Shown here one piece after another: positions 1-48,207 of a stretch of DNA of 48,207 bases. The stretch comes from Frankiaceae bacterium (GTDB lineage Bacteria; Actinomycetota; Actinomycetes; BP-191): positions 1 to 48,207 of the forward strand of contig DATMES010000044.1 in NCBI GenBank assembly GCA_035556555.1, read 5' to 3'. Each line of letters starts with the position of its first letter. Positions within the stretch are counted from its first letter, which is position 1. Below the pieces are notes generated by a model. It ran no database searches. It was not told the DNA's origin and worked only from the letters and a program-made list of their open reading frames with translations. The translations under genes and the position numbers were made by a program.

Positions 1-832
1 GATCTCGAGCGACGGCGTGATCGTCACGAACAACCATGTCGTCGAGGGCTCGACGAGCGTCACCGTCGCCTTTCTCGACCGTGTCCACCGGAAGCCGCTG
101 AGGGGCACCGTCATCGGCACGGCGCCCGAGCGCGACCTCGCGGTGATCCGCGTCGACGCGACCGACCTCGTGCCGATCGCCGTCGCGCGCTCCTCGGCGC
201 TCCGCCTCGGCGACGGCCTGATCGCGATCGGCTTCCCGCTCGGTCTCGGCGGCCCGACCGTGACGCGCGGCATCGTCTCGGGCCTCAACCGGACGATCGA
301 GCCGCAGGGCGGAGCGAGGCTCGAGGGGCTGCTCCAGACCGACGCCGCCATCAACCCCGGCAACTCCGGCGGCGCGCTCGTCGACCGCGAGGGCCGCGTC
401 ATCGGCATCAGCACCGCGATCGCGTCGCTCGGCGGGCTCCTCGGCGGCGGTGGCGGCTCGATCAGCATCGGCTTCGCCATCCCGATCGACGAGGCGCGCG
501 CGGTGGCCGAGGAGATCATCCGCACCGGCCGGGCCACGCACCCGTTCCTCGGCATCAGCGGCAACGACATCACGCCGCAGACCGCGGAGCAGTTCGGCAC
601 CAAGGAGGGCGCGCTCGTCATGGAGGTCACGCGCGGCGGCCCCGCCGAACGCGCGGGACTGCGCGCCCGCGACATCATCGTGCGGCTCGGCGACGACGAG
701 ATCACGAGCATGGGCGACCTCATCGGGGCCATCCGCTCGCACCGGATCGGGGAGACCGTGGAGGTCGCGTACGTCCGCGACGGACGGCAGTCATCCGTGA
801 GAGTCACCCTCCAGCAGAAACCGTCCGGGTAG
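1..832 (+). CDS. HtrA/DegP-like trypsin-family serine protease with PDZ domain (5' end outside window)
   Basis: The C-terminal 270 or so residues of an S1C serine protease of envelope protein quality control. The reading frame is open from the first bases, so the start and any membrane anchor lie upstream of the window. The triad is visible: His in TNNHVV, Asp in ERDLAVI, and Ser in NPGNSGGAL (about residues 7, 40 and 117 of the visible part). A glycine-rich loop follows, then a PDZ domain over roughly the last 90 residues (GGPAERAGLRARDIIVRLG). The next gene is tatB, 39 bp downstream on the same strand; HtrA beside TatB is a common actinobacterial arrangement. Family assignment is firm; the substrate is not known. 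Confidence 0.93.
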   Translation, partial: ISSDGVIVTNNHVVEGSTSVTVAFLDRVHRKPLRGTVIGTAPERDLAVIRVDATDLVPIAVARSSALRLGDGLIAIGFPLGLGGPTVTRGIVSGLNRTIEPQGGARLEGLLQTDAAINPGNSGGALVDREGRVIGISTAIASLGGLLGGGGGSISIGFAIPIDEARAVAEEIIRTGRATHPFLGISGNDITPQTAEQFGTKEGALVMEVTRGGPAERAGLRARDIIVRLGDDEITSMGDLIGAIRSHRIGETVEVAYVRDGRQSSVRVTLQQKPSG

Positions 833-871
833 CCTGCGCGAAGAACAGGCGTCCCCGACGTTGGAGTGAGC

Positions 872-1189
872 GTGTTCGACAACCTGGGCTGGGCGGAGCT
901 GGCGGTCCTCGCCGTCGTCGCCATGCTCGTGTTCGGCCCCGAACGCCTCCCCAAGGTCGCCGCCGACGCAGGCCGGCTGATCCGCGAGCTGCGCCGGATG
1001 GCGAGCGGCGTGACGACGGACATCAAGAACGAGATGGGCATCGACCTCGACGAGATCCGCAGGCTCGACCCGCGGCGGTTCTTCGACGAGGACCTCGACC
1101 CGGCGCCCGCCGCGCGGGCCGCCGCCCCGGCCGCGGCGTCGCCCCTGGCGCCCGGCGACCCCGCGCCGTTCGACCCCGACGCGACGTAG
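872..1189 (+). CDS. tatB: Sec-independent protein translocase TatB
   Basis: Subunit of the twin-arginine translocase, which exports folded proteins. The N-terminus has one short membrane helix, then FGPERLPKVAADAGRLIRELR, the hinge and amphipathic helix typical of TatB, then an Asp/Ala/Pro-rich tail. Length is 105 residues from the GTG at 872. A GTG at 866 in the same frame would add two residues, but the GGAG at 863-866 overlaps it and is well spaced (5 nt) from 872, so 872 is preferred. TatA and TatC are not in the window; separate tatB loci are usual in actinobacteria. The sequence after the stop stays open in the same frame for another 73 codons (see next entry). Confidence 0.92.
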   Translation: MFDNLGWAELAVLAVVAMLVFGPERLPKVAADAGRLIRELRRMASGVTTDIKNEMGIDLDEIRRLDPRRFFDEDLDPAPAARAAAPAAASPLAPGDPAPFDPDAT

Positions 1190-1411
1190 CCCCGCGTATC
1201 CCCGGCAGACTCGCGCGTTGCAGCGGCGAACAGCATCGCGATCCCGTTCAAGCTGCTGCCGAAGCAGTTCAAGGTCGGCACGCTGCTCGACGGCATCGTC
1301 GCCTACACCTCGACCGCCGAGTTCGTCGTCGCCGGCTACCAGCCGACCGACTTCGAGCCGAGCGCGGGCATCGACATCGCCACGGCCGCGAAGCCGTGGA
1401 AGGTCGCGTAG
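1190..1411 (+). pseudogene. Start-less coding remnant in frame with tatB
   Basis: Directly after the tatB stop, the same frame is open for 73 codons to a TAG at 1409-1411. It encodes a sensible, non-repetitive peptide (for example KLLPKQFKVGTLLDGIVAYT and a C-terminus ending AAKPWKVA) with strong G/C third positions. There is no ATG, GTG or TTG in the frame and no ribosome binding site. I read it as the C-terminal remnant of a lost gene whose 5' part was deleted. Read-through of the tatB TAG is a formal alternative with no supporting signal. The family is not recognised. Confidence 0.45.
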
Positions 1412-1429
1412 CACCAGCACCTCTCGTCG

Positions 1430-1457
1430 AAGGGCCGTCCCGTCCGGGGCGGCCCTT
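1430..1457. terminator. Strong hairpin terminator after tatB and the remnant
   Basis: A 12-bp stem (AAGGGCCGTCCC / GGGGCGGCCCTT, one G-T pair) closes a 4-nt loop, without a long U tract, as is common in high-GC actinobacteria. It lies 19 bp after the remnant stop, so it probably marks the end of the original gene there. Confidence 0.75.
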
Positions 1458-1522
1458 CGGCTGTCGTACGGGAGGAACGCCGGGAGATCCGCGCGGAGCG
1501 GGCGAGCCACGGCTGGGGTGCT

Positions 1523-1580
1523 GTTCTTTGAAGATCGTCACGCGGGAGACCGGCGTGTCGGCCGCAGGGAACGAGCCAGG
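1523..1580 (+). repeat. Copy A of the GTTCTTTGAAGATC intergenic repeat
   Basis: The block GTTCTTTGAAGATC is followed by ACGCG, GAGACCGGC and GCAGGGAACGAGCC. The same ordered blocks occur at 10723, 35762 and 48119. This copy lies between the tatB-side terminator and the 3' end of mrp. It does not encode a convincing peptide. Confidence 0.7.
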
Positions 1581-1609
1581 TCGCCCCAGGCCCGTTACGG
1601 AGAGCGCCG

Positions 1610-2734
1610 CTACGCCGGCGACAGCCCCAGCGAGCGGCCCGCGAGGCCGCGCGAACGCGTGCCGAGCTGCTCGGCGACGCGGCGCAGCTCCTTCGACGCG
1701 GGCGCGTCGGGGTCGCTGAGCACCAGCGGCACGCCGGCGTCACCGCCCTCGCGCAGCCGTACGTCGATCGGCACCTGACCCAGCAGCGGCACCGGCGCGC
1801 CGACGGTCCGCGTCAGCGCCTCGGCGACCGCCTGGCCGCCGCCCGCGCCGAACACGTCCACGTGCTCGGAGCAGTGCGGGCAGGCGAGACCGGCCATGTT
1901 CTCGACGACGCCGGCGATGCGCTGGCGGGTCTGCACGGCGATGGAGCCGGCCCGCTCGGCGACCTCGCTGGCGGCGAGCTGCGGCGTCGTGACGACGAGG
2001 ATCTCGGCACTCGGAACGAGCTGCGCGATCGAGATGGCGATGTCGCCGGTGCCCGGCGGGAGGTCGCAGAGCAGGACGTCGAGGTCGCCCCAGAACACGT
2101 CCGAGAGGAACTGCTGCAGCGCCCTGTGCAGCATCGGCCCGCGCCAGACGACCGGCTGGTTGCCCTGCACGAACATGCCGATCGACACGACCTTCACGCC
2201 GTGCGACGTCGGCGGCATGATCATCGACTCGACCTGCGTGGGCCGCCCCTCGACGCCGAGCATGCGCGGGATCGAGAAGCCGTAGATGTCCGCGTCGACC
2301 ACGCCGACCTTGAGGCCGCTCGCGGCCATGGCGGCGGCGAGGTTGGCGGTGACGCTGGACTTGCCGACGCCGCCCTTGCCGGACGCGACGGCGTAGACGC
2401 GCGTCAGCGAGCCGGGCTGCGCGAACGGGATCTCCCGCGCCGCCTGCCCGCCGCGCAGCTGCGTCTGCAGGGCGGCGCGCTGCTCGTCGTTCATGACGCC
2501 GAGGTCCACGACGACCCCGGTGACGCCGTCGAGCCGCGAGACGGCCTCGGTGACGTCGCGGGTGATCTTGTCCTTCAACGGGCAGCCGCTGACGGTCAGC
2601 AGCACGCGCACCGTGACCACGCCGTCCGGCGCGACGTCGACCCGCTCGACCATGTTGAGCTCGGTGATCGGGCGGTGGATCTCCGGGTCCTGGACGGTGG
2701 CCAGGGCGGCGGTGACCTGCTCGGTGGTGGGCAT
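1610..2734 (-). CDS. mrp: Mrp/NBP35 (ApbC) family iron-sulfur cluster carrier ATPase
   Basis: Cytosolic P-loop ATPase that carries Fe-S clusters to apoproteins. The 374 residues comprise an N-terminal MIP18/DUF59 domain (about 1-85, with VSGCPLKD), a deviant Walker A SGKGGVGKSS (118-127), Walker B around LLCDLPPGTGD (221-231), and the cluster-bridging CPHC pair at 285-288. Length and order match the family. The gene faces away from the next gene (2841, plus strand), and its 3' end faces the tatB remnant. An AAGGA lies 11 nt before the ATG, slightly long spacing. Confidence 0.95.
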   Translation of the reverse strand: MPTTEQVTAALATVQDPEIHRPITELNMVERVDVAPDGVVTVRVLLTVSGCPLKDKITRDVTEAVSRLDGVTGVVVDLGVMNDEQRAALQTQLRGGQAAREIPFAQPGSLTRVYAVASGKGGVGKSSVTANLAAAMAASGLKVGVVDADIYGFSIPRMLGVEGRPTQVESMIMPPTSHGVKVVSIGMFVQGNQPVVWRGPMLHRALQQFLSDVFWGDLDVLLCDLPPGTGDIAISIAQLVPSAEILVVTTPQLAASEVAERAGSIAVQTRQRIAGVVENMAGLACPHCSEHVDVFGAGGGQAVAEALTRTVGAPVPLLGQVPIDVRLREGGDAGVPLVLSDPDAPASKELRRVAEQLGTRSRGLAGRSLGLSPA

Positions 2735-2797
2735 GCGGGTACGCGTCCTTACTCCCAGGGGATGCCGCCAGTCTACGTGGTGCAGGGAACGGGCCGC

Positions 2798-2812
2798 CGC
2801 GCGGCGAAGTCC
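2798..2812 (+). promoter_or_regulatory. 15-bp leader motif shared with the gene at 7175
   Basis: CGCGCGGCGAAGTCC lies 28 bp before the start codon and recurs identically at 7136-7150, 24 bp before another secreted-protein gene. A similar GCAGGGA lies just upstream in both. It may be a transcript leader or regulatory site shared by the two paralogous genes. Confidence 0.45.
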
Positions 2813-2840
2813 CCCCTCTCAGGACGCCAGGGGAGGGCCC

Positions 2841-3455
2841 ATGTGGGGGGCAGTCAAGTTTGCCGTCGTGGCGGCGGCCGTGTCGTTGGCGCTGCCGGCG
2901 ACGGCGTCCGCGCCGCAGCTCACCGACCAGCGGGGCGACGCGAACGGCGTCAACCACCAGGTGTACGCGCGGGGCGCGGCCGACCCGTCGACGCCGACCG
3001 AGCCGGCGTCGTACGCCGCCGGCGACGTCCTCTCCGCGGAGTGGGCCGCCACGTCCGGCGGCATCAGCGTCACGCTGACGCTCGCCGCGCCGCCCGCGGA
3101 GGGTGTCAGCTACCTCGTCAACATCCAGGCGCCTGGCTGCGGCCTGTTCCTGCGGGTCGAGTACGACGCCGCGGTGGCGGCACCGCCCACGACGAACGCG
3201 TACTGCAACGGCACGACCCCGATCGCCGGCGTGCCGGCGGCGCAGGTCAGCGGCGCGCGGATCGTATGGACGCTGCCGTTCGCGGCGCTGACGGGCATCG
3301 CGTCCAGCGGTGACGTGCTGACGCGGCCGTGGGTGGAGACCCGGCTCGGCGTCGTGCACCCGGCTGCCGCCCCGCCGTCGCCGGACGGCTACGCGCGGGC
3401 GCGGGTGGTCGTGCTGGACATGGCGTACGGCACCGGGTCGTTCGTCGTCCCGTAG
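2841..3455 (+). CDS. Secreted protein of unknown function (paralogue of the gene at 7175)
   Basis: 204 residues. The N-terminus is a clear Sec signal peptide (MWGAVKFAVVAAAVSLALPATASA), then the opening QLTDQRGDANG. The rest is a beta-rich domain with two cysteines, in QAPGCG and AYCNG. The gene at 7175 has the same layout: signal peptide, a DPxGDA opening, then SALWTTTGD-like and AGCGQIRF-like segments, so the two are probably distant paralogues. The ATG at 2841 is chosen because GGGGAGGG lies just upstream and the signal peptide begins there. No enzyme motif was recognised. It ends at a strong hairpin facing the yceI-type gene. Confidence 0.75.
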   Translation: MWGAVKFAVVAAAVSLALPATASAPQLTDQRGDANGVNHQVYARGAADPSTPTEPASYAAGDVLSAEWAATSGGISVTLTLAAPPAEGVSYLVNIQAPGCGLFLRVEYDAAVAAPPTTNAYCNGTTPIAGVPAAQVSGARIVWTLPFAALTGIASSGDVLTRPWVETRLGVVHPAAAPPSPDGYARARVVVLDMAYGTGSFVVP

Positions 3456-3473
3456 CGCGCGGGCGCCGGGCAC

Positions 3474-3512
3474 GGCGAGGGCCCGCCTCCCAGCCTGGGG
3501 CGGGCCCTCGCC
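3474..3512. terminator. Bidirectional hairpin terminator between convergent genes
   Basis: A 16-bp stem (GGCGAGGGCCCGCC pairs perfectly with GGCGGGCCCTCGCC, plus two inner pairs) with a 7-nt loop sits between the stops of the secreted-protein gene and the YceI gene. It can serve both strands. Confidence 0.85.
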
Positions 3513-3526
3513 GCGTTTCCGGGGTG

Positions 3527-4099
3527 CTACTGACCGGCGCGCTTCACCGCGGAGATGTCGAGCTTGAGCTTGACCTTCTCGCTGACGAGGATGCCGCCGG
3601 CCTCGAGGGCGACGTTCCAGTTGAGGCCCCAGTCCTTGCGGTTGACCTTGGCCTCGCCCTCGAACCCGACGCGCTGGCCGCCCCACGGGTCGGTCGCGGT
3701 GCCGGTGTACTCGAGGTCGAGCTCGACCTCGCGGGTGACGCCCTTGATGGTCAGGTCGCCCCAGAGGACGTACTGGCCGTCGCGCTTGCCCGCGGCGGCG
3801 CGGGTGCTCGTGAACGTGATCTCCGGGTGCTTCTCGATGTCGAAGAAGTCCGCGCTGCGCAGGTGCTCGTCGCGCTGGCCGCTGCGACTGTCGAGGCTGT
3901 CGACGCGGATGCGCACCTCGGCGCTGGAGTTCGCGGGGTTGGTGCCGTCGATGTTGAGGACGCCCTCGAAGTCGCTGAAGCGGCCGCGGACCGTCGTCAC
4001 CATCGCGTGCTTGGCGGCGAACTCGAGGCTCGAGTGGCTGGCGTCGATGTCGTACGTCCCGGTCAGCTGCTCGAGGCCGGTCGTCGTGGAGGTGGTCAT
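3527..4099 (-). CDS. YceI family protein
   Basis: A lipocalin-like polyisoprenoid-binding domain of 190 residues. Visible family features are GTYDIDASHSSLEFAAKHAM near the N-terminus, RSADFFDIEKHPEITFTST in the middle, GDLTIKGVTREVELDLEY and a C-terminal VSEKVKLKLDISAVK. There is no signal peptide, so this copy is probably cytosolic. The ATG at 4099 is chosen over upstream codons because GAGGGAGC precedes it and the family fold starts there. It is transcribed divergently from a MarR regulator, with two operator-like sites between them, so MarR control is likely. The ligand is not known. Confidence 0.92.
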   Translation of the reverse strand: MTTSTTTGLEQLTGTYDIDASHSSLEFAAKHAMVTTVRGRFSDFEGVLNIDGTNPANSSAEVRIRVDSLDSRSGQRDEHLRSADFFDIEKHPEITFTSTRAAAGKRDGQYVLWGDLTIKGVTREVELDLEYTGTATDPWGGQRVGFEGEAKVNRKDWGLNWNVALEAGGILVSEKVKLKLDISAVKRAGQ

Positions 4100-4132
4100 C
4101 TGGTCTGCTCCCTCTGGTGGCTTGTCAGTTGG

Positions 4133-4146
4133 TTGCTTGTGCAACT
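4133..4146. promoter_or_regulatory. Putative MarR operator, copy 1
   Basis: TTGCTTGTGCAACT has a TTGC/GCAA inverted core and matches the second copy at 4175 in 11 of 14 positions. The two sites are 42 bp apart centre to centre, close to four helical turns, in the gap between yceI and marR. Confidence 0.55.
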
Positions 4147-4164
4147 GTTGTGAACGCAACGTAC

Positions 4165-4193
4165 TGGACTTTTATTGCACATGCAACTATCGT
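4165..4193 (+). promoter_or_regulatory. Promoter of the MarR gene (leaderless type)
   Basis: A -35-like TGGACT (4165-4170), a 17-bp spacer and a -10 TATCGT (4188-4193) end 7 nt before the ATG at 4201. This predicts a transcript starting at or next to the start codon. Operator copy 2 lies inside the spacer, so a bound repressor would block polymerase. Confidence 0.55.
4175..4188. promoter_or_regulatory. Putative MarR operator, copy 2
   Basis: TTGCACATGCAACT contains the inverted pair TTGCA/TGCAA around a 2-bp centre. It lies between the -35 and -10 boxes of the MarR gene, the usual position for autorepression. Confidence 0.6.
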
Positions 4194-4200
4194 CCTGGAC

Positions 4201-4686
4201 ATGGCCTCTCAGCGGTCGGCTTCCCCCACCTACTGGCTCACAACCGTCGAGCTGGACGCGTGGCGGTCGTTCCTGCGCGCGCACGCCAAGGTGACCCGGC
4301 AGCTCGACGCCGAGCTCAGCGCCGAGTGCGACCTGCCACTGGGGTCGTATGAGGTGCTCCTGCACCTCAACGAGCAGCCCGACCGCCGCCTGCGCATGAC
4401 CGAGCTGGCCGACCGGGTGCTGCTCTCCCGCAGCGGCCTGACGCGGCTGGTGGACAGGCTGGAACGCGAGGGGCTGATCAGCAGGGAGTCGTGCCCGAGT
4501 GACCTGCGCGGCACGTTCGCCGTGCTCACCGACGAGGGCGGCGACCGGCTCGCGGCCGCCGCGCCGATTCACCTGCGGGGCGTACGCGAGCACCTCGTCG
4601 ACCTGCTGACGCCCGAGGAGATCGAGGTCGTCGCGAGAGCGTTCGGGCGCATCACGAGCGACTGCCCTGGCCCGGTCCTGGACTAG
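4201..4686 (+). CDS. MarR family transcriptional regulator
   Basis: A 161-residue winged-helix dimeric regulator. The DNA-binding part is seen in LRMTELADRVLLSRSGLTRLVDRLEREGLI followed by a wing (SDLRGTFAVLTDEG). Helices at both ends would form the dimer interface. The ATG at 4201 fits a leaderless start (-10 TATCGT 7 nt upstream); in-frame codons upstream would run through the operator. It is divergent from the YceI gene and very likely controls both. Its stop overlaps that of the convergent GspE-like gene by 4 bp. Confidence 0.92.
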   Translation: MASQRSASPTYWLTTVELDAWRSFLRAHAKVTRQLDAELSAECDLPLGSYEVLLHLNEQPDRRLRMTELADRVLLSRSGLTRLVDRLEREGLISRESCPSDLRGTFAVLTDEGGDRLAAAAPIHLRGVREHLVDLLTPEEIEVVARAFGRITSDCPGPVLD

Positions 4687-7028
4687 ACCTCGGGTACGAG
4701 CGCGGCGCCTTCGAGCAGGAGGCAGACGTTCGCCTCCAGGGTGGCCGGGTCGACCGGCTTCGAGAGGTAGATGTCGGCGCCGGCGTTCGTGGCCTCCGTA
4801 CGCAGCAGCGGGTCGTCACTGCCGGTGAGCAGCAGCAACGGCAGCAGCGCCGTCCGCGTGTCGGCGCGCAGCAGGCGCGTCACCTCGATGCCGGACAGGT
4901 CGGGGAGCACGAGGTCGAGGATCATCGCGTCGAGGTCGTCGGTCGCGGCGATGCGCAGCGCCTCCTCGGCGTTGCGCGCGCGCATGACGTCGCAGACGTC
5001 GGCGAGCGCCGTCTCGACGTAGTCGAGCACCGACTCGTCGTCGTCCACGACGAGGACGGTCTTGCGGCGTTCGCCGCTCGCGACCGCGGCTCCGGGGACG
5101 ACCGGGCTGGCGTCGTGCGCGCGCCGGCACCACGGGCAGTTGCGCCACTCAGGCGCGACCGGCCGCGCGCAGCCCGCGCAGGTCGAGGTCTCGACTGCCG
5201 CGGCGCACCACGGGCAGAAGTGCATGTCCTCCTCGATCGAACGGTGGCACGCGTGGCACCGCGGCCCGCTCGCGGCGTCGACCTGCGTGACGCGCAGCAC
5301 CTCCTCCAGCGTCGTCTCGCCGCGCAGCGCGCGGGCGATGCCGTCGCTGCGCAGCGACGAGACCCCGGACGCGCGCGCCGCCGTACGGATCGCGGCCTCG
5401 GTCGGGCGCGCGGTCAGCACCGCGCGCAGCGCGGTGTCGACGGGGAGCACCTCGAAGATCGCGGTACGGCCGTGGTAGCCGGTGCCGCCGCACTGGTCGC
5501 AGCCGCGGCCGCGGACGAGGTTGGCGCCGGCCACGTCGTCGTGCGTGAGGCCGAGGAGCTGCAGCGTACGAGGGCTCGGCTGGTACGGCGCGAGGCAGCG
5601 CGAGCACGGCACGCGGACGAGCCGCTGCGCGATGACAAGGGTGAGCGAGGAGGCGATCAGGAACGGCTCGACGCCCATGTCGACGAGGCGCGTGACGGCC
5701 GCTGCGGCGTCGTTCGTGTGCAGGGTCGAGAACACCATGTGGCCGGTCAGCGAGGCGCGCAGCGCGAGCTCCGCGGTCTCGGTGTCGCGGATCTCGCCGA
5801 CGAGCACGACGTCGGGGTCCTGGCGCAGCACGGACCGCAGGCCGGCCGCGAACGTCAGCCCCGCGCGGTCGTTCGTCTGCACCTGCGTGATGCCGCGCAG
5901 CTGGACCTCGACCGGGTCCTCGAGCGTGACGATGTTGCGGTCCGGCGTCCGCATCTGCGAGACGGCCGAGTACAGCGTCGACGTCTTGCCGGAGCCGGTC
6001 GGGCCGGTGATGAGGACGAGGCCCTGCGGCACGACGATCGTGTCGAGGATCGTCTCGAGCTGCTTCTCGGTGAAGCCCACCCGCGACAGCGGGAGCACAC
6101 CCTCGCCGCGGGCGAGGAGGCGGATGACGACCTTCTCGCCGTGCAGCGACGGCAGCGTCGAGACGCGCGCGTCGATGCTCTCGCCGTCGACGTTGAGCCG
6201 CGCGCGGCCGTCCTGCGGCCTGCGGCGCTCGGCGATGTCGAGGCCGGACATGATCTTGACGCGGCTCGTCATCGACGGCGCGGCGTTCTTCGGCACCGTC
6301 ATGACGTCGCGGAGCAGGCCGTCGACGCGGTATCGCACGCGCAGGCCGTCGAGCTCGGGCTGGAGGTGGATGTCGGAGGCGCGGGCGCGGACGGCGTCGG
6401 TCAGGATGACGTTGACCATCCGGACGATCGGGGTGCCGTCGGCGTCGTCGTCGGCGTCGTTCGCGAAGTCGGTGGCGTCCTCGCCGATCGCGTCGAGCAT
6501 TCCCGTGACGTCGGAGGCGTCCTCCTCCAGCGACCAGGCGCGGGTGAGGTACTCGCGGATCGCGCTCTCCGTCGCGACGACGGGGACGATCGTGCGGGCG
6601 TTCGTGTAGAGGCGAACGTCGTCGAGCGCGACGACGTCGGTCGGGTCGGCCATCGCCAGCGTGAGACGGCCGTCGCTGTGCTCGATGCCGAGAACGGAGT
6701 AGCGCTCGGAGACGGCGCGCGGCAGCAGTCGCGCGGTCGCGGGCGCGACGGCGACGTGCGCGATGTCGACCATCTCCAGACCCAGCGCACGCGCGAGGCC
6801 GGCGGCGATGTCGCGCTCGGTCGCGAGACCCTTCGACACGACGAGCGCACCGAGCCGCTTACGGTTCTCGCGCGGCTGCGTCGCCTGCTCGGCCAGGCAC
6901 TCGTTGAGGTCGTTCTCGCTGATGACGCCACTGCCCACGAGGACCTCGCCGAGGCGGCGGCGCGGCTTCGCGGGCTCGGGCGGGAGCGCCCGGCGCCGGC
7001 CGCCGATGTAGTCGGTGTCGAGGGTCAC
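4683..7028 (-). CDS. GspE/PilB-type secretion ATPase fused to zinc ribbons and a response-regulator receiver
   Basis: A 781-residue multidomain protein. In order: an MshEN/T2SSE-N domain (about 25-165), the hexameric ATPase core with Walker A GPTGSGKTST (342-351), the Asp box TLEDPVE, Walker B QDPDVVLVGEIRD, His box STLHTNDA, and a CxxC...CxxC zinc motif (CSRC, CDQCGGTGY). Then comes a second cysteine cluster (CHAC, CPWC, CAGC, CPWC; about 590-635), which looks like a double zinc ribbon, and finally a receiver domain (about 657-775) with VVDDDE, a phospho-Asp in ILDLVLPD and Lys in YLSKP. The GTG at 7028 follows GGAGG; an ATG at 7055 lacks a site. PilB-like ATPases usually end after the first zinc motif, so the tail is unusual. 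No pilin or inner-membrane partner lies nearby. Confidence 0.9.
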   Translation of the reverse strand: MTLDTDYIGGRRRALPPEPAKPRRRLGEVLVGSGVISENDLNECLAEQATQPRENRKRLGALVVSKGLATERDIAAGLARALGLEMVDIAHVAVAPATARLLPRAVSERYSVLGIEHSDGRLTLAMADPTDVVALDDVRLYTNARTIVPVVATESAIREYLTRAWSLEEDASDVTGMLDAIGEDATDFANDADDDADGTPIVRMVNVILTDAVRARASDIHLQPELDGLRVRYRVDGLLRDVMTVPKNAAPSMTSRVKIMSGLDIAERRRPQDGRARLNVDGESIDARVSTLPSLHGEKVVIRLLARGEGVLPLSRVGFTEKQLETILDTIVVPQGLVLITGPTGSGKTSTLYSAVSQMRTPDRNIVTLEDPVEVQLRGITQVQTNDRAGLTFAAGLRSVLRQDPDVVLVGEIRDTETAELALRASLTGHMVFSTLHTNDAAAAVTRLVDMGVEPFLIASSLTLVIAQRLVRVPCSRCLAPYQPSPRTLQLLGLTHDDVAGANLVRGRGCDQCGGTGYHGRTAIFEVLPVDTALRAVLTARPTEAAIRTAARASGVSSLRSDGIARALRGETTLEEVLRVTQVDAASGPRCHACHRSIEEDMHFCPWCAAAVETSTCAGCARPVAPEWRNCPWCRRAHDASPVVPGAAVASGERRKTVLVVDDDESVLDYVETALADVCDVMRARNAEEALRIAATDDLDAMILDLVLPDLSGIEVTRLLRADTRTALLPLLLLTGSDDPLLRTEATNAGADIYLSKPVDPATLEANVCLLLEGAALVPEV

Positions 7029-7135
7029 GTACCTCCATCGTCCTGTCCCGGCCATCGCTGAATAGTTCCGAGGGGCCGTTCGGACTAGTACGAACGGGTG
7101 TCAACCGGACATACCGGTGGCAGGGACGGCGGGCC

Positions 7136-7150
7136 CGCGCGGCGAAGTCC
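7136..7150 (+). promoter_or_regulatory. 15-bp leader motif, second copy
   Basis: Identical to 2798-2812 (CGCGCGGCGAAGTCC). It lies in the 5' region of the paralogous secreted-protein gene that starts at 7175. Confidence 0.45.
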
Positions 7151-7174
7151 TCCGCGATGCCCCCAGGAGGTTCC

Positions 7175-7816
7175 ATGCGCACCCGTCTCGCCCTCGTCGC
7201 GGTCCTTGCCGCTCTCGCCGCCGGCGCCGTGCCCGGCCACGCCGCACCGACCAGGAAGCCGCAGATCGTCGACCCCGCCGGCGACGCGCTCGGCGCGCAG
7301 GCGACGACCGAGATCGTGTCCGCGCTCTGGACCACGACCGGCGACACCGTGACGACGAAGTACCGCGGCAAGAAGCGGACGACGTACACCCCGCGCCGCC
7401 TCGTCGTGACGCTGAACCTCGCGGGCGCGCCGACCACCACCGGGCCGTTCTCGTACGAGACCTCCGCGGAGGTCGCGGGCTGCGGCCAGATCCGCTTCGT
7501 CTACACGCCGGGCACCGTCTACAGCCAGATCGTGAGCAACACGTTCCTCTGGTACGACTGCGGCCCCACCGACCCGACCACCGGCGACAACCTGGTGCTC
7601 GTTCCCGGCATCTCCACGAAGATCGGCGCCAAGAGCATCACGTGGGAGTACCCGATCAAGGCGCTGCCCAAGAACTTCTTCAAGCCGGGCGCGCCGTTCA
7701 CGGACTTCCGCGCCGCGGTCGACGTCGTGGAGCCGGTCATCGGGCTCTACGGCACCAACCTCGCGCAGCCGATCGACGAGGCCACCGGCACCGGCGTCTG
7801 GAAGCTCGGCTCCTAG
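7175..7816 (+). CDS. Secreted protein of unknown function (paralogue of the gene at 2841)
   Basis: 213 residues with a Sec signal peptide (MRTRLALVAVLAALAAGAVPGHA), then QIVDPAGDALGAQATTEIVSA and a beta-rich domain containing two cysteines (EVAGCGQIRF, WYDCGPT). The opening DPAGDA and the following segments resemble the gene at 2841. The ATG at 7175 is preferred over the ATG at 7157 because AGGAGG lies 5 nt before it. No catalytic motif was recognised. It is transcribed away from the GspE-like gene and ends before a long palindrome. Confidence 0.75.
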   Translation: MRTRLALVAVLAALAAGAVPGHAAPTRKPQIVDPAGDALGAQATTEIVSALWTTTGDTVTTKYRGKKRTTYTPRRLVVTLNLAGAPTTTGPFSYETSAEVAGCGQIRFVYTPGTVYSQIVSNTFLWYDCGPTDPTTGDNLVLVPGISTKIGAKSITWEYPIKALPKNFFKPGAPFTDFRAAVDVVEPVIGLYGTNLAQPIDEATGTGVWKLGS

Positions 7817-7877
7817 GGCCGCCAGGACAGCGCCGCGCCGGGCCGCGGCCAGCCCCCGCGCACGCGCCGGCCCCCGA

Positions 7878-7948
7878 GGTTACTGGTGAGTAGCGACGTC
7901 GTGGTTCACCGGTTCGTGCTCGGCGTGAGTCGCTACTCACCAGTAACC
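7878..7948. repeat. 71-bp palindromic repeat, copy 1
   Basis: The arms GGTTACTGGTGAGTAGCGA and TCGCTACTCACCAGTAACC are perfect 19-bp complements around a 33-nt centre. A second copy at 18683-18753 differs at 6 of 71 positions. It lies between two convergent genes and may work as a bidirectional terminator, but conservation of the loop suggests a dispersed element. Confidence 0.85.
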
Positions 7949-7967
7949 GCGCCGGGCCAGCCCCGCG

Positions 7968-8516
7968 CTACTGGCCTCGGTCGTCCTTCAGGTCCTCGGC
8001 GAGGTGCTGCAGCTCCGACCTGAGGAAGTCGCGGGTCGCCACGTCGCCCAGCGCGATGCGGACCGCGGCGACCTCGCGGCTGAGGTACTCGGTGTCCGCG
8101 ATGGAGCGCGCGTACTGCGCCCTGTCCTCCTCCATGCTGACCCGGTCGCGGTCGGCTTGGCGGTTCTGCGCGAGCAGGATCAGCGGCGCGGCGTACGCCG
8201 CCTGCAGCGACAGCGCCAGCGTCAGCAGGATGAACGGGTACGGGTCGAACACGTCGCGGTCGGTACGGCACTCCGCGGCGGGGTCGGTCCTGCGCAGCTC
8301 ACGGCACTCCTCGTTGGCCCGGTGGTAGCTCAGGCCCATCCAGCCGTTGTAGCCGATCCAGACGATGACGATGACCGTCTGGATGACGAGGAACCGCGCC
8401 GTCCCGATGAACCGCGCGATCGTCTCGGAGAACCGCCCGAACGCCTCCGGGTCGTAGTGCGGACGCGGCAGGCCGCGGCGGATGACGCGGGGCTGGTCGA
8501 TGCGCCCCTTAGCCAT
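7968..8516 (-). CDS. DUF1003 membrane protein
   Basis: 182 residues with two membrane helices, around FLVIQTVIVIVWIGYNGWMG and YPFILLTLALSLQAAYAAPL. The second segment plus LLAQNRQADRDR is the DUF1003 hallmark. The C-terminus is a charged helical region with no known role. The ATG lies inside the 3' end of the upstream CBS gene (8-bp overlap), so the two are translationally coupled. DUF1003 beside MgtE/CBS genes is recurrent in actinobacteria, which suggests a link to divalent-cation homeostasis; that is inference. Confidence 0.93.
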   Translation of the reverse strand: MAKGRIDQPRVIRRGLPRPHYDPEAFGRFSETIARFIGTARFLVIQTVIVIVWIGYNGWMGLSYHRANEECRELRRTDPAAECRTDRDVFDPYPFILLTLALSLQAAYAAPLILLAQNRQADRDRVSMEEDRAQYARSIADTEYLSREVAAVRIALGDVATRDFLRSELQHLAEDLKDDRGQ

Positions 8517-9753
8517 CGAGCTGCTCCTCGTCCTCGCGCCAGTTCTCCGGCAGGAGGTGGTCGAGGACGTCGTCGACCGTGACCGCGCCGAGCAGGTGCG
8601 AGCCCTCGTCGACGATCGGGACCGCGGTGAGGTTGTACGTCGCGAGGTGCTGCGTGACCTGGCGCAGCGTCGCCTGCGGGCCGAGCGGGTCGAGGTCGGT
8701 GTCGGCGACCGCCGCGACGAGCGCGCTCGGCGGCTCCCGCAGCAGCCGCTGGATGTGGCAGATGCCGATGTACCTGCCGGTCGGGGTCTCCGTCGGAGGG
8801 CGGCAGACGTAGACCTGGCTGGCGAGGGCGGGGGAGAGGTCGGGGTTGCGGACGTGCGCGAGCGCCTCGGCCACCGTCGCGTTGGGCAGCAGGATGATCG
8901 GCTCGGTCGTCATCAGGCCGCCGGCCGTGTCGTCGCCGTAGGTGAGCAGGCGGCGTACGGGCTCCGCCTCGTCCGGCTCCATCAGCTCCAGCAGGCGGGC
9001 GGCGTTGGCGGGCTGCATCTCACCGAGGACGTCGGCGGCGTCGTCGGGCGACATCGCCTCGAGGACGTCGGCGGCGCGCTCGTTGTCGAGGTGGTCGAGG
9101 ATCTCGACCTGCTCGTCCTCGGGCAGCTCCTCGAGGACGTCGGCGAGGCGTTCGTCGTCGAGGGCGTTGGCGACCTCGAAGCGGCGCTTGTCGGAGAGGT
9201 TGTGCAGCTCGTTCGCGAGGTCGGCGGGGCGCATGTCCTCGTACATCGCGAGGAGGTTGGCCGTGCCCTGGTTGGTCTCGTCGGCCGCGAAGCCGCTGAC
9301 CTCGTCCCAGCGCAGCTCCTGCTGGTGGCCGCGGCGGCGCATGCCCCCGCTGCGTACGGCGACGCGCGTCAGCTGCCAGTCGCCGGTGCGGGTCGGCTCC
9401 ATCGCGCAGTCGTAGACGATGACCTGCGTGCCGGTCGCGAGGACCTGGACCTTGCGGTCGATGAGCTCGGCGTTGACGAGCGTCTCGGACTCGCGGCGTT
9501 CGAAGCGGCGCAGGCTCACCGTGCCAGTGGTGAGCACGACCTGGCTGGCGTCGAACGAGCGCACCCGCAGGATCGGCACGAAGATGCGGCGGCGCTGCAC
9601 GTCGACGACGAGGCCGAGCACCCGCGGGGGCTGGCCGCGCAGGCGCAGCGTCGCGACGACGTCGCGGACGCGGCCCACCTGGTCGCCGTTCGGGTCGAAG
9701 ACGACGAGGCCGGAGAGGCGCGCGCAGAACACGCGCGTCGTGGTCGTCGTCAT
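8509..9753 (-). CDS. PRC-barrel, MgtE N-terminal and CBS domain protein without a channel domain
   Basis: 414 residues. The N-terminus is PRC-barrel-like (GLVVFDPNGDQVGRVRDVV). In the middle is an MgtE_N-type helical repeat (DERLADVLEELPEDEQVEIL, AADVLEAMSPDDAADVLGEM). The C-terminus has two CBS motifs (MTTEPIILLPNATVAEALAH and LATYNLTAVPIVDEGSHLLG). No transmembrane helices follow, unlike true MgtE channels, so it is a cytosolic sensor module. It overlaps the DUF1003 gene by 8 bp. A -10 box TAGCCT lies 6 nt before the ATG, a leaderless arrangement. It may sense Mg2+ or nucleotides for a partner; this is inferred. Confidence 0.9.
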   Translation of the reverse strand: MTTTTTRVFCARLSGLVVFDPNGDQVGRVRDVVATLRLRGQPPRVLGLVVDVQRRRIFVPILRVRSFDASQVVLTTGTVSLRRFERRESETLVNAELIDRKVQVLATGTQVIVYDCAMEPTRTGDWQLTRVAVRSGGMRRRGHQQELRWDEVSGFAADETNQGTANLLAMYEDMRPADLANELHNLSDKRRFEVANALDDERLADVLEELPEDEQVEILDHLDNERAADVLEAMSPDDAADVLGEMQPANAARLLELMEPDEAEPVRRLLTYGDDTAGGLMTTEPIILLPNATVAEALAHVRNPDLSPALASQVYVCRPPTETPTGRYIGICHIQRLLREPPSALVAAVADTDLDPLGPQATLRQVTQHLATYNLTAVPIVDEGSHLLGAVTVDDVLDHLLPENWREDEEQLDG

Positions 9754-9759
9754 GCCGCG

Positions 9760-9765
9760 AGGCTA
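9760..9765 (-). promoter_or_regulatory. -10 box of the PRC/MgtE_N/CBS gene (leaderless type)
   Basis: TAGCCT on the minus strand, 6 nt before the ATG at 9753. Confidence 0.5.
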
Positions 9766-9830
9766 CCGCCGTGCGGGGTGTGTCCCTCGGACCTACGCGC
9801 GCTCGTCCGGCGGGGTCGGACCGCCACCCG

Positions 9831-9836
9831 TAGGGT
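9831..9836 (+). promoter_or_regulatory. -10 box of the PhzF-family gene (leaderless type)
   Basis: TAGGGT, 6 nt before the ATG at 9843. No Shine-Dalgarno sequence is present. Confidence 0.5.
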
Positions 9837-9842
9837 CGGCGG

Positions 9843-10712
9843 ATGGCCGACCTGACGTACCACGTCGTCGACGTCTTCACGGACGTCCCGTTCGCGGGCA
9901 ACCCGCTCGCCGTCGTGCTCGGCGCCGACGAGCTCTCGACCGAGCAGCTCGCTGCGCTGGCGCGCGAGTTCAACCTGTCGGAGACGGCGTTCCCGATGCG
10001 GGCCACCGAGCCCGGCGCGGACTACCTGCTGCGCATCTTCACGCCGGGCTCGGAGCTGCCGTTCGCCGGTCACCCGTCGGTCGGCGCGGCGTGGGTCATG
10101 GCGTCGCTCGGGCGGATCGCGTACGGCGACGTGACCATGCAGTGCGGCGCCGGGCTGCTGCCGCTGACGGTCACGGCGGACCGCGTGACGTTGACCGCAG
10201 GTACGCCGTCCGCCGGACCGCCGCTCGGGCCGGCGCCGTTCCTCCTGGCCCTGGGCCTGTCGCCCGACGACGCGGGTGGTGCGCCGGCGCGGATCTGCTC
10301 GACGGGGCTGCGGCAGGCGTTCGTCGAGGTGTCGTCGCCGGAGGCCGTACGCGGGGTCGTCCTCGACGCCGTCGCGCTCTCCGACGCGGTCGGCTCCGAC
10401 GTGGAGACGGTGTCCGTCTTTGCCTGGGACGAGGCGACGCGGACGGCGCACACGCGGGTGTTCGCGGGGATGGTCGGCGTGGGTGAGGACCCGGCGACGG
10501 GCTCGGCGGCGTCGGCGTTCGGGGCGTGGCTGGCGGCGAGCGGCTACGCGCAGGCCGACGGCGAGACGTCGTACGTCGTCACGCAGGGCGCCGAGATCGG
10601 CCGCCCGTCGCGGATGGAGGGCACCGTCGTCACGCGCGAGGGGGTCGCGGTGGAGTGCCGGGTGGCGGGCAGCGTCGTACCGATCGCCGCCGGCACGATC
10701 AGGGTGCCGTAG
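9843..10712 (+). CDS. PhzF family isomerase-like protein
   Basis: 289 residues with the PhzF/diaminopimelate-epimerase-like double fold. Diagnostic segments are YHVVDVFTDVPFAGNPLAVV at the N-terminus, NLSETAF with the family's catalytic Glu (residue 47), ELPFAGHPSVGAAW, and GVGEDPATGSAASAFGAWLA in the second half. Most family members outside phenazine clusters have unknown substrates, and no phenazine genes are nearby, so no specific reaction is claimed. The ATG at 9843 fits a leaderless start. It faces a convergent hypothetical gene across a repeat copy. Confidence 0.92.
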   Translation: MADLTYHVVDVFTDVPFAGNPLAVVLGADELSTEQLAALAREFNLSETAFPMRATEPGADYLLRIFTPGSELPFAGHPSVGAAWVMASLGRIAYGDVTMQCGAGLLPLTVTADRVTLTAGTPSAGPPLGPAPFLLALGLSPDDAGGAPARICSTGLRQAFVEVSSPEAVRGVVLDAVALSDAVGSDVETVSVFAWDEATRTAHTRVFAGMVGVGEDPATGSAASAFGAWLAASGYAQADGETSYVVTQGAEIGRPSRMEGTVVTREGVAVECRVAGSVVPIAAGTIRVP

Positions 10713-10722
10713 GGCGGCGCGC

Positions 10723-10780
10723 GTTCTGGGAAGATCACCCCGCGCGAGACCGGCGCGCCGAGTGCAAGGAACGAGCGCGG
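10723..10780 (+). repeat. Copy B of the GTTCTTTGAAGATC intergenic repeat
   Basis: GTTCTGGGAAGATC followed by CGCGCGAGACCGGC and GCAAGGAACGAGC. It is the most diverged copy but keeps the block order and spacing of copy A. It fills almost all of the gap between two convergent stop codons. Confidence 0.6.
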
Positions 10781-10786
10781 CGTCGG

Positions 10787-11713
10787 CTAGTTCTTGTACG
10801 GGCGCGGGGGCACGTGGTCGGCGGGGCGGCGCGACTTGCCGTGCAGCGTCATCGGCACCCGCGTGGCCGTCGTGGCCGACGTCGGGGCTGGCTGCTCGGA
10901 ACGGTTGCTCCAGTTGAAGTTCGACGGGTCCTCGACCAGCTCGCCGGTCGGGACGAGCCGCGCGACCTTGCACTCGCGCGCCCACCGGTCGGCCGCGCCG
11001 TCGCCGTCGCGGTTGTTGAGTCGCTTGCCGACGAGCAGGGGCACGACTTCGTTCCACGCGGGCGAGCCCGGGGGTACGAGCTCGACGGCCGCGCGCCACG
11101 ACACGAGCAGGCCCCAGTTGGCCTTCGAGCGGATGCAGACGATCGCCGCGTCGGCGTCCTCGAAGCCGGGCATCTGCTGCTCCGACCCGTCGAACACGAA
11201 GTACACGGCGCCCTTGTGCCAGACGTACCAGACAGGGCGGGTGCTCTGCCCTTCGAGGCCGGGGTACGCGAGCCACAGCACCTCGGACTTCTTCGCGGTC
11301 TCCTCGATGAGCGGCTCGACCGCGACGGGCGCGCCGCCGACGGCACCGGGGCCGGGCTCGACGAAGACCGGCACGCCGACGACGGGCTCGTCGTCGATCG
11401 TGAAGATCAGCTCGTACTCGCCGATCGCCAGCTCGACCTGCTCGACGCGGTCCTCGACGTCGTTGGTGTAGTACTCGCCGGCCAGCTCGACGATGCGCGG
11501 CTGCGAGCGGTACATCGTGATCCGGTCGGACGTGCGCACGATCCGGAAGTCCTCGACGTACGCCCCCTGCGGACCCGACCAGCCGCGCCGCACGACGAAC
11601 GGCTGCGTCTGCCGCCCGCGCGTCCCGAACGCGTGGACGACGGGGTCGCCGGCGCCCTGCTTGTGCAGGTGCTCGTCGATCGCGATGGCGTAACGAAGTC
11701 GGGCTCGGGGCAC
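10787..11713 (-). CDS. Conserved-looking hypothetical protein, possible split-barrel fold
   Basis: 308 residues, no signal peptide and no membrane helix. The middle (AYPGLEGQSTRPVWYVWHKG, VYFVFDGSEQQMPG, AIVCIRSKANWGLLVSWRAA) resembles pyridoxamine-phosphate-oxidase-like split barrels, but I cannot assign it firmly. The N-terminal third is a separate beta-rich region, and the C-terminus is low in complexity (SEQPAPTSATTATRV) and ends in a basic tail. The GTG start at 11713 has a -10 TATAGT 8 nt upstream, a leaderless arrangement. It is divergent from the EamA gene. Function unknown. Confidence 0.7.
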   Translation of the reverse strand: MPRARLRYAIAIDEHLHKQGAGDPVVHAFGTRGRQTQPFVVRRGWSGPQGAYVEDFRIVRTSDRITMYRSQPRIVELAGEYYTNDVEDRVEQVELAIGEYELIFTIDDEPVVGVPVFVEPGPGAVGGAPVAVEPLIEETAKKSEVLWLAYPGLEGQSTRPVWYVWHKGAVYFVFDGSEQQMPGFEDADAAIVCIRSKANWGLLVSWRAAVELVPPGSPAWNEVVPLLVGKRLNNRDGDGAADRWARECKVARLVPTGELVEDPSNFNWSNRSEQPAPTSATTATRVPMTLHGKSRRPADHVPPRPYKN

Positions 11714-11721
11714 GAGCCGAA

Positions 11722-11727
11722 ACTATA
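11722..11727 (-). promoter_or_regulatory. -10 box of the hypothetical gene at 10787-11713
   Basis: TATAGT on the minus strand, 8 nt before the GTG at 11713. It is one of the few A/T-rich spots in the region. Confidence 0.5.
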
Positions 11728-11767
11728 GAGGACGCGCCTCCCGGGCCGCCCCCGCGCCCGCGCGGAT

Positions 11768-11835
11768 GTCACCGGCGGGTACGGACTCGCGGGCGTGCTC
11801 GAGCGGTGACTTCGGCGGCCGTGCTCACCGGTGAC
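11768..11835. repeat. Imperfect palindrome in a divergent intergenic region
   Basis: GTCACCGGCGGGTACGG (11768-11784) and CCGTGCTCACCGGTGAC (11819-11835) are inverted with 3 mismatches in 17. It shares the size (68 bp) and a CGTGCTC segment with the 71-bp palindromes at 7878 and 18683 and may be a diverged relative. Confidence 0.5.
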
Positions 11836-11876
11836 CATGCCCGCTGCCGCGCCGGGCGGGGGCCGGGAACGTCCTC

Positions 11877-11882
11877 TACAGT
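11877..11882 (+). promoter_or_regulatory. -10 box of the EamA transporter gene (leaderless type)
   Basis: TACAGT, 7 nt before the ATG at 11890. Confidence 0.5.
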
Positions 11883-11889
11883 CGGCGGG

Positions 11890-12831
11890 ATGCCCACTGA
11901 CCGAACGGCGAGCGAGCGCGTCGGCGTCCTCGCCCGGCCGCCGCGCACGGACGTCTGGCTGATCGTCCTCGGTGTCTCCGCCGTCTCCACCTCCGCGCCG
12001 CTGATCCGCGCGGCGGCGGCGCCGGCGTTCGCGGTGGCGTTCTGGCGCAACGCCATGGCGTCCGGCCTGCTCGTGCCGTTCAGCCTGCTGCGCGCCCGCG
12101 CGGAGCTCCTCGGCCTCGACTCCCGCGAACGCCGCCTCGCGCTCTTCTCCGGCGTCCTCCTCGCGCTGCACTTCGCGACGTGGATCCCGTCGCTGTCGTT
12201 CACCTCGGTCGCGTCGTCGACGGCGCTCGTCGCGACGCAGCCGGTGTGGGCGGCGCTCATCGCGCGCTACCAGGGCGACCGCGTCCCCGGCTTCGGCTGG
12301 GCGGGCATCTGGATCTCAGTCGTCGGCGCCGCGCTGCTCACCGGCATCGACCTGCACTTCTCGGCGCGCGCGCTGACCGGCGACGTGCTCGCGCTGGTCG
12401 GCGGGTTCTTCGCGGCGGCGTACGTCACCGTCGGCGCCGAGGTCCGCCGCAGCGTCTCGACCACCGTCTACACCACCGTCTGCTACGCCACCACGGCCGT
12501 GCTGCTGCTCGTGCTCATCCTCGCCACCGGGACGAAGTTCACGGGCTTCCCCGCGAAGACCTGGCTCGCCATCGCGGGGCTCACGATCGGTGCGCAACTG
12601 CTGGGGCACAGCGTGTTCAACCGCGTCCTCAAGACGACGAGCCCGACGGTCGTGAGCATCGCGATCCTCTTCGAGATCGTCGGCGCGACGGTGCTGGCGG
12701 CGCTGTTCCTCGACGAGACGCCGCGGCTCGCGGCACTGCCCGCGGCGGCGTTCATCGTCGCGGGGGTCGTCATGGTCATCAAGGCCGGCGAGCGCCGCCC
12801 TTCCGTCGCCGGCGTCCCCGCCGTCGAGTAG
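11890..12831 (+). CDS. EamA/DMT family transporter
   Basis: 313 residues with about ten hydrophobic helices in two EamA repeats. The first repeat runs from VWLIVLGVSAVSTSAPLIRA to about residue 155, and the second starts near LTGDVLALVGGFFAAAYVTV. Family markers include AFWRNAMASGLLVP in the first half and IAILFEIVGATVLAALFLDE in the second. It is a predicted plasma-membrane drug/metabolite exporter; the substrate is unknown. The ATG at 11890 gives a short cytoplasmic leader and has a leaderless -10. Downstream lie only degraded sequences. Confidence 0.9.
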   Translation: MPTDRTASERVGVLARPPRTDVWLIVLGVSAVSTSAPLIRAAAAPAFAVAFWRNAMASGLLVPFSLLRARAELLGLDSRERRLALFSGVLLALHFATWIPSLSFTSVASSTALVATQPVWAALIARYQGDRVPGFGWAGIWISVVGAALLTGIDLHFSARALTGDVLALVGGFFAAAYVTVGAEVRRSVSTTVYTTVCYATTAVLLLVLILATGTKFTGFPAKTWLAIAGLTIGAQLLGHSVFNRVLKTTSPTVVSIAILFEIVGATVLAALFLDETPRLAALPAAAFIVAGVVMVIKAGERRPSVAGVPAVE

Positions 12832-12903
12832 TCAGCGCTCCGCGAAGAACCGCACCAGCTCGGACCTGCGGCGTACGCCGAGCTTCCCCTTCACCGGCTG
12901 CAG
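12832..12903 (-). pseudogene. Remnant of a LuxR-type regulator C-terminus
   Basis: The last 23 codons read VKGKLGVRRRSELVRFFAER and a stop, the recognition helix end of a LuxR/NarL-type HTH. The rest of the domain is missing: upstream sequence in the same frame turns into low-complexity Arg/Ala-rich translation. It is a deletion remnant ending 1 bp after the EamA stop. Confidence 0.6.
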
Positions 12904-13242
12904 TGCTCGCCGCGGACGTTCAACCCGGGCCTCGCGCTCGTGCCCGCGCTGCCTGCGTTCCCCGCGGGACACGCGCCGGCGAACGCCCCCAGCACCAGCC
13001 AGGTCGTCGAGCACATGACGGTCAGGCAGAACGCCGCCCAGCCGCAGCCAGGCCTCATGGCCGGCGAGGACGAGCAGGTGGAGGAGGTCGCGGAGTACGC
13101 GTTCGCGGACAGGTCGGGCGACGCGGCGGGGGTCGCGCTGCTGGGGCTTCGCGGCGTTCGCGGTGGCGGGCGCGGCGACGGCGCTGCGCCTGCGCGAACG
13201 CGCGGCGACGGAGTCGGTGCGGGTCAGGCGAACGCGCTGACG
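12904..13242. other. Gene-poor stretch with degraded sequence
   Basis: No gene here passes inspection. One minus-strand reading (about 12891-13058, 55 codons from an ATG) has a hydrophobic segment AAFCLTVMCSTTWLVLGAF and four cysteines but no clear ribosome binding site; it could be a small membrane protein or debris. On the plus strand, WGFAAFAVAGAATALRLRER near the right end (stop at 13238-13240) resembles the last helix of a transporter but has no start. I read the stretch as decayed coding DNA. Confidence 0.4.
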
Positions 13243-13248
13243 TAGCAT
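13243..13248 (+). promoter_or_regulatory. -10 box of the CoA-ester lyase gene (leaderless type)
   Basis: TAGCAT, 7 nt before the ATG at 13256. Confidence 0.5.
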
Positions 13249-13255
13249 CCCGCCC

Positions 13256-14206
13256 ATGCCGACGCTGCGTCCCCGCCGTTCCTGCCTCGCCGTTCCCGGG
13301 TCCTCGCCGAAGATGCTCGGCAAGGCGCAAGGCCTGCCCGCCGACCAGGTGTTCCTCGACCTCGAGGACTCCGTCGCGCCGCTCGCCAAGGAGGAGGCGC
13401 GCGCCAACGTCGTCGCCGCCCTCAACGACGGCGGCTGGGGCGAGAAGACGCGCGTCGTGCGGGTCAACGACCTCACGACGAAGTGGACGTACCGCGACGT
13501 CATCACCGTCGTCGAGGGCGCCGGGCAGAACCTCGACTGCGTCATGCTGCCGAAGGTGCAGACCGCCGAGCAGGTGGTCTGGCTCGACCTGCTGCTGACG
13601 CAGATCGAGCAGGTCATGGGGTTCGAGAACCGCATCGGCATCGAGGCGCAGATCGAGAACGCCAAGGGCCTCGTCAACGTCGACGCCATCGCCGCCGCGA
13701 GCGACCGCGTCGAGACGATCATCTTCGGGCCGGCCGACTTCATGGCGAGCATCAACATGAAGTCGCTCGTCGTCGGCGCGCCGCACCCCGACTACAACGG
13801 CGACCCGTACCACTACATCCTCATGCGCATCCTCATGGCGGCGCGGACGTACGACCTGCAGGCCATCGACGGGCCGTACCTCCAGATCAAGGACGTCGAG
13901 GGCTTCACCGCCGTGGCGAAGCGCTCCGCGGCGCTCGGCTTCGACGGCAAGTGGGTGCTGCACCCGGGCCAGATCGACGCCGCGAACGAGGTCTACTCGC
14001 CGAGCCAGGAGCAGTACGACCACGCCGAGCTGATCCTCGACGCGTACGACTTCTTCACGTCGGAGGCCGGCGGCAAGCGCGGCGCCGTCATGCTCGGCGA
14101 CGAGATGATCGACGAGGCCTCGCGCAAGATGGCGCTCGTCATCGCGGGCAAGGGCCGCGCCGCGGGGATGGCGCGCACCAGCAAGTTCGAGCCGCCCGCG
14201 GAGTGA
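13256..14206 (+). CDS. HpcH/HpaI aldolase family CoA-ester lyase (malyl-CoA or citramalyl-CoA lyase-like)
   Basis: 316 residues of the CitE/Mcl fold. Markers are RRSCLAVPGSSPKMLGKA, the metal/CoA region DQVFLDLEDSVAPLAKEEAR, MLPKVQTAEQV, the acidic metal ligand in IGIEAQIENAKGL, IIFGPADFMASI and GKWVLHPGQIDAANEVYSPS. The enzyme should cleave a beta-hydroxyacyl-CoA (malyl, methylmalyl or citramalyl) in a Mg-dependent retro-aldol reaction. The long insert around YNGDPYHYILMRIL is closer to malyl-CoA/methylmalyl-CoA lyases than to short CitE proteins. An acyl-CoA dehydrogenase and a MaoC hydratase occur nearby, suggesting acyl-CoA catabolism. Exact substrate uncertain. Confidence 0.88.
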   Translation: MPTLRPRRSCLAVPGSSPKMLGKAQGLPADQVFLDLEDSVAPLAKEEARANVVAALNDGGWGEKTRVVRVNDLTTKWTYRDVITVVEGAGQNLDCVMLPKVQTAEQVVWLDLLLTQIEQVMGFENRIGIEAQIENAKGLVNVDAIAAASDRVETIIFGPADFMASINMKSLVVGAPHPDYNGDPYHYILMRILMAARTYDLQAIDGPYLQIKDVEGFTAVAKRSAALGFDGKWVLHPGQIDAANEVYSPSQEQYDHAELILDAYDFFTSEAGGKRGAVMLGDEMIDEASRKMALVIAGKGRAAGMARTSKFEPPAE

Positions 14207-14478
14207 CGGAGGACCCGCTCGCCGATGTCCTGGACGTCCTCGCGCGGCGCGGGGCGCTCGCGGTGTTCCGGGCATTGCTGAACGGCGCCGTCGGCGAGCG
14301 CGCGCTGGAGACCCGGCTCAAGGCGTACGCCCCGAGCGTCGTCGCGCAGCGCGTCGCGGACCTGCGGCGTATCGGCGCCGTCGAGGTCGTCCCCGAGAAC
14401 GGCGACCTGCGGCTCTCACCGCACGGCCGCCGCCTCCAGGGACTGCTCGACCAGCTGGAACGCTGGGGGAGCGGCTAG
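14203..14478 (+). CDS. Small winged-helix protein, HxlR/ArsR-like
   Basis: 91 residues. The GTG start overlaps the stop of the lyase gene (GTGA), so it is translationally coupled. The sequence (LDVLARRGALAVFRALLNGA, LETRLKAYAPSVVAQRVADL, IGAVEVVPENGDLRLSPHGR) reads as helix-turn-helix plus wing, as in HxlR or DUF24 regulators: a helix, a recognition helix with VVAQRV, then a wing. It lacks the conserved N-terminal Cys of redox-sensing HxlR proteins. A role as local regulator of the lyase gene is inferred from coupling. Confidence 0.65.
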   Translation: MTEDPLADVLDVLARRGALAVFRALLNGAVGERALETRLKAYAPSVVAQRVADLRRIGAVEVVPENGDLRLSPHGRRLQGLLDQLERWGSG

Positions 14479-14687
14479 ACCACGTCGCAGCTCGGCGCGA
14501 ACGCCCCGCCGCAGTACAGGTCGACGGGGTCGGGGTTACCGACGACCGTCTCCTCGAAGAGCACGCACGCGTACAGCTGCGCGTCACTGCCGAAGCAGTA
14601 CGTGTCCGGGTCGGTCGCGGTCGCGTGCGTGGCGAACGCGGCCGTACCGAGGACGGCGAGAGCGAGGATGCGGGCTGGGATCCGCAC
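14475..14687 (-). CDS. Small secreted cysteine-containing protein
   Basis: 70 residues: a signal peptide (MRIPARILALAVLGTAAFATHATA), then a 46-residue mature part with four cysteines (YCFGS, YACVLF, LYCGGAF, SCDVV), enough for two disulfides. The GTG at 14687 follows GGAGG with 5-nt spacing. It overlaps the stop of the convergent winged-helix gene by 4 bp. The gene just upstream on the same strand is also a small secreted cysteine protein with a related YCxG segment, so the two may be paralogues. Function unknown. Confidence 0.65.
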   Translation of the reverse strand: MRIPARILALAVLGTAAFATHATATDPDTYCFGSDAQLYACVLFEETVVGNPDPVDLYCGGAFAPSCDVV

Positions 14688-14778
14688 GACGACCTCCAGG
14701 CAGGGGCTGGGGTACGCGGCCGGGCACGGCCGGGCGCGCAGCGTCGCGGAAGGTCGTCAGCCGGTCAGCGGCCCTCGG

Positions 14779-15072
14779 CTAGCTAGGGCAGTCGAACGCG
14801 CGGTCGAGCGCCCCGTAGCAGTACGCGCCGACCGTCGGCTGGCCCACCCAGACGTCGTCGACGACGGGGTACGGCACCCGGGTGCAGCCCACCGGCGTCG
14901 TCACGCAGGGGTCCTCGACGTGGAACGTGACCGCGAACTGCACGGTGGCCTCCGCGCAGACGCCGCCGGTGTCCTGCGCGCCGAGACAGACGGGCGCGGC
15001 GGAGGCGGAGGCGGTCGGGAACGCGAGGGCGGCGGCGGCGAGGCCGAGGCCGAGCACGGTGCGGATCGTCAC
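14779..15072 (-). CDS. Small secreted cysteine-containing protein
   Basis: 97 residues with a Sec signal peptide (MTIRTVLGLGLAAAALAFPT) and a mature part with six cysteines (PVCLGA, GVCAEA, DPCVTT, VGCTRV, AYCYGA, DCPS). The GTG at 15072 has AAGGA 5 nt upstream; further upstream codons would add a hydrophilic stretch before the signal peptide. The final AYCYGA resembles YCFGS in the following gene. No family recognised. Confidence 0.68.
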   Translation of the reverse strand: MTIRTVLGLGLAAAALAFPTASASAAPVCLGAQDTGGVCAEATVQFAVTFHVEDPCVTTPVGCTRVPYPVVDDVWVGQPTVGAYCYGALDRAFDCPS

Positions 15073-15201
15073 GGGAGTCCTTCGGGGGCATCGAACGGAG
15101 CGGGCGAGGATCGGGATTCGCCACGCGCCGTACGCCCTCCTGCCGCCGGACAGCACGACGCCGCCGCGGGCGAGTGCCGCGACGGCGTCGGTGCGGGTGC
15201 G

Positions 15202-15489
15202 TCAGGTGTTGTTGTTGGCCTCGTTCGCCGCGAAGACCATCGCGCCGAGGATGAGCCCGGCGACGAGCGCGACGGCGCCGGCGACGGCGGCCCAGACGCC
15301 GAGGCGGTCGCCCTGGCGCCAGCCGACGATGCCGAGCACGATCGCGGCGGGGCCGAACACGATCGGCAGGATGAACAGCGCGAGTGCCGCGCAGACGAAG
15401 CCGATGATCGTCAGCGTCCGGCCGCGCGTACCGGTGGGCGCCACGGTCGTGTCGTTCGTCCGCGGGGTGGTGCGAAGGTCGGTGCTCAC
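15202..15489 (-). CDS. DUF4190-like small membrane protein
   Basis: 95 residues with a Thr-rich cytoplasmic N-terminus and two membrane helices, LTIIGFVCAALALFILPIVF and AAVAGAVALVAGLILGAMVF, joined by a loop containing AIVLGIVGWRQGDRLG. The AIxLGxxG pattern between two helices is the DUF4190 signature. The GTG at 15489 is preceded by GGAGGGAGC. It is divergent from the acyl-CoA dehydrogenase gene. Function unknown. Confidence 0.75.
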   Translation of the reverse strand: MSTDLRTTPRTNDTTVAPTGTRGRTLTIIGFVCAALALFILPIVFGPAAIVLGIVGWRQGDRLGVWAAVAGAVALVAGLILGAMVFAANEANNNT

Positions 15490-15591
15490 GTTCCGCTCCC
15501 TCCGTAGGTCCTCTGGTTGGGAGGCGGGGTACCCATGTCTGCCTGCGATACTCGCGGCATCACCTACGCGCCCGAAAGGACTCGCTGACCT

Positions 15592-16794
15592 ATGGGACGC
15601 CTCGCGCAGACCGACGGCCTCACCGACATCCAGCAGGAGATCCTCAGCACCGTCCGCACGTTCGTGGACAAGGAGATCCTCCCGTACGCCACCGACCTCG
15701 AGCACAAGGACGAGTTCCCCGAGGCGATCGTCGAGGGTATGAGGGAGATGGGCCTGTTCGGGCTGATGATCCCCGAGGAGTACGGCGGTCTCGGCGAGTC
15801 GCTGCTGACGTACGCCCTCGTCGTCGAGGAGCTCTCACGCGGCTGGATGAGCATCAGCGGGATCATCAACACGCACTTCATCGTGGCGTACCTGCTCAAG
15901 CAGCACGGCACGCAGGAGCAGCGCGAACGCCTGCTGCCGAAGATGGCCACGGGCGAGATCCGCGGCGCGTTCTCGATGTCCGAGCCGGGGTGCGGCTCCG
16001 ACGTCTCCGCCATCAAGACGAAGGCCGTCCTCGACGGCGACGAGTACGTCGTCAACGGCCAGAAGATGTGGCTCACCAACGGTGCCCGCGCGGGCATCGT
16101 CGCCACGCTCGTCAAGACCGACGAGGGCGCCGAGAGCGTCTACAAGAACATGACGACGATCCTCGTCGAGAAGGAGCCGGGCTTCGGTGAGACGGCGAAG
16201 GGCGTCACGATCCCGCCGAAGATCGAGAAGATGGGCTACAAGGGCGTCGAGACGACCGAGCTCGTCTTCGCCGACCACCGCGTGCCCACGTCCTCCGTCC
16301 TCGGCGGCGACGAGGGCCGGGGCCGCGGCTTCTACCAGATGATGGACGGCGTCGAGGTCGGCCGCGTCAACGTCGCCGCGCGCGGCTGCGGCGTCTCCCT
16401 GCGGGCGTTCGAGCTGGCGATCGCGTACGCGCAGCAGCGCGAGACGTTCGGCAAGCCGATCGCGCAGCACCAGGCGGTCATGTTCAAGCTCGCCGAGATG
16501 GCGACGAAGGTCGAGGCCGCCCACTCGATGATGGTGATGGCCGCTCGTAAGAAGGACTCGGGCCAGCGCAACGACGTCGAGGCAGGCATGGCGAAGTACC
16601 TCGCGTCCGAGTACTGCGCCGAGGTCGTCCAGGACTCGTTCCGCATCCACGGCGGGTACGGGTACTCCAAGGAGTACGAGATCGAGCGGCTGTACCGCGA
16701 GGCCCCGATGCTGCTCATCGGCGAGGGCACGTCGGAGATCCAGAAGATGATCGTCGGCCGCCGCCTGCTGGAGGAGTACGCGCTCAAGTCCTGA
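15592..16794 (+). CDS. Acyl-CoA dehydrogenase
   Basis: FAD enzyme oxidising acyl-CoA to enoyl-CoA. The 400 residues show all three ACAD regions: an N-terminal helical domain, the middle beta domain with AFSMSEPGCGSDVSAIKT and the flavin-contacting KMWLTNGARAG, and a C-terminal helical domain with QRETFGKPIAQHQAV, RIHGGYGYSKEYEIERLYRE and GEGTSEIQK, whose Glu is at the position of the usual catalytic base. The chain-length class cannot be read from sequence alone. AAAGGA lies 11 nt before the ATG. It is not in an operon with the MaoC or lyase genes but lies within 3 kb of both. Confidence 0.95.
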   Translation: MGRLAQTDGLTDIQQEILSTVRTFVDKEILPYATDLEHKDEFPEAIVEGMREMGLFGLMIPEEYGGLGESLLTYALVVEELSRGWMSISGIINTHFIVAYLLKQHGTQEQRERLLPKMATGEIRGAFSMSEPGCGSDVSAIKTKAVLDGDEYVVNGQKMWLTNGARAGIVATLVKTDEGAESVYKNMTTILVEKEPGFGETAKGVTIPPKIEKMGYKGVETTELVFADHRVPTSSVLGGDEGRGRGFYQMMDGVEVGRVNVAARGCGVSLRAFELAIAYAQQRETFGKPIAQHQAVMFKLAEMATKVEAAHSMMVMAARKKDSGQRNDVEAGMAKYLASEYCAEVVQDSFRIHGGYGYSKEYEIERLYREAPMLLIGEGTSEIQKMIVGRRLLEEYALKS

Positions 16795-16846
16795 TGTGAC
16801 CGCCGCGTCTGCCCGGGTGGCGTGCCCGCGACCAGCGTCGTCCTTG

Positions 16847-16900
16847 GTGATCTTGGCAATGTCCGGGGCGCCCGGCGGACCGAGACATTGCCAAGATCAC
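16847..16900. repeat. Perfect 17-bp inverted repeat downstream of the acyl-CoA dehydrogenase gene
   Basis: GTGATCTTGGCAATGTC (16847-16863) and GACATTGCCAAGATCAC (16884-16900) are exact complements around a 20-nt GC-rich loop. The arms are AT-richer than the surroundings, so it stands out as an inserted palindrome rather than a chance hairpin. It may also terminate transcription. Confidence 0.8.
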
Positions 16901-16987
16901 GAACTCGGGGAACGGCGACGAGCCGGGGCGTACGGCTCCGATCGACGGGTACGCGACCTCCAGGACCGACCACCTCTGGAGGCTGGC

Positions 16988-18091
16988 GTGGACGTCACCG
17001 ACATCGGCAAGCTGTACACGAACACCGGGCCGTTCGTGTCGCTCTACCTGAACACTCCCGTCGCCGTGGAGAACGCCGCGCAGCGGCTCGACCTCGCGTG
17101 GCGCAGCACGCGCAAGGAGCTGCTCGACGCCGGTGCCGACGAGGCGACGGTCGACGCGCTGGAGAGCGCGGTGCGCGACAACCGCACCGAGGGCAACAGC
17201 GTCGTCGCGATCGCGAGCCACGGCAGCCTGCTCTACTCGCGCCGCCTCCCCGAGGAGCTCGGCAGGGAGGCCGCGATCTTCGGTGCGCTGCCGTACGTCA
17301 CGCCGCTGCTGTCGTGGCGCCAGACGCGCGTGCCGCACGTCGTCGTCCTCGCGGACCGTACGGGCGCGGAGATCCTCGCCTACGTCGACGACAGCGAGCC
17401 GGTCGTCAGCGAGGAGGTCGAGGGCTCGCACGACGTCATCCGCCGCGTCCAGCCGGGCGGCTGGTCGCAGCGCCGCTACCAGCAGCGCGCACTCGACTCG
17501 TGGGAGGGCAACGCCGCCGAGGTCGTCGACGAGATCGACCGCGTCGTGCGCTCGATCGACGCCAAGGCGATCCTCGTGGGCGGCGACGTGCACGCCGTAC
17601 GCCTCCTGCAGGAGCACCTGCCCGAGCAGCACAAGGCGCTGGTGCGCGTGCTGGAGCAGGGCGGCGGCCGCGCGACGGACGGCGGCACGCCGTTCACCGC
17701 GGCCGAGATCATCGACACGATGGGCACCATCGCGCTGGAGCGCATCGAGGCGGTGCTGGCGGAGTTCCAGGAGGAACGCGGCCAGCGCGACCGCGCGACC
17801 GACGGCGTACGCCCGACGGTCGAGGCGATCCGCAAGGCGCAGGTCGGCACGCTGCTCATCCACGACGACCCCGACGACGACCGCACGCTGTGGTTCGCCG
17901 GCGATCCTTCGCTCGTGGCCTGCACCCGCAACGAGCTCGACGGCCTCGCCGACTCCGTCGAGGAGGGCAGGCTCGCCGACGTGCTGATCGGCGCGGCGAT
18001 CGCGACCGGTGCCGACGTCCTCGTCGTCCCCGCCGGCGGCACCGGCATCCCGAACGACGGCTGCGGCGCGATCCTGCGGTACGCCGACTGA
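16988..18091 (+). CDS. baeRF (Rv2629-like) family protein, release-factor/peptidyl-tRNA-hydrolase fold
   Basis: 367 residues. The segments VSLYLNTP, SHGSLLYSRRLPEELG, PLLSWRQTRVPHVVVLADRTGAEI, QRRYQQRALDSWEGNAAEVV and ILVGGDVHAVRLLQEHLP match the bacterial/archaeal eRF1-like (baeRF) group that includes M. tuberculosis Rv2629, linked in the literature to ribosome and dormancy functions. The C-terminus contains an acidic segment (HDDPDDDRTLW). The GTG at 16988 follows TGGAGG. The SUFU gene starts 17 bp after the stop, so the two may be cotranscribed. Role here inferred from family only. Confidence 0.8.
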   Translation: MDVTDIGKLYTNTGPFVSLYLNTPVAVENAAQRLDLAWRSTRKELLDAGADEATVDALESAVRDNRTEGNSVVAIASHGSLLYSRRLPEELGREAAIFGALPYVTPLLSWRQTRVPHVVVLADRTGAEILAYVDDSEPVVSEEVEGSHDVIRRVQPGGWSQRRYQQRALDSWEGNAAEVVDEIDRVVRSIDAKAILVGGDVHAVRLLQEHLPEQHKALVRVLEQGGGRATDGGTPFTAAEIIDTMGTIALERIEAVLAEFQEERGQRDRATDGVRPTVEAIRKAQVGTLLIHDDPDDDRTLWFAGDPSLVACTRNELDGLADSVEEGRLADVLIGAAIATGADVLVVPAGGTGIPNDGCGAILRYAD

Positions 18092-18107
18092 GGCAGACTG
18101 CGTCGCG

Positions 18108-18662
18108 ATGAGCGACGACGTGCTGGCGGAGGTCGAGGAGCGGCTCGTCCGCGTCCTCGGCCCCGCCGGCGGCCGGGCCGGGGTGACGTTCCTCGGTGCG
18201 GAGCCGGTCGAGGTGCTGCGCTTCTCCCACGGCGACCTCACGACGTACGTCACCCTCGGCATGTCCCGCGCGCCACTCCCTGACCCGTCGGCCGACGTCG
18301 TCAAGACCGAGGGCCCGAGAGCGGAGCTGACGCTGACGCTGCGCGGTGCGCGCGACGGCGTGCTGCGCGCGATGGCGGTGTTCGCGATGAGCCCGTTCGT
18401 GGAGAACGCCGTCGTCGCACCGGGCGCGTCGCTCGACCTCGGCGCGCCGCTGTGGCCTGGCTCGCGCTTCGTCGCGGTGCTGGTGGGGGAGCCGGGCGCC
18501 ATCGACCCGGTCGGTGACGTGGCGTTCTACCCGCTGGTGCCGATGACGGCGAACGAGGCGGCGTTCAAGCGCGTACACGGCGCGGCGGCGCTGGAGGAGC
18601 GGTGGCTGTCGTACGGCACCGACCCGCGCGACCCCGACCGCGCCGAGGTGCCGCTCGGCTGA
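18108..18662 (+). CDS. Suppressor-of-fused (SUFU) domain protein
   Basis: 184 residues. The pattern EVLRFSHGDLTTYVTLGMSR, RAELTLTLRG, FVENAVVAPGASLDLGAPLW, FYPLVPMTANEAAFKRVHGA and LEERWLSYGTDPRDPDRAEV is that of bacterial SUFU-domain proteins. They have no established enzymatic activity; some are toxin-immunity proteins, and this one stands alone next to housekeeping genes. No ribosome binding site is visible before the ATG. It follows the baeRF gene by 16 bp. A 71-bp palindrome lies 20 bp downstream. Confidence 0.85.
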   Translation: MSDDVLAEVEERLVRVLGPAGGRAGVTFLGAEPVEVLRFSHGDLTTYVTLGMSRAPLPDPSADVVKTEGPRAELTLTLRGARDGVLRAMAVFAMSPFVENAVVAPGASLDLGAPLWPGSRFVAVLVGEPGAIDPVGDVAFYPLVPMTANEAAFKRVHGAAALEERWLSYGTDPRDPDRAEVPLG

Positions 18663-18682
18663 CCCGGCGCGCCCGCTCCTGG

Positions 18683-18753
18683 GGTTACTGGTGAGTAGCG
18701 CCGTCGTGGCTCACCAGTTCGTGCTCGGCGCGCGCCGCTACTCACCAGTAACC
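18683..18753. repeat. 71-bp palindromic repeat, copy 2
   Basis: The arms GGTTACTGGTGAGTAGCG and CGCTACTCACCAGTAACC are perfect 18-bp complements. The same length as copy 1 at 7878-7948 with six substitutions, including one beside the arm that breaks a pair kept in copy 1. It lies between tandem genes (SUFU and MaoC) rather than convergent ones. Confidence 0.85.
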
Positions 18754-18810
18754 GCGGTGGAGGGCGATGGCAGGATGGCGGGAAAACGAGCGGGAGACGA
18801 AAGGGCGGCC

Positions 18811-19311
18811 ATGCAGTTCGGCAGGTACTACGAGGAGTTCGAGGTCGGCGCGGTCTACAAGCACTGGCCGGGCAAGACGGTGACGGAGTACGACGACCAC
18901 CTGTTCTGCCTGCTGACGATGAACCACCACCCGCTGCACATGGACGCCAACTACGCCGAGAAGACGACGCAGTTCAAGAGGAACGTCGTCGTCGGCAACT
19001 ACATCTACTCGCTGCTGCTCGGCATGTCGGTGCCCGACGTCAGCGGCAAGGCGATCGCCAACCTCGAGGTCGAGTCGCTGAAGCACGTCGCGCCGACGTT
19101 CCACGGCGACACGATCTACGGCGAGACGACGGTGCTCGACAAGACCGAGTCGAAGTCGAAGGACGACCGTGGCGTCGTGTACGTCGAGACGCGCGGCTAC
19201 AACCAGGACGGCACGCTGGTCTGTGTCTTCCGGCGCAAGGTCATGGTGCCGAAGCAGTCGCACGCGACCGGCGGCGAGCAGCCCGGCCGCCCGGAGCCGG
19301 CGCAGGCCTAG
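18811..19311 (+). CDS. MaoC family dehydratase
   Basis: 166 residues with one hot-dog domain of the R-hydratase type: GRYYEEFEVGAVYKHWPGKT, the active-site segment DHLFCLLTMNHHPLHMDANY with the Asp/His dyad positions, VVVGNYIYSLLLGMSVPD, and APTFHGDTIYGETTVLDK. It hydrates an enoyl-CoA or dehydrates a hydroxyacyl-CoA. In mycobacteria a similar MaoC is encoded next to CitE-like lyase and FadE genes; here the same three families occur within 6 kb but not as an operon. The ATG at 18811 is chosen because the family starts there and AAAGGGCGG precedes it. The stop overlaps the convergent NUDIX gene by 4 bp. Confidence 0.9.
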   Translation: MQFGRYYEEFEVGAVYKHWPGKTVTEYDDHLFCLLTMNHHPLHMDANYAEKTTQFKRNVVVGNYIYSLLLGMSVPDVSGKAIANLEVESLKHVAPTFHGDTIYGETTVLDKTESKSKDDRGVVYVETRGYNQDGTLVCVFRRKVMVPKQSHATGGEQPGRPEPAQA

Positions 19312-19706
19312 AGCACACCCATCGACGTCAGCGCGTCGAGCAGGCCGGGCGACATCGGCAACGCCGCGAGCTCGGCCGCGGTGAACCACCGCGCGTCGAG
19401 CGCGTCGTCCCCCGCGCGCAGCGTGCCGCCCACCACGGTGGCGGCGTAGTCGGCGACGACGTACGGCCCGAGGTCGGCCGTCAGCAGCAGCTCGCCGACC
19501 TCCACGTCGAGCCCCGTCTCCTCGCGCACCTCGCGCGCGGCCGCGTCGCGCGCGGACTCGCCGGCCTCGATGCGGCCGCCGGGCACGGACCACAGCCCGC
19601 GGCTCGGCTCGTTGGCGCGAAGGACCAGCAGGACACGGCCCTCGGAGTCGCGGACGACCGCGCCGGCACAGTTCACCCGGTCGTCGTGTTTCCGTATCGG
19701 CGCCAA
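19308..19706 (-). CDS. NUDIX hydrolase
   Basis: 132 residues. The Nudix box is complete: GGRIEAGESARDAAAREVRE followed by ETGLDVE, matching Gx5Ex7REUxEExGU. The core is preceded by VNCAGAVVRDSEGRVLLVLRA. It hydrolyses a nucleoside diphosphate linked to another group; the substrate is unknown. The start is uncertain: a TTG at 19706 gives MAPIRKHDDR ahead of the domain, and a GTG at 19676 would begin right at the domain. The 3' end overlaps the convergent MaoC gene. Confidence 0.9.
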   Translation of the reverse strand: MAPIRKHDDRVNCAGAVVRDSEGRVLLVLRANEPSRGLWSVPGGRIEAGESARDAAAREVREETGLDVEVGELLLTADLGPYVVADYAATVVGGTLRAGDDALDARWFTAAELAALPMSPGLLDALTSMGVL

Positions 19707-19768
19707 CGGGAATCCCTGTCTACGACAACGAATGCCGGCGAACGGGCCGGCCTGACAAGGAGGCCATT

Positions 19769-20059
19769 GTGGTCCGCCGAGTGATCGAAGAGGACGTCAC
19801 CACCCCGAGTACCACCGTCGTCGAGGACGACGGCTCCTGGATCGGTCGCACGATCGTGACCCTCGTCGTCCTGGCCCTGCTCGTGGCCGGCGGCATCTGG
19901 CTGTTCAACGCGCTCTCCGACAACGACAACGGTATCGGCGGCGACCGCGACGGCACGAACATCGAGAACAACTTCGAGGGCGACACGAACGAGGGCGACA
20001 CCAACACCGACACGAACACCGACACCACCAACGTCGACCCCACCGCCGTCCCGAGCTAA
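19769..20059 (+). CDS. Single-pass membrane protein with acidic Asn/Thr-rich tail
   Basis: 96 residues: a hydrophilic N-terminus with acidic residues, one membrane helix (TIVTLVVLALLVAGGIWLF), then an external tail rich in Asp, Asn, Thr and Gly with a short tandem NTDTNTDTTN. The GTG at 19769 follows AAGGAGG. The next gene, starting 11 bp after the stop, is another tiny membrane protein, so they look cotranscribed. No family recognised. Confidence 0.7.
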   Translation: MVRRVIEEDVTTPSTTVVEDDGSWIGRTIVTLVVLALLVAGGIWLFNALSDNDNGIGGDRDGTNIENNFEGDTNEGDTNTDTNTDTTNVDPTAVPS

Positions 20060-20069
20060 CGGAGACGTC

Positions 20070-20231
20070 ATGAACCTCCTCGTGCTGCTGATCCTGCTGC
20101 TCGTGGTGCTGGCCATCGTCGCCGGCATCGGCGGACCGCGGATGTACACGACGCGGCGCCGTACGGTCGTCGTCGACGACGAGCCGGTCGTCGAGCGCCG
20201 GCGGTACGTCGAGGAAGACCGCGTCATCTAG
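20070..20231 (+). CDS. 53-residue membrane protein
   Basis: Starts at an ATG 6 nt after GGAG. It is an N-terminal membrane helix (MNLLVLLILLLVVLAIVAGI) followed by a short cytoplasmic tail alternating basic and acidic clusters (TTRRRTVVVDDEPVVERRRY). It follows the preceding membrane protein gene closely and is followed by a terminator at 20269, giving a two-gene unit. The positive-inside rule puts the tail in the cytoplasm. Function unknown. Confidence 0.65.
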   Translation: MNLLVLLILLLVVLAIVAGIGGPRMYTTRRRTVVVDDEPVVERRRYVEEDRVI

Positions 20232-20268
20232 GACCGCAGACCGCACCGCGCAGGGTGCGTACGACGAC

Positions 20269-20293
20269 AGCCCGCCGATGTCCCCGGCGGGCT
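20269..20293 (+). terminator. Rho-independent terminator of the small membrane protein pair
   Basis: A perfect 9-bp stem AGCCCGCCG / CGGCGGGCT with a 7-nt loop, followed by TTCGTCGTGT. It ends the 19769-20231 unit. Confidence 0.85.
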
Positions 20294-20306
20294 TTCGTCG
20301 TGTCTA

Positions 20307-20466
20307 GGGCGTGTCTCACGACCCGTCGATCTGCTGCGCGACGCCCGGCACGGCATCTCGCGGCGTTGTCGGAGCCTTCGATAGTGCTGCTATCGGAGAC
20401 TCCTCCGCCTTGCGATGCACCATCCCGGACGCCGCTCGCGACGATCACGGGTCAGGAGACACGCCC
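20307..20466. mobile_element. 160-bp MITE-like palindromic element
   Basis: The ends GGGCGTGTCTCACGACCCGT and the complement GGGCGTGTCTCCTGACCCGT match at 18 of 20 positions. The centre is a small hairpin (CGATAG-TGCTG-CTATCG, 20379-20395) lying exactly at the midpoint, and the flanks of that hairpin also pair, so the whole unit is one long imperfect hairpin. There is no coding capacity. A target duplication is not evident. It resembles non-autonomous derivatives of insertion sequences and fills the gap before the DUF6758 gene. Confidence 0.65.
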
Positions 20467-20557
20467 GGCCCGGCCTACTGTCGCCTGCCGGTCATGCCTA
20501 ACTGCCCGTCCGGGGGGTTGACGCGTACGCCGCCCCGCGCGGACCGTGGGAGCCACC

Positions 20558-21178
20558 ATGACCATTCCCGCCACCTGCCCCCGCTGCGCCGGGCCGCTGC
20601 GCGCGCCCGGCTTCTGGTCGAGCGCCTGGCAGTGCGAACGTCACGGCGACGTCCACCCGTTCCACGCCGCCCCGGTGCCGTCACTGGCCGCCGTCGAACG
20701 CCTCGTGGCCGACTCGCGCGTCCCGGTGTGGGTGCCGCGGCCGCTGCCGCTCGACTGGACGGTGACCGGCGTCGCGCGCGCCGGTGACGACCGTACGGGC
20801 GTCGTGGCGTCGCTCGTCGCGGTGTCGGGCCCGAGCTCGCAGGGCCTCGCCGACCTCCTGCTCATCGCGGAGGAGCCCGGCGTCGGGCTGGGCGCGCGGT
20901 TCGCGGGCCTCGTCGGTACGGACCCAGGTCCGTGCCCCGACGTCGCGCCGGACTTCAAGCTCGAGGTCGCGGGACACCCGACGGCGCTGTGGCGCACCGC
21001 CACCGGCGACGACCGGTGCGCGCTGGTCGGCGAGTCGAAGGCCTGCTGGCTCTGGTGCGTGGTGTTCCCCGACAACGCCGGCGCGGTGCTCGACCGTGTC
21101 GTGCTGCACGACCTCCGTGACGGCGGCCACCCCGAGCTGGAGCTGGTGTTCGGCGCGCAGACCCCGCGCCTCGCGTGA
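20558..21178 (+). CDS. DUF6758 family protein
   Basis: 206 residues. The N-terminal zinc-ribbon-like CPRCAGPLRAPGFWSSAWQC and HGDVHPFH are followed by VPVWVPRPLPLDWTVTGVAR, GDDRTGVVASLVAVSGP, LLIAEEPGVGLGARFAGLVG and CWLWCVVFPDNAG. This pattern is the actinobacterial DUF6758 family, commonly found next to PHP-domain and MarC genes as here. The ATG at 20558 has GGGAG 6 nt upstream. No function is established. A terminator hairpin follows directly after the stop. Confidence 0.85.
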   Translation: MTIPATCPRCAGPLRAPGFWSSAWQCERHGDVHPFHAAPVPSLAAVERLVADSRVPVWVPRPLPLDWTVTGVARAGDDRTGVVASLVAVSGPSSQGLADLLLIAEEPGVGLGARFAGLVGTDPGPCPDVAPDFKLEVAGHPTALWRTATGDDRCALVGESKACWLWCVVFPDNAGAVLDRVVLHDLRDGGHPELELVFGAQTPRLA

Positions 21179-21179
21179 C

Positions 21180-21213
21180 GGAGGGCCGCCCCGCGTGCGC
21201 GGAACGGCCCTCC
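21180..21213 (+). terminator. Hairpin terminator after the DUF6758 gene
   Basis: A perfect 9-bp stem GGAGGGCCG / CGGCCCTCC with a 16-nt loop, 2 bp after the stop codon. It lies between convergent genes and may serve both. Confidence 0.75.
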
Positions 21214-21232
21214 GGGTCGTACGGGGCAGGGC

Positions 21233-21946
21233 TCAGGTCACCGTGAACGAGTCCGAGTCGCTGTGCGTGGCGTTCGCGGTGTCGACGAAGTCGTAGTACG
21301 ACCACTTGGTGCCGGTGGTCGACGGGTTCTTGCCGACGATGCGCGACGTCGTGACGCCGCCCGACTTCGCGTAGCCGTAGCCGGTCGTCGTCTGCTCGGG
21401 CGTGCTGCCGGAGCACGTGATCTCGTCGGGCATGTCGGGCACGACGATGTCGTAGTGCGCGCTCGCGTTGGCGCTGTCGCCGGAGCCCTTCCAGACGACG
21501 TACGCCTTCTTGGTGATGTTCAGTCCGAAGAACGAGCCGGTCGCGTCCATCCGCGCGACCGCGCCCGCAGGTGCGCCGGAGCCGATGGGCTCGACCCAGG
21601 TGAGGTTGTACGACTGGTTCTCGTCGCCGTTGCAGCCGTTGGTCCAGAGGTCGGACGACGCCGCGATGCTGCCGACCTCGTCACCGTGCTGCGGCGACGG
21701 CGAGACCGGGCTGGTCGAGTCGTCGGCGTGCGCCAGCAGGGCGCCCGGCGCGAAGTGCGTGACCGAGCTCTTCGGGATGTAGTTGCCGAAGCTGACGTAC
21801 GACGCGAGGTTGGCGACCGCGCCGGCGGTCGTGGGCGACGGCGTGGCCGTGAAGCCCAGGTCGTGGTGCGCGTTGGCGTTCGGGGCGAGCAGGGTGATCG
21901 CCGCGCAGACGACCGTCGCTACTCCGAACCGCTTCCTTCGAGTCAC
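21233..21946 (-). CDS. Secreted protein of unknown function
   Basis: 237 residues. The start GTG at 21946 is preceded by AGGAGGA and begins a Sec signal peptide (MTRRKRFGVATVVCAAITLL, cleavage probably after PNANA). The mature protein is beta-rich and Thr/Ser/Gly-rich, with two cysteines (TNGCNGDEN, EITCSGS), and aromatic segments such as ITKKAYVVWKGSGDSANASA. There is no anchor, so it is probably released. No domain recognised. It is convergent with DUF6758 and separated from the MerR gene by about 110 bp. Confidence 0.7.
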   Translation of the reverse strand: MTRRKRFGVATVVCAAITLLAPNANAHHDLGFTATPSPTTAGAVANLASYVSFGNYIPKSSVTHFAPGALLAHADDSTSPVSPSPQHGDEVGSIAASSDLWTNGCNGDENQSYNLTWVEPIGSGAPAGAVARMDATGSFFGLNITKKAYVVWKGSGDSANASAHYDIVVPDMPDEITCSGSTPEQTTTGYGYAKSGGVTTSRIVGKNPSTTGTKWSYYDFVDTANATHSDSDSFTVT

Positions 21947-22055
21947 GTTCTCCTCCTGTCCCCAGCGGCCGGCGATCTGCCAGCCCGGAACGTGCCATCG
22001 CTTTATGTCGCATGAGCCGATGGCGCCACAAGTGGCCGTTACAGGAGGGATGTCC

Positions 22056-22784
22056 TTACTCGGAGGTGACAGTGGGAGCGATGGCAAGCGCCTCGGCAGC
22101 GGCCTCGGCGACGGCGTTCTCCATGATCCGCGCGAACAGCGGCTCGATCGTGGCGAGCGCCAGCGGCGGCAGCCTGCGCAGCGACTCGGTGATCCGTGGC
22201 AGGTCGTCCGGGGGCATGCCGGCGGCGACGTACGGCGCCCACACCTCGTCGAGGAACAGCGCGACCCAGCGCTGCGCGATCCGCGCGAGGTCGGTGAACA
22301 GCTGCGCGCCCTCGGTCAGCAGCGCCTCGACGGGCAGGCCCGCCGAACGCAGCTCGCGGGCGGCGTAGAGGACGCGCGCGCTCGGCACGACGTAGCCGTC
22401 GTCCCGCGGCACGACGAGCCCGAGCGCGACCGAGCCCTCCAGCGAGTCGTCGTCCACGTCGAATTCCGTCGCGAGCTCCTCGCGGGTGAACACCCGTGCC
22501 GCCTCCTGTCGCCACGACGCGTCGAGCGCCTCCTCGAAGCCGAGCAGGTCGGCGAGGCCGTAGCCGCGCTCCCACGCCTGGAACAGCTCGCGGATGGCGG
22601 CCAGCGAGAAGCCGCGCTCGGTCAGCCGCGCGATGTGGTGGAGGCGCGCGACGTGCCCCTCGTCGTAGTGGCCCGTACGCCCGACGAGGCGCGGGGGAGG
22701 GAGCAGGCCGCGTTCCTGGTACGCCCTGATGTTGCGGGAGGTCGTGCCCGTGCGCTGGGCGAGCTGGTCGATCGTCAGGTCCAT
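22056..22784 (-). CDS. MerR family transcriptional regulator
   Basis: 242 residues. The N-terminal MerR winged helix is clear: MDLTIDQLAQRTGTTSRNIR, AYQERGLLPPPRLVGRTGHY, HVARLHHIARLTERGFSLAA. The remaining 160 residues form a helical effector domain of the type seen in actinobacterial MerR regulators without metal-binding cysteines. The ATG overlaps the stop of the pmbA-like gene by one base (TGATG), so it is the third gene of a tldD-pmbA-merR operon. The ligand and targets are unknown. Confidence 0.92.
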   Translation of the reverse strand: MDLTIDQLAQRTGTTSRNIRAYQERGLLPPPRLVGRTGHYDEGHVARLHHIARLTERGFSLAAIRELFQAWERGYGLADLLGFEEALDASWRQEAARVFTREELATEFDVDDDSLEGSVALGLVVPRDDGYVVPSARVLYAARELRSAGLPVEALLTEGAQLFTDLARIAQRWVALFLDEVWAPYVAAGMPPDDLPRITESLRRLPPLALATIEPLFARIMENAVAEAAAEALAIAPTVTSE

Positions 22785-24112
22785 CAGAACGACGTCGCGG
22801 ACGAGAAGTGGAACTTCCCTATCCGCAACGCCGGCACCCGTACGCTCCCGCCGAACTCGCTGCCGAGCTGCGTCTCCCGTCCCACCGCCTCGACGGCGTC
22901 GAGCGCGGCGAGCACCGACTGCGTGAAGCGCAGGTTGCGCACGCCGCCGACGATCGCGCCGTCCTCCACGAGGAACGTCCCGTCGCGCGTCATCCCCGTG
23001 ATCGTCGTGGTCAGCGCGTGGAGGGCGTTGGTGTAGTGGAAGCGCGTGACGAGCAGCCCGCGCTCGATGCCGCCGACGAGGTCGTCGAGGGAGGCATCCC
23101 CTGGCCGCAGTGACGGGTTGCCCGGTACGCCGCCCTGCGGGTTGGGCGCGGGGTACGCGTGCCCTGTCGACGTCGTACCGCCGAGCTTGGCCGACATCCG
23201 GTCGTGCGCGACCTCGCGCGCGACGCCGGCGTCCACGAGAGTCAGCGGCCGCTTCGGCGTGCCCTCGGCGTCGAACGGCTGCCCGAGCATGTCCGGCACG
23301 AGCGGGTCGTCGACGATTGTGACCAGCGGGGAGCAGACGCGTTCGCCGAGCTTGCCGGAGACCGCCGAACGCCCCTCCACGACGTCGCGGCCGCCGAACG
23401 CCAGCCACGCGAGCCACTCCACCAGCGCGCTGACCGCGGGCGCCTCGAGGACGACCTGCCAGTCGCCGGGCTCGACGTCACGGGGGTTACGGCCGCGGAC
23501 GACCTTGTCGACGGCGCGGCGCGCGACGGCGTCCGCGTCGAGCGCGCCGATGGCCGCGGTGGTGTCCTCGCCCCAGCCCGTCGAGTCATCCCCGGAGACG
23601 AGGCAGGTCAGCGCCGCGCGGGTCGAGGCGTGGTACGCCGAGACACCGAGCGAGTTGACGACGGCCACCTCGTGGCGGCCGCTCTCGGCGGTGCCGGCCG
23701 CGACCATGCCGTCGCCGAGGTGGCTCAGCATCGTCTTGACGAGCGCCGCGCGGTCGGCGGGGGAGGCGCTGCCGGTGGCCTCGTCGTCGGTGCCCGCGGG
23801 CTGGTACGACGCAGGCTCGGCCAGCCCCGCGAAGCCCTCGTCGGGCGGCGTCACGCGCGCCGCCTCGACAGCCGCCTTCGCCGCGTCGCGCAGACCGGAC
23901 GGCGTGAGGTCGTTGGTCGCGACGACGCCGACGCGGGCCCCGTCGACGACGACGCGGACCCGCGCCTCGCCGTCGACACGGGCGGTGTTCTGGTGCACGC
24001 GCGACTCCGCGAAGCGCGTCAGCGCGGTGTCGTCGCGGGTCAGCAGCACCTCGACGGCATCGGCGCCCTCGGTCTTCAGAGCGTTCTCGCCCAGCGCGAT
24101 GAGGTCGCTCAT
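22784..24112 (-). CDS. TldE/PmbA family metalloprotease subunit
   Basis: 442 residues. Family features are the N-terminal VEVLLTRDDTALTRFAESRV, RVRVVVDGARVGVVATNDLT, GDWQVVLEAPAVSALVEWLA, VCSPLVTIVDDPLVPDMLGQ, GVPGNPSLRPGDASLDDLVG and the C-terminal IVGGVRNLRFTQSVLAALDA. TldE lacks the HExxxH zinc site and pairs with TldD to form a cytosolic TldD/E protease that processes small modified peptides. It overlaps the upstream tldD by 4 bp (ATGA), as expected for a complex, and the downstream merR by 1 bp. Confidence 0.92.
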   Translation of the reverse strand: MSDLIALGENALKTEGADAVEVLLTRDDTALTRFAESRVHQNTARVDGEARVRVVVDGARVGVVATNDLTPSGLRDAAKAAVEAARVTPPDEGFAGLAEPASYQPAGTDDEATGSASPADRAALVKTMLSHLGDGMVAAGTAESGRHEVAVVNSLGVSAYHASTRAALTCLVSGDDSTGWGEDTTAAIGALDADAVARRAVDKVVRGRNPRDVEPGDWQVVLEAPAVSALVEWLAWLAFGGRDVVEGRSAVSGKLGERVCSPLVTIVDDPLVPDMLGQPFDAEGTPKRPLTLVDAGVAREVAHDRMSAKLGGTTSTGHAYPAPNPQGGVPGNPSLRPGDASLDDLVGGIERGLLVTRFHYTNALHALTTTITGMTRDGTFLVEDGAIVGGVRNLRFTQSVLAALDAVEAVGRETQLGSEFGGSVRVPALRIGKFHFSSATSF

Positions 24113-25560
24113 GGCCGCGCTCCCGTCGTGACGCCGCGGAAGCGGCCCGTCGGCGCGCCGTGGGCGACGCGCGCGGTCTGCATCGGCTGCCCCTTGCCGC
24201 AGTTGGGCACGCCCCAGACCTTCCAGTCGGAGCCGAGCGCGTCGCAGGCGTTCCAGAAGACCGGCGTACGGCCGCTGTACGTCGGGTTGCGGTAGAGCTG
24301 CCCGAGGCGGCCGTGGCGGATCTCGTACGCCGCCTCGCAGCCGAACTGGAAGTTCAGCCGCTTGTCGTCGATGGACCACGAACGGTTGGTCGCGAACAGC
24401 ACGCCGTCGTCGGTGTCGGCGATCACGTCGTCCATCGAGCCCGCGTCGCCGGGCTGCAACGAGACGTTGTTCATGCGGATCAGCGGGATGGTGCTCCACG
24501 AGTCGGCGCGCGCCGTGCCGTTGGACCGCTCGCCGAGCAGCGCCGCGGTCTCGCGTGACGTGAGGAACCCCTGCAGCACGCCGCCGACGATGATCGGCGC
24601 GGTGCCCGCGGGCACGCCCTCGTCGTCGTAGCCGAACGTCCCCAGCGCACCCGGCGTCGTCGCGTCGGCGAGGATGTTCACGAGGGGGGAGCCGTACCGC
24701 AGCGTGCCGCGGTCGGCGATCTCGACCCACGACGTGCCGGCGAACGCCCGCTCCATCCCCATGATCCGGTCGAGCTCGGTGGGGTGGCCCACGGACTCGT
24801 GCACCTGCAGCGCGAGCTGGCTCGACTCGATCAGCAGCGTCGCGTCGTCGCGCTGCGGCAGCTCGGGCGCGGTGAGCAGCGCCACCGCTTCCTGGCAGGA
24901 CGACAGCGCGTGGCCCGGCAGGTCGAGCCGCGTCACGTCCTCCCACCCGCCGCAGGTGAACTGGCCGCGGAACGAGTTGGGCCAGGAGCGGCGTTGCAGC
25001 TCGCCCTCGCCGAGCGCGGTGCCGCGCAGCCCGCCGCCGACCTGGACGACCGTCTGGTCGAACCACGCCTCGTCGCTCGCACGGTAGATCGTCGTGCGCT
25101 GCCACGCGTCGGTCGTCGCCTCGACGTACGCGATCCCTGCCGCCTCGCGACCGGCCGCCGTCGTCGCGAGCAGCAGGTCGATCTTCTCGGCGAGCGGCAC
25201 GTCGAACGGGTTGCGCTCGTGCGGCGTCTCGTACGTCCCCGCGGGCCGCGGCGTGTCGTCGAGCACCACAGGGGAGCCGCGCAACGGCGCCGACGCGCGC
25301 GCGATCTCGACCGCGCGTTCGGCGGCCTGGCGGAGGCCGTCGGGGGAGTTCGTCGCGGCGAAGCCCCACGCGCCTCCGGCGAGGACGCGGACGCCGACAC
25401 CGCGTGAGGACGTACGGCTCACGCCCTCCACCCGGTCGTCGCGGACGTCGACGGACTCGCTCAGCTCCTCGACGACGCGGACGTCCGCGAAGTCGGCACC
25501 GGCGGTACGGGCCGCGGCGAGCGCGGTGGCAGCCCACTCCTGGGCGAGGTCGTTCTGCAC
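24109..25560 (-). CDS. tldD: TldD family metalloprotease
   Basis: 483 residues, the catalytic partner of TldE. The zinc-site motif HESVGH is at 254-259, in the segment QLALQVHESVGHPTELDRIM. Also seen are SSRGVGVRVLAGGAWGFAAT at the N-terminus, GTFGYDDEGVPAGTAPII, IPLIRMNNVSLQPGDAGSMD and the GCEAAYEIRHGRLGQL region. The GTG at 25560 has a -10 TATGCT 6 nt upstream and no ribosome binding site, so it appears leaderless. First gene of tldD-pmbA-merR. The start codon of the divergent PHP gene is only 22 bp away. Confidence 0.93.
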   Translation of the reverse strand: MQNDLAQEWAATALAAARTAGADFADVRVVEELSESVDVRDDRVEGVSRTSSRGVGVRVLAGGAWGFAATNSPDGLRQAAERAVEIARASAPLRGSPVVLDDTPRPAGTYETPHERNPFDVPLAEKIDLLLATTAAGREAAGIAYVEATTDAWQRTTIYRASDEAWFDQTVVQVGGGLRGTALGEGELQRRSWPNSFRGQFTCGGWEDVTRLDLPGHALSSCQEAVALLTAPELPQRDDATLLIESSQLALQVHESVGHPTELDRIMGMERAFAGTSWVEIADRGTLRYGSPLVNILADATTPGALGTFGYDDEGVPAGTAPIIVGGVLQGFLTSRETAALLGERSNGTARADSWSTIPLIRMNNVSLQPGDAGSMDDVIADTDDGVLFATNRSWSIDDKRLNFQFGCEAAYEIRHGRLGQLYRNPTYSGRTPVFWNACDALGSDWKVWGVPNCGKGQPMQTARVAHGAPTGRFRGVTTGARP

Positions 25561-25566
25561 GGCCCG

Positions 25567-25576
25567 AGCATAGGCT
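25567..25576. promoter_or_regulatory. Overlapping divergent -10 boxes for tldD and the PHP gene
   Basis: On the minus strand TATGCT (25572-25567) lies 6 nt before the tldD GTG; on the plus strand TAGGCT (25571-25576) lies 6 nt before the PHP GTG at 25583. The hexamers share two bases, and the layout is symmetric about 25571/25572. Two polymerases could not occupy both at once. Confidence 0.55.
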
Positions 25577-25582
25577 CGGCGG

Positions 25583-26425
25583 GTGCGTATCGACCTGCAC
25601 GCCCACAGCACGGCCAGCGACGGCACCTGCACGCCCGCGCAGGTGATGCGCAACGCCGCCGCCGCCGGCCTCGACGTCGTCGCGCTGACCGATCACGACA
25701 CCGTCGCGGGCCACGCCGAGGCCGTCTCGGCGCTGCCCGCCGGCCTGACGCTCGTGCCCGGTGCGGAGCTGTCCTGCGTGTGGGAGGGGATCAGCCTGCA
25801 CCTGCTGGCGTACCTGTTCGACCCGGCCGACGCCGCGCTCGCGGCCGAGCTCGAGCTGCTGCGTACGGACCGCGACCGGCGGGCCCGCGAGATGGTGCGG
25901 CGGCTCGTCGACCTCGGCGTCGACATCGCGTACGAGCGCGTCCTCGAGCTGTCCGCGGGCGGCGCGGTCGGGCGTCCGCACGTCGCGCGCGCGCTCGTCG
26001 AGGCAGGCGTCGTGGCCGACGTCGCCGGGGCGTTCACGGACGAGTGGATCGGGTCGGAGGGGAGGGCGTACGTCGACAAGTACGCGCTCGACCCGTGCCG
26101 CGCCGTGAGCCTCGTGAACGACGCGGGCGGCGTCGCCGTCTTCGCGCACCCTGGCGCGCACAAGCGAGGCCGCGTGCTGCCGCCGGAGGCCGTCGAGGCG
26201 CTCGCCGCCGCGGGTCTCGCGGGCCTCGAGGTGGATCACCCCGACCACGACCCCGAGACGCGTACGCGACTCCGCGCCCAGGCGCGAGAGCTCCGCCTGC
26301 TCGTCACCGGCTCCAGCGACGACCACGGCTCCATCACGGGCCACCGGCTCGGCTGCGAGGCCACCGGCCCCGTGACGTACGAAGCCCTGGTGGAGCGCGC
26401 GTCGCGCGAGCCGGTGACGGCGTGA
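25583..26425 (+). CDS. PHP domain phosphoesterase (TrpH/RNase AM-like)
   Basis: 280 residues of a PHP metal-dependent phosphoesterase. Metal ligands are visible as DLHAHSTASDGT at the start, ALTDHDTVAGH, PGAELSC, VFAHPGAHKRG and the C-terminal TGSSDDHG. This subgroup includes E. coli YciV/RNase AM, which trims 5' ends of small RNAs or hydrolyses 3',5'-bisphosphonucleotides; which applies here is not known. The GTG at 25583 appears leaderless. Its stop overlaps the marC start (GTGA), so the two are coupled. Confidence 0.92.
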   Translation: MRIDLHAHSTASDGTCTPAQVMRNAAAAGLDVVALTDHDTVAGHAEAVSALPAGLTLVPGAELSCVWEGISLHLLAYLFDPADAALAAELELLRTDRDRRAREMVRRLVDLGVDIAYERVLELSAGGAVGRPHVARALVEAGVVADVAGAFTDEWIGSEGRAYVDKYALDPCRAVSLVNDAGGVAVFAHPGAHKRGRVLPPEAVEALAAAGLAGLEVDHPDHDPETRTRLRAQARELRLLVTGSSDDHGSITGHRLGCEATGPVTYEALVERASREPVTA

Positions 26426-27033
26426 ACGCCGTCTCGTGGCGGCTGTTCGGCGAGGTGTTCGTGACGCTGACGGTCATCATGGACCCGCTCGGAACGGTGC
26501 CGATCTTCCTCGGCCTGACGGCAGGCCGCCCCCCGCAGGCACGGCGCAGGCTCGCCGCGCAGGCGGTGCTCGTGGCGGGGTCGGTCATCGCGACGTTCGC
26601 GGTGTTCGGGCAGCAGATCCTCGGCTACCTCGGCATCACGCTCCCCGCGTTGCAGGGCGCCGGCGGCCTGCTGCTCGTGCTCGTCGCGCTGGAGCTGCTG
26701 CGCGGCGGCGCGGGGGCGCCGGAGGAGGTGCCCGACGTCAACGTCGCTCTCGTCCCGCTGGGCACGCCGCTGCTCGCGGGGCCCGGCGCGATCGCGGCGA
26801 CGATCGTGTTCGTACGCCAGGCCGACGGCGCCGCGGACGTCCTCGCCATCGCGCTCGGGCTGGTCGCGGTGCACGCCGCCCTGTGGCTCGCGCTGCGGTA
26901 CTCCGCGGGCGTGCTGCGCGTCGTCGGCGACGCCGGCATCCACCTCGTCACGCGCATCCTCGGCCTGCTGCTCACGGCCATCGCGGTGCAGCTGCTCGCC
27001 GAGTCCGTGAGGGCGTTCGTCGAGGCCGCCTGA
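26422..27033 (+). CDS. MarC family integral membrane protein
   Basis: 203 residues with about six membrane helices. Family signatures are FVTLTVIMDPLGTVPIFLGL at the N-terminus and VPLGTPLLAGPGAIAATIVF in the middle. Despite the name, MarC proteins have no proven role in multidrug resistance. The GTG start overlaps the PHP stop by 4 bp. The order DUF6758, PHP, MarC recurs in actinobacteria, though here the tldD operon and a secreted protein lie in between. Confidence 0.92.
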   Translation: MNAVSWRLFGEVFVTLTVIMDPLGTVPIFLGLTAGRPPQARRRLAAQAVLVAGSVIATFAVFGQQILGYLGITLPALQGAGGLLLVLVALELLRGGAGAPEEVPDVNVALVPLGTPLLAGPGAIAATIVFVRQADGAADVLAIALGLVAVHAALWLALRYSAGVLRVVGDAGIHLVTRILGLLLTAIAVQLLAESVRAFVEAA

Positions 27034-27136
27034 CCGTCCGGCGCAAAGGCGGCGGAATGACTAATTCGGGTCATAGTCGCCGGGACGTACGGCGCGTCAC
27101 GATGAGCCATCACCCCGCGACTGGGAGCAGGACCCC

Positions 27137-27505
27137 GTGACCCGAGCACTGATCGTGGACGACGAAGAGGACATGCGCTTCCTCGTCCGGACCGTCATCG
27201 AGGCGGCCAACAACGGGCTCGAGGTCGCCGGCGAGGCGGCCGACGGCGACGCCGCGATCGCGTACTGGCGGGCCGAGCGCCCCGAGGTCGTCGTCCTGGA
27301 CCACCGCATGCCCGGGCTGTCCGGGCTCGAGGTCGCCGAACGCATCCTCGCCGAGTCGCCCGAGCAGCGGATCATCCTGTTCTCGGCCTACCTGGACCCT
27401 GAGACGACCGCGGAGGCGACCCGGGTCGGTGTCGACCTGTGCCTCGCCAAGAGCGACTACTCCCGGCTTCCCGAGGCACTGTGGCGACTCGCTCCGCCGG
27501 CCTGA
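27137..27505 (+). CDS. Stand-alone response regulator receiver domain
   Basis: 122 residues, one receiver domain and nothing else. The acidic pocket is IVDDEED, the phospho-acceptor Asp55 lies in VVLDHRMPGLSGLE, and the conserved Lys is in LCLAKSD. With no output domain it must act by phosphotransfer or protein contact. The GTG at 27137 has AGGA 4 nt upstream. The downstream kinase gene begins inside its last 25 bp. First gene of the receiver-kinase-kinase-receiver operon. Confidence 0.92.
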   Translation: MTRALIVDDEEDMRFLVRTVIEAANNGLEVAGEAADGDAAIAYWRAERPEVVVLDHRMPGLSGLEVAERILAESPEQRIILFSAYLDPETTAEATRVGVDLCLAKSDYSRLPEALWRLAPPA

Positions 27506-29481
27506 CAGGCGGCGCCATCGCCGTCGCCGCCGTACTCACGGCGGGCGGCGCGATCGGCGCGCGCGCGGCAGGGTCGGCGGCCGACAACGCCAGGGAGAAC
27601 GGCGCGCGCCGCGCCGCCACCGCGACCACGCGCGCGTTCGCCGCGTCGGTCGAGGGCGTCCGGCGCACCGTCGACTCCGTCGCGCTGCTCGCGCCGCGCA
27701 TCGCCGCGAGCCCCACCGCCCCGCCCGCGCAGCTGCCCGGGCTGCTCTCCGAACGCGGCGTCCGCGCCGTCGCCGTCCTTTCCGCCACCGGCCACCCCGC
27801 GGTGGTCGCGGGGGTGCTCCCCGAGGGGCTCGCCGCCGCCGCGCTGCGTGCGGACCTCGCCGCCGCGCTCGACGTCGCGCGCGACACCGGCGACCCGCAC
27901 GCGGGGGTCGCCGGTCGCGACATCGCCGTGGTCATCCCGGTGTACGACGGCATGGTCGCCTCGACCGAGGCACGCCGGACCGCGCTCACGTCCTGGGTCG
28001 TCGCCGTGGTCGACGTGAAGTCGCTCGTCGGAGGCGCGACCGCCGACGGCGAGACCGCCGTCCTCAGCGTCGGCGGCATCCCCGTCACGCCGGCCGCGAA
28101 GGCAGACGGCACCAGCGCCGACGTCACCGTCGACCTCGGCGGCCAGCCGCTGCAGCTCGTCGTCACCGCGCCCGTCGAGGGCGGCGCCCGGGCGATCGCG
28201 GTGGTCATCCTGCTGCTCGGCATCCTCGGGGCGGCCGGCGCGCTGCTCGTCGGCGCCATCGCCGAACGCGCCCTCCGGCGCTCGCGGGCGACGACCGACG
28301 CGCTCGAACGCGAGACCCGTACCGTCGCCGAGATCGGCCCGCTCCTCCAGCAGAGCCTCGACCTCGCCGAGGTGCTGCCGGCCGTGGCCGTACGGCTCTC
28401 CGACGAGTTCCAGCTCGAGTCGTTCGCCGTCGAGCTGGTCGGCGAGCACGGCGAGCCGGTGGACGTGTTCTCCGTGGGGCGGCGCTCCGTCGGCGACGCC
28501 GAGGTGTTCATCGCTCCCGAGGGCATCCCCGCGGGTGTCGAGGTCGCGCTCCCGCTGCTCCGCGCGGGGCGCACGATCGGCAGGCTGCGGCTCGCGCCGC
28601 GCGACCACCTCTCGACCATCCAGGTCGACGCCCTGCGCGGCGCCGCGGACCTCATTGCCGTGGCGACGTACAACGTCGAGCTGTACGAGCGCGAGCAGGC
28701 GACCGTCCGCCGCCTCCAGGAGCTCGACACGCTGAAGGACGCGTTCCTCGGCACGATCTCCCACGAGCTGCGGACACCGATCACCGCGATCAGCGGCTTC
28801 ACCCGCATGCTCAACGAGCGCTGGGACGACCTGTCGGAGGAGATGCGCCGCGACTTCCTGCGCCGCGTCGGCCGCAACAGCGCGAGCCTCGGCATGCTCG
28901 TCGACGACCTGCTCGACTTCGCGCGACTCGAACGCCAGGCGCTGCAGACCAACGTCACGCCGATGCCGCTCGACAGCGTCGTCGCGGGGTTCGTGGCGCA
29001 GGTCGTCCCCGCGCTGGGCGACCACCCGGTCGAGACCGACCTCGCATCCGACGTCGTCGCGCTCGTCGACCCGCGCGCGATCGAGCGCGTCCTCGCCAAC
29101 CTCCTCACCAACGCCGCGAAGTTCTCGCCGCCGGGGGCGCCGGTCGAGGTGGCGCTGCGCAAGGGCGAGGCGTCGGCGGTGCTCACCGTCAGCGACCGCG
29201 GCCCCGGCATCGCCGCCGAGGACAGGCTGCGCGTGTTCACCCGCTTCTACCGCGGCGAGTCCGACATCGCGCGCTCCACCCGCGGCGCCGGCATCGGCCT
29301 CGCGGTCGTCCACGAGCTCGTGACGCAGATGGGCGGCGACATCGCCGTCCGCGGCCGCGAGCCGAACGGCACCACCATGGTCGTGCGACTGCCCCTCGCC
29401 GAGCCGGCCGAGACCGTCATCGACGACCTCCCCGCGCCCCGCGGAGCGGAAGACCTCATCCCAGCGAGGAGCAAGCCGTGA
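27481..29481 (+). CDS. Membrane sensor histidine kinase with extracytoplasmic and GAF domains
   Basis: 666 residues. In order: a membrane helix near the N-terminus, an extracytoplasmic domain of about 200 residues rich in Ala, a second helix (VVILLLGILGAAGALLVGAI, about 240-262), a GAF domain (about 285-410), HisKA with SHELRTPITAISGF (phospho-His428) and a HATPase domain with NLLTNAAKFSP, DRGPGIAAED and GAGIGLAVVHELV. The GTG at 27481 lies within the end of the receiver gene, 4 nt after GAGG; a GTG at 27439 would add 14 polar residues before the first helix. The signal is unknown. Confidence 0.9.
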   Translation: MATRSAGLTGGAIAVAAVLTAGGAIGARAAGSAADNARENGARRAATATTRAFAASVEGVRRTVDSVALLAPRIAASPTAPPAQLPGLLSERGVRAVAVLSATGHPAVVAGVLPEGLAAAALRADLAAALDVARDTGDPHAGVAGRDIAVVIPVYDGMVASTEARRTALTSWVVAVVDVKSLVGGATADGETAVLSVGGIPVTPAAKADGTSADVTVDLGGQPLQLVVTAPVEGGARAIAVVILLLGILGAAGALLVGAIAERALRRSRATTDALERETRTVAEIGPLLQQSLDLAEVLPAVAVRLSDEFQLESFAVELVGEHGEPVDVFSVGRRSVGDAEVFIAPEGIPAGVEVALPLLRAGRTIGRLRLAPRDHLSTIQVDALRGAADLIAVATYNVELYEREQATVRRLQELDTLKDAFLGTISHELRTPITAISGFTRMLNERWDDLSEEMRRDFLRRVGRNSASLGMLVDDLLDFARLERQALQTNVTPMPLDSVVAGFVAQVVPALGDHPVETDLASDVVALVDPRAIERVLANLLTNAAKFSPPGAPVEVALRKGEASAVLTVSDRGPGIAAEDRLRVFTRFYRGESDIARSTRGAGIGLAVVHELVTQMGGDIAVRGREPNGTTMVVRLPLAEPAETVIDDLPAPRGAEDLIPARSKP

Positions 29482-31112
29482 AGTCCACCGGTCGCGACCG
29501 CGCCCTCATCGCCACCGCCGTCGTCCTCGTCGTCGCCACCGCGACGCTCGTGCTGACGACGGTCCTCAAGGCGGCGAACGACGGCACGAAGGCGTTGCAG
29601 CAGCTCCAGCTCGAACAGGTCCAGCAGCTCACGCGCGGCATGGACAGCCGCATCGCGAGCACGTTCCAGTCGCTGGCCGGCATCGCGTCGGCGCCGCCGG
29701 CGTGGAACGTCACCAAGGGCGACGCCGCGGACAAGAAGCGGCTCGAGCAGTTCCAGTCGCTGAACCCCAAGGCGCGCACCGGGTTCTTCCTCGTCGACGC
29801 CAAGGGCACCATCACCAACGGCACCCTGCTGCGCGACCCCGCGTCGGTGGGGATGACGTACGACGCGAAGGCGCTTGCCGGCGTCCTCGCCGGAGCGCCC
29901 GCCATCCTGCCCGTGAGCGACGGCCTGACGACGTCGTTGCGCGTCGTCACGATCGCGTTCCCGCTCAAGGACGGCGCGCAGCAGAAGGTCATCGGCGCGA
30001 TGCTCATCGAGAGCGACCTGTCGGTCGACTCGGCGTTCAACGCGGAGGTCGCGCAGCTCAAGCGCGGGCGTACCGGCGAGTTCACGTTCGTCGACGAGAA
30101 CGGCTTCGTCGTCGCGTCGAGCAACGCCGCCTCCCTCGGCAAGGCGCTCGACGAGCCGCTGCTCGCCACCGGACGTACCGGGCTGCACAAGCCGAACGGC
30201 CGCCTCGTCGTCATCGAGCCGGTGGCCTCGGCCGGCTGGCGGACGGTGTTCCGCCAGGACATCGACGAGTTCCAGGGCGCGCTGACCGACCCGCTGTACT
30301 CCGCGCTCGCGTACGTCGTCGTCGCCGCGGTGCTCGCCGCCGGCGTCGTCGTCCTCACCCTCGGCCGCCGCCTCCGCAGGGCGCGCGAGGAGCAGCGCAG
30401 GCTCGAGGAGATCAACGCGGTCCGCGAGGAGTTCATCTCCATCGTCAGCCACGAGCTGCGGACGCCGGTGGCCGGCATGCTCGGCTTCCTGCAGACCACG
30501 CTCGACCACTGGGAAGTGATGACCGAGGGCGAACGCCAGCGCGCCATCTCGCGCGCGATGTCGTCGGCCCGGCGGCTGCATTCGCTGACCCGCGACGTCC
30601 TCGACACCTCGAGCATCGAGGCCGAGGGGATGACGTACGCGATGTCCGACGTCGACCTCCGCGAGGAGATCGCCTCCGCCGTGGCGGCGGAGCGCGACCT
30701 GCGCCCCGACCGCATCATGTCGCTGGAGCTGCCCGACGACCCCGCGTGGGTGCACTGCGACCCGGACCGCGTCCAGCAGGTCATCACCAACCTGCTCGAC
30801 AACGCCATCAAGTCGTCGCCCCCGCTGACGCCCATCGAGGTGACCGTCACGTCGTCGGACGAGACCGTCGAGGTGGTCGTCCGCGACCACGGCCCAGGTC
30901 TGTCCGACTCGGAGCTGACGCGGGTGTTCGAGAAGTTCGTCCGCGGCCGTACGTCCACGCCCACCGGCACCGGCCTCGGGCTCTACATCTGCCGCCAGCT
31001 CGTCGAGGCGCAGGGCGGGACCATCAGGGCCGAGCGCGCGGAGGACCGCGGCGCCCGCTTCGTCGTGACGCTGCCCCGCGTCCAGGCGCCCGCGGAGCCG
31101 GTCGGGGCGTGA
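29478..31112 (+). CDS. Membrane sensor histidine kinase with Cache-type sensor domain
   Basis: 544 residues. A membrane helix at about 8-30 and another near 270-295 flank a periplasmic-type region (about 35-265) with the look of a double Cache domain (FLVDAKGTITNGTL, GRTGEFTFVDENGFVVASSN). Then HisKA with SHELRTPVAGMLGF (phospho-His325) and HATPase with NLLDNAIKSSPP, RDHGPGLSD and GTGLGLYICRQLV. No HAMP domain is evident. The GTG overlaps the stop of the first kinase (GTGA) with AGGAG 6 nt before it. It is coupled to the other kinase and followed after 4 bp by a second receiver gene. Confidence 0.92.
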   Translation: MKSTGRDRALIATAVVLVVATATLVLTTVLKAANDGTKALQQLQLEQVQQLTRGMDSRIASTFQSLAGIASAPPAWNVTKGDAADKKRLEQFQSLNPKARTGFFLVDAKGTITNGTLLRDPASVGMTYDAKALAGVLAGAPAILPVSDGLTTSLRVVTIAFPLKDGAQQKVIGAMLIESDLSVDSAFNAEVAQLKRGRTGEFTFVDENGFVVASSNAASLGKALDEPLLATGRTGLHKPNGRLVVIEPVASAGWRTVFRQDIDEFQGALTDPLYSALAYVVVAAVLAAGVVVLTLGRRLRRAREEQRRLEEINAVREEFISIVSHELRTPVAGMLGFLQTTLDHWEVMTEGERQRAISRAMSSARRLHSLTRDVLDTSSIEAEGMTYAMSDVDLREEIASAVAAERDLRPDRIMSLELPDDPAWVHCDPDRVQQVITNLLDNAIKSSPPLTPIEVTVTSSDETVEVVVRDHGPGLSDSELTRVFEKFVRGRTSTPTGTGLGLYICRQLVEAQGGTIRAERAEDRGARFVVTLPRVQAPAEPVGA

Positions 31113-31116
31113 CGGT

Positions 31117-31473
31117 GTGAGCAGGGTGGTGGTCGTCGACAACGACGAGGACGCGCTCGACCTCCTCGTCATGGACCTGACGCTGGAGGGCCACGAGATC
31201 GTCGGCACGGCGTACACCGGCGAGGAGGCGATCGCGCTCTGCGAGTCGCTGCGACCGGACATCCTCGTCGTGGACTACCGGATGCCGCCAGGTCTCAACG
31301 GCCTCGACGTCGCGCGCGCCGTACGGGAGCTCCCCGGCCTGCGGGTCGTCGTCTACTCGAACTACCACGACGTACGGCTGCGCGACCAGATCGCCAAGGC
31401 CGGCGCGACGTACCTGCAGAAGGGGCAGCTCTCGGCGCTACGCCGCGTGCTGCGGGAGGAGCAGCCGGCCTAG
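31117..31473 (+). CDS. Stand-alone response regulator receiver domain, stop codon inside a transposon target site
   Basis: 118 residues, receiver only. The acidic pocket is VVDNDED, phospho-acceptor Asp53 is in VVDYRMPPGLNGLD, and the Lys is in YLQKGQ. No DNA-binding domain follows. Its TAG stop (31471-31473) is part of the CTAG duplicated by the neighbouring transposon. The right-hand flank (CTAGTAGCG) shows that the uninterrupted gene also ended there, so the protein is intact. Last gene of the four-gene signalling operon; its original downstream sequence is now at 35674. Confidence 0.9.
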   Translation: MSRVVVVDNDEDALDLLVMDLTLEGHEIVGTAYTGEEAIALCESLRPDILVVDYRMPPGLNGLDVARAVRELPGLRVVVYSNYHDVRLRDQIAKAGATYLQKGQLSALRRVLREEQPA

Positions 31474-31488
31474 TAGGGCTTGGCGAAA
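31474..31488 (+). repeat. Left terminal inverted repeat of the transposon
   Basis: TAGGGCTTGGCGAAA, the exact complement of 35655-35669, preceded by the target copy CTAG at 31470-31473. Confidence 0.92.
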
Positions 31489-31695
31489 CGGATAGCCGCA
31501 GGTCAGGGGCACCGTAACCGGACAGGCGCGGGTGCCTCTACCCCGCGTTCCGCGCGGGCGTACCCCATTGGGCGGTTGGTTTCGTGTCGCACCCGTTCCG
31601 CACGGTGAGGTCGCGGCCCCTTCGGGGTCGCCGCCCGCCGACCGCGTCAACGGTCTGGCGGGCGACTTGACGACGCTCTGCGGGAGCGACCGCCC

Positions 31696-32064
31696 ATGCG
31701 AACCTACGTCACGTCTTTGAACGGGCACGCGACCCGCGCCCACATCGGAACCCTCCACTGGACGGCGTGCGGCTACGTGCTCCGCTCGTCGCTGTGCGTC
31801 TCCGACGCGATCCCTCCCGGTCGGACGCTGTGCCCGAAGTGCGCAGGCGCGCACCCCGACCCCGGCGCCCCCGACGCCCCGTACGTCCTCCGCGAACAGA
31901 AGGCGCTGACGCTGCTGCGGGAGGGTCGCCGCGACACCGAGGTAGCCCGCGCGCTCGGCGTGAGTCTGCGGACGGCGGTGCGGACCATCGGCGCCGCGCA
32001 GCGGCGCACCGGGGCGCGGACCCGTTTCCAGTTCGGCTACCTCGTCGGCCGCGCCGAACGCTGA
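31696..32064 (+). CDS. Transposon cargo: zinc-knuckle plus helix-turn-helix protein
   Basis: 122 residues. The N-terminal half has possible metal ligands (LHWTACGY, SSLCVS, CPKCAGAH). The C-terminal half reads EQKALTLLREGRRDTEVARA and LGVSLRTAVRTIGAAQRRTG, a LuxR/sigma-70-region-4-like helix-turn-helix in which repeated units would be tested for binding. The ATG follows CGGGAG. A strong hairpin terminator begins just after the stop, so it is a one-gene unit. It could regulate the element; that is inferred from position and fold only. Confidence 0.65.
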   Translation: MRTYVTSLNGHATRAHIGTLHWTACGYVLRSSLCVSDAIPPGRTLCPKCAGAHPDPGAPDAPYVLREQKALTLLREGRRDTEVARALGVSLRTAVRTIGAAQRRTGARTRFQFGYLVGRAER

Positions 32065-32065
32065 G

Positions 32066-32127
32066 GCGCCCCGCCGGGTCATGGATACCGCGAGCCTCGT
32101 GACGAGGTGTGGCACCCGGCGGGGCGC
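32066..32127 (+). terminator. Long hairpin after the first cargo gene
   Basis: The arms GCGCCCCGCCGGGT (32066-32079) and ACCCGGCGGGGCGC (32114-32127) are perfect 14-bp complements. The loop contains a second small inverted repeat (CCTCGT/ACGAGG). It starts 2 bp after the stop codon. Confidence 0.8.
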
Positions 32128-32232
32128 ACCACGAACCGTACGGCGCCGCCACGGCGGGGAGCAGGGAAACTTTGACGCGGACGCGCCAAATCTCTCCCGG
32201 TAACCGCCGCCCGCACGCCGGAGGATCGGCGG

Positions 32233-32619
32233 GTGCGCCCCGACCGGACCATCACCGTCACCGCCGACGTCGCCGACGTGATCCGCGCCGCCGCCCGCGT
32301 CACCGGCCTCACCGACTCGCAGATCGTCGTCCGCGCCGTCCGGATGCTCCGCGACGACGCACCCGACACCGACCCCCGCCAGCCGGTCGACGTGCACTGC
32401 ACCTACGGCGGGCAGACCATCACCGGCACGTTCATCCCCGCGACGCGGCGCCTCACCGTGACCAGCGGCCCCAGCGCGGGCGAGACGTTCAAGTCCCCGT
32501 CCGCCGCCGCCCGCGCCGCGATCATCGGCGTCAACCCCGCCCGCACATCGACACAGGCCAACGGCTGGCGGTTCTGGCACGTCACCGCGACCGGCGACCG
32601 GCTCGACCGCTACCGCTGA
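32233..32619 (+). CDS. Transposon cargo: ribbon-helix-helix-like protein with RAMA/DUF4357-like C-terminus
   Basis: 128 residues. The N-terminus (TITVTADVADVIRAAARVTG, LTDSQIVVRAVRML) resembles a short beta strand plus two helices. The C-terminus (GTFIPATRRLTVTSGPSAGE, FKSPSAAARAAIIG, QANGWRFWHV) has the SPSAAA and NGWxFW pattern of the RAMA domain found with restriction and adenine-methylation proteins. The GTG start lacks a clear ribosome binding site. A terminator follows 2 bp after the stop. Assignment rests on short motifs, so it is tentative. Confidence 0.6.
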   Translation: MRPDRTITVTADVADVIRAAARVTGLTDSQIVVRAVRMLRDDAPDTDPRQPVDVHCTYGGQTITGTFIPATRRLTVTSGPSAGETFKSPSAAARAAIIGVNPARTSTQANGWRFWHVTATGDRLDRYR

Positions 32620-32620
32620 G

Positions 32621-32673
32621 AGGGACGCCCCGCCCCGGTGTACTGCGCTGCCCTGCGCGGACGGGGCGTCCCT
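32621..32673 (+). terminator. Hairpin terminator after the RAMA-like cargo gene
   Basis: Perfect 12-bp arms AGGGACGCCCCG and CGGGGCGTCCCT with a 29-nt loop, 2 bp after the stop codon. It mirrors the hairpin after the first cargo gene. Confidence 0.8.
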
Positions 32674-32800
32674 ACGGGGCCGACGGCACCCCGCAGGTAG
32701 CAATACCGGCTCCGGGCCGGTTTCGTTACAGGCAGGCCCGAACTTTCTCCCGTGTAGCGTCCGCGCGACCGAGCGAGCGACGGAAAGGCCGTGACGGGGG

Positions 32801-33601
32801 ATGCCTGACATCGGAGACTGTGTGCTCTGCGGCGCGGTCGGCGTCGAACTCCACCGAGAGGACGCGATCCCGCTCTGGGTCATGGAACTGCTCGGCGGAC
32901 CGGGCGACGTGTGGTGGACCAAAGACGGTGCTGAGCAGTGGCTCGCCCCGGCGTTCCTCGTAGACACCTGCCGACCCTGCAACGACATGATGAACCGGCT
33001 GTACGAGAACCACGACATGGCGCAGCGCGTCCTCCCTCCCCTTCTCGTCGGATCGCCCGTGATCCTCTCGGGCAAGGAACAGAGGTTCGTCGCTGACTGG
33101 CTCATAAAGACCTCACTCATGATCGACGCAGCCGTGCCGCATGATCCGCGCCCCGACCTGCTGCACCACTTCCACGAACACAACTTCCGCCTACCGGACG
33201 CGACGGTGTGGATAGCGAAATACGAGCCATCGGTGGTTGTAACGCCACACCCGCCATTCGATCCGCGCTCGCCAGACCACCCGGCCAAGTCGCGGATACC
33301 GCCGCATGAACCAACTCCACGCATCGGTACGCCAATAGGGGTGACGCCGTTTCACTTCCCGCACATAGTGAACAACGAACCGCTTGCGTACGTCGGACCG
33401 ACCCGAATCGGTGCGCTGGTCATGTACGCCACCCACAGGGCGCGCGGACTGACGGTCGGCTTCTACAGCGCCCTGGACCGGCTGATGTTCCGAGTGCCCA
33501 ACCGGGGTCGCGTCGCCTGGGGTGACCTCCCGGCCATCGACGCTCAGGGATGGGCCGATATTGCCGCCAGCGTTGTATGGAGCGGACCCCGGTCGACGTA
33601 G
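32801..33601 (+). CDS. Transposon cargo: HNH-endonuclease-like protein
   Basis: 266 residues. The N-terminus has CVLCGAVGVELHREDAIPLW and, 40 residues on, DTCRPCNDMMNRLYE: two CxxC pairs framing HxEDxIPxW, the layout of HNH-related proteins in which the zinc knuckles hold the fold. The canonical second His/Asn is partly conserved (CN). The remaining 180 residues show no known domain. GC content is visibly lower than in the surroundings and rarer codons such as ATA and GTT are used, suggesting recent transfer. ATG at 32801 follows a G-run. Nuclease activity is not proven from sequence. Confidence 0.6.
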   Translation: MPDIGDCVLCGAVGVELHREDAIPLWVMELLGGPGDVWWTKDGAEQWLAPAFLVDTCRPCNDMMNRLYENHDMAQRVLPPLLVGSPVILSGKEQRFVADWLIKTSLMIDAAVPHDPRPDLLHHFHEHNFRLPDATVWIAKYEPSVVVTPHPPFDPRSPDHPAKSRIPPHEPTPRIGTPIGVTPFHFPHIVNNEPLAYVGPTRIGALVMYATHRARGLTVGFYSALDRLMFRVPNRGRVAWGDLPAIDAQGWADIAASVVWSGPRST

Positions 33602-33721
33602 GTTCTCGCTCACGCCGCCTCCCCCGAAAGAAATCCGAGAAAGGTGCCACTACCTGGGACAACGACGCCAGAAAATGTCACACCCCCCTGACAGAGTGGG
33701 AGGTACAGGAGAACAACAAGC

Positions 33722-33752
33722 GGCCCCCGCGACGCGCTAACGTCCGGGGGCC
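33722..33752 (+). terminator. Hairpin between the HNH-like gene and the transposase
   Basis: GGCCCCCG and CGGGGGCC pair perfectly around a 15-nt loop, ending 22 bp before the transposase ATG. It could insulate the transposase from read-through or lower its translation, a usual safeguard in insertion sequences. Confidence 0.55.
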
Positions 33753-33774
33753 AGGACCAAGGAGCGGTAACTCC

Positions 33775-34893
33775 ATGGCCGAGGCCAAGGTAACACCCGC
33801 GCGCGACGCGGAACAGATCAGGCGGCTGCTCGACCTGCCCGAGGTAGGTCAGCTGATCGCGCAGTTGGACGCGCTGCGCTGGACCGGGCGAGCCGGTTAC
33901 GGCGCCCGGGCGATGGTCGGCATGGCGATGGTCAAGAGCCTCTACTGCATCCCCGTGTGGACCCGCGTCGTCGCGCTCGTACGGGACCATGCCGCGCTGC
34001 GTGACGTGATCGGCGCGGCGCCGTCCGAGTGGGCGTGCTACCGCTTCGCCGCGAAGTTGCGGACGCACGCCGACGCGCTCGCCGCGTGCCTCGACGCCGT
34101 GGTCAGCCGGCTCAGCGTCGAGGTCCCCGGCTACGGCGAGAAGTTGGCCATCGACGGCTCCGACCTGCCCGCCTACGCGAACGGTCAGCGGTACCTGTTC
34201 AAGGACGGGCCGGAACGCGAGCACTTCGCGGACCCGGACGCGACGTGGGGACACCGTTCCTCCGTGGGGACACGTTCGGGTGGCGGGTTCTACGGGTTCA
34301 AGGTCCACGCCGCCGTGTGCGCCAACACCGACCTGCCAGTGGCGTGGGTGACGCGCACCGCGAAGGCGTGCGAACTCCCCGAGGTGGAGACGCTGCTCGA
34401 CATCGCGAAGGGGCGCGGCATCGTCCCGGCCGTGGCTGTGCTCGATAAGAACTACGACGCCAAGGGCATCTACGCCGAGTGCGTCAGCCGGAAGATCAGG
34501 CCGGTCATCGCCCTGATCGAGACGGCCACGGTGAAGCGCGGCGAGCACAAGCCGCCGACATGTGACCACGGCCAGTGGACGTTCGCCGGGGCCGACGACA
34601 AGCGGCAGGCGACGCAGTGGCGTTGTCCGACGCGGGAGTGCGCGCCGAAGTCGATCTGGCGTCCCTACTCGCGGCTGCACCCGCCGATCCCCCACGGGTC
34701 GGCGCGGCACAAGGCGCTGTACCGCAAGCGCGTCGCGGTCGAACGCGGCTTCGGCAGGCTCAAGAACGAATGGGGCGCACTGCCCCTCCGCGTACGCGGC
34801 ATCGACCGCGTGACGCTCCACGTGGACCTGACGATGCTCGCCTGCCTCGGGACGGCGCTCGACCGGGCCAACCGGGTGGCGGTCGCGGCGTAG
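33775..34893 (+). CDS. IS5-type DDE transposase
   Basis: 372 residues. The catalytic triad is Asp127 (LAIDGSD), Asp224 (AVLDKNYDAKG) and Glu323. Glu323 lies in the exact Y-x2-R-x3-E-x6-K signature (Y316, R319, E323, K330: YRKRVAVERGFGRLK) of IS4/IS5 transposases. A cysteine insert (TCDHGQW, WRCPTRECA) between the second Asp and the Glu may bind zinc. The frame stays open upstream to 33550, but the ATG at 33775, after AAGGAG, begins the conserved part. It should move the whole element by the cut-and-paste reaction, acting on the 15-bp ends. Confidence 0.92.
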   Translation: MAEAKVTPARDAEQIRRLLDLPEVGQLIAQLDALRWTGRAGYGARAMVGMAMVKSLYCIPVWTRVVALVRDHAALRDVIGAAPSEWACYRFAAKLRTHADALAACLDAVVSRLSVEVPGYGEKLAIDGSDLPAYANGQRYLFKDGPEREHFADPDATWGHRSSVGTRSGGGFYGFKVHAAVCANTDLPVAWVTRTAKACELPEVETLLDIAKGRGIVPAVAVLDKNYDAKGIYAECVSRKIRPVIALIETATVKRGEHKPPTCDHGQWTFAGADDKRQATQWRCPTRECAPKSIWRPYSRLHPPIPHGSARHKALYRKRVAVERGFGRLKNEWGALPLRVRGIDRVTLHVDLTMLACLGTALDRANRVAVAA

Positions 34894-34905
34894 GGAACCG
34901 CCCGC

Positions 34906-34911
34906 TACCGT
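34906..34911 (+). promoter_or_regulatory. -10 box of the 71-residue cargo gene (leaderless type)
   Basis: TACCGT, 7 nt before the GTG at 34919. Confidence 0.4.
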
Positions 34912-34918
34912 GGGCGGC

Positions 34919-35134
34919 GTGCCCGACGTGGACGCGCTGCTCCAAGCCATCGACGCCGTGATCGCGGACAACGCGGTCGGCGGCGACGCGATGCGCTGGA
35001 CCCCCGAGCCGGTGCCCCCGCAACCCCTCCCGCTGCTCCCCAACGGGGAGCCGGGGATCGTCCTCGTCCGCACCGACACCGAAGTCGGCACCGTGTGGAC
35101 CGTCGAACCACCCGCCGCATTGGGCACGGCGTAG
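34919..35134 (+). CDS. Transposon cargo: small Pro-rich hypothetical protein
   Basis: 71 residues: a short acidic helix (VPDVDALLQAIDAVIADNAV), a Pro-rich linker (EPVPPQPLPLLPNGEP), and a small strand-forming end (IVLVRTDTEVGTVWTVEPP). The GTG start fits a leaderless transcript and no ribosome binding site is present. It follows the transposase by 25 bp. No family recognised; a real gene is plausible but not certain. Confidence 0.5.
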   Translation: MPDVDALLQAIDAVIADNAVGGDAMRWTPEPVPPQPLPLLPNGEPGIVLVRTDTEVGTVWTVEPPAALGTA

Positions 35135-35202
35135 CCGTGGCGGCGTAGCGGTAGCGTCGCCCCGTACGAGCCCGACAGGCGGGCTACGGGGAAGGAACGA
35201 CC

Positions 35203-35391
35203 ATGGCGAAGTTCGAGATCGTCAAGGACAGGCGCGGCGAGTACCGCTGGCACCTTGACGCCAACAACGGAAAGATCATCGCGGACTCCGGCGAGGGCTA
35301 CGCGACCAAGAGCAACTGCGCACGCGCCGTCGCCACCGTGATCCGTGAGATTTGCGACGCGACCATCGTGGACAAGACCGGGGAGAAGTAG
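35203..35391 (+). CDS. Transposon cargo: YegP family (DUF1508) protein
   Basis: 62 residues, a single YegP repeat. The diagnostic line is KFEIVKDRRGEYRWHLDANN followed by GKIIADSGEGYATKSNCARA: a strand-turn-strand with GEYRWxL, then the GxxIAxSxxxY helix start. Such proteins are tiny, of unknown role, and widespread. GAAGGA lies 6 nt before the ATG. It is convergent with the next cargo gene (5-bp gap). Confidence 0.85.
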   Translation: MAKFEIVKDRRGEYRWHLDANNGKIIADSGEGYATKSNCARAVATVIREICDATIVDKTGEK

Positions 35392-35396
35392 CGCGC

Positions 35397-35600
35397 TCAC
35401 GTCACCGCGCCCTTCAACGCGCACGGCACGCAGATGACCTCGCACACGCTCGCGGGCTCGCCCCGGAACTCCGCCATCCAGATCAGGCGGTCGCTGTACC
35501 GCTCGCCCTCCTCGAACAGGTGGTCGCAGTCGATGCAGCGAAGCCCGTGCGGAAACTTCGCGTCCGTGTAGATCAGGTCACCGTTGGTGGGCTCAGTCAC
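35397..35600 (-). CDS. Transposon cargo: small two-knuckle zinc protein
   Basis: 67 residues. Two cysteine pairs (RCIDCDHLFEEGE and VICVPCALKG) separated by 36 residues suggest one zinc site, as in rubredoxin-like or treble-clef proteins. The gene is the only cargo gene on the minus strand and is read inward from the right end. Its upstream region includes a GGTAGCGGCGG stretch without a clear ribosome binding site. Function unknown. Confidence 0.6.
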   Translation of the reverse strand: MTEPTNGDLIYTDAKFPHGLRCIDCDHLFEEGERYSDRLIWMAEFRGEPASVCEVICVPCALKGAVT

Positions 35601-35654
35601 GGCCCACCGCCGCTACCCCGCGAGGGACAGTCCCGTCACCCGTTACGCCAAGGC

Positions 35655-35669
35655 TTTCGCCAAGCCCTA
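35655..35669 (-). repeat. Right terminal inverted repeat of the transposon
   Basis: TTTCGCCAAGCCCTA, followed by the target copy CTAG at 35670-35673. Just inside the end a second TTGGCG (minus strand) lies 14 bp further in, so transposase may have an extra contact there. Confidence 0.92.
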
Positions 35670-35709
35670 CTAGTAGCGACCCGCGGCGACGACACCGCCC
35701 GTCACGTAC

Positions 35710-35848
35710 GCAACCGGGAGCCTTTTCCATCCTGACGGCGTGGTGGGCGCCGGCCTCAGTCGTTCTTTGAAGATCACTACGCGTGAGGCCGGCTGCTGGG
35801 CTGCAGGGTTGGGCCGGCGCGGGTGCGCGGGCGCCGCTCGTCCGGTTG
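35710..35848 (+). repeat. 140-bp dispersed repeat, copy C (includes GTTCTTTGAAGATC)
   Basis: From GCAACCGGGAGCC to CGCTCGTCCGGTTG, this matches 48067-48207 with 5 substitutions and a 2-bp indel. It contains GTTCTTTGAAGATC (35762-35775) shared with copies A and B. It lies between the convergent ends of the second receiver gene (before the transposon inserted) and the GGDEF-type gene. No coding potential is convincing. Confidence 0.85.
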
Positions 35849-35946
35849 ACCGCCGTTCTTGTGGTGGTCCAGCGCCGAAGAGGCTCCTGCCCAGCACGAT
35901 CCAGGCCCAGCGCGAGCCAGGATGGAAAGGCTCCGGGTTGCATCCC

Positions 35947-35972
35947 GTGCGGGGAAAAGGAGCAATTCGCAC
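35947..35972 (+). repeat. Stem-loop motif GTGCG-N16-CGCAC, copy 1
   Basis: A 5-bp stem with a purine-rich 16-nt loop (GGGAAAAGGAGCAATT). Copies at 37730-37755 and 48036-48061 (other strand) keep the same stem and loop length. It is preceded by GGATGGAAAGGCTCCGGGTT, the inverted partner of the CCTTTTCCATCC segment in the 140-bp repeat. Confidence 0.65.
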
Positions 35973-36028
35973 CCCGAATCGCCCGGAGGTGGTCACGGGA
36001 CCGCGACGTGTCACGCGCGGTCACCAGC

Positions 36029-36048
36029 CGGCCTGTTGCGCCAGGCCG
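36029..36048 (-). terminator. Hairpin terminator after the GGDEF-type gene
   Basis: CGGCCTG and CAGGCCG pair around a 6-nt loop TTGCGC, 3 bp beyond the minus-strand stop codon at 36052. Confidence 0.6.
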
Positions 36049-36051
36049 CTA

Positions 36052-36648
36052 CTAGTCGGCGGTGCGGCGGCGGGTCTCGGCCACGGCGTCGTCGGCCATG
36101 TCGAGGAACGCCAGCGGCGGCGTCTCCCCGCCGACCATGAGCAGCTCCATGCCGATGTCGAGATCCAGCGAGCCGAAGCGGACGGCGTACGGCGCCGCGA
36201 GGTTCGAGGCGATCCGGCCCGCCACGAGCATGAGCGTGTCGCGGTCGGCGATGCCCTCGCAGAGCACCGCGAAGTCGGCCGGTCCGAAGCGCGCGACCGT
36301 GTCGGTGTCGCGGACCCCGCGCGCGATGCGCTCGGCGACGTCGCGCAGCACCCGGTCGCCCTGCGAGCCGCCGAGGCGTACGCGCAGCGCCTCGACGTCC
36401 TCGACGGCGAGCAGCAGCAGCGCGACCTCCTCGTCCTTGCGGCGGGCCCGCGCCATCGCGAGCGCGATGCGGTCGAGGAGGAGGGCGCGTTCGGGCAGGC
36501 CCGTCACCGGGTCGTGCAGCGCGCCGTGCAGCGGGTCGGCGTCCCTGCGCGCCTCGTCCACCAGGTAGTGCGTCGCGGTCTCCGGCGCGTTCCTGCCGGC
36601 CAGGCCGCGCACCTTCGCCCACGTCGCCGCGCCACGCGTCAGCTTCAT
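36052..36648 (-). CDS. Degenerate GGDEF domain protein with a retained I-site
   Basis: 198 residues. The domain runs from LHDPVTGLPERALLLDRIAL, a standard GGDEF opening, through RVLRDVAERIARGVRDTDTV. The signature position reads FGPADF instead of GGDEF, so diguanylate cyclase activity is unlikely. RDTD, five residues before it, fits the RxxD inhibitory site that binds cyclic di-GMP. No membrane helix or other domain is present. The ATG at 36648 has TACAGT 6 nt upstream; the G-run between could also act as a ribosome site. It may be a c-di-GMP receptor; this is inferred. Confidence 0.85.
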   Translation of the reverse strand: MKLTRGAATWAKVRGLAGRNAPETATHYLVDEARRDADPLHGALHDPVTGLPERALLLDRIALAMARARRKDEEVALLLLAVEDVEALRVRLGGSQGDRVLRDVAERIARGVRDTDTVARFGPADFAVLCEGIADRDTLMLVAGRIASNLAAPYAVRFGSLDLDIGMELLMVGGETPPLAFLDMADDAVAETRRRTAD

Positions 36649-36654
36649 CCCCCC

Positions 36655-36660
36655 ACTGTA
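36655..36660 (-). promoter_or_regulatory. -10 box of the GGDEF-type gene (leaderless type)
   Basis: TACAGT on the minus strand, 6 nt before the ATG at 36648. Confidence 0.5.
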
Positions 36661-36751
36661 CGAACCATCGCCCGGCCTGGGCATGGTCCGTTCGGGCTGC
36701 TCCGGGGGCGCCTGCGCGTTTTTGTCACACCCCCGTGTGACGATCGCTCGC

Positions 36752-37627
36752 ATGGACACGCTGCCGTTCGAGGCCCCGCCGCGCCACCTCTTCACCGTGT
36801 CCGCGTCGTCGCTCGGGGCGTGGCTCGACTGCCCCCGGCGCTACCGCATGGCCTACGTCGACCGGCCGCCGCCGCCCCGCGCCGGGGCGTTCGCGCACTC
36901 CTCCCTCGGCTCGTCCGTGCACAACGCGCTCCGCGACTGGTGGCTCGCGCCGCGCCCGCGGCGGACGCCGCTCGCCGCGGGCTCGATGCTCGACCTGGCC
37001 TGGATCGGCGACGGCTACCGCGACCGCGAGCAGGCGGAGACCTGGCGCACTCGCGCGCGGACGTGGGTCACGACGTACGTCTCCGGCAGCGACCCCGACG
37101 ACGAGCCGCGTTCGGTGGAGCGTTCCGTGGCGGCGCGGTACGGCGACGTCCAGGTCCGCGGCCGGATCGACAGGCTCGACGACCGCGACGGCGAGCTCGT
37201 GGTCGTCGACTACAAGACGGGGCGCCGCGGTGTCTCGGCCGACGAGGCGCGCGGGTCGTGGGCGCTGGCGATCTACGCGTACGCCGTCGAGCGCACGCTG
37301 CGGCGCCCGTGCCGGCGGGTCGAGCTGCACCACGTCCCGAGCGGGGAGGTGGTGTCGCACGAGTTCTCCGTCGAGTCACTGCGGCGCCAGCTCGACCGGG
37401 TGACCGACGTGACCGAGGAGGTCCGGGGTGCCGTCGAGGGCGTGGCGGCCGGCGGCGACGCCGAGGAGCTGTTCCCCGCGCGGCCGTCGCCGGGGTGCGC
37501 GTGGTGCGACTTCCACCGTTCGTGCGCGGCGGGGCGGGCGGCCGTAGCCCAGGCCAGGCAGCCGTGGGACGGGCTCGCGAGCGACGCCGACGACGCGGCG
37601 CGGGAGGTGGTGGTGCCGGTGGCGTGA
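36752..37627 (+). CDS. RecB/Cas4-like PD-(D/E)XK nuclease with Fe-S cysteines
   Basis: 291 residues. The N-terminus has FTVSASSLGAWLDCPRRYRM, the first Cys of a Cas4/AddB-type 4Fe-4S cluster. The nuclease motif is GRIDRLDDRDGELVVVDYKTGR (D, then DYK). A Q-like motif follows at ALAIYAYAVER, and the C-terminus contains the remaining three cysteines in GCAWCDFHRSC. There is no helicase domain. No cas genes or CRISPR repeats lie nearby, so it is a stand-alone RecB-family exonuclease, as often seen in actinobacteria. The ATG at 36752 has no strong ribosome site. Confidence 0.88.
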   Translation: MDTLPFEAPPRHLFTVSASSLGAWLDCPRRYRMAYVDRPPPPRAGAFAHSSLGSSVHNALRDWWLAPRPRRTPLAAGSMLDLAWIGDGYRDREQAETWRTRARTWVTTYVSGSDPDDEPRSVERSVAARYGDVQVRGRIDRLDDRDGELVVVDYKTGRRGVSADEARGSWALAIYAYAVERTLRRPCRRVELHHVPSGEVVSHEFSVESLRRQLDRVTDVTEEVRGAVEGVAAGGDAEELFPARPSPGCAWCDFHRSCAAGRAAVAQARQPWDGLASDADDAAREVVVPVA

Positions 37628-37729
37628 GCGACGCCGCGATGAGCAGGATTTGGCGAGCCCGCCCGCGGTCGCCCGCGGTCACCCGCGGTGACGCCGCCGC
37701 CGGTCACGTCCGCAACCCGGTCGCGGGCC

Positions 37730-37755
37730 GTGCGGCGAAAAAGCGCAGATCGCAC
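37730..37755 (+). repeat. Stem-loop motif GTGCG-N16-CGCAC, copy 2
   Basis: The loop GCGAAAAAGCGCAGAT is very close to the loop of the copy at 48036 (read on the other strand). Downstream TCACGCGCGGTCGCCAGCC matches the sequence after copy 1, so the homology extends over about 100 bp. It lies just upstream of the aminotransferase promoter. Confidence 0.65.
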
Positions 37756-37832
37756 CCCGATCGTGCGAGGGGTCGTTCGCGAACGCCGAACGGTCACGCG
37801 CGGTCGCCAGCCAGTCCTCGCGCCATTCGCTC

Positions 37833-37838
37833 TAGGCT
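37833..37838 (+). promoter_or_regulatory. -10 box of the aminotransferase gene (leaderless type)
   Basis: TAGGCT, 8 nt before the ATG at 37847. Confidence 0.5.
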
Positions 37839-37846
37839 GCGGCGGC

Positions 37847-39004
37847 ATGAGAGTCAGCGCGAAGGCGGAGACGTTCACCGAGTCGGTCATCCGCGAGATG
37901 ACCCGCCTGTGCCTGGAGCACGACGGCATCAACCTCGCGCAGGGCTTCCCCGACTTCGCCTGCCCGCCGGAGCTCAAGGAGGCGGCCAAGGGGGCGATCG
38001 ACGCCGACGTCAACCAGTACGCCATCACGTGGGGCGCCAAGCGGTTCCGCGACGCGGTGGCGGCGAAGGTCGCCCGGACGTACCCGGGGTGGACCGTCGA
38101 CCCGGACCGGGAGATCTGCGTCACCTGCGGCTCGACCGAGGCGATGATCGCGACCTGCCTCGCGCTCGTCGACCCGGGCGAGGAGGTCGTCGTCTTCGAC
38201 CCGTACTACGAGAACTACGGGCCCGACGCGATCCTGTCAGGGGCCGTGCCGCGGCACGTCACGCTGCACGAGCCGGACTGGACGTTCGACGAGGCGGAGC
38301 TGCGGGCGGCGTTCAACGACCGCACGCGCGCGATCGTCGTCAACACGCCGCACAACCCGACCGGCAAGGTGTTCAGCCGCGCCGAGCTCGACGTCATCAG
38401 CGCGCTCTGCAACGAGTTCGACGTGCTGGTCTTCACCGACGAGATCTACGAGCACATCCACTACCTCGGCGCCGGCGGCCACGTCCCGCCCGCGACCGTG
38501 CCCGGCCTCGAGGACCGCACGGTCACGATCAACGCGCTGTCGAAGACGTACGCCGTCACCGGCTGGCGCGTCGGCTGGACGATCGCCCCGCCCGCGTACA
38601 CCTCCGCCATCCGCAAGGTGCACGACTTCCTCACCGTCGGCGCGGCGGCGCCGCTGCAGGAGGCCGGCGTCGCGGCGATGGCGCTGCCGGAGTCGTACTA
38701 CGAGCGTCTCGCCGTCGACTACCGCGAGCGGCGCGACCTGCTCTGCGGCGTGCTGGAGAAGGCGGGCTTCGGGCTGCGGGTGCCCGACGGCGCGTACTAC
38801 GTCATGTGCTCGACCGGCGCGGTGGACCCCGGACGCGACGACGTGGCGTTCGCGCGGCGGCTCGTCGAGGAGGTCGGGGTCGCGGCGGTGCCGGGGTCGA
38901 GCTTCTACGTGGACAGGGCGCAGGGGGCCGACAAGATCCGCTTCGCGTTCCCGAAGCGGCTGGAGACGCTGGAGGCGGCGGCCGAGCGGCTGGCGCGCCT
39001 CTAG
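37847..39004 (+). CDS. Pyridoxal-phosphate-dependent aminotransferase (class I/II)
   Basis: 385 residues. It begins VSAKAETFTESVIREMTRLC and INLAQGFPDFACP, the N-terminal pattern of the kynurenine/methionine/glutamine aminotransferase group (YbdL/KAT-like). PLP site features are TCGSTEAMIA, VVNTPHNPTGKVF, FTDEIYEHIHY and the Schiff-base Lys233 in NALSKTYAVTGWRVGW; the substrate-carboxylate Arg is in KIRFAFPK near the C-terminus. The exact amino donor is uncertain. The ATG at 37847 appears leaderless. The stop overlaps the convergent MpaB-type gene by 4 bp. Confidence 0.93.
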   Translation: MRVSAKAETFTESVIREMTRLCLEHDGINLAQGFPDFACPPELKEAAKGAIDADVNQYAITWGAKRFRDAVAAKVARTYPGWTVDPDREICVTCGSTEAMIATCLALVDPGEEVVVFDPYYENYGPDAILSGAVPRHVTLHEPDWTFDEAELRAAFNDRTRAIVVNTPHNPTGKVFSRAELDVISALCNEFDVLVFTDEIYEHIHYLGAGGHVPPATVPGLEDRTVTINALSKTYAVTGWRVGWTIAPPAYTSAIRKVHDFLTVGAAAPLQEAGVAAMALPESYYERLAVDYRERRDLLCGVLEKAGFGLRVPDGAYYVMCSTGAVDPGRDDVAFARRLVEEVGVAAVPGSSFYVDRAQGADKIRFAFPKRLETLEAAAERLARL

Positions 39005-39807
39005 CCCGCGATCCGTTCGCGGGCCGCCCTGACCGGCGGCGCCTCGCGGCGCGTGGCAGGGACGAGCAGGAGCGACGCCCGCAGCGCGCGGACGGTCGCG
39101 GTCGCCGCGAGGTCCGTGGTCGGGACGCCGGGGAGGCCGTACATCCGCCGCGCCCAGCGCGGCATCAGCGCGAACGCCGTCCCCGCCACCGCCGCCCACG
39201 CCGGCTTCGCCGCCGTGAGGCGGCGGGACGGCATCGGCGGCAGCAGCACGAACGCCGCCGCCCGCCGCGCCTCCGCCGTGGAACGCAACGAGGGGCGCAT
39301 CGCCGTGAAGTACGCCGCCAGCTCGGCCGCCGACGCCGGGACACAGCCGGGGTCGACGCCGACGAGCGCGGCGGCGCGGACCTGCTCGGCGACGTACGCG
39401 TCGGCCTCGGTGTCGGTCAGCGGCCCGCCGGCGCGGCGGTACGTCGAGAGGAACGACTCCACGAGGCAGCAGTGCACCCAGCGCAGCAGCTCCGGGTCGT
39501 CGACACGGTACGGCGCGCCGCTCTCGGGCTCGACGCCGTGCAGCGGCCGGTGGATGCCGCGGACACGGGCGGCGGCGCGCTCGACCTGGGCTGTGCTGCC
39601 GAACGCCACCGTCGTGACGTAGCCGACGGTCCGCGCCAGCCGCCCCCAGGGGTCCGTACGGAAGTCCGAGTGCTGCGCGACGCCGGCCATGGCGAGCGGG
39701 TGGAGGGCCTGGAGGTGCAGCGCGCGCAGCCCGCCGATGCCCATGACCGGGTCGGCGTGGATGCGCCAGGTCATGCTGTCCGGGCCGAACAGGCCGGGGT
39801 CGCCCAT
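39001..39807 (-). CDS. Oxygenase MpaB family protein (DUF2236)
   Basis: 268 residues. Family motifs: DSMTWRIHADPVMGIGGLRA, LHLQALHPLAMAGVAQHSDF, RTDPWGRLARTVGYVTTVAF, VRGIHRPLHGVEPESGAPYR and ELLRWVHCCLVESFLSTYRR. DUF2236 includes fungal MpaB and the bacterial latex-clearing protein Lcp, which bind haem b; the conserved His residues in LHPLAM and WVHC are candidates for haem or active-site roles. The substrate is unknown. It is convergent with the aminotransferase and divergent from the LVIVD gene. Confidence 0.88.
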   Translation of the reverse strand: MGDPGLFGPDSMTWRIHADPVMGIGGLRALHLQALHPLAMAGVAQHSDFRTDPWGRLARTVGYVTTVAFGSTAQVERAAARVRGIHRPLHGVEPESGAPYRVDDPELLRWVHCCLVESFLSTYRRAGGPLTDTEADAYVAEQVRAAALVGVDPGCVPASAAELAAYFTAMRPSLRSTAEARRAAAFVLLPPMPSRRLTAAKPAWAAVAGTAFALMPRWARRMYGLPGVPTTDLAATATVRALRASLLLVPATRREAPPVRAARERIAG

Positions 39808-39933
39808 GGGTATCAGGTTCGCACGGCGGGCAGGTGCGCGCCGGACGGGAGCGAAGGCGTAGGAGACCCGGCGTCACCGCCCGCCCCCGCGCGCGTTGAC
39901 CTGGGTACGGACCGCTCCCAGGAGGACGAAATC

Positions 39934-41352
39934 GTGCGTAACCGCATCCTTGCCGTCGTCGCCGCCACCGCGCTCGCCGCGCCCGCCTTCACGGGCGGAG
40001 CCGCCGTGACCGCGCTGCCGGTCGCGCCAGGCTTCACGTCCCCCAACGTCGAGTGGCTCGGCCAGCTGCCCGAGGCCGGCGCGATCGGCGCGAAGTTCAT
40101 CCTCGACAAGTCCGGCAAGGCGAAGTGGATGTACGTCACCAGCGCCGGCACCGGCCTGTCGATCTACGACGTCTCCAACCCCGAGCTGCCCGTCCCGATG
40201 GGCCGCCTCCCGCTGCCGCACTTCGAGAACGAGGACGTCGACGGCAACGAGAACCTCGCGATCATCTCGACCAGCCCCGGCGGCCAGATCTTCCTCATCG
40301 ACACCACCAACAAGCTCGCGCCCGTCCTCGCCAAGGTCCTCGAGACCGGCGACGGCGACGCGCACACCTCCAACTGCGTCGACGACTGCAAGCGCTGGAT
40401 GTACGCGACCGAGGGCTCGTTCCTCAAGGCCGTGGACCTCAAGGCGGCGCTCTCCGGCGACGGCAACCCGATCCACAAGGTGAAGTACGACAAGTACGTC
40501 GGCCCCGTGCACGACGTCGACCAGGACGAGAACGGCGTCGTCTGGATGACCGGCAACGAGGGCGGCGCGGCGTACGCCATCCGCCCGATGACCAAGGGTG
40601 TCTCCAAGGCGGTCCGGGCCAAGACTGCCAAGGCGTCACCGACCCGCCCGGTGAACATCAGCAACATGTTCATCAAGGGCGTGAACACAGGCAAGGGCAA
40701 GGACGTCAACGACTTCATCCTGCACAACTCCAAGCGCCCCACGAAGGCCGTCTACAAGCAGACCAAGGGCAAGCCGGCCATCGCGAAGGGCGGCGTCTTC
40801 CTCACCACCGAGGAGGACTACTTCGGCGACATCGACGGCCAGTGCGGCGGCGCGGGGCGCTTCCACACGTGGGACGCGACCGGCTCCGTCGAGAACGGCA
40901 CGCCGCTGCGCAAGCTCGACACGTTCACCCTCTCCGAGGGCACGCTGGACCCGGTCAAGGGCGACCGTCAGGTCGGCACCGTGTTCTGCGGCGCGCACTG
41001 GTTCACCGTCCGCGACAACATCGTGGCGATCGGCATGTACGGCGCCGGCACCCGCTTCCTCGACGTCTCGAACCCGCGCGACATCAAGCAGGTCGGCTTC
41101 TGGTTCGCGCCCGACCAGCAGACGTGGGCGGCGTACTGGGTGCCCGGCTCGAAGGGCATCGTCTACACGGCCGACGTCGAGCGCGGCATCGACATCCTCC
41201 GCTGGACCAAGCCGAAGGCCGGCGCGCCGGTCGCCAAGGCGCCGTTCCCGGTGCGGACCAAGAACCCCGCGCTGCGCTTCGACGTGAAGCCGCGCTCGGA
41301 GTCCGCGCTCGGCTACGCCTGCCTCGTCGCCACCCCGCGCAAGCGCGGCTAG
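39934..41352 (+). CDS. Secreted LVIVD-repeat beta-propeller protein
   Basis: 472 residues. A signal peptide (MRNRILAVVAATALAAPAFT) starts at a GTG that follows AGGAGG. Repeats of the LVIVD type are visible: TGLSIYDVSNPELPVPMGRL, QIFLIDTTNKLAPVLAKVLE, TRFLDVSNPRDIKQVGFWFA and VYTADVERGIDILRW. A basic Lys/Ala/Thr segment (KGVSKAVRAKTAKASPTRPV) interrupts the middle. Two Cys pairs (NCVDDCKRW) may form disulfides. There is no anchor, so it is probably released. Such proteins bind unknown ligands. Confidence 0.85.
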   Translation: MRNRILAVVAATALAAPAFTGGAAVTALPVAPGFTSPNVEWLGQLPEAGAIGAKFILDKSGKAKWMYVTSAGTGLSIYDVSNPELPVPMGRLPLPHFENEDVDGNENLAIISTSPGGQIFLIDTTNKLAPVLAKVLETGDGDAHTSNCVDDCKRWMYATEGSFLKAVDLKAALSGDGNPIHKVKYDKYVGPVHDVDQDENGVVWMTGNEGGAAYAIRPMTKGVSKAVRAKTAKASPTRPVNISNMFIKGVNTGKGKDVNDFILHNSKRPTKAVYKQTKGKPAIAKGGVFLTTEEDYFGDIDGQCGGAGRFHTWDATGSVENGTPLRKLDTFTLSEGTLDPVKGDRQVGTVFCGAHWFTVRDNIVAIGMYGAGTRFLDVSNPRDIKQVGFWFAPDQQTWAAYWVPGSKGIVYTADVERGIDILRWTKPKAGAPVAKAPFPVRTKNPALRFDVKPRSESALGYACLVATPRKRG

Positions 41353-41362
41353 CCCGCTCGCA

Positions 41363-41368
41363 TAGGCT
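41363..41368 (+). promoter_or_regulatory. -10 box of the ABM-domain gene (leaderless type)
   Basis: TAGGCT, 7 nt before the GTG at 41376. Confidence 0.5.
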
Positions 41369-41375
41369 GGGCGGC

Positions 41376-41690
41376 GTGAGCGTCGTCAAGATCAACGTCC
41401 TGTCCGTGCCCGCCGAGATGCGCGAGACGCTGGAGCAGCGGTTCGCCGCGCGCGCCGGCGCGGTCGAGTCCAGCGACGGCTTCGAGTGGTTCGAGCTGCT
41501 GCGCCCCGCCGAGGGGACCGACCGCTATCTCGTCTACACGCGCTGGCGCGACGAGGAGTCGTTCCAGGGGTGGATGGCCGGCATGGCCGGCGCCGCGCAC
41601 GGCGAGCGCCCCGCGGGCCAGGGCCCGGCGGCGAGCGGGTCGGAGCTGTGGAGCTTCGAGGTGGTCCAGTCGACGGGCCCCAAGTCCTGA
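41376..41690 (+). CDS. Antibiotic-biosynthesis-monooxygenase (ABM) domain protein, haem-degrading type
   Basis: 104 residues with one ferredoxin-like dimeric ABM domain: VVKINVLSVPAEMRETLEQR, SSDGFEWFELLRPAEGTDRY, VYTRWRDEESFQGWMAG and a Ser/Trp-rich end. The FEWFELLRP...YTRWRDEESFQ pattern resembles MhuD/IsdG-like haem oxygenases (Rv3592 group). The usual haem-ligating His would lie in AGAAHGERP. The GTG start is leaderless. The next gene starts within its 3' end. Confidence 0.85.
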   Translation: MSVVKINVLSVPAEMRETLEQRFAARAGAVESSDGFEWFELLRPAEGTDRYLVYTRWRDEESFQGWMAGMAGAAHGERPAGQGPAASGSELWSFEVVQSTGPKS

Positions 41691-42280
41691 CCGGTCTCCC
41701 CACGGACCTGAGCCCGGGCCTCGTCGCGGCGGTCGCGGCCGAGACGCGTGTCGCGCTGGAGCCGTTCCTGGACGCTGACTGGTCGGTGCCCGCGCGCGGG
41801 CTGGACTGGTCCTGCGCGAGGACCGCCGTGCACCTGGCGGACAGCCAGTTCGCGCACGCGGCGCGCATCGTGGCGCGGCCGACGGAGTGGTTCGTTCCGG
41901 CGACCGTCGTCGTGGACGAGCCTGGCGACCCGCGGCAGCTGCTCCAGGTGTTCGGGGCGTGCGCCGGGCTGCTCGTCGCCGCGGCGACGGGCGCGGATCC
42001 GTCCTCGCGGGCGTACCATCCGTGGGGCGCCTCCGACCCGGCCGGGTCGATGGCGATGGGCGCCGCCGAGGGGCTGCTGCACACGTGGGACGTCGTCGGC
42101 GGCCTCGGCGGCGACTGGCGGCCGCCGGACGATCTGTGCCGGCCGGCCATCGAACGCCTCTTCCCCGACGCGCCGACCGACGTCGGCGCCGCGGATGCGC
42201 TGCTGTGGTGCACCGGACGGGTGGCGCTGCCCGGGCACCCACGGCGCACGGAGTGGCGCTGGTACGGCGAGCCGCGCTGA
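41648..42280 (+). CDS. Maleylpyruvate isomerase/DinB-like protein
   Basis: About 210 residues. Markers: SVPARGLDWSCARTAVHLAD, a helix with the first His, and later AYHPWGASDPAGSMAMGAAE and GLLHTWDVVGGLGGDWRPPD, where His and Asp/His would complete the metal site of mycothiol-dependent maleylpyruvate isomerase-like proteins. The start is uncertain: the GTG at 41648 lies within the preceding gene in another frame, and no later ATG or GTG in frame comes before the conserved part. It is probably coupled to the ABM gene. Substrate unknown. Confidence 0.75.
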   Translation: MELRGGPVDGPQVLTGLPTDLSPGLVAAVAAETRVALEPFLDADWSVPARGLDWSCARTAVHLADSQFAHAARIVARPTEWFVPATVVVDEPGDPRQLLQVFGACAGLLVAAATGADPSSRAYHPWGASDPAGSMAMGAAEGLLHTWDVVGGLGGDWRPPDDLCRPAIERLFPDAPTDVGAADALLWCTGRVALPGHPRRTEWRWYGEPR

Positions 42281-42283
42281 GCG

Positions 42284-43042
42284 CTAGCTGCGCAGGTACG
42301 ACGCGCCGTTGACGTCGACGATCGTCCCCGTCGCGAACGCCGCCTCCGGCGAGGCCAGGAACAGCACGGCGTACGCCACCTCCTCCGGCCGCGCGACGCG
42401 GCCTAGCGGCGACTGCTCGCGCAGCGCGGCGCCGGACTCGCCTTCGAGGTACGGCTTCGCCATGTCGGTCTCGACGAAGCCCGGCGCCACCGTGCCCACG
42501 CTGATGCCGTGCGGCGCGAGGGCCTGGGCGAGCGACTGGCCGAGTGCGTTGAGCCCGGCCTTGCTGGCGGCGTACGCCGGGTGGCCGGGCTCGCCGCGGA
42601 ACGCGCCGCGCGACGACACGTTGACGATCGCGCCGCCGCCGCGGGCGCGCAGGTGGGGGACGGCGGCCCAGCAGGCGTTGGCGGCGCCGAGCAGGTTGGT
42701 GCCGAGCGTCATCGCCCACGCGTCCTGCCAGGCGTCGTACGTCACGTCGGCGATGCGGTGCTCGACGTAGACGCCGGCGTTGTTGACGAGCACGTCGAGC
42801 CCGCCGAGGCCGTCGGCCGCGCTGTCGACCATCGCGCGGACGGCCTGGGGGTCGGCGAGGTCGGCCTGGACGGCGAGGTGCCCACTGCCGGCGAGCGCGG
42901 AGAGCGTGCCCGCGGCCGCCTCGGCGCCGGAGTTGTAGTGCACGGCGACCCGCGCGCCGGCCGCGGCGAACGCCACCGCCACCGCCCTGCCGATCCCGCG
43001 CGACGCGCCCGTGACGAGCACGGCCTTGCCTTCGAAGCGCAC
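42284..43042 (-). CDS. Short-chain dehydrogenase/reductase (FabG-like)
   Basis: 252 residues of the classical SDR type. The cofactor motif is TGASRGIGRA, the NNAG motif is LVNNAGVYVE, and the catalytic residues are Ser143/144 (NVSSRGAF), Tyr157 and Lys161 (YAASK). The PG motif is VAPGFVETDMAKPY. Arg33 and the lack of an acidic residue at the end of strand 2 suggest NADP(H). GTG at 43042 overlaps the stop of the hydrolase gene (TAGTG); a GTG at 43054 would add four residues. It ends 4 bp before the convergent DinB-like stop. Confidence 0.93.
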   Translation of the reverse strand: MRFEGKAVLVTGASRGIGRAVAVAFAAAGARVAVHYNSGAEAAAGTLSALAGSGHLAVQADLADPQAVRAMVDSAADGLGGLDVLVNNAGVYVEHRIADVTYDAWQDAWAMTLGTNLLGAANACWAAVPHLRARGGGAIVNVSSRGAFRGEPGHPAYAASKAGLNALGQSLAQALAPHGISVGTVAPGFVETDMAKPYLEGESGAALREQSPLGRVARPEEVAYAVLFLASPEAAFATGTIVDVNGASYLRS

Positions 43043-43863
43043 TAGGACAGCCACCCCAGCAGCACGCGCATCGTCTCCGCCGGCTGCTCGGCGGCGGGGG
43101 AGTGGACGGCGCCGGGGATCAGCGCGAACGGCGCCCCGAGCCGCTCGGCCATCTCGCGCTGCAGCTCGGGCGGCCAGGCGTCGTCGTGCTCTCCGGCCAT
43201 CACGTAGACAGGGACGCCGGTCGCGCGCAGCGCCTCGACGCGGTCGGGCTCGGTCTGGACCTCGTTGCCCATGACCCGCAGGCCGGTGACGCTCGACGCC
43301 AGCCAGCGGCGGCGGAGGAACGCCACCAGCTCGTCGTGCGGGCGTACCCGCGAGCCGGCCAGCACCGCCTCGAACACGTGCTCCATGCCGTGGCTGTCGA
43401 GCAGCGGCTCCAGCGCGCGCATGCCCTCGACGCGCGGTCCGGACAGGCCCGCAGGGCCCGAGTCCATGAGCACGAGCGAGCGGAACGCCTCGGGCGCCGC
43501 GATGGCGGCCGCGCGCGCGACCAGCCCGCCGAACGAGTGCGCCACGACGTGGTGCGGCCCGTCGCCGAGCGCGGCGAGGAACGCCACCAGCTCGGCGCCC
43601 AGTGCGTCCACGGTGTACGCCGCGGGGTCGTCGGGCCCGACGGACTCGAACTGCCCCCGCTGGTCGAGCGAGACGTACCGGAAGCCGGCCTCGGCGACCG
43701 GCGCGGCGAGGAGGGCGAAGTCCTCCTTGCTGCCGGTGTAGCCAGGGACGAACACGACAGTCGCCGCCGGCTCGGGCGGCGAGACGTCGTGGAACGCGAG
43801 TTCCCCCGTGGGTAGCGCGACCCGGTGCGTCGGCAGCGGGACGAGCGTGATGCCGAGCGTCAC
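43042..43863 (-). CDS. Alpha/beta hydrolase
   Basis: 273 residues. The oxyanion loop is VVFVPGYTGSKEDF. The nucleophile elbow VVAHSFGGLV holds Ser110, here with His-Ser-Phe-Gly-Gly. The acid lies in MAGEHDDAWP and the His in PGAVHSPAAEQP near the C-terminus. No signal peptide. The GTG start overlaps the stop of the large BNR-repeat gene (GTGA), and its own stop overlaps the SDR start, so these three genes are one unit. Substrate unknown. Confidence 0.9.
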   Translation of the reverse strand: MTLGITLVPLPTHRVALPTGELAFHDVSPPEPAATVVFVPGYTGSKEDFALLAAPVAEAGFRYVSLDQRGQFESVGPDDPAAYTVDALGAELVAFLAALGDGPHHVVAHSFGGLVARAAAIAAPEAFRSLVLMDSGPAGLSGPRVEGMRALEPLLDSHGMEHVFEAVLAGSRVRPHDELVAFLRRRWLASSVTGLRVMGNEVQTEPDRVEALRATGVPVYVMAGEHDDAWPPELQREMAERLGAPFALIPGAVHSPAAEQPAETMRVLLGWLS

Positions 43864-46796
43864 TCGCGGACCGCCCGCAGCCGGCGGCGGAGCAGGACGG
43901 CGCCCACCGCGGGCACCGTGGCGCCGAGGAGGACCCACGCGGGGAGGCCGGTGGTGGCGATCGGACCGCCGCCGCCGTCGGTGCCTTTGTCGTCGTCGTC
44001 GTCGGTGTTGCGGGCCACCGGCGTGAGGGGCATGACCCAGACGCCGCGGCCGTGCGTCGCGAGGACGAGCTTGGTGCCCTGCGGGTTGGTCGAGATCTCG
44101 ATGGCGGGAACGGCGTCCGGGATGCCGGTGCCCATCGGCACCCAGTCGCCCGGGTCCTTGGCCGACGTCGCGAACACGCCCACGTCGGTCGCGGCGATGA
44201 GCAGGTCGCCGTGCACGAGGACGTCGGACCCGAACGTCTGCGGCAGGTCGCCGCTCACGTCGGTGAAGTTCTTGCCGCCGTCGGTGGAGCGGAAGACGAC
44301 GCCCGGCACGAGCGTGTCGGGGTCGTACGCCCAGTGCCTGCTGTAGCTGGCCATGGCGACGTAGACGGTCATCGGGTCGACGGGGTCGATCTCGACGCCC
44401 TGAACCATGCGGTTGGGCAGGCCCTTGGCCGCGACGTGGCGCCAGCACTCCTCGGACGCCTTGGCGCGCTTGCAGCCGTCGGCGACGTTGGTGACGATGC
44501 CCCGCCGGAACAGGTTCGGCTCGAAGTTGCCGTCGCCGGTCGTCGTGTTGCAGGAGCTGGAGCCCGCGGGCGGCGTCGGGGGCCGGCCGCACCACGCGGC
44601 GTACGCGGCGGTGCCGTGCACGTCGAGGGCGGTGACGGCGGCGTCAGGGGACACCTCGTCGTTGCGGACGTCGAACACCTGCACCCAGCTCGACGCGGAC
44701 ATCGCGCTGGCCGACTCGTGCTCGAACACCTGGTTGCCGGCGTAGAGGAAGTGCTCGGCGTCGGTCGGGTCGAGCTCGAACGGCGTCGAGAACCGCTGCC
44801 CCGTCGCCGCCGTCGGGCTGACGTCGCCCGACCAGCTCACGCCGCCGTCGCGCGTGATGCGGAGGATGCCGTTGGCGTACTCCTCCCACGCGAGGTCGGA
44901 GTCGGTCGGGTCGACCGCGACGTCGAACCCGTCGCCGCCGATGACCTCGTTGGCGGTGCCGTCGGGGGAGATCTTGGCGGTGCCGTTGTCCTGCAGGCCG
45001 AGGTAGACGGTGCCGTCCTTGCCCATGGCCGCGGCGTACGGCTGCGTGGTGTTGACGCCGCCGGCGTTCAGCGACGTCCACGCGCCGTTGTCGTAGCCGT
45101 CGGCGGCGGAGGGCTGGCGGTAGACGCCGCCGTCGTTGCCGACGTAGAGCATCCAGCCGTCGGCGGTCTTCGCCCACGTGGCGGCGTGCTGGTCGGCGTG
45201 CGTCGTGTAGCCCTGGTACTGCGGGAGTCCCAGCTCCTCGCAGTTGAGCTGGACCAGCACGGCCTGGATGCAGGCGTTCCAGTAGCGGCCGATCGTCTGC
45301 CACCTCGTCTGGAACGGCGCGACGACGACGTTCTCGTCGAGCGTGCCCTGGTAGACCTCCTCGAGGCCGACGACGACCCGCTCGGTGCCGGCCGGCGCGC
45401 TCGGGTCGACGGCGACGTACTGGTTGTACCAGGCCTGCACGCCGGGGCCGTAGTTGCCGTTGAGCGGCACGTTGGTCGTCGAGATGCCCGAGCCGGCTGC
45501 TCCCATGAGGGTCTGGTTGTTGGCCTGGACGACCCAGGTCGCGCCGTTGTCGGCCGACCGGTAGATGCCGTTGAGGTTGGTGGTGTTGGCCTCGGCGCCG
45601 ACCGCGATGTCGACGGGGAACGGCTCGTTGTTGAGCTTGCCTGCGTCCTGGATGAGCGCCCAGACGACGTTCTCCTGGCCGTCGCGCTCGTCGTACGCCA
45701 GCGTCACGCGCCCGATCGGGTCGGTCGAGGTGCTGGCCGTGCCGAAGCCCGTGGCGTTGACCTTGGTCCACGACGCGCCGCCGTCGGTGGTGCGGTAGAG
45801 GCCGGCCGCCGTGCCGATGCCGCCGGAACGCCAGCCGACCGCCGCGAGCGCGTTGTCCTCGCTGCCGGGCTGGAAGCGCACGTCGGTGACGAAGTTGCCG
45901 AACGCCTTGTCGGACTCCCCGGTGCCGCCGGTGGGCAGCGTCGCGCGGGAGAACGAGTCGCCGAGGTCGTCGGAGCGGAACAGGCCCCACTGCGTACCGA
46001 CGAGGACGGTGTTGCCCGCGACGGCGATGTGCGTCGTGACGATGCCGTCGGGGATACCGGGCAGAAGGGCGCTCCAGGTCTTGCCGCCGTCCTTGGTGCG
46101 GACGACGCCGGCGCCGGCGTAGTTGTTGCTGCCGGTGTTGCCCTCGCCGAGGCCGACGAACAGCCAGCCGTTGTCGGCCATGGCGAGCGCGCCCGTGGAC
46201 TGGCTGGGCAGCGAGTCGCCGATGCTCGTCCACTTCTCGCCGGCGTTGGTGGACTTCCAGACGCCGCCGTTGGCGGAGCCCATGTAGATCGTGTTGCCGG
46301 TCGGGTCGGCGGGGTCGGCGAGCAGCGCGGCGACGCGGCCCTGGACCTTGTCGTTGCCGTAGCCCTGGCCGCCGGGGTACTTGGGGTCGTCGACGATGAG
46401 CGGGGACGGGCCGAGCGCGACCCAGGCGCGGCCGGTGCCCTGCAGGAGCGTGCCGGACTTGGTCGCGAAGTCGGCCGCGCCGGTCTTCTCGCGCAGGCGC
46501 TGGGCCGCCATCTTCATCGACTGCGCCTGGCGCAGCGCGGCGAGGCGCTCGGCACCGGACACCTCGGCGCGCGGACCCTCGAACACGGCGCGGGCGCGCA
46601 GCATGTCGGCCGGGCCCTCCTGCTTGCGGGGGTCGTGGCAGCCGACGCCGCCGTCGAGGCCGCGGCCGCGGACGGGGATCTCGTGGGGCAGGCACGGGTT
46701 GGTCGTGGACGTCGCTATCGGGGCTGCCGGGCTCGCGCCGAGGACGGCGAGCGTCGTCGCGGCGAGGAACGGCAGGGCGAGCAGTCGAGTACGCAT
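43860..46796 (-). CDS. Secreted BNR/sortilin-type beta-propeller protein with C-terminal anchor
   Basis: 978 residues. A signal peptide (MRTRLLALPFLAATTLAVLG) is followed by many Asp-box/BNR motifs such as GVWKSTNAGEKWTSIGDSLP, TKDGGKTWSALLPG, TTDGGASWTKVNATGF, SADNGATWVVQANN, TRDGGVSWSGD and STDGGKNFTDVSGDLP, that is, two VPS10/sialidase-like propellers. The C-terminus has a Gly/Asp linker, PIATTG, a membrane segment (LPAWVLLGATVPAVGAVLL) and RRRLR, the order of a sortase sorting signal of the class-E (LAxTG) type. Paired cysteines (CLPHE, VGCHD) are present. It probably sits on the cell surface; catalytic activity is not evident. Confidence 0.88.
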   Translation of the reverse strand: MRTRLLALPFLAATTLAVLGASPAAPIATSTTNPCLPHEIPVRGRGLDGGVGCHDPRKQEGPADMLRARAVFEGPRAEVSGAERLAALRQAQSMKMAAQRLREKTGAADFATKSGTLLQGTGRAWVALGPSPLIVDDPKYPGGQGYGNDKVQGRVAALLADPADPTGNTIYMGSANGGVWKSTNAGEKWTSIGDSLPSQSTGALAMADNGWLFVGLGEGNTGSNNYAGAGVVRTKDGGKTWSALLPGIPDGIVTTHIAVAGNTVLVGTQWGLFRSDDLGDSFSRATLPTGGTGESDKAFGNFVTDVRFQPGSEDNALAAVGWRSGGIGTAAGLYRTTDGGASWTKVNATGFGTASTSTDPIGRVTLAYDERDGQENVVWALIQDAGKLNNEPFPVDIAVGAEANTTNLNGIYRSADNGATWVVQANNQTLMGAAGSGISTTNVPLNGNYGPGVQAWYNQYVAVDPSAPAGTERVVVGLEEVYQGTLDENVVVAPFQTRWQTIGRYWNACIQAVLVQLNCEELGLPQYQGYTTHADQHAATWAKTADGWMLYVGNDGGVYRQPSAADGYDNGAWTSLNAGGVNTTQPYAAAMGKDGTVYLGLQDNGTAKISPDGTANEVIGGDGFDVAVDPTDSDLAWEEYANGILRITRDGGVSWSGDVSPTAATGQRFSTPFELDPTDAEHFLYAGNQVFEHESASAMSASSWVQVFDVRNDEVSPDAAVTALDVHGTAAYAAWCGRPPTPPAGSSSCNTTTGDGNFEPNLFRRGIVTNVADGCKRAKASEECWRHVAAKGLPNRMVQGVEIDPVDPMTVYVAMASYSRHWAYDPDTLVPGVVFRSTDGGKNFTDVSGDLPQTFGSDVLVHGDLLIAATDVGVFATSAKDPGDWVPMGTGIPDAVPAIEISTNPQGTKLVLATHGRGVWVMPLTPVARNTDDDDDKGTDGGGGPIATTGLPAWVLLGATVPAVGAVLLRRRLRAVRE

Positions 46797-46889
46797 CTAT
46801 GCCTTCGCTGGGAAGAGAACGCTGTGAGGCCATCGTAAGCGGTGGGAAGCCGCGTCAACGGCGTGATGCCGAACATGTGGACAACGCTC

Positions 46890-47378
46890 TCAGCGGGTCA
46901 CTTTCTTCCACAGAACGGTCATTTCGCCGCTGTCGAAACTCGCCTCCACCCACGTGCCGTACGGCTGCCTGCGCCGGTCGGTGGGGGAGCCGGGGTTGAG
47001 CAGGCGGAGGCCGTTCGGCGTGGTGGTGTCCCACGGGATGTGGCTGTGGCCGAAGACCAGCAGGTCGGCGTCGTACGCCGCGTCCATCCGCCGCTCACGC
47101 CCGCCGGACGCGCCGGTCTCGTGCACGACGGCCACGCGGACGCCGCCGAGTGTGTCGTACGCCACCTCGGGGAGCACGGCACGGACGTCGGGGCCGTCGT
47201 TGTTGCCGTAGACGCCGATGAGGCGGGTGCGCGCGGCGATGTCGTCCACGAGCGCGCGCGAGACCCAGTCGCCGGCGTGGATCGCGACGTCGGCCGCGTC
47301 GATGGCGGCCCACAGCTCAGGGGGGAGGTCCCGCGCCCTGCGGGGGACGTGGGTGTCGGCGAGGATCACGGCGCGCAC
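46890..47378 (-). CDS. Metallophosphoesterase, YfcE/MJ0936 family
   Basis: 162 residues, calcineurin-like with a two-metal site: LADTHVPRRA (Asp8, His10), AIHAGDWVS (Asp37), VYGNNDGP, VVHETG, and FGHSHIPWD. Small size and motif order match YfcE/MJ0936 phosphodiesterases. The C-terminus NPGSPTDRRRQPYGTWVE is typical of the family. CACAGT lies 7 nt before the GTG, weakly like a leaderless -10. It follows the next minus-strand gene by 18 bp, so they may be cotranscribed. Confidence 0.92.
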   Translation of the reverse strand: MRAVILADTHVPRRARDLPPELWAAIDAADVAIHAGDWVSRALVDDIAARTRLIGVYGNNDGPDVRAVLPEVAYDTLGGVRVAVVHETGASGGRERRMDAAYDADLLVFGHSHIPWDTTTPNGLRLLNPGSPTDRRRQPYGTWVEASFDSGEMTVLWKKVTR

Positions 47379-47396
47379 GCCGTGGACTGTGCCCCG

Positions 47397-47846
47397 CTAG
47401 AGCCCGGCGCGCACCTCGTCGACGGAGAGGCCGGGGACGTTCATGTCGGTGACGCCGTCGAGGCGGCCGCAGCCGACGCAGCGTACGGCGACCGCGAGCC
47501 AGGTCACGGTCGTCCCTGCCTCCACGTGGAGGCCGCAGGCCATCTCGAACATCGACTGCCCGCACGTCGTACACGCGTGCATGGGCGGGTGGGTCCAGTG
47601 CTCGGCGGAGTCGAGCAGGTGGTGGACCTCGCCGCAGGCCAGGCAGCGGCGGCGCGCGACGCCGTTCGCCGGGTCGGCCTCGACGTAGAACCACGTCATC
47701 GCGTCGTCCGGGTCGTGCGCCGGGTTGGCGCAGCGGGAGAGCAGCGTGAGGTTCACCGAGGGGCAGCCCTGCATGCCCTCCAGCCAGCCGCGCAGGTCGT
47801 CGCTGTCCTCGCCGAGCTCGGAGCCGGCCACCTTCTGCATCGTCAC
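47397..47846 (-). CDS. Cysteine-rich hypothetical protein with zinc-knuckle pattern
   Basis: 149 residues with CANPAHD, RCLACGEVHHLL, ACTTCGQSMF, ACGLHVEAG and RCVGCGRLDG: three CxxC pairs plus single Cys and His, enough for one or two zinc sites. There is no DNA-binding signature beyond these. The GTG at 47846 has no clear ribosome site. It is followed within 18 bp by the phosphoesterase gene on the same strand. No family recognised. Confidence 0.7.
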   Translation of the reverse strand: MTMQKVAGSELGEDSDDLRGWLEGMQGCPSVNLTLLSRCANPAHDPDDAMTWFYVEADPANGVARRRCLACGEVHHLLDSAEHWTHPPMHACTTCGQSMFEMACGLHVEAGTTVTWLAVAVRCVGCGRLDGVTDMNVPGLSVDEVRAGL

Positions 47847-47903
47847 GAGTAGAACGTCGGCGCCGTACGCGGCCGTCTTGAGGACGGCGCCACGCCGCCT
47901 TGA

Positions 47904-47962
47904 TGATCACCTGTGTCCCTTCCTGTACGGCGCTTCGGCCGGTACGGGGACACGGGTGATCA
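47904..47962. repeat. 59-bp palindrome upstream of the cysteine-rich gene
   Basis: The arms TGATCACCTGTGTCCC (47904-47919) and GGGACACGGGTGATCA (47947-47962) differ by one G-T pair. The inner part (GTACGGC...GCCGGTAC) also pairs, giving a long double hairpin. It lies in a 361-bp region (47847-48207) with no gene visible. Confidence 0.75.
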
Positions 47963-48035
47963 ACTACGGGGGACCGGCGGACTTGGGCTCTGCCCCGGTG
48001 GGCCGCCCGGTTGTCACCAGGATCCGGGGATCGGG

Positions 48036-48061
48036 GTGCGTTTTGCGCTTTTTCGCCGCAC
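48036..48061 (-). repeat. Stem-loop motif GTGCG-N16-CGCAC, copy 3
   Basis: Read on the minus strand the loop is GCGAAAAAGCGCAAAA, nearly the same as copy 2 at 37730. It abuts the 140-bp repeat copy D, as copy 1 abuts the other arm of the 35.7-kb block. Confidence 0.65.
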
Positions 48062-48066
48062 GAGGC

Positions 48067-48207
48067 GCAACCCGGAGCCTTTTCCATCCTGACGGCGTGG
48101 TTGGCGCCGGGCTCAGTCGTTCTTTGAAGATCACTACGCGTGAGACCGGCTGCTGGGCTGCAGGGTTGGGCCGACGCGGGTGCGCGGGCGCCGCTCGTCC
48201 GGGGTTG
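48067..48207 (+). repeat. 140-bp dispersed repeat, copy D (runs off the window)
   Basis: From GCAACCCGGAGCC to the last base, this matches 35710-35848 with 5 substitutions and a 2-bp insertion. It contains GTTCTTTGAAGATC at 48119-48132. The similarity continues to the window edge, so the full repeat is longer than seen. Confidence 0.85.

Follow-up and report, generated by a model that had tools for sequence, protein, structure and literature searches.

A PilB-type ATPase of Actinomycetota fused to zinc ribbons and a receiver domain is most likely a second type IVa pilus motor

Type IV pili are hair-like filaments that bacteria use for sticking and crawling, and their extension ATPase, PilB, acts as a hexamer on PilC. 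PilB is known to be tuned by separate proteins (FimX–PilZ, EmvR), and the related ATPase MshE by c-di-GMP that it binds. EmvR, a lone receiver of Xanthomonas oryzae pv. oryzicola, binds PilB and lowers its ATPase activity in an Asp59-dependent manner (PMC11973254). FimX (REC-PAS-GGDEF-EAL) operates with PilZ and PilB, such that receiver and c-di-GMP signals both reach PilB (PMC11656802, PMC8389850). MshE of Vibrio and PA14_29490 are c-di-GMP-binding ATPases, and the paper that defined their motifs also lists other proteins in which MshEN and REC are combined (PMC5013675). Actinobacterial pili have likewise been placed under c-di-GMP, in that the RsiG–WhiG switch acts on T4P genes in Rubrobacter, at the level of transcription (PMC8325347). 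We found no description of a PilB–receiver fusion, or of the ATPase clade described below, in open-licence PMC papers.

We analyzed a 48,207-nucleotide stretch of a Frankiaceae genome, contig C44 (the window), which encodes such a fusion, hereafter PilB2. The longest-ORF rule gives a 790-aa minus-strand frame without internal stops (4683..7055). A GTG start at 7028, giving 781 aa to the stop at 4683, is preferred because GGAGG lies just upstream and the same VT.. N-terminus occurs in two same-genus orthologues. The features of the gene are as follows, with residues in 790-aa numbering.

4683..7028, minus strand: PilB2 gene, MshEN – T2SSE ATPase – double zinc ribbon – receiver (Shine-Dalgarno, orthologue N-termini)
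6531..6965, minus strand: MshEN (N1D) region (Pfam, c-di-GMP motif comparison)
6885-6956, minus strand: strict c-di-GMP motif 1, RLGEVLVGSGVISENDLNECLAEQ, within MshEN (motif as published in PMC5013675)
6777-6857, minus strand: relaxed c-di-GMP motif 2, within MshEN (motif as published in PMC5013675)
5292..6443, minus strand: T2SSE ATPase core (Pfam, residue check)
5982-6005, minus strand: Walker A, residues 351-358
5784-5822, minus strand: catalytic-Glu box, residues 412-424
5712-5747, minus strand: His box, residues 437-448
5595-5606 and 5490-5501, minus strand: tetracysteine zinc site, C484/C487/C519/C522
5121..5267, minus strand: double zinc ribbon (DZR), two CxxC..CPWC ribbons (Pfam, paired CxxC)
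4710..5066, minus strand: receiver (REC) domain (Pfam, residues, modelled fold)
5040-5045, minus strand: receiver acidic pair D671/D672
4914-4916, minus strand: receiver phospho-acceptor D714 (Asp705 from the GTG)
4824-4826, minus strand: receiver T744
4758-4760, minus strand: receiver K766

Pfam matches to MshEN (residues 91-173, 66 bits), T2SSE (205-588, 433 bits), DZR (PF12773; 600-643, 30.4 bits against a cut-off of 27.3) and Response_reg (PF00072; 667-776, 73 bits), together with the residue positions, bear out the original prediction that an ATPase, a second zinc-ribbon cluster and a receiver share one protein. The ATPase has the Walker A, catalytic-Glu and His boxes in its T2SSE core and MshEN/N1D and N2D at its N-terminus. 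The four cysteines of the C-terminal domain (CTD) zinc site are invariant in the 17 sequences compared. The second cysteine cluster consists of four CxxC at 600-643, besides this usual PilB site; in relatives the CxxC are paired, with one ribbon degenerate in L073/L081. The receiver had also been predicted to be intact with its Asp and Lys, and D714 and K766 are indeed present, as are the acidic pair and T744, which completes the set expected of a PF00072 member.

The nearest solved proteins, both by sequence and by fold (Foldseek), are PilF/PilB and GspE, and PilB2 aligns with full-length PilF/PilB chains from residue 23-34 onward. An AlphaFold2 model built with 17 related sequences (mean pLDDT 73) gave confident ATPase and receiver folds, with a poorly placed zinc-ribbon linker. 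PilB2 shares with PilB/PilF of Thermus (6f8l), Geobacter (5tsg/5zfr) and Myxococcus (3jc8) the MshEN/N1D, the N2D, the T2SSE core, the catalytic residues and the CTD zinc site, but adds the C-terminal double zinc ribbon and receiver and is encoded outside the pil cluster. It scores 587.6 bits with the NCBIfam PilB equivalog TIGR02538 (curated cut-off 675.65) and 571.4 bits with TIGR02533 for GspE (cut-off 630.25). Because both scores fall below the cut-offs, we call PilB2 a PilB paralogue and not a canonical PilB. Of the two 24-residue c-di-GMP motifs of MshE/PA14_29490, the first is matched strictly and the second is relaxed and partly conserved; MshE, for its part, has no described receiver or DZR.

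Joining of two genes by a frameshift or an assembly error had been named as a finding that would undo the prediction. Two congeneric genomes contain the whole fusion (81 and 79% identity), and many independent assemblies contain it at 45-58% identity. Three same-genus genomes (~80% identity) have the frame open, as do many independent MAGs, and since the same-genus orthologues carry the fusion, no frameshift or assembly join is involved. Simple pairwise counts within the genus gave dN/dS of 0.37-0.41 for the receiver, 0.30-0.36 for the MshEN region and about 1-1.4, near neutral, for the linker between MshEN and T2SSE. The zinc ribbon, like the receiver, stays below 0.5, which also speaks against a chimera, and these ratios indicate that the receiver is evolving under purifying selection. 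We therefore rejected a chimeric origin, which we consider virtually excluded. A viral origin was rejected as well, as a search of viral contigs found no relatives. Each component (PilB, MshEN, receiver, zinc ribbon) is already known; the PilB–receiver fusion is real and conserved, a variant of the PilB theme.

The original prediction had also stated that no pilin, PilC or prepilin peptidase gene lies nearby. This holds for the window: C44 has no match to the PilC family (PF00482), and tblastn of the genome's own PilC, PilD, PilM, PilN, PilO and two pilins against the window returned nothing significant. The genome as a whole (3.98 Mb in 71 contigs) is a different matter, as the suggested search for other pilus genes uncovered a complete type IVa pilus (T4aP) cluster on contig C27. 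Lying between aroE and aroC (both named from their sequences), this cluster encodes a DUF4388 protein, a Ras-like GTPase, a tail-less 554-aa PilB (PilB1), PilT, PilC, two pilins, minor pilins, PilD, PilM, PilN and PilO. PilB2 is encoded apart from PilC, PilT and the pilins, and the absence of pilus genes around it reflects the dispersal of the PilB2 gene, not a missing machine. Directly upstream of PilB1, the DUF4388 protein and Ras-like small GTPase (L041:9563-11193 on C27) form a pair that recalls the GTPase control of Myxococcus pili. Where simple gene calling mis-framed or missed genes (around PilT in L041, at the L139 PilB2, and in several loci without a called PilB2), HMM matches were used instead.

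PilB1 and PilB2 fall into separate clades with support of 100/100, and a quick tree of a wider sample again separated them with support of 100, placing the window protein in a distinct, deep PilB clade. Around PilB2, the window encodes the following genes.

17-832, plus strand: HtrA
866-1189, plus strand: TatA/B
1610-2734, minus strand: Mrp/ApbC
7968-8516, minus strand: DUF1003, on the other side of PilB2
8509-9753, minus strand: MgtE_N/CBS, on the other side of PilB2

Many loci of the class share this arrangement, in which PilB2 is flanked by mrp, tatA/B and htrA at one end and by genes for MgtE-N/CBS and DUF1003 proteins at the other. In other classes, mrp still adjoins PilB2, mostly with tatB and htrA, in five of the loci examined (L140, L142-L145). 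In these genomes PilB2, sitting beside mrp, therefore looks vertically inherited, outside any pil operon. The PilB2–receiver copy of G350 is situated away from mrp. One of the loci near mrp, L142:8682-13266 (G455), holds a tandem pair of PilB2 genes with zinc ribbons and receiver-length tails. A second PilB2–receiver copy lies near mrp at a contig edge in G001 (L063:6518-7720 / L066), and is either a duplication or strain mixture, this MAG having 7% contamination.

Relatives of PilB2 occur in Frankiales/Frankiaceae, Acidothermaceae, Kineosporiaceae and other Actinomycetota, nearly all as MAGs; two Kineosporia isolates encode a PilB2 with the zinc ribbon and no receiver. The cultured, non-pathogenic Kineosporia sp. 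A_224 has three PilB-type ATPases, among them a zinc-ribbon PilB2 (L085). Among 297 genomes of the class passing a 90% completeness filter, 25 contain PilB2, spread over 13 families. Three weak contig matches from other phyla (L086, Calditrichota; L089, Phycisphaeraceae; L090, Bacillota) were rejected as fusions outside Actinomycetota, since their receivers are separate proteins standing apart from the ATPase. In the Calditrichota MAG, the stand-alone receiver ORF (L086:3223-3621) lies near two PilB-type ATPases and is a possible unfused counterpart. Compared with the original prediction, the analysis adds this spread of the fusion over several Actinomycetota classes, the second PilB for a T4aP encoded elsewhere and the N-terminal c-di-GMP motif.

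The locus itself hints at another function, since its conserved neighbourhood contains no pil genes. PilB2 might power a different filament or secretion process, or serve a non-pilus role tied to its mrp, tat and htrA neighbours. However, mrp, tat and htrA are housekeeping genes whose locus is conserved throughout the phylum, and proximity to them is little guide to function. Across the survey, T4aP-type PilC and/or PilM were found in 23/25 genomes with PilB2 vs 47/272 others (Fisher p 3e-14, in a test that ignores kinship). The two exceptions (G010, G177) have neither PilC nor PilM at the thresholds used, which would agree with a non-pilus role, but both are fragmented MAGs.

Stronger evidence against a non-pilus role comes from genomes that retain PilB2 while their T4aP cluster has no PilB. 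In the near-complete genomes G046 and G088, the cluster encodes PilT, PilC, pilin-like proteins, PilD, PilM and PilO (contents Pfam-checked for G088), and PilB is missing from exactly the position, between aroE and PilT, that PilB1 occupies in the genome of the window. Neither genome has any PilB-type ATPase other than PilB2. The same is true of G063 and G075 from the same family, and a further member (G029) has PilB1, with PilB2 not found at the thresholds used. Read most simply, this means that PilB2 can drive a T4aP on its own. All four sole-motor PilB2s are tail-less, so this evidence bears on the job of the ATPase and not on the tail. As PilB2 is the sole PilB where PilB1 has been lost, its most likely role is that of a second motor for extending the type IVa pilus, and we regard the non-pilus alternatives as quite improbable. 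In a separate instance, G036, which also has a PilB2–receiver fusion, encodes a divergent PilB-type ATPase adjoined by PilC and a response regulator (L120:3611-7989).

The tail of PilB2 occurs in five states: absent, zinc ribbon alone, ribbon with an intact receiver, ribbon with an Asp-less receiver, and receiver without ribbon (L018, L125). The main PilB2 lineages include members with a receiver. Intact receivers are found in the window's genus, among several lineages of Frankiales type and in further classes of the phylum (G350, G509, G548, G455); the second tandem copy of G455 and one copy in G577 were assigned as receiver fusions by alignment span. In L014, L015, L074 and L077, the receiver follows a zinc ribbon and has Q, C or H in place of the Asp. 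Mapped on the ATPase tree, receiver presence requires at least 8 changes. In a tree with 30 other receivers from the window's genome, the PilB2 receivers group together, save for one long branch from that same genome (2 changes vs 13.5 in shuffles), a grouping that agrees with a single recruitment without demonstrating it. The distribution indicates that the receiver is absent or Asp-less through several losses across PilB2 lineages, and the history was probably one early recruitment, after which receivers were lost or decayed repeatedly. A possible alternative is that receivers were gained or transferred more than once, in keeping with their patchiness in the class of G350, where only 3/24 genomes have a strong match.

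We propose that PilB2 is a second T4aP extension ATPase that works conditionally, with phosphorylation, and probably also c-di-GMP, adjusting its output in cis, and assign this reading a probability of roughly 0.6. A PilB2 hexamer would sit beneath the inner-membrane platform protein PilC and drive pilin polymerization, with pilus parts supplied from the C27 cluster of the same genome. The N-terminal MshEN region would probably bind c-di-GMP, which the genome very likely makes, given its 20 GGDEF matches. One of these is a predicted diguanylate cyclase within the window (36055-36795).

At the other end of the protein, a flexible zinc-ribbon spacer joins the receiver to the ATPase CTD, which would give a hexamer six receivers. 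An unlinked histidine kinase would probably phosphorylate Asp714 (Asp705 from the GTG), altering the docking or dimerization of the receivers around the hexamer and thereby motor output. By analogy with EmvR, the effect is most likely inhibitory, such that the motor would be under a restraint that a histidine kinase, encoded at another locus, imposes or relieves. With the receiver fused to the motor, a sensor kinase could probably throttle PilB2 directly. No kinase gene adjoins PilB2. A two-component cluster ~20 kb away in the window (27137-31470), comprising a receiver, a histidine kinase with a CHASE-like sensor, a kinase-like ORF and a second receiver, is a possible phosphoryl source. Elsewhere in the window, a 447-aa ORF (33550-34893), transposase-like by eye, lies in the stretch of lowest G+C.

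Phosphorylation-dependent tuning in cis is favoured because of the EmvR precedent (PMC11973254), in which a receiver acts directly on PilB and needs its phospho-acceptor Asp, as we propose for PilB2 from its sequence. The difference is that EmvR is a separate protein acting in trans, whereas PilB2 carries its receiver on the motor polypeptide. FimX, too, belongs to a separate multi-protein complex and has a degenerate receiver, while PilB2 has both predicted inputs on the motor itself; RsiG–WhiG control is transcriptional, whereas control of the motor is proposed here. The original prediction had called direct phosphorylation control of a pilus or secretion motor unusual; such control fits the data, but with EmvR already published the principle is less unusual than was thought.

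The main rival explanation holds that the receiver is a docking or localization module that brings PilB2 to a pole or to a partner independently of phosphorylation. The persistence of Asp-less receivers (Q, C or H) in L014, L015, L074 and L077 is consistent with this idea, as is, by analogy, the FimX receiver, which lacks the Asp and still affects localization (PMC11656802). Docking may be a reasonable role for the Asp-less variants in their own lineages. Against it as the general function, the window's genus, most Frankiales-type MAGs and the examined members of other classes retain the phosphorylation residues, and the receiver is under purifying selection. We consider a docking module unlikely for the window protein, and prefer phosphorylation-dependent tuning in cis.

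A motor with its own receiver, if confirmed, would put pilus extension under a two-component system with no need for transcription or adaptor proteins, and a single purified protein would suffice for direct testing of receiver control. More tentatively, at somewhat less than even odds, PilB2 may represent an old Actinomycetota motor clade that takes c-di-GMP input at its N-terminus and phosphorelay input at its C-terminus, working beside the ordinary PilB as a phosphorylation-gated second motor of the same pilus, with pili re-wired in the lineages that lost the gate or that PilB. The fusion appears old and is common to many uncultured soil actinobacteria, a poorly studied group in which the division between PilB1 and PilB2 is clear and tail-less, ribbon-only, intact-receiver and dead-receiver forms provide natural variants.
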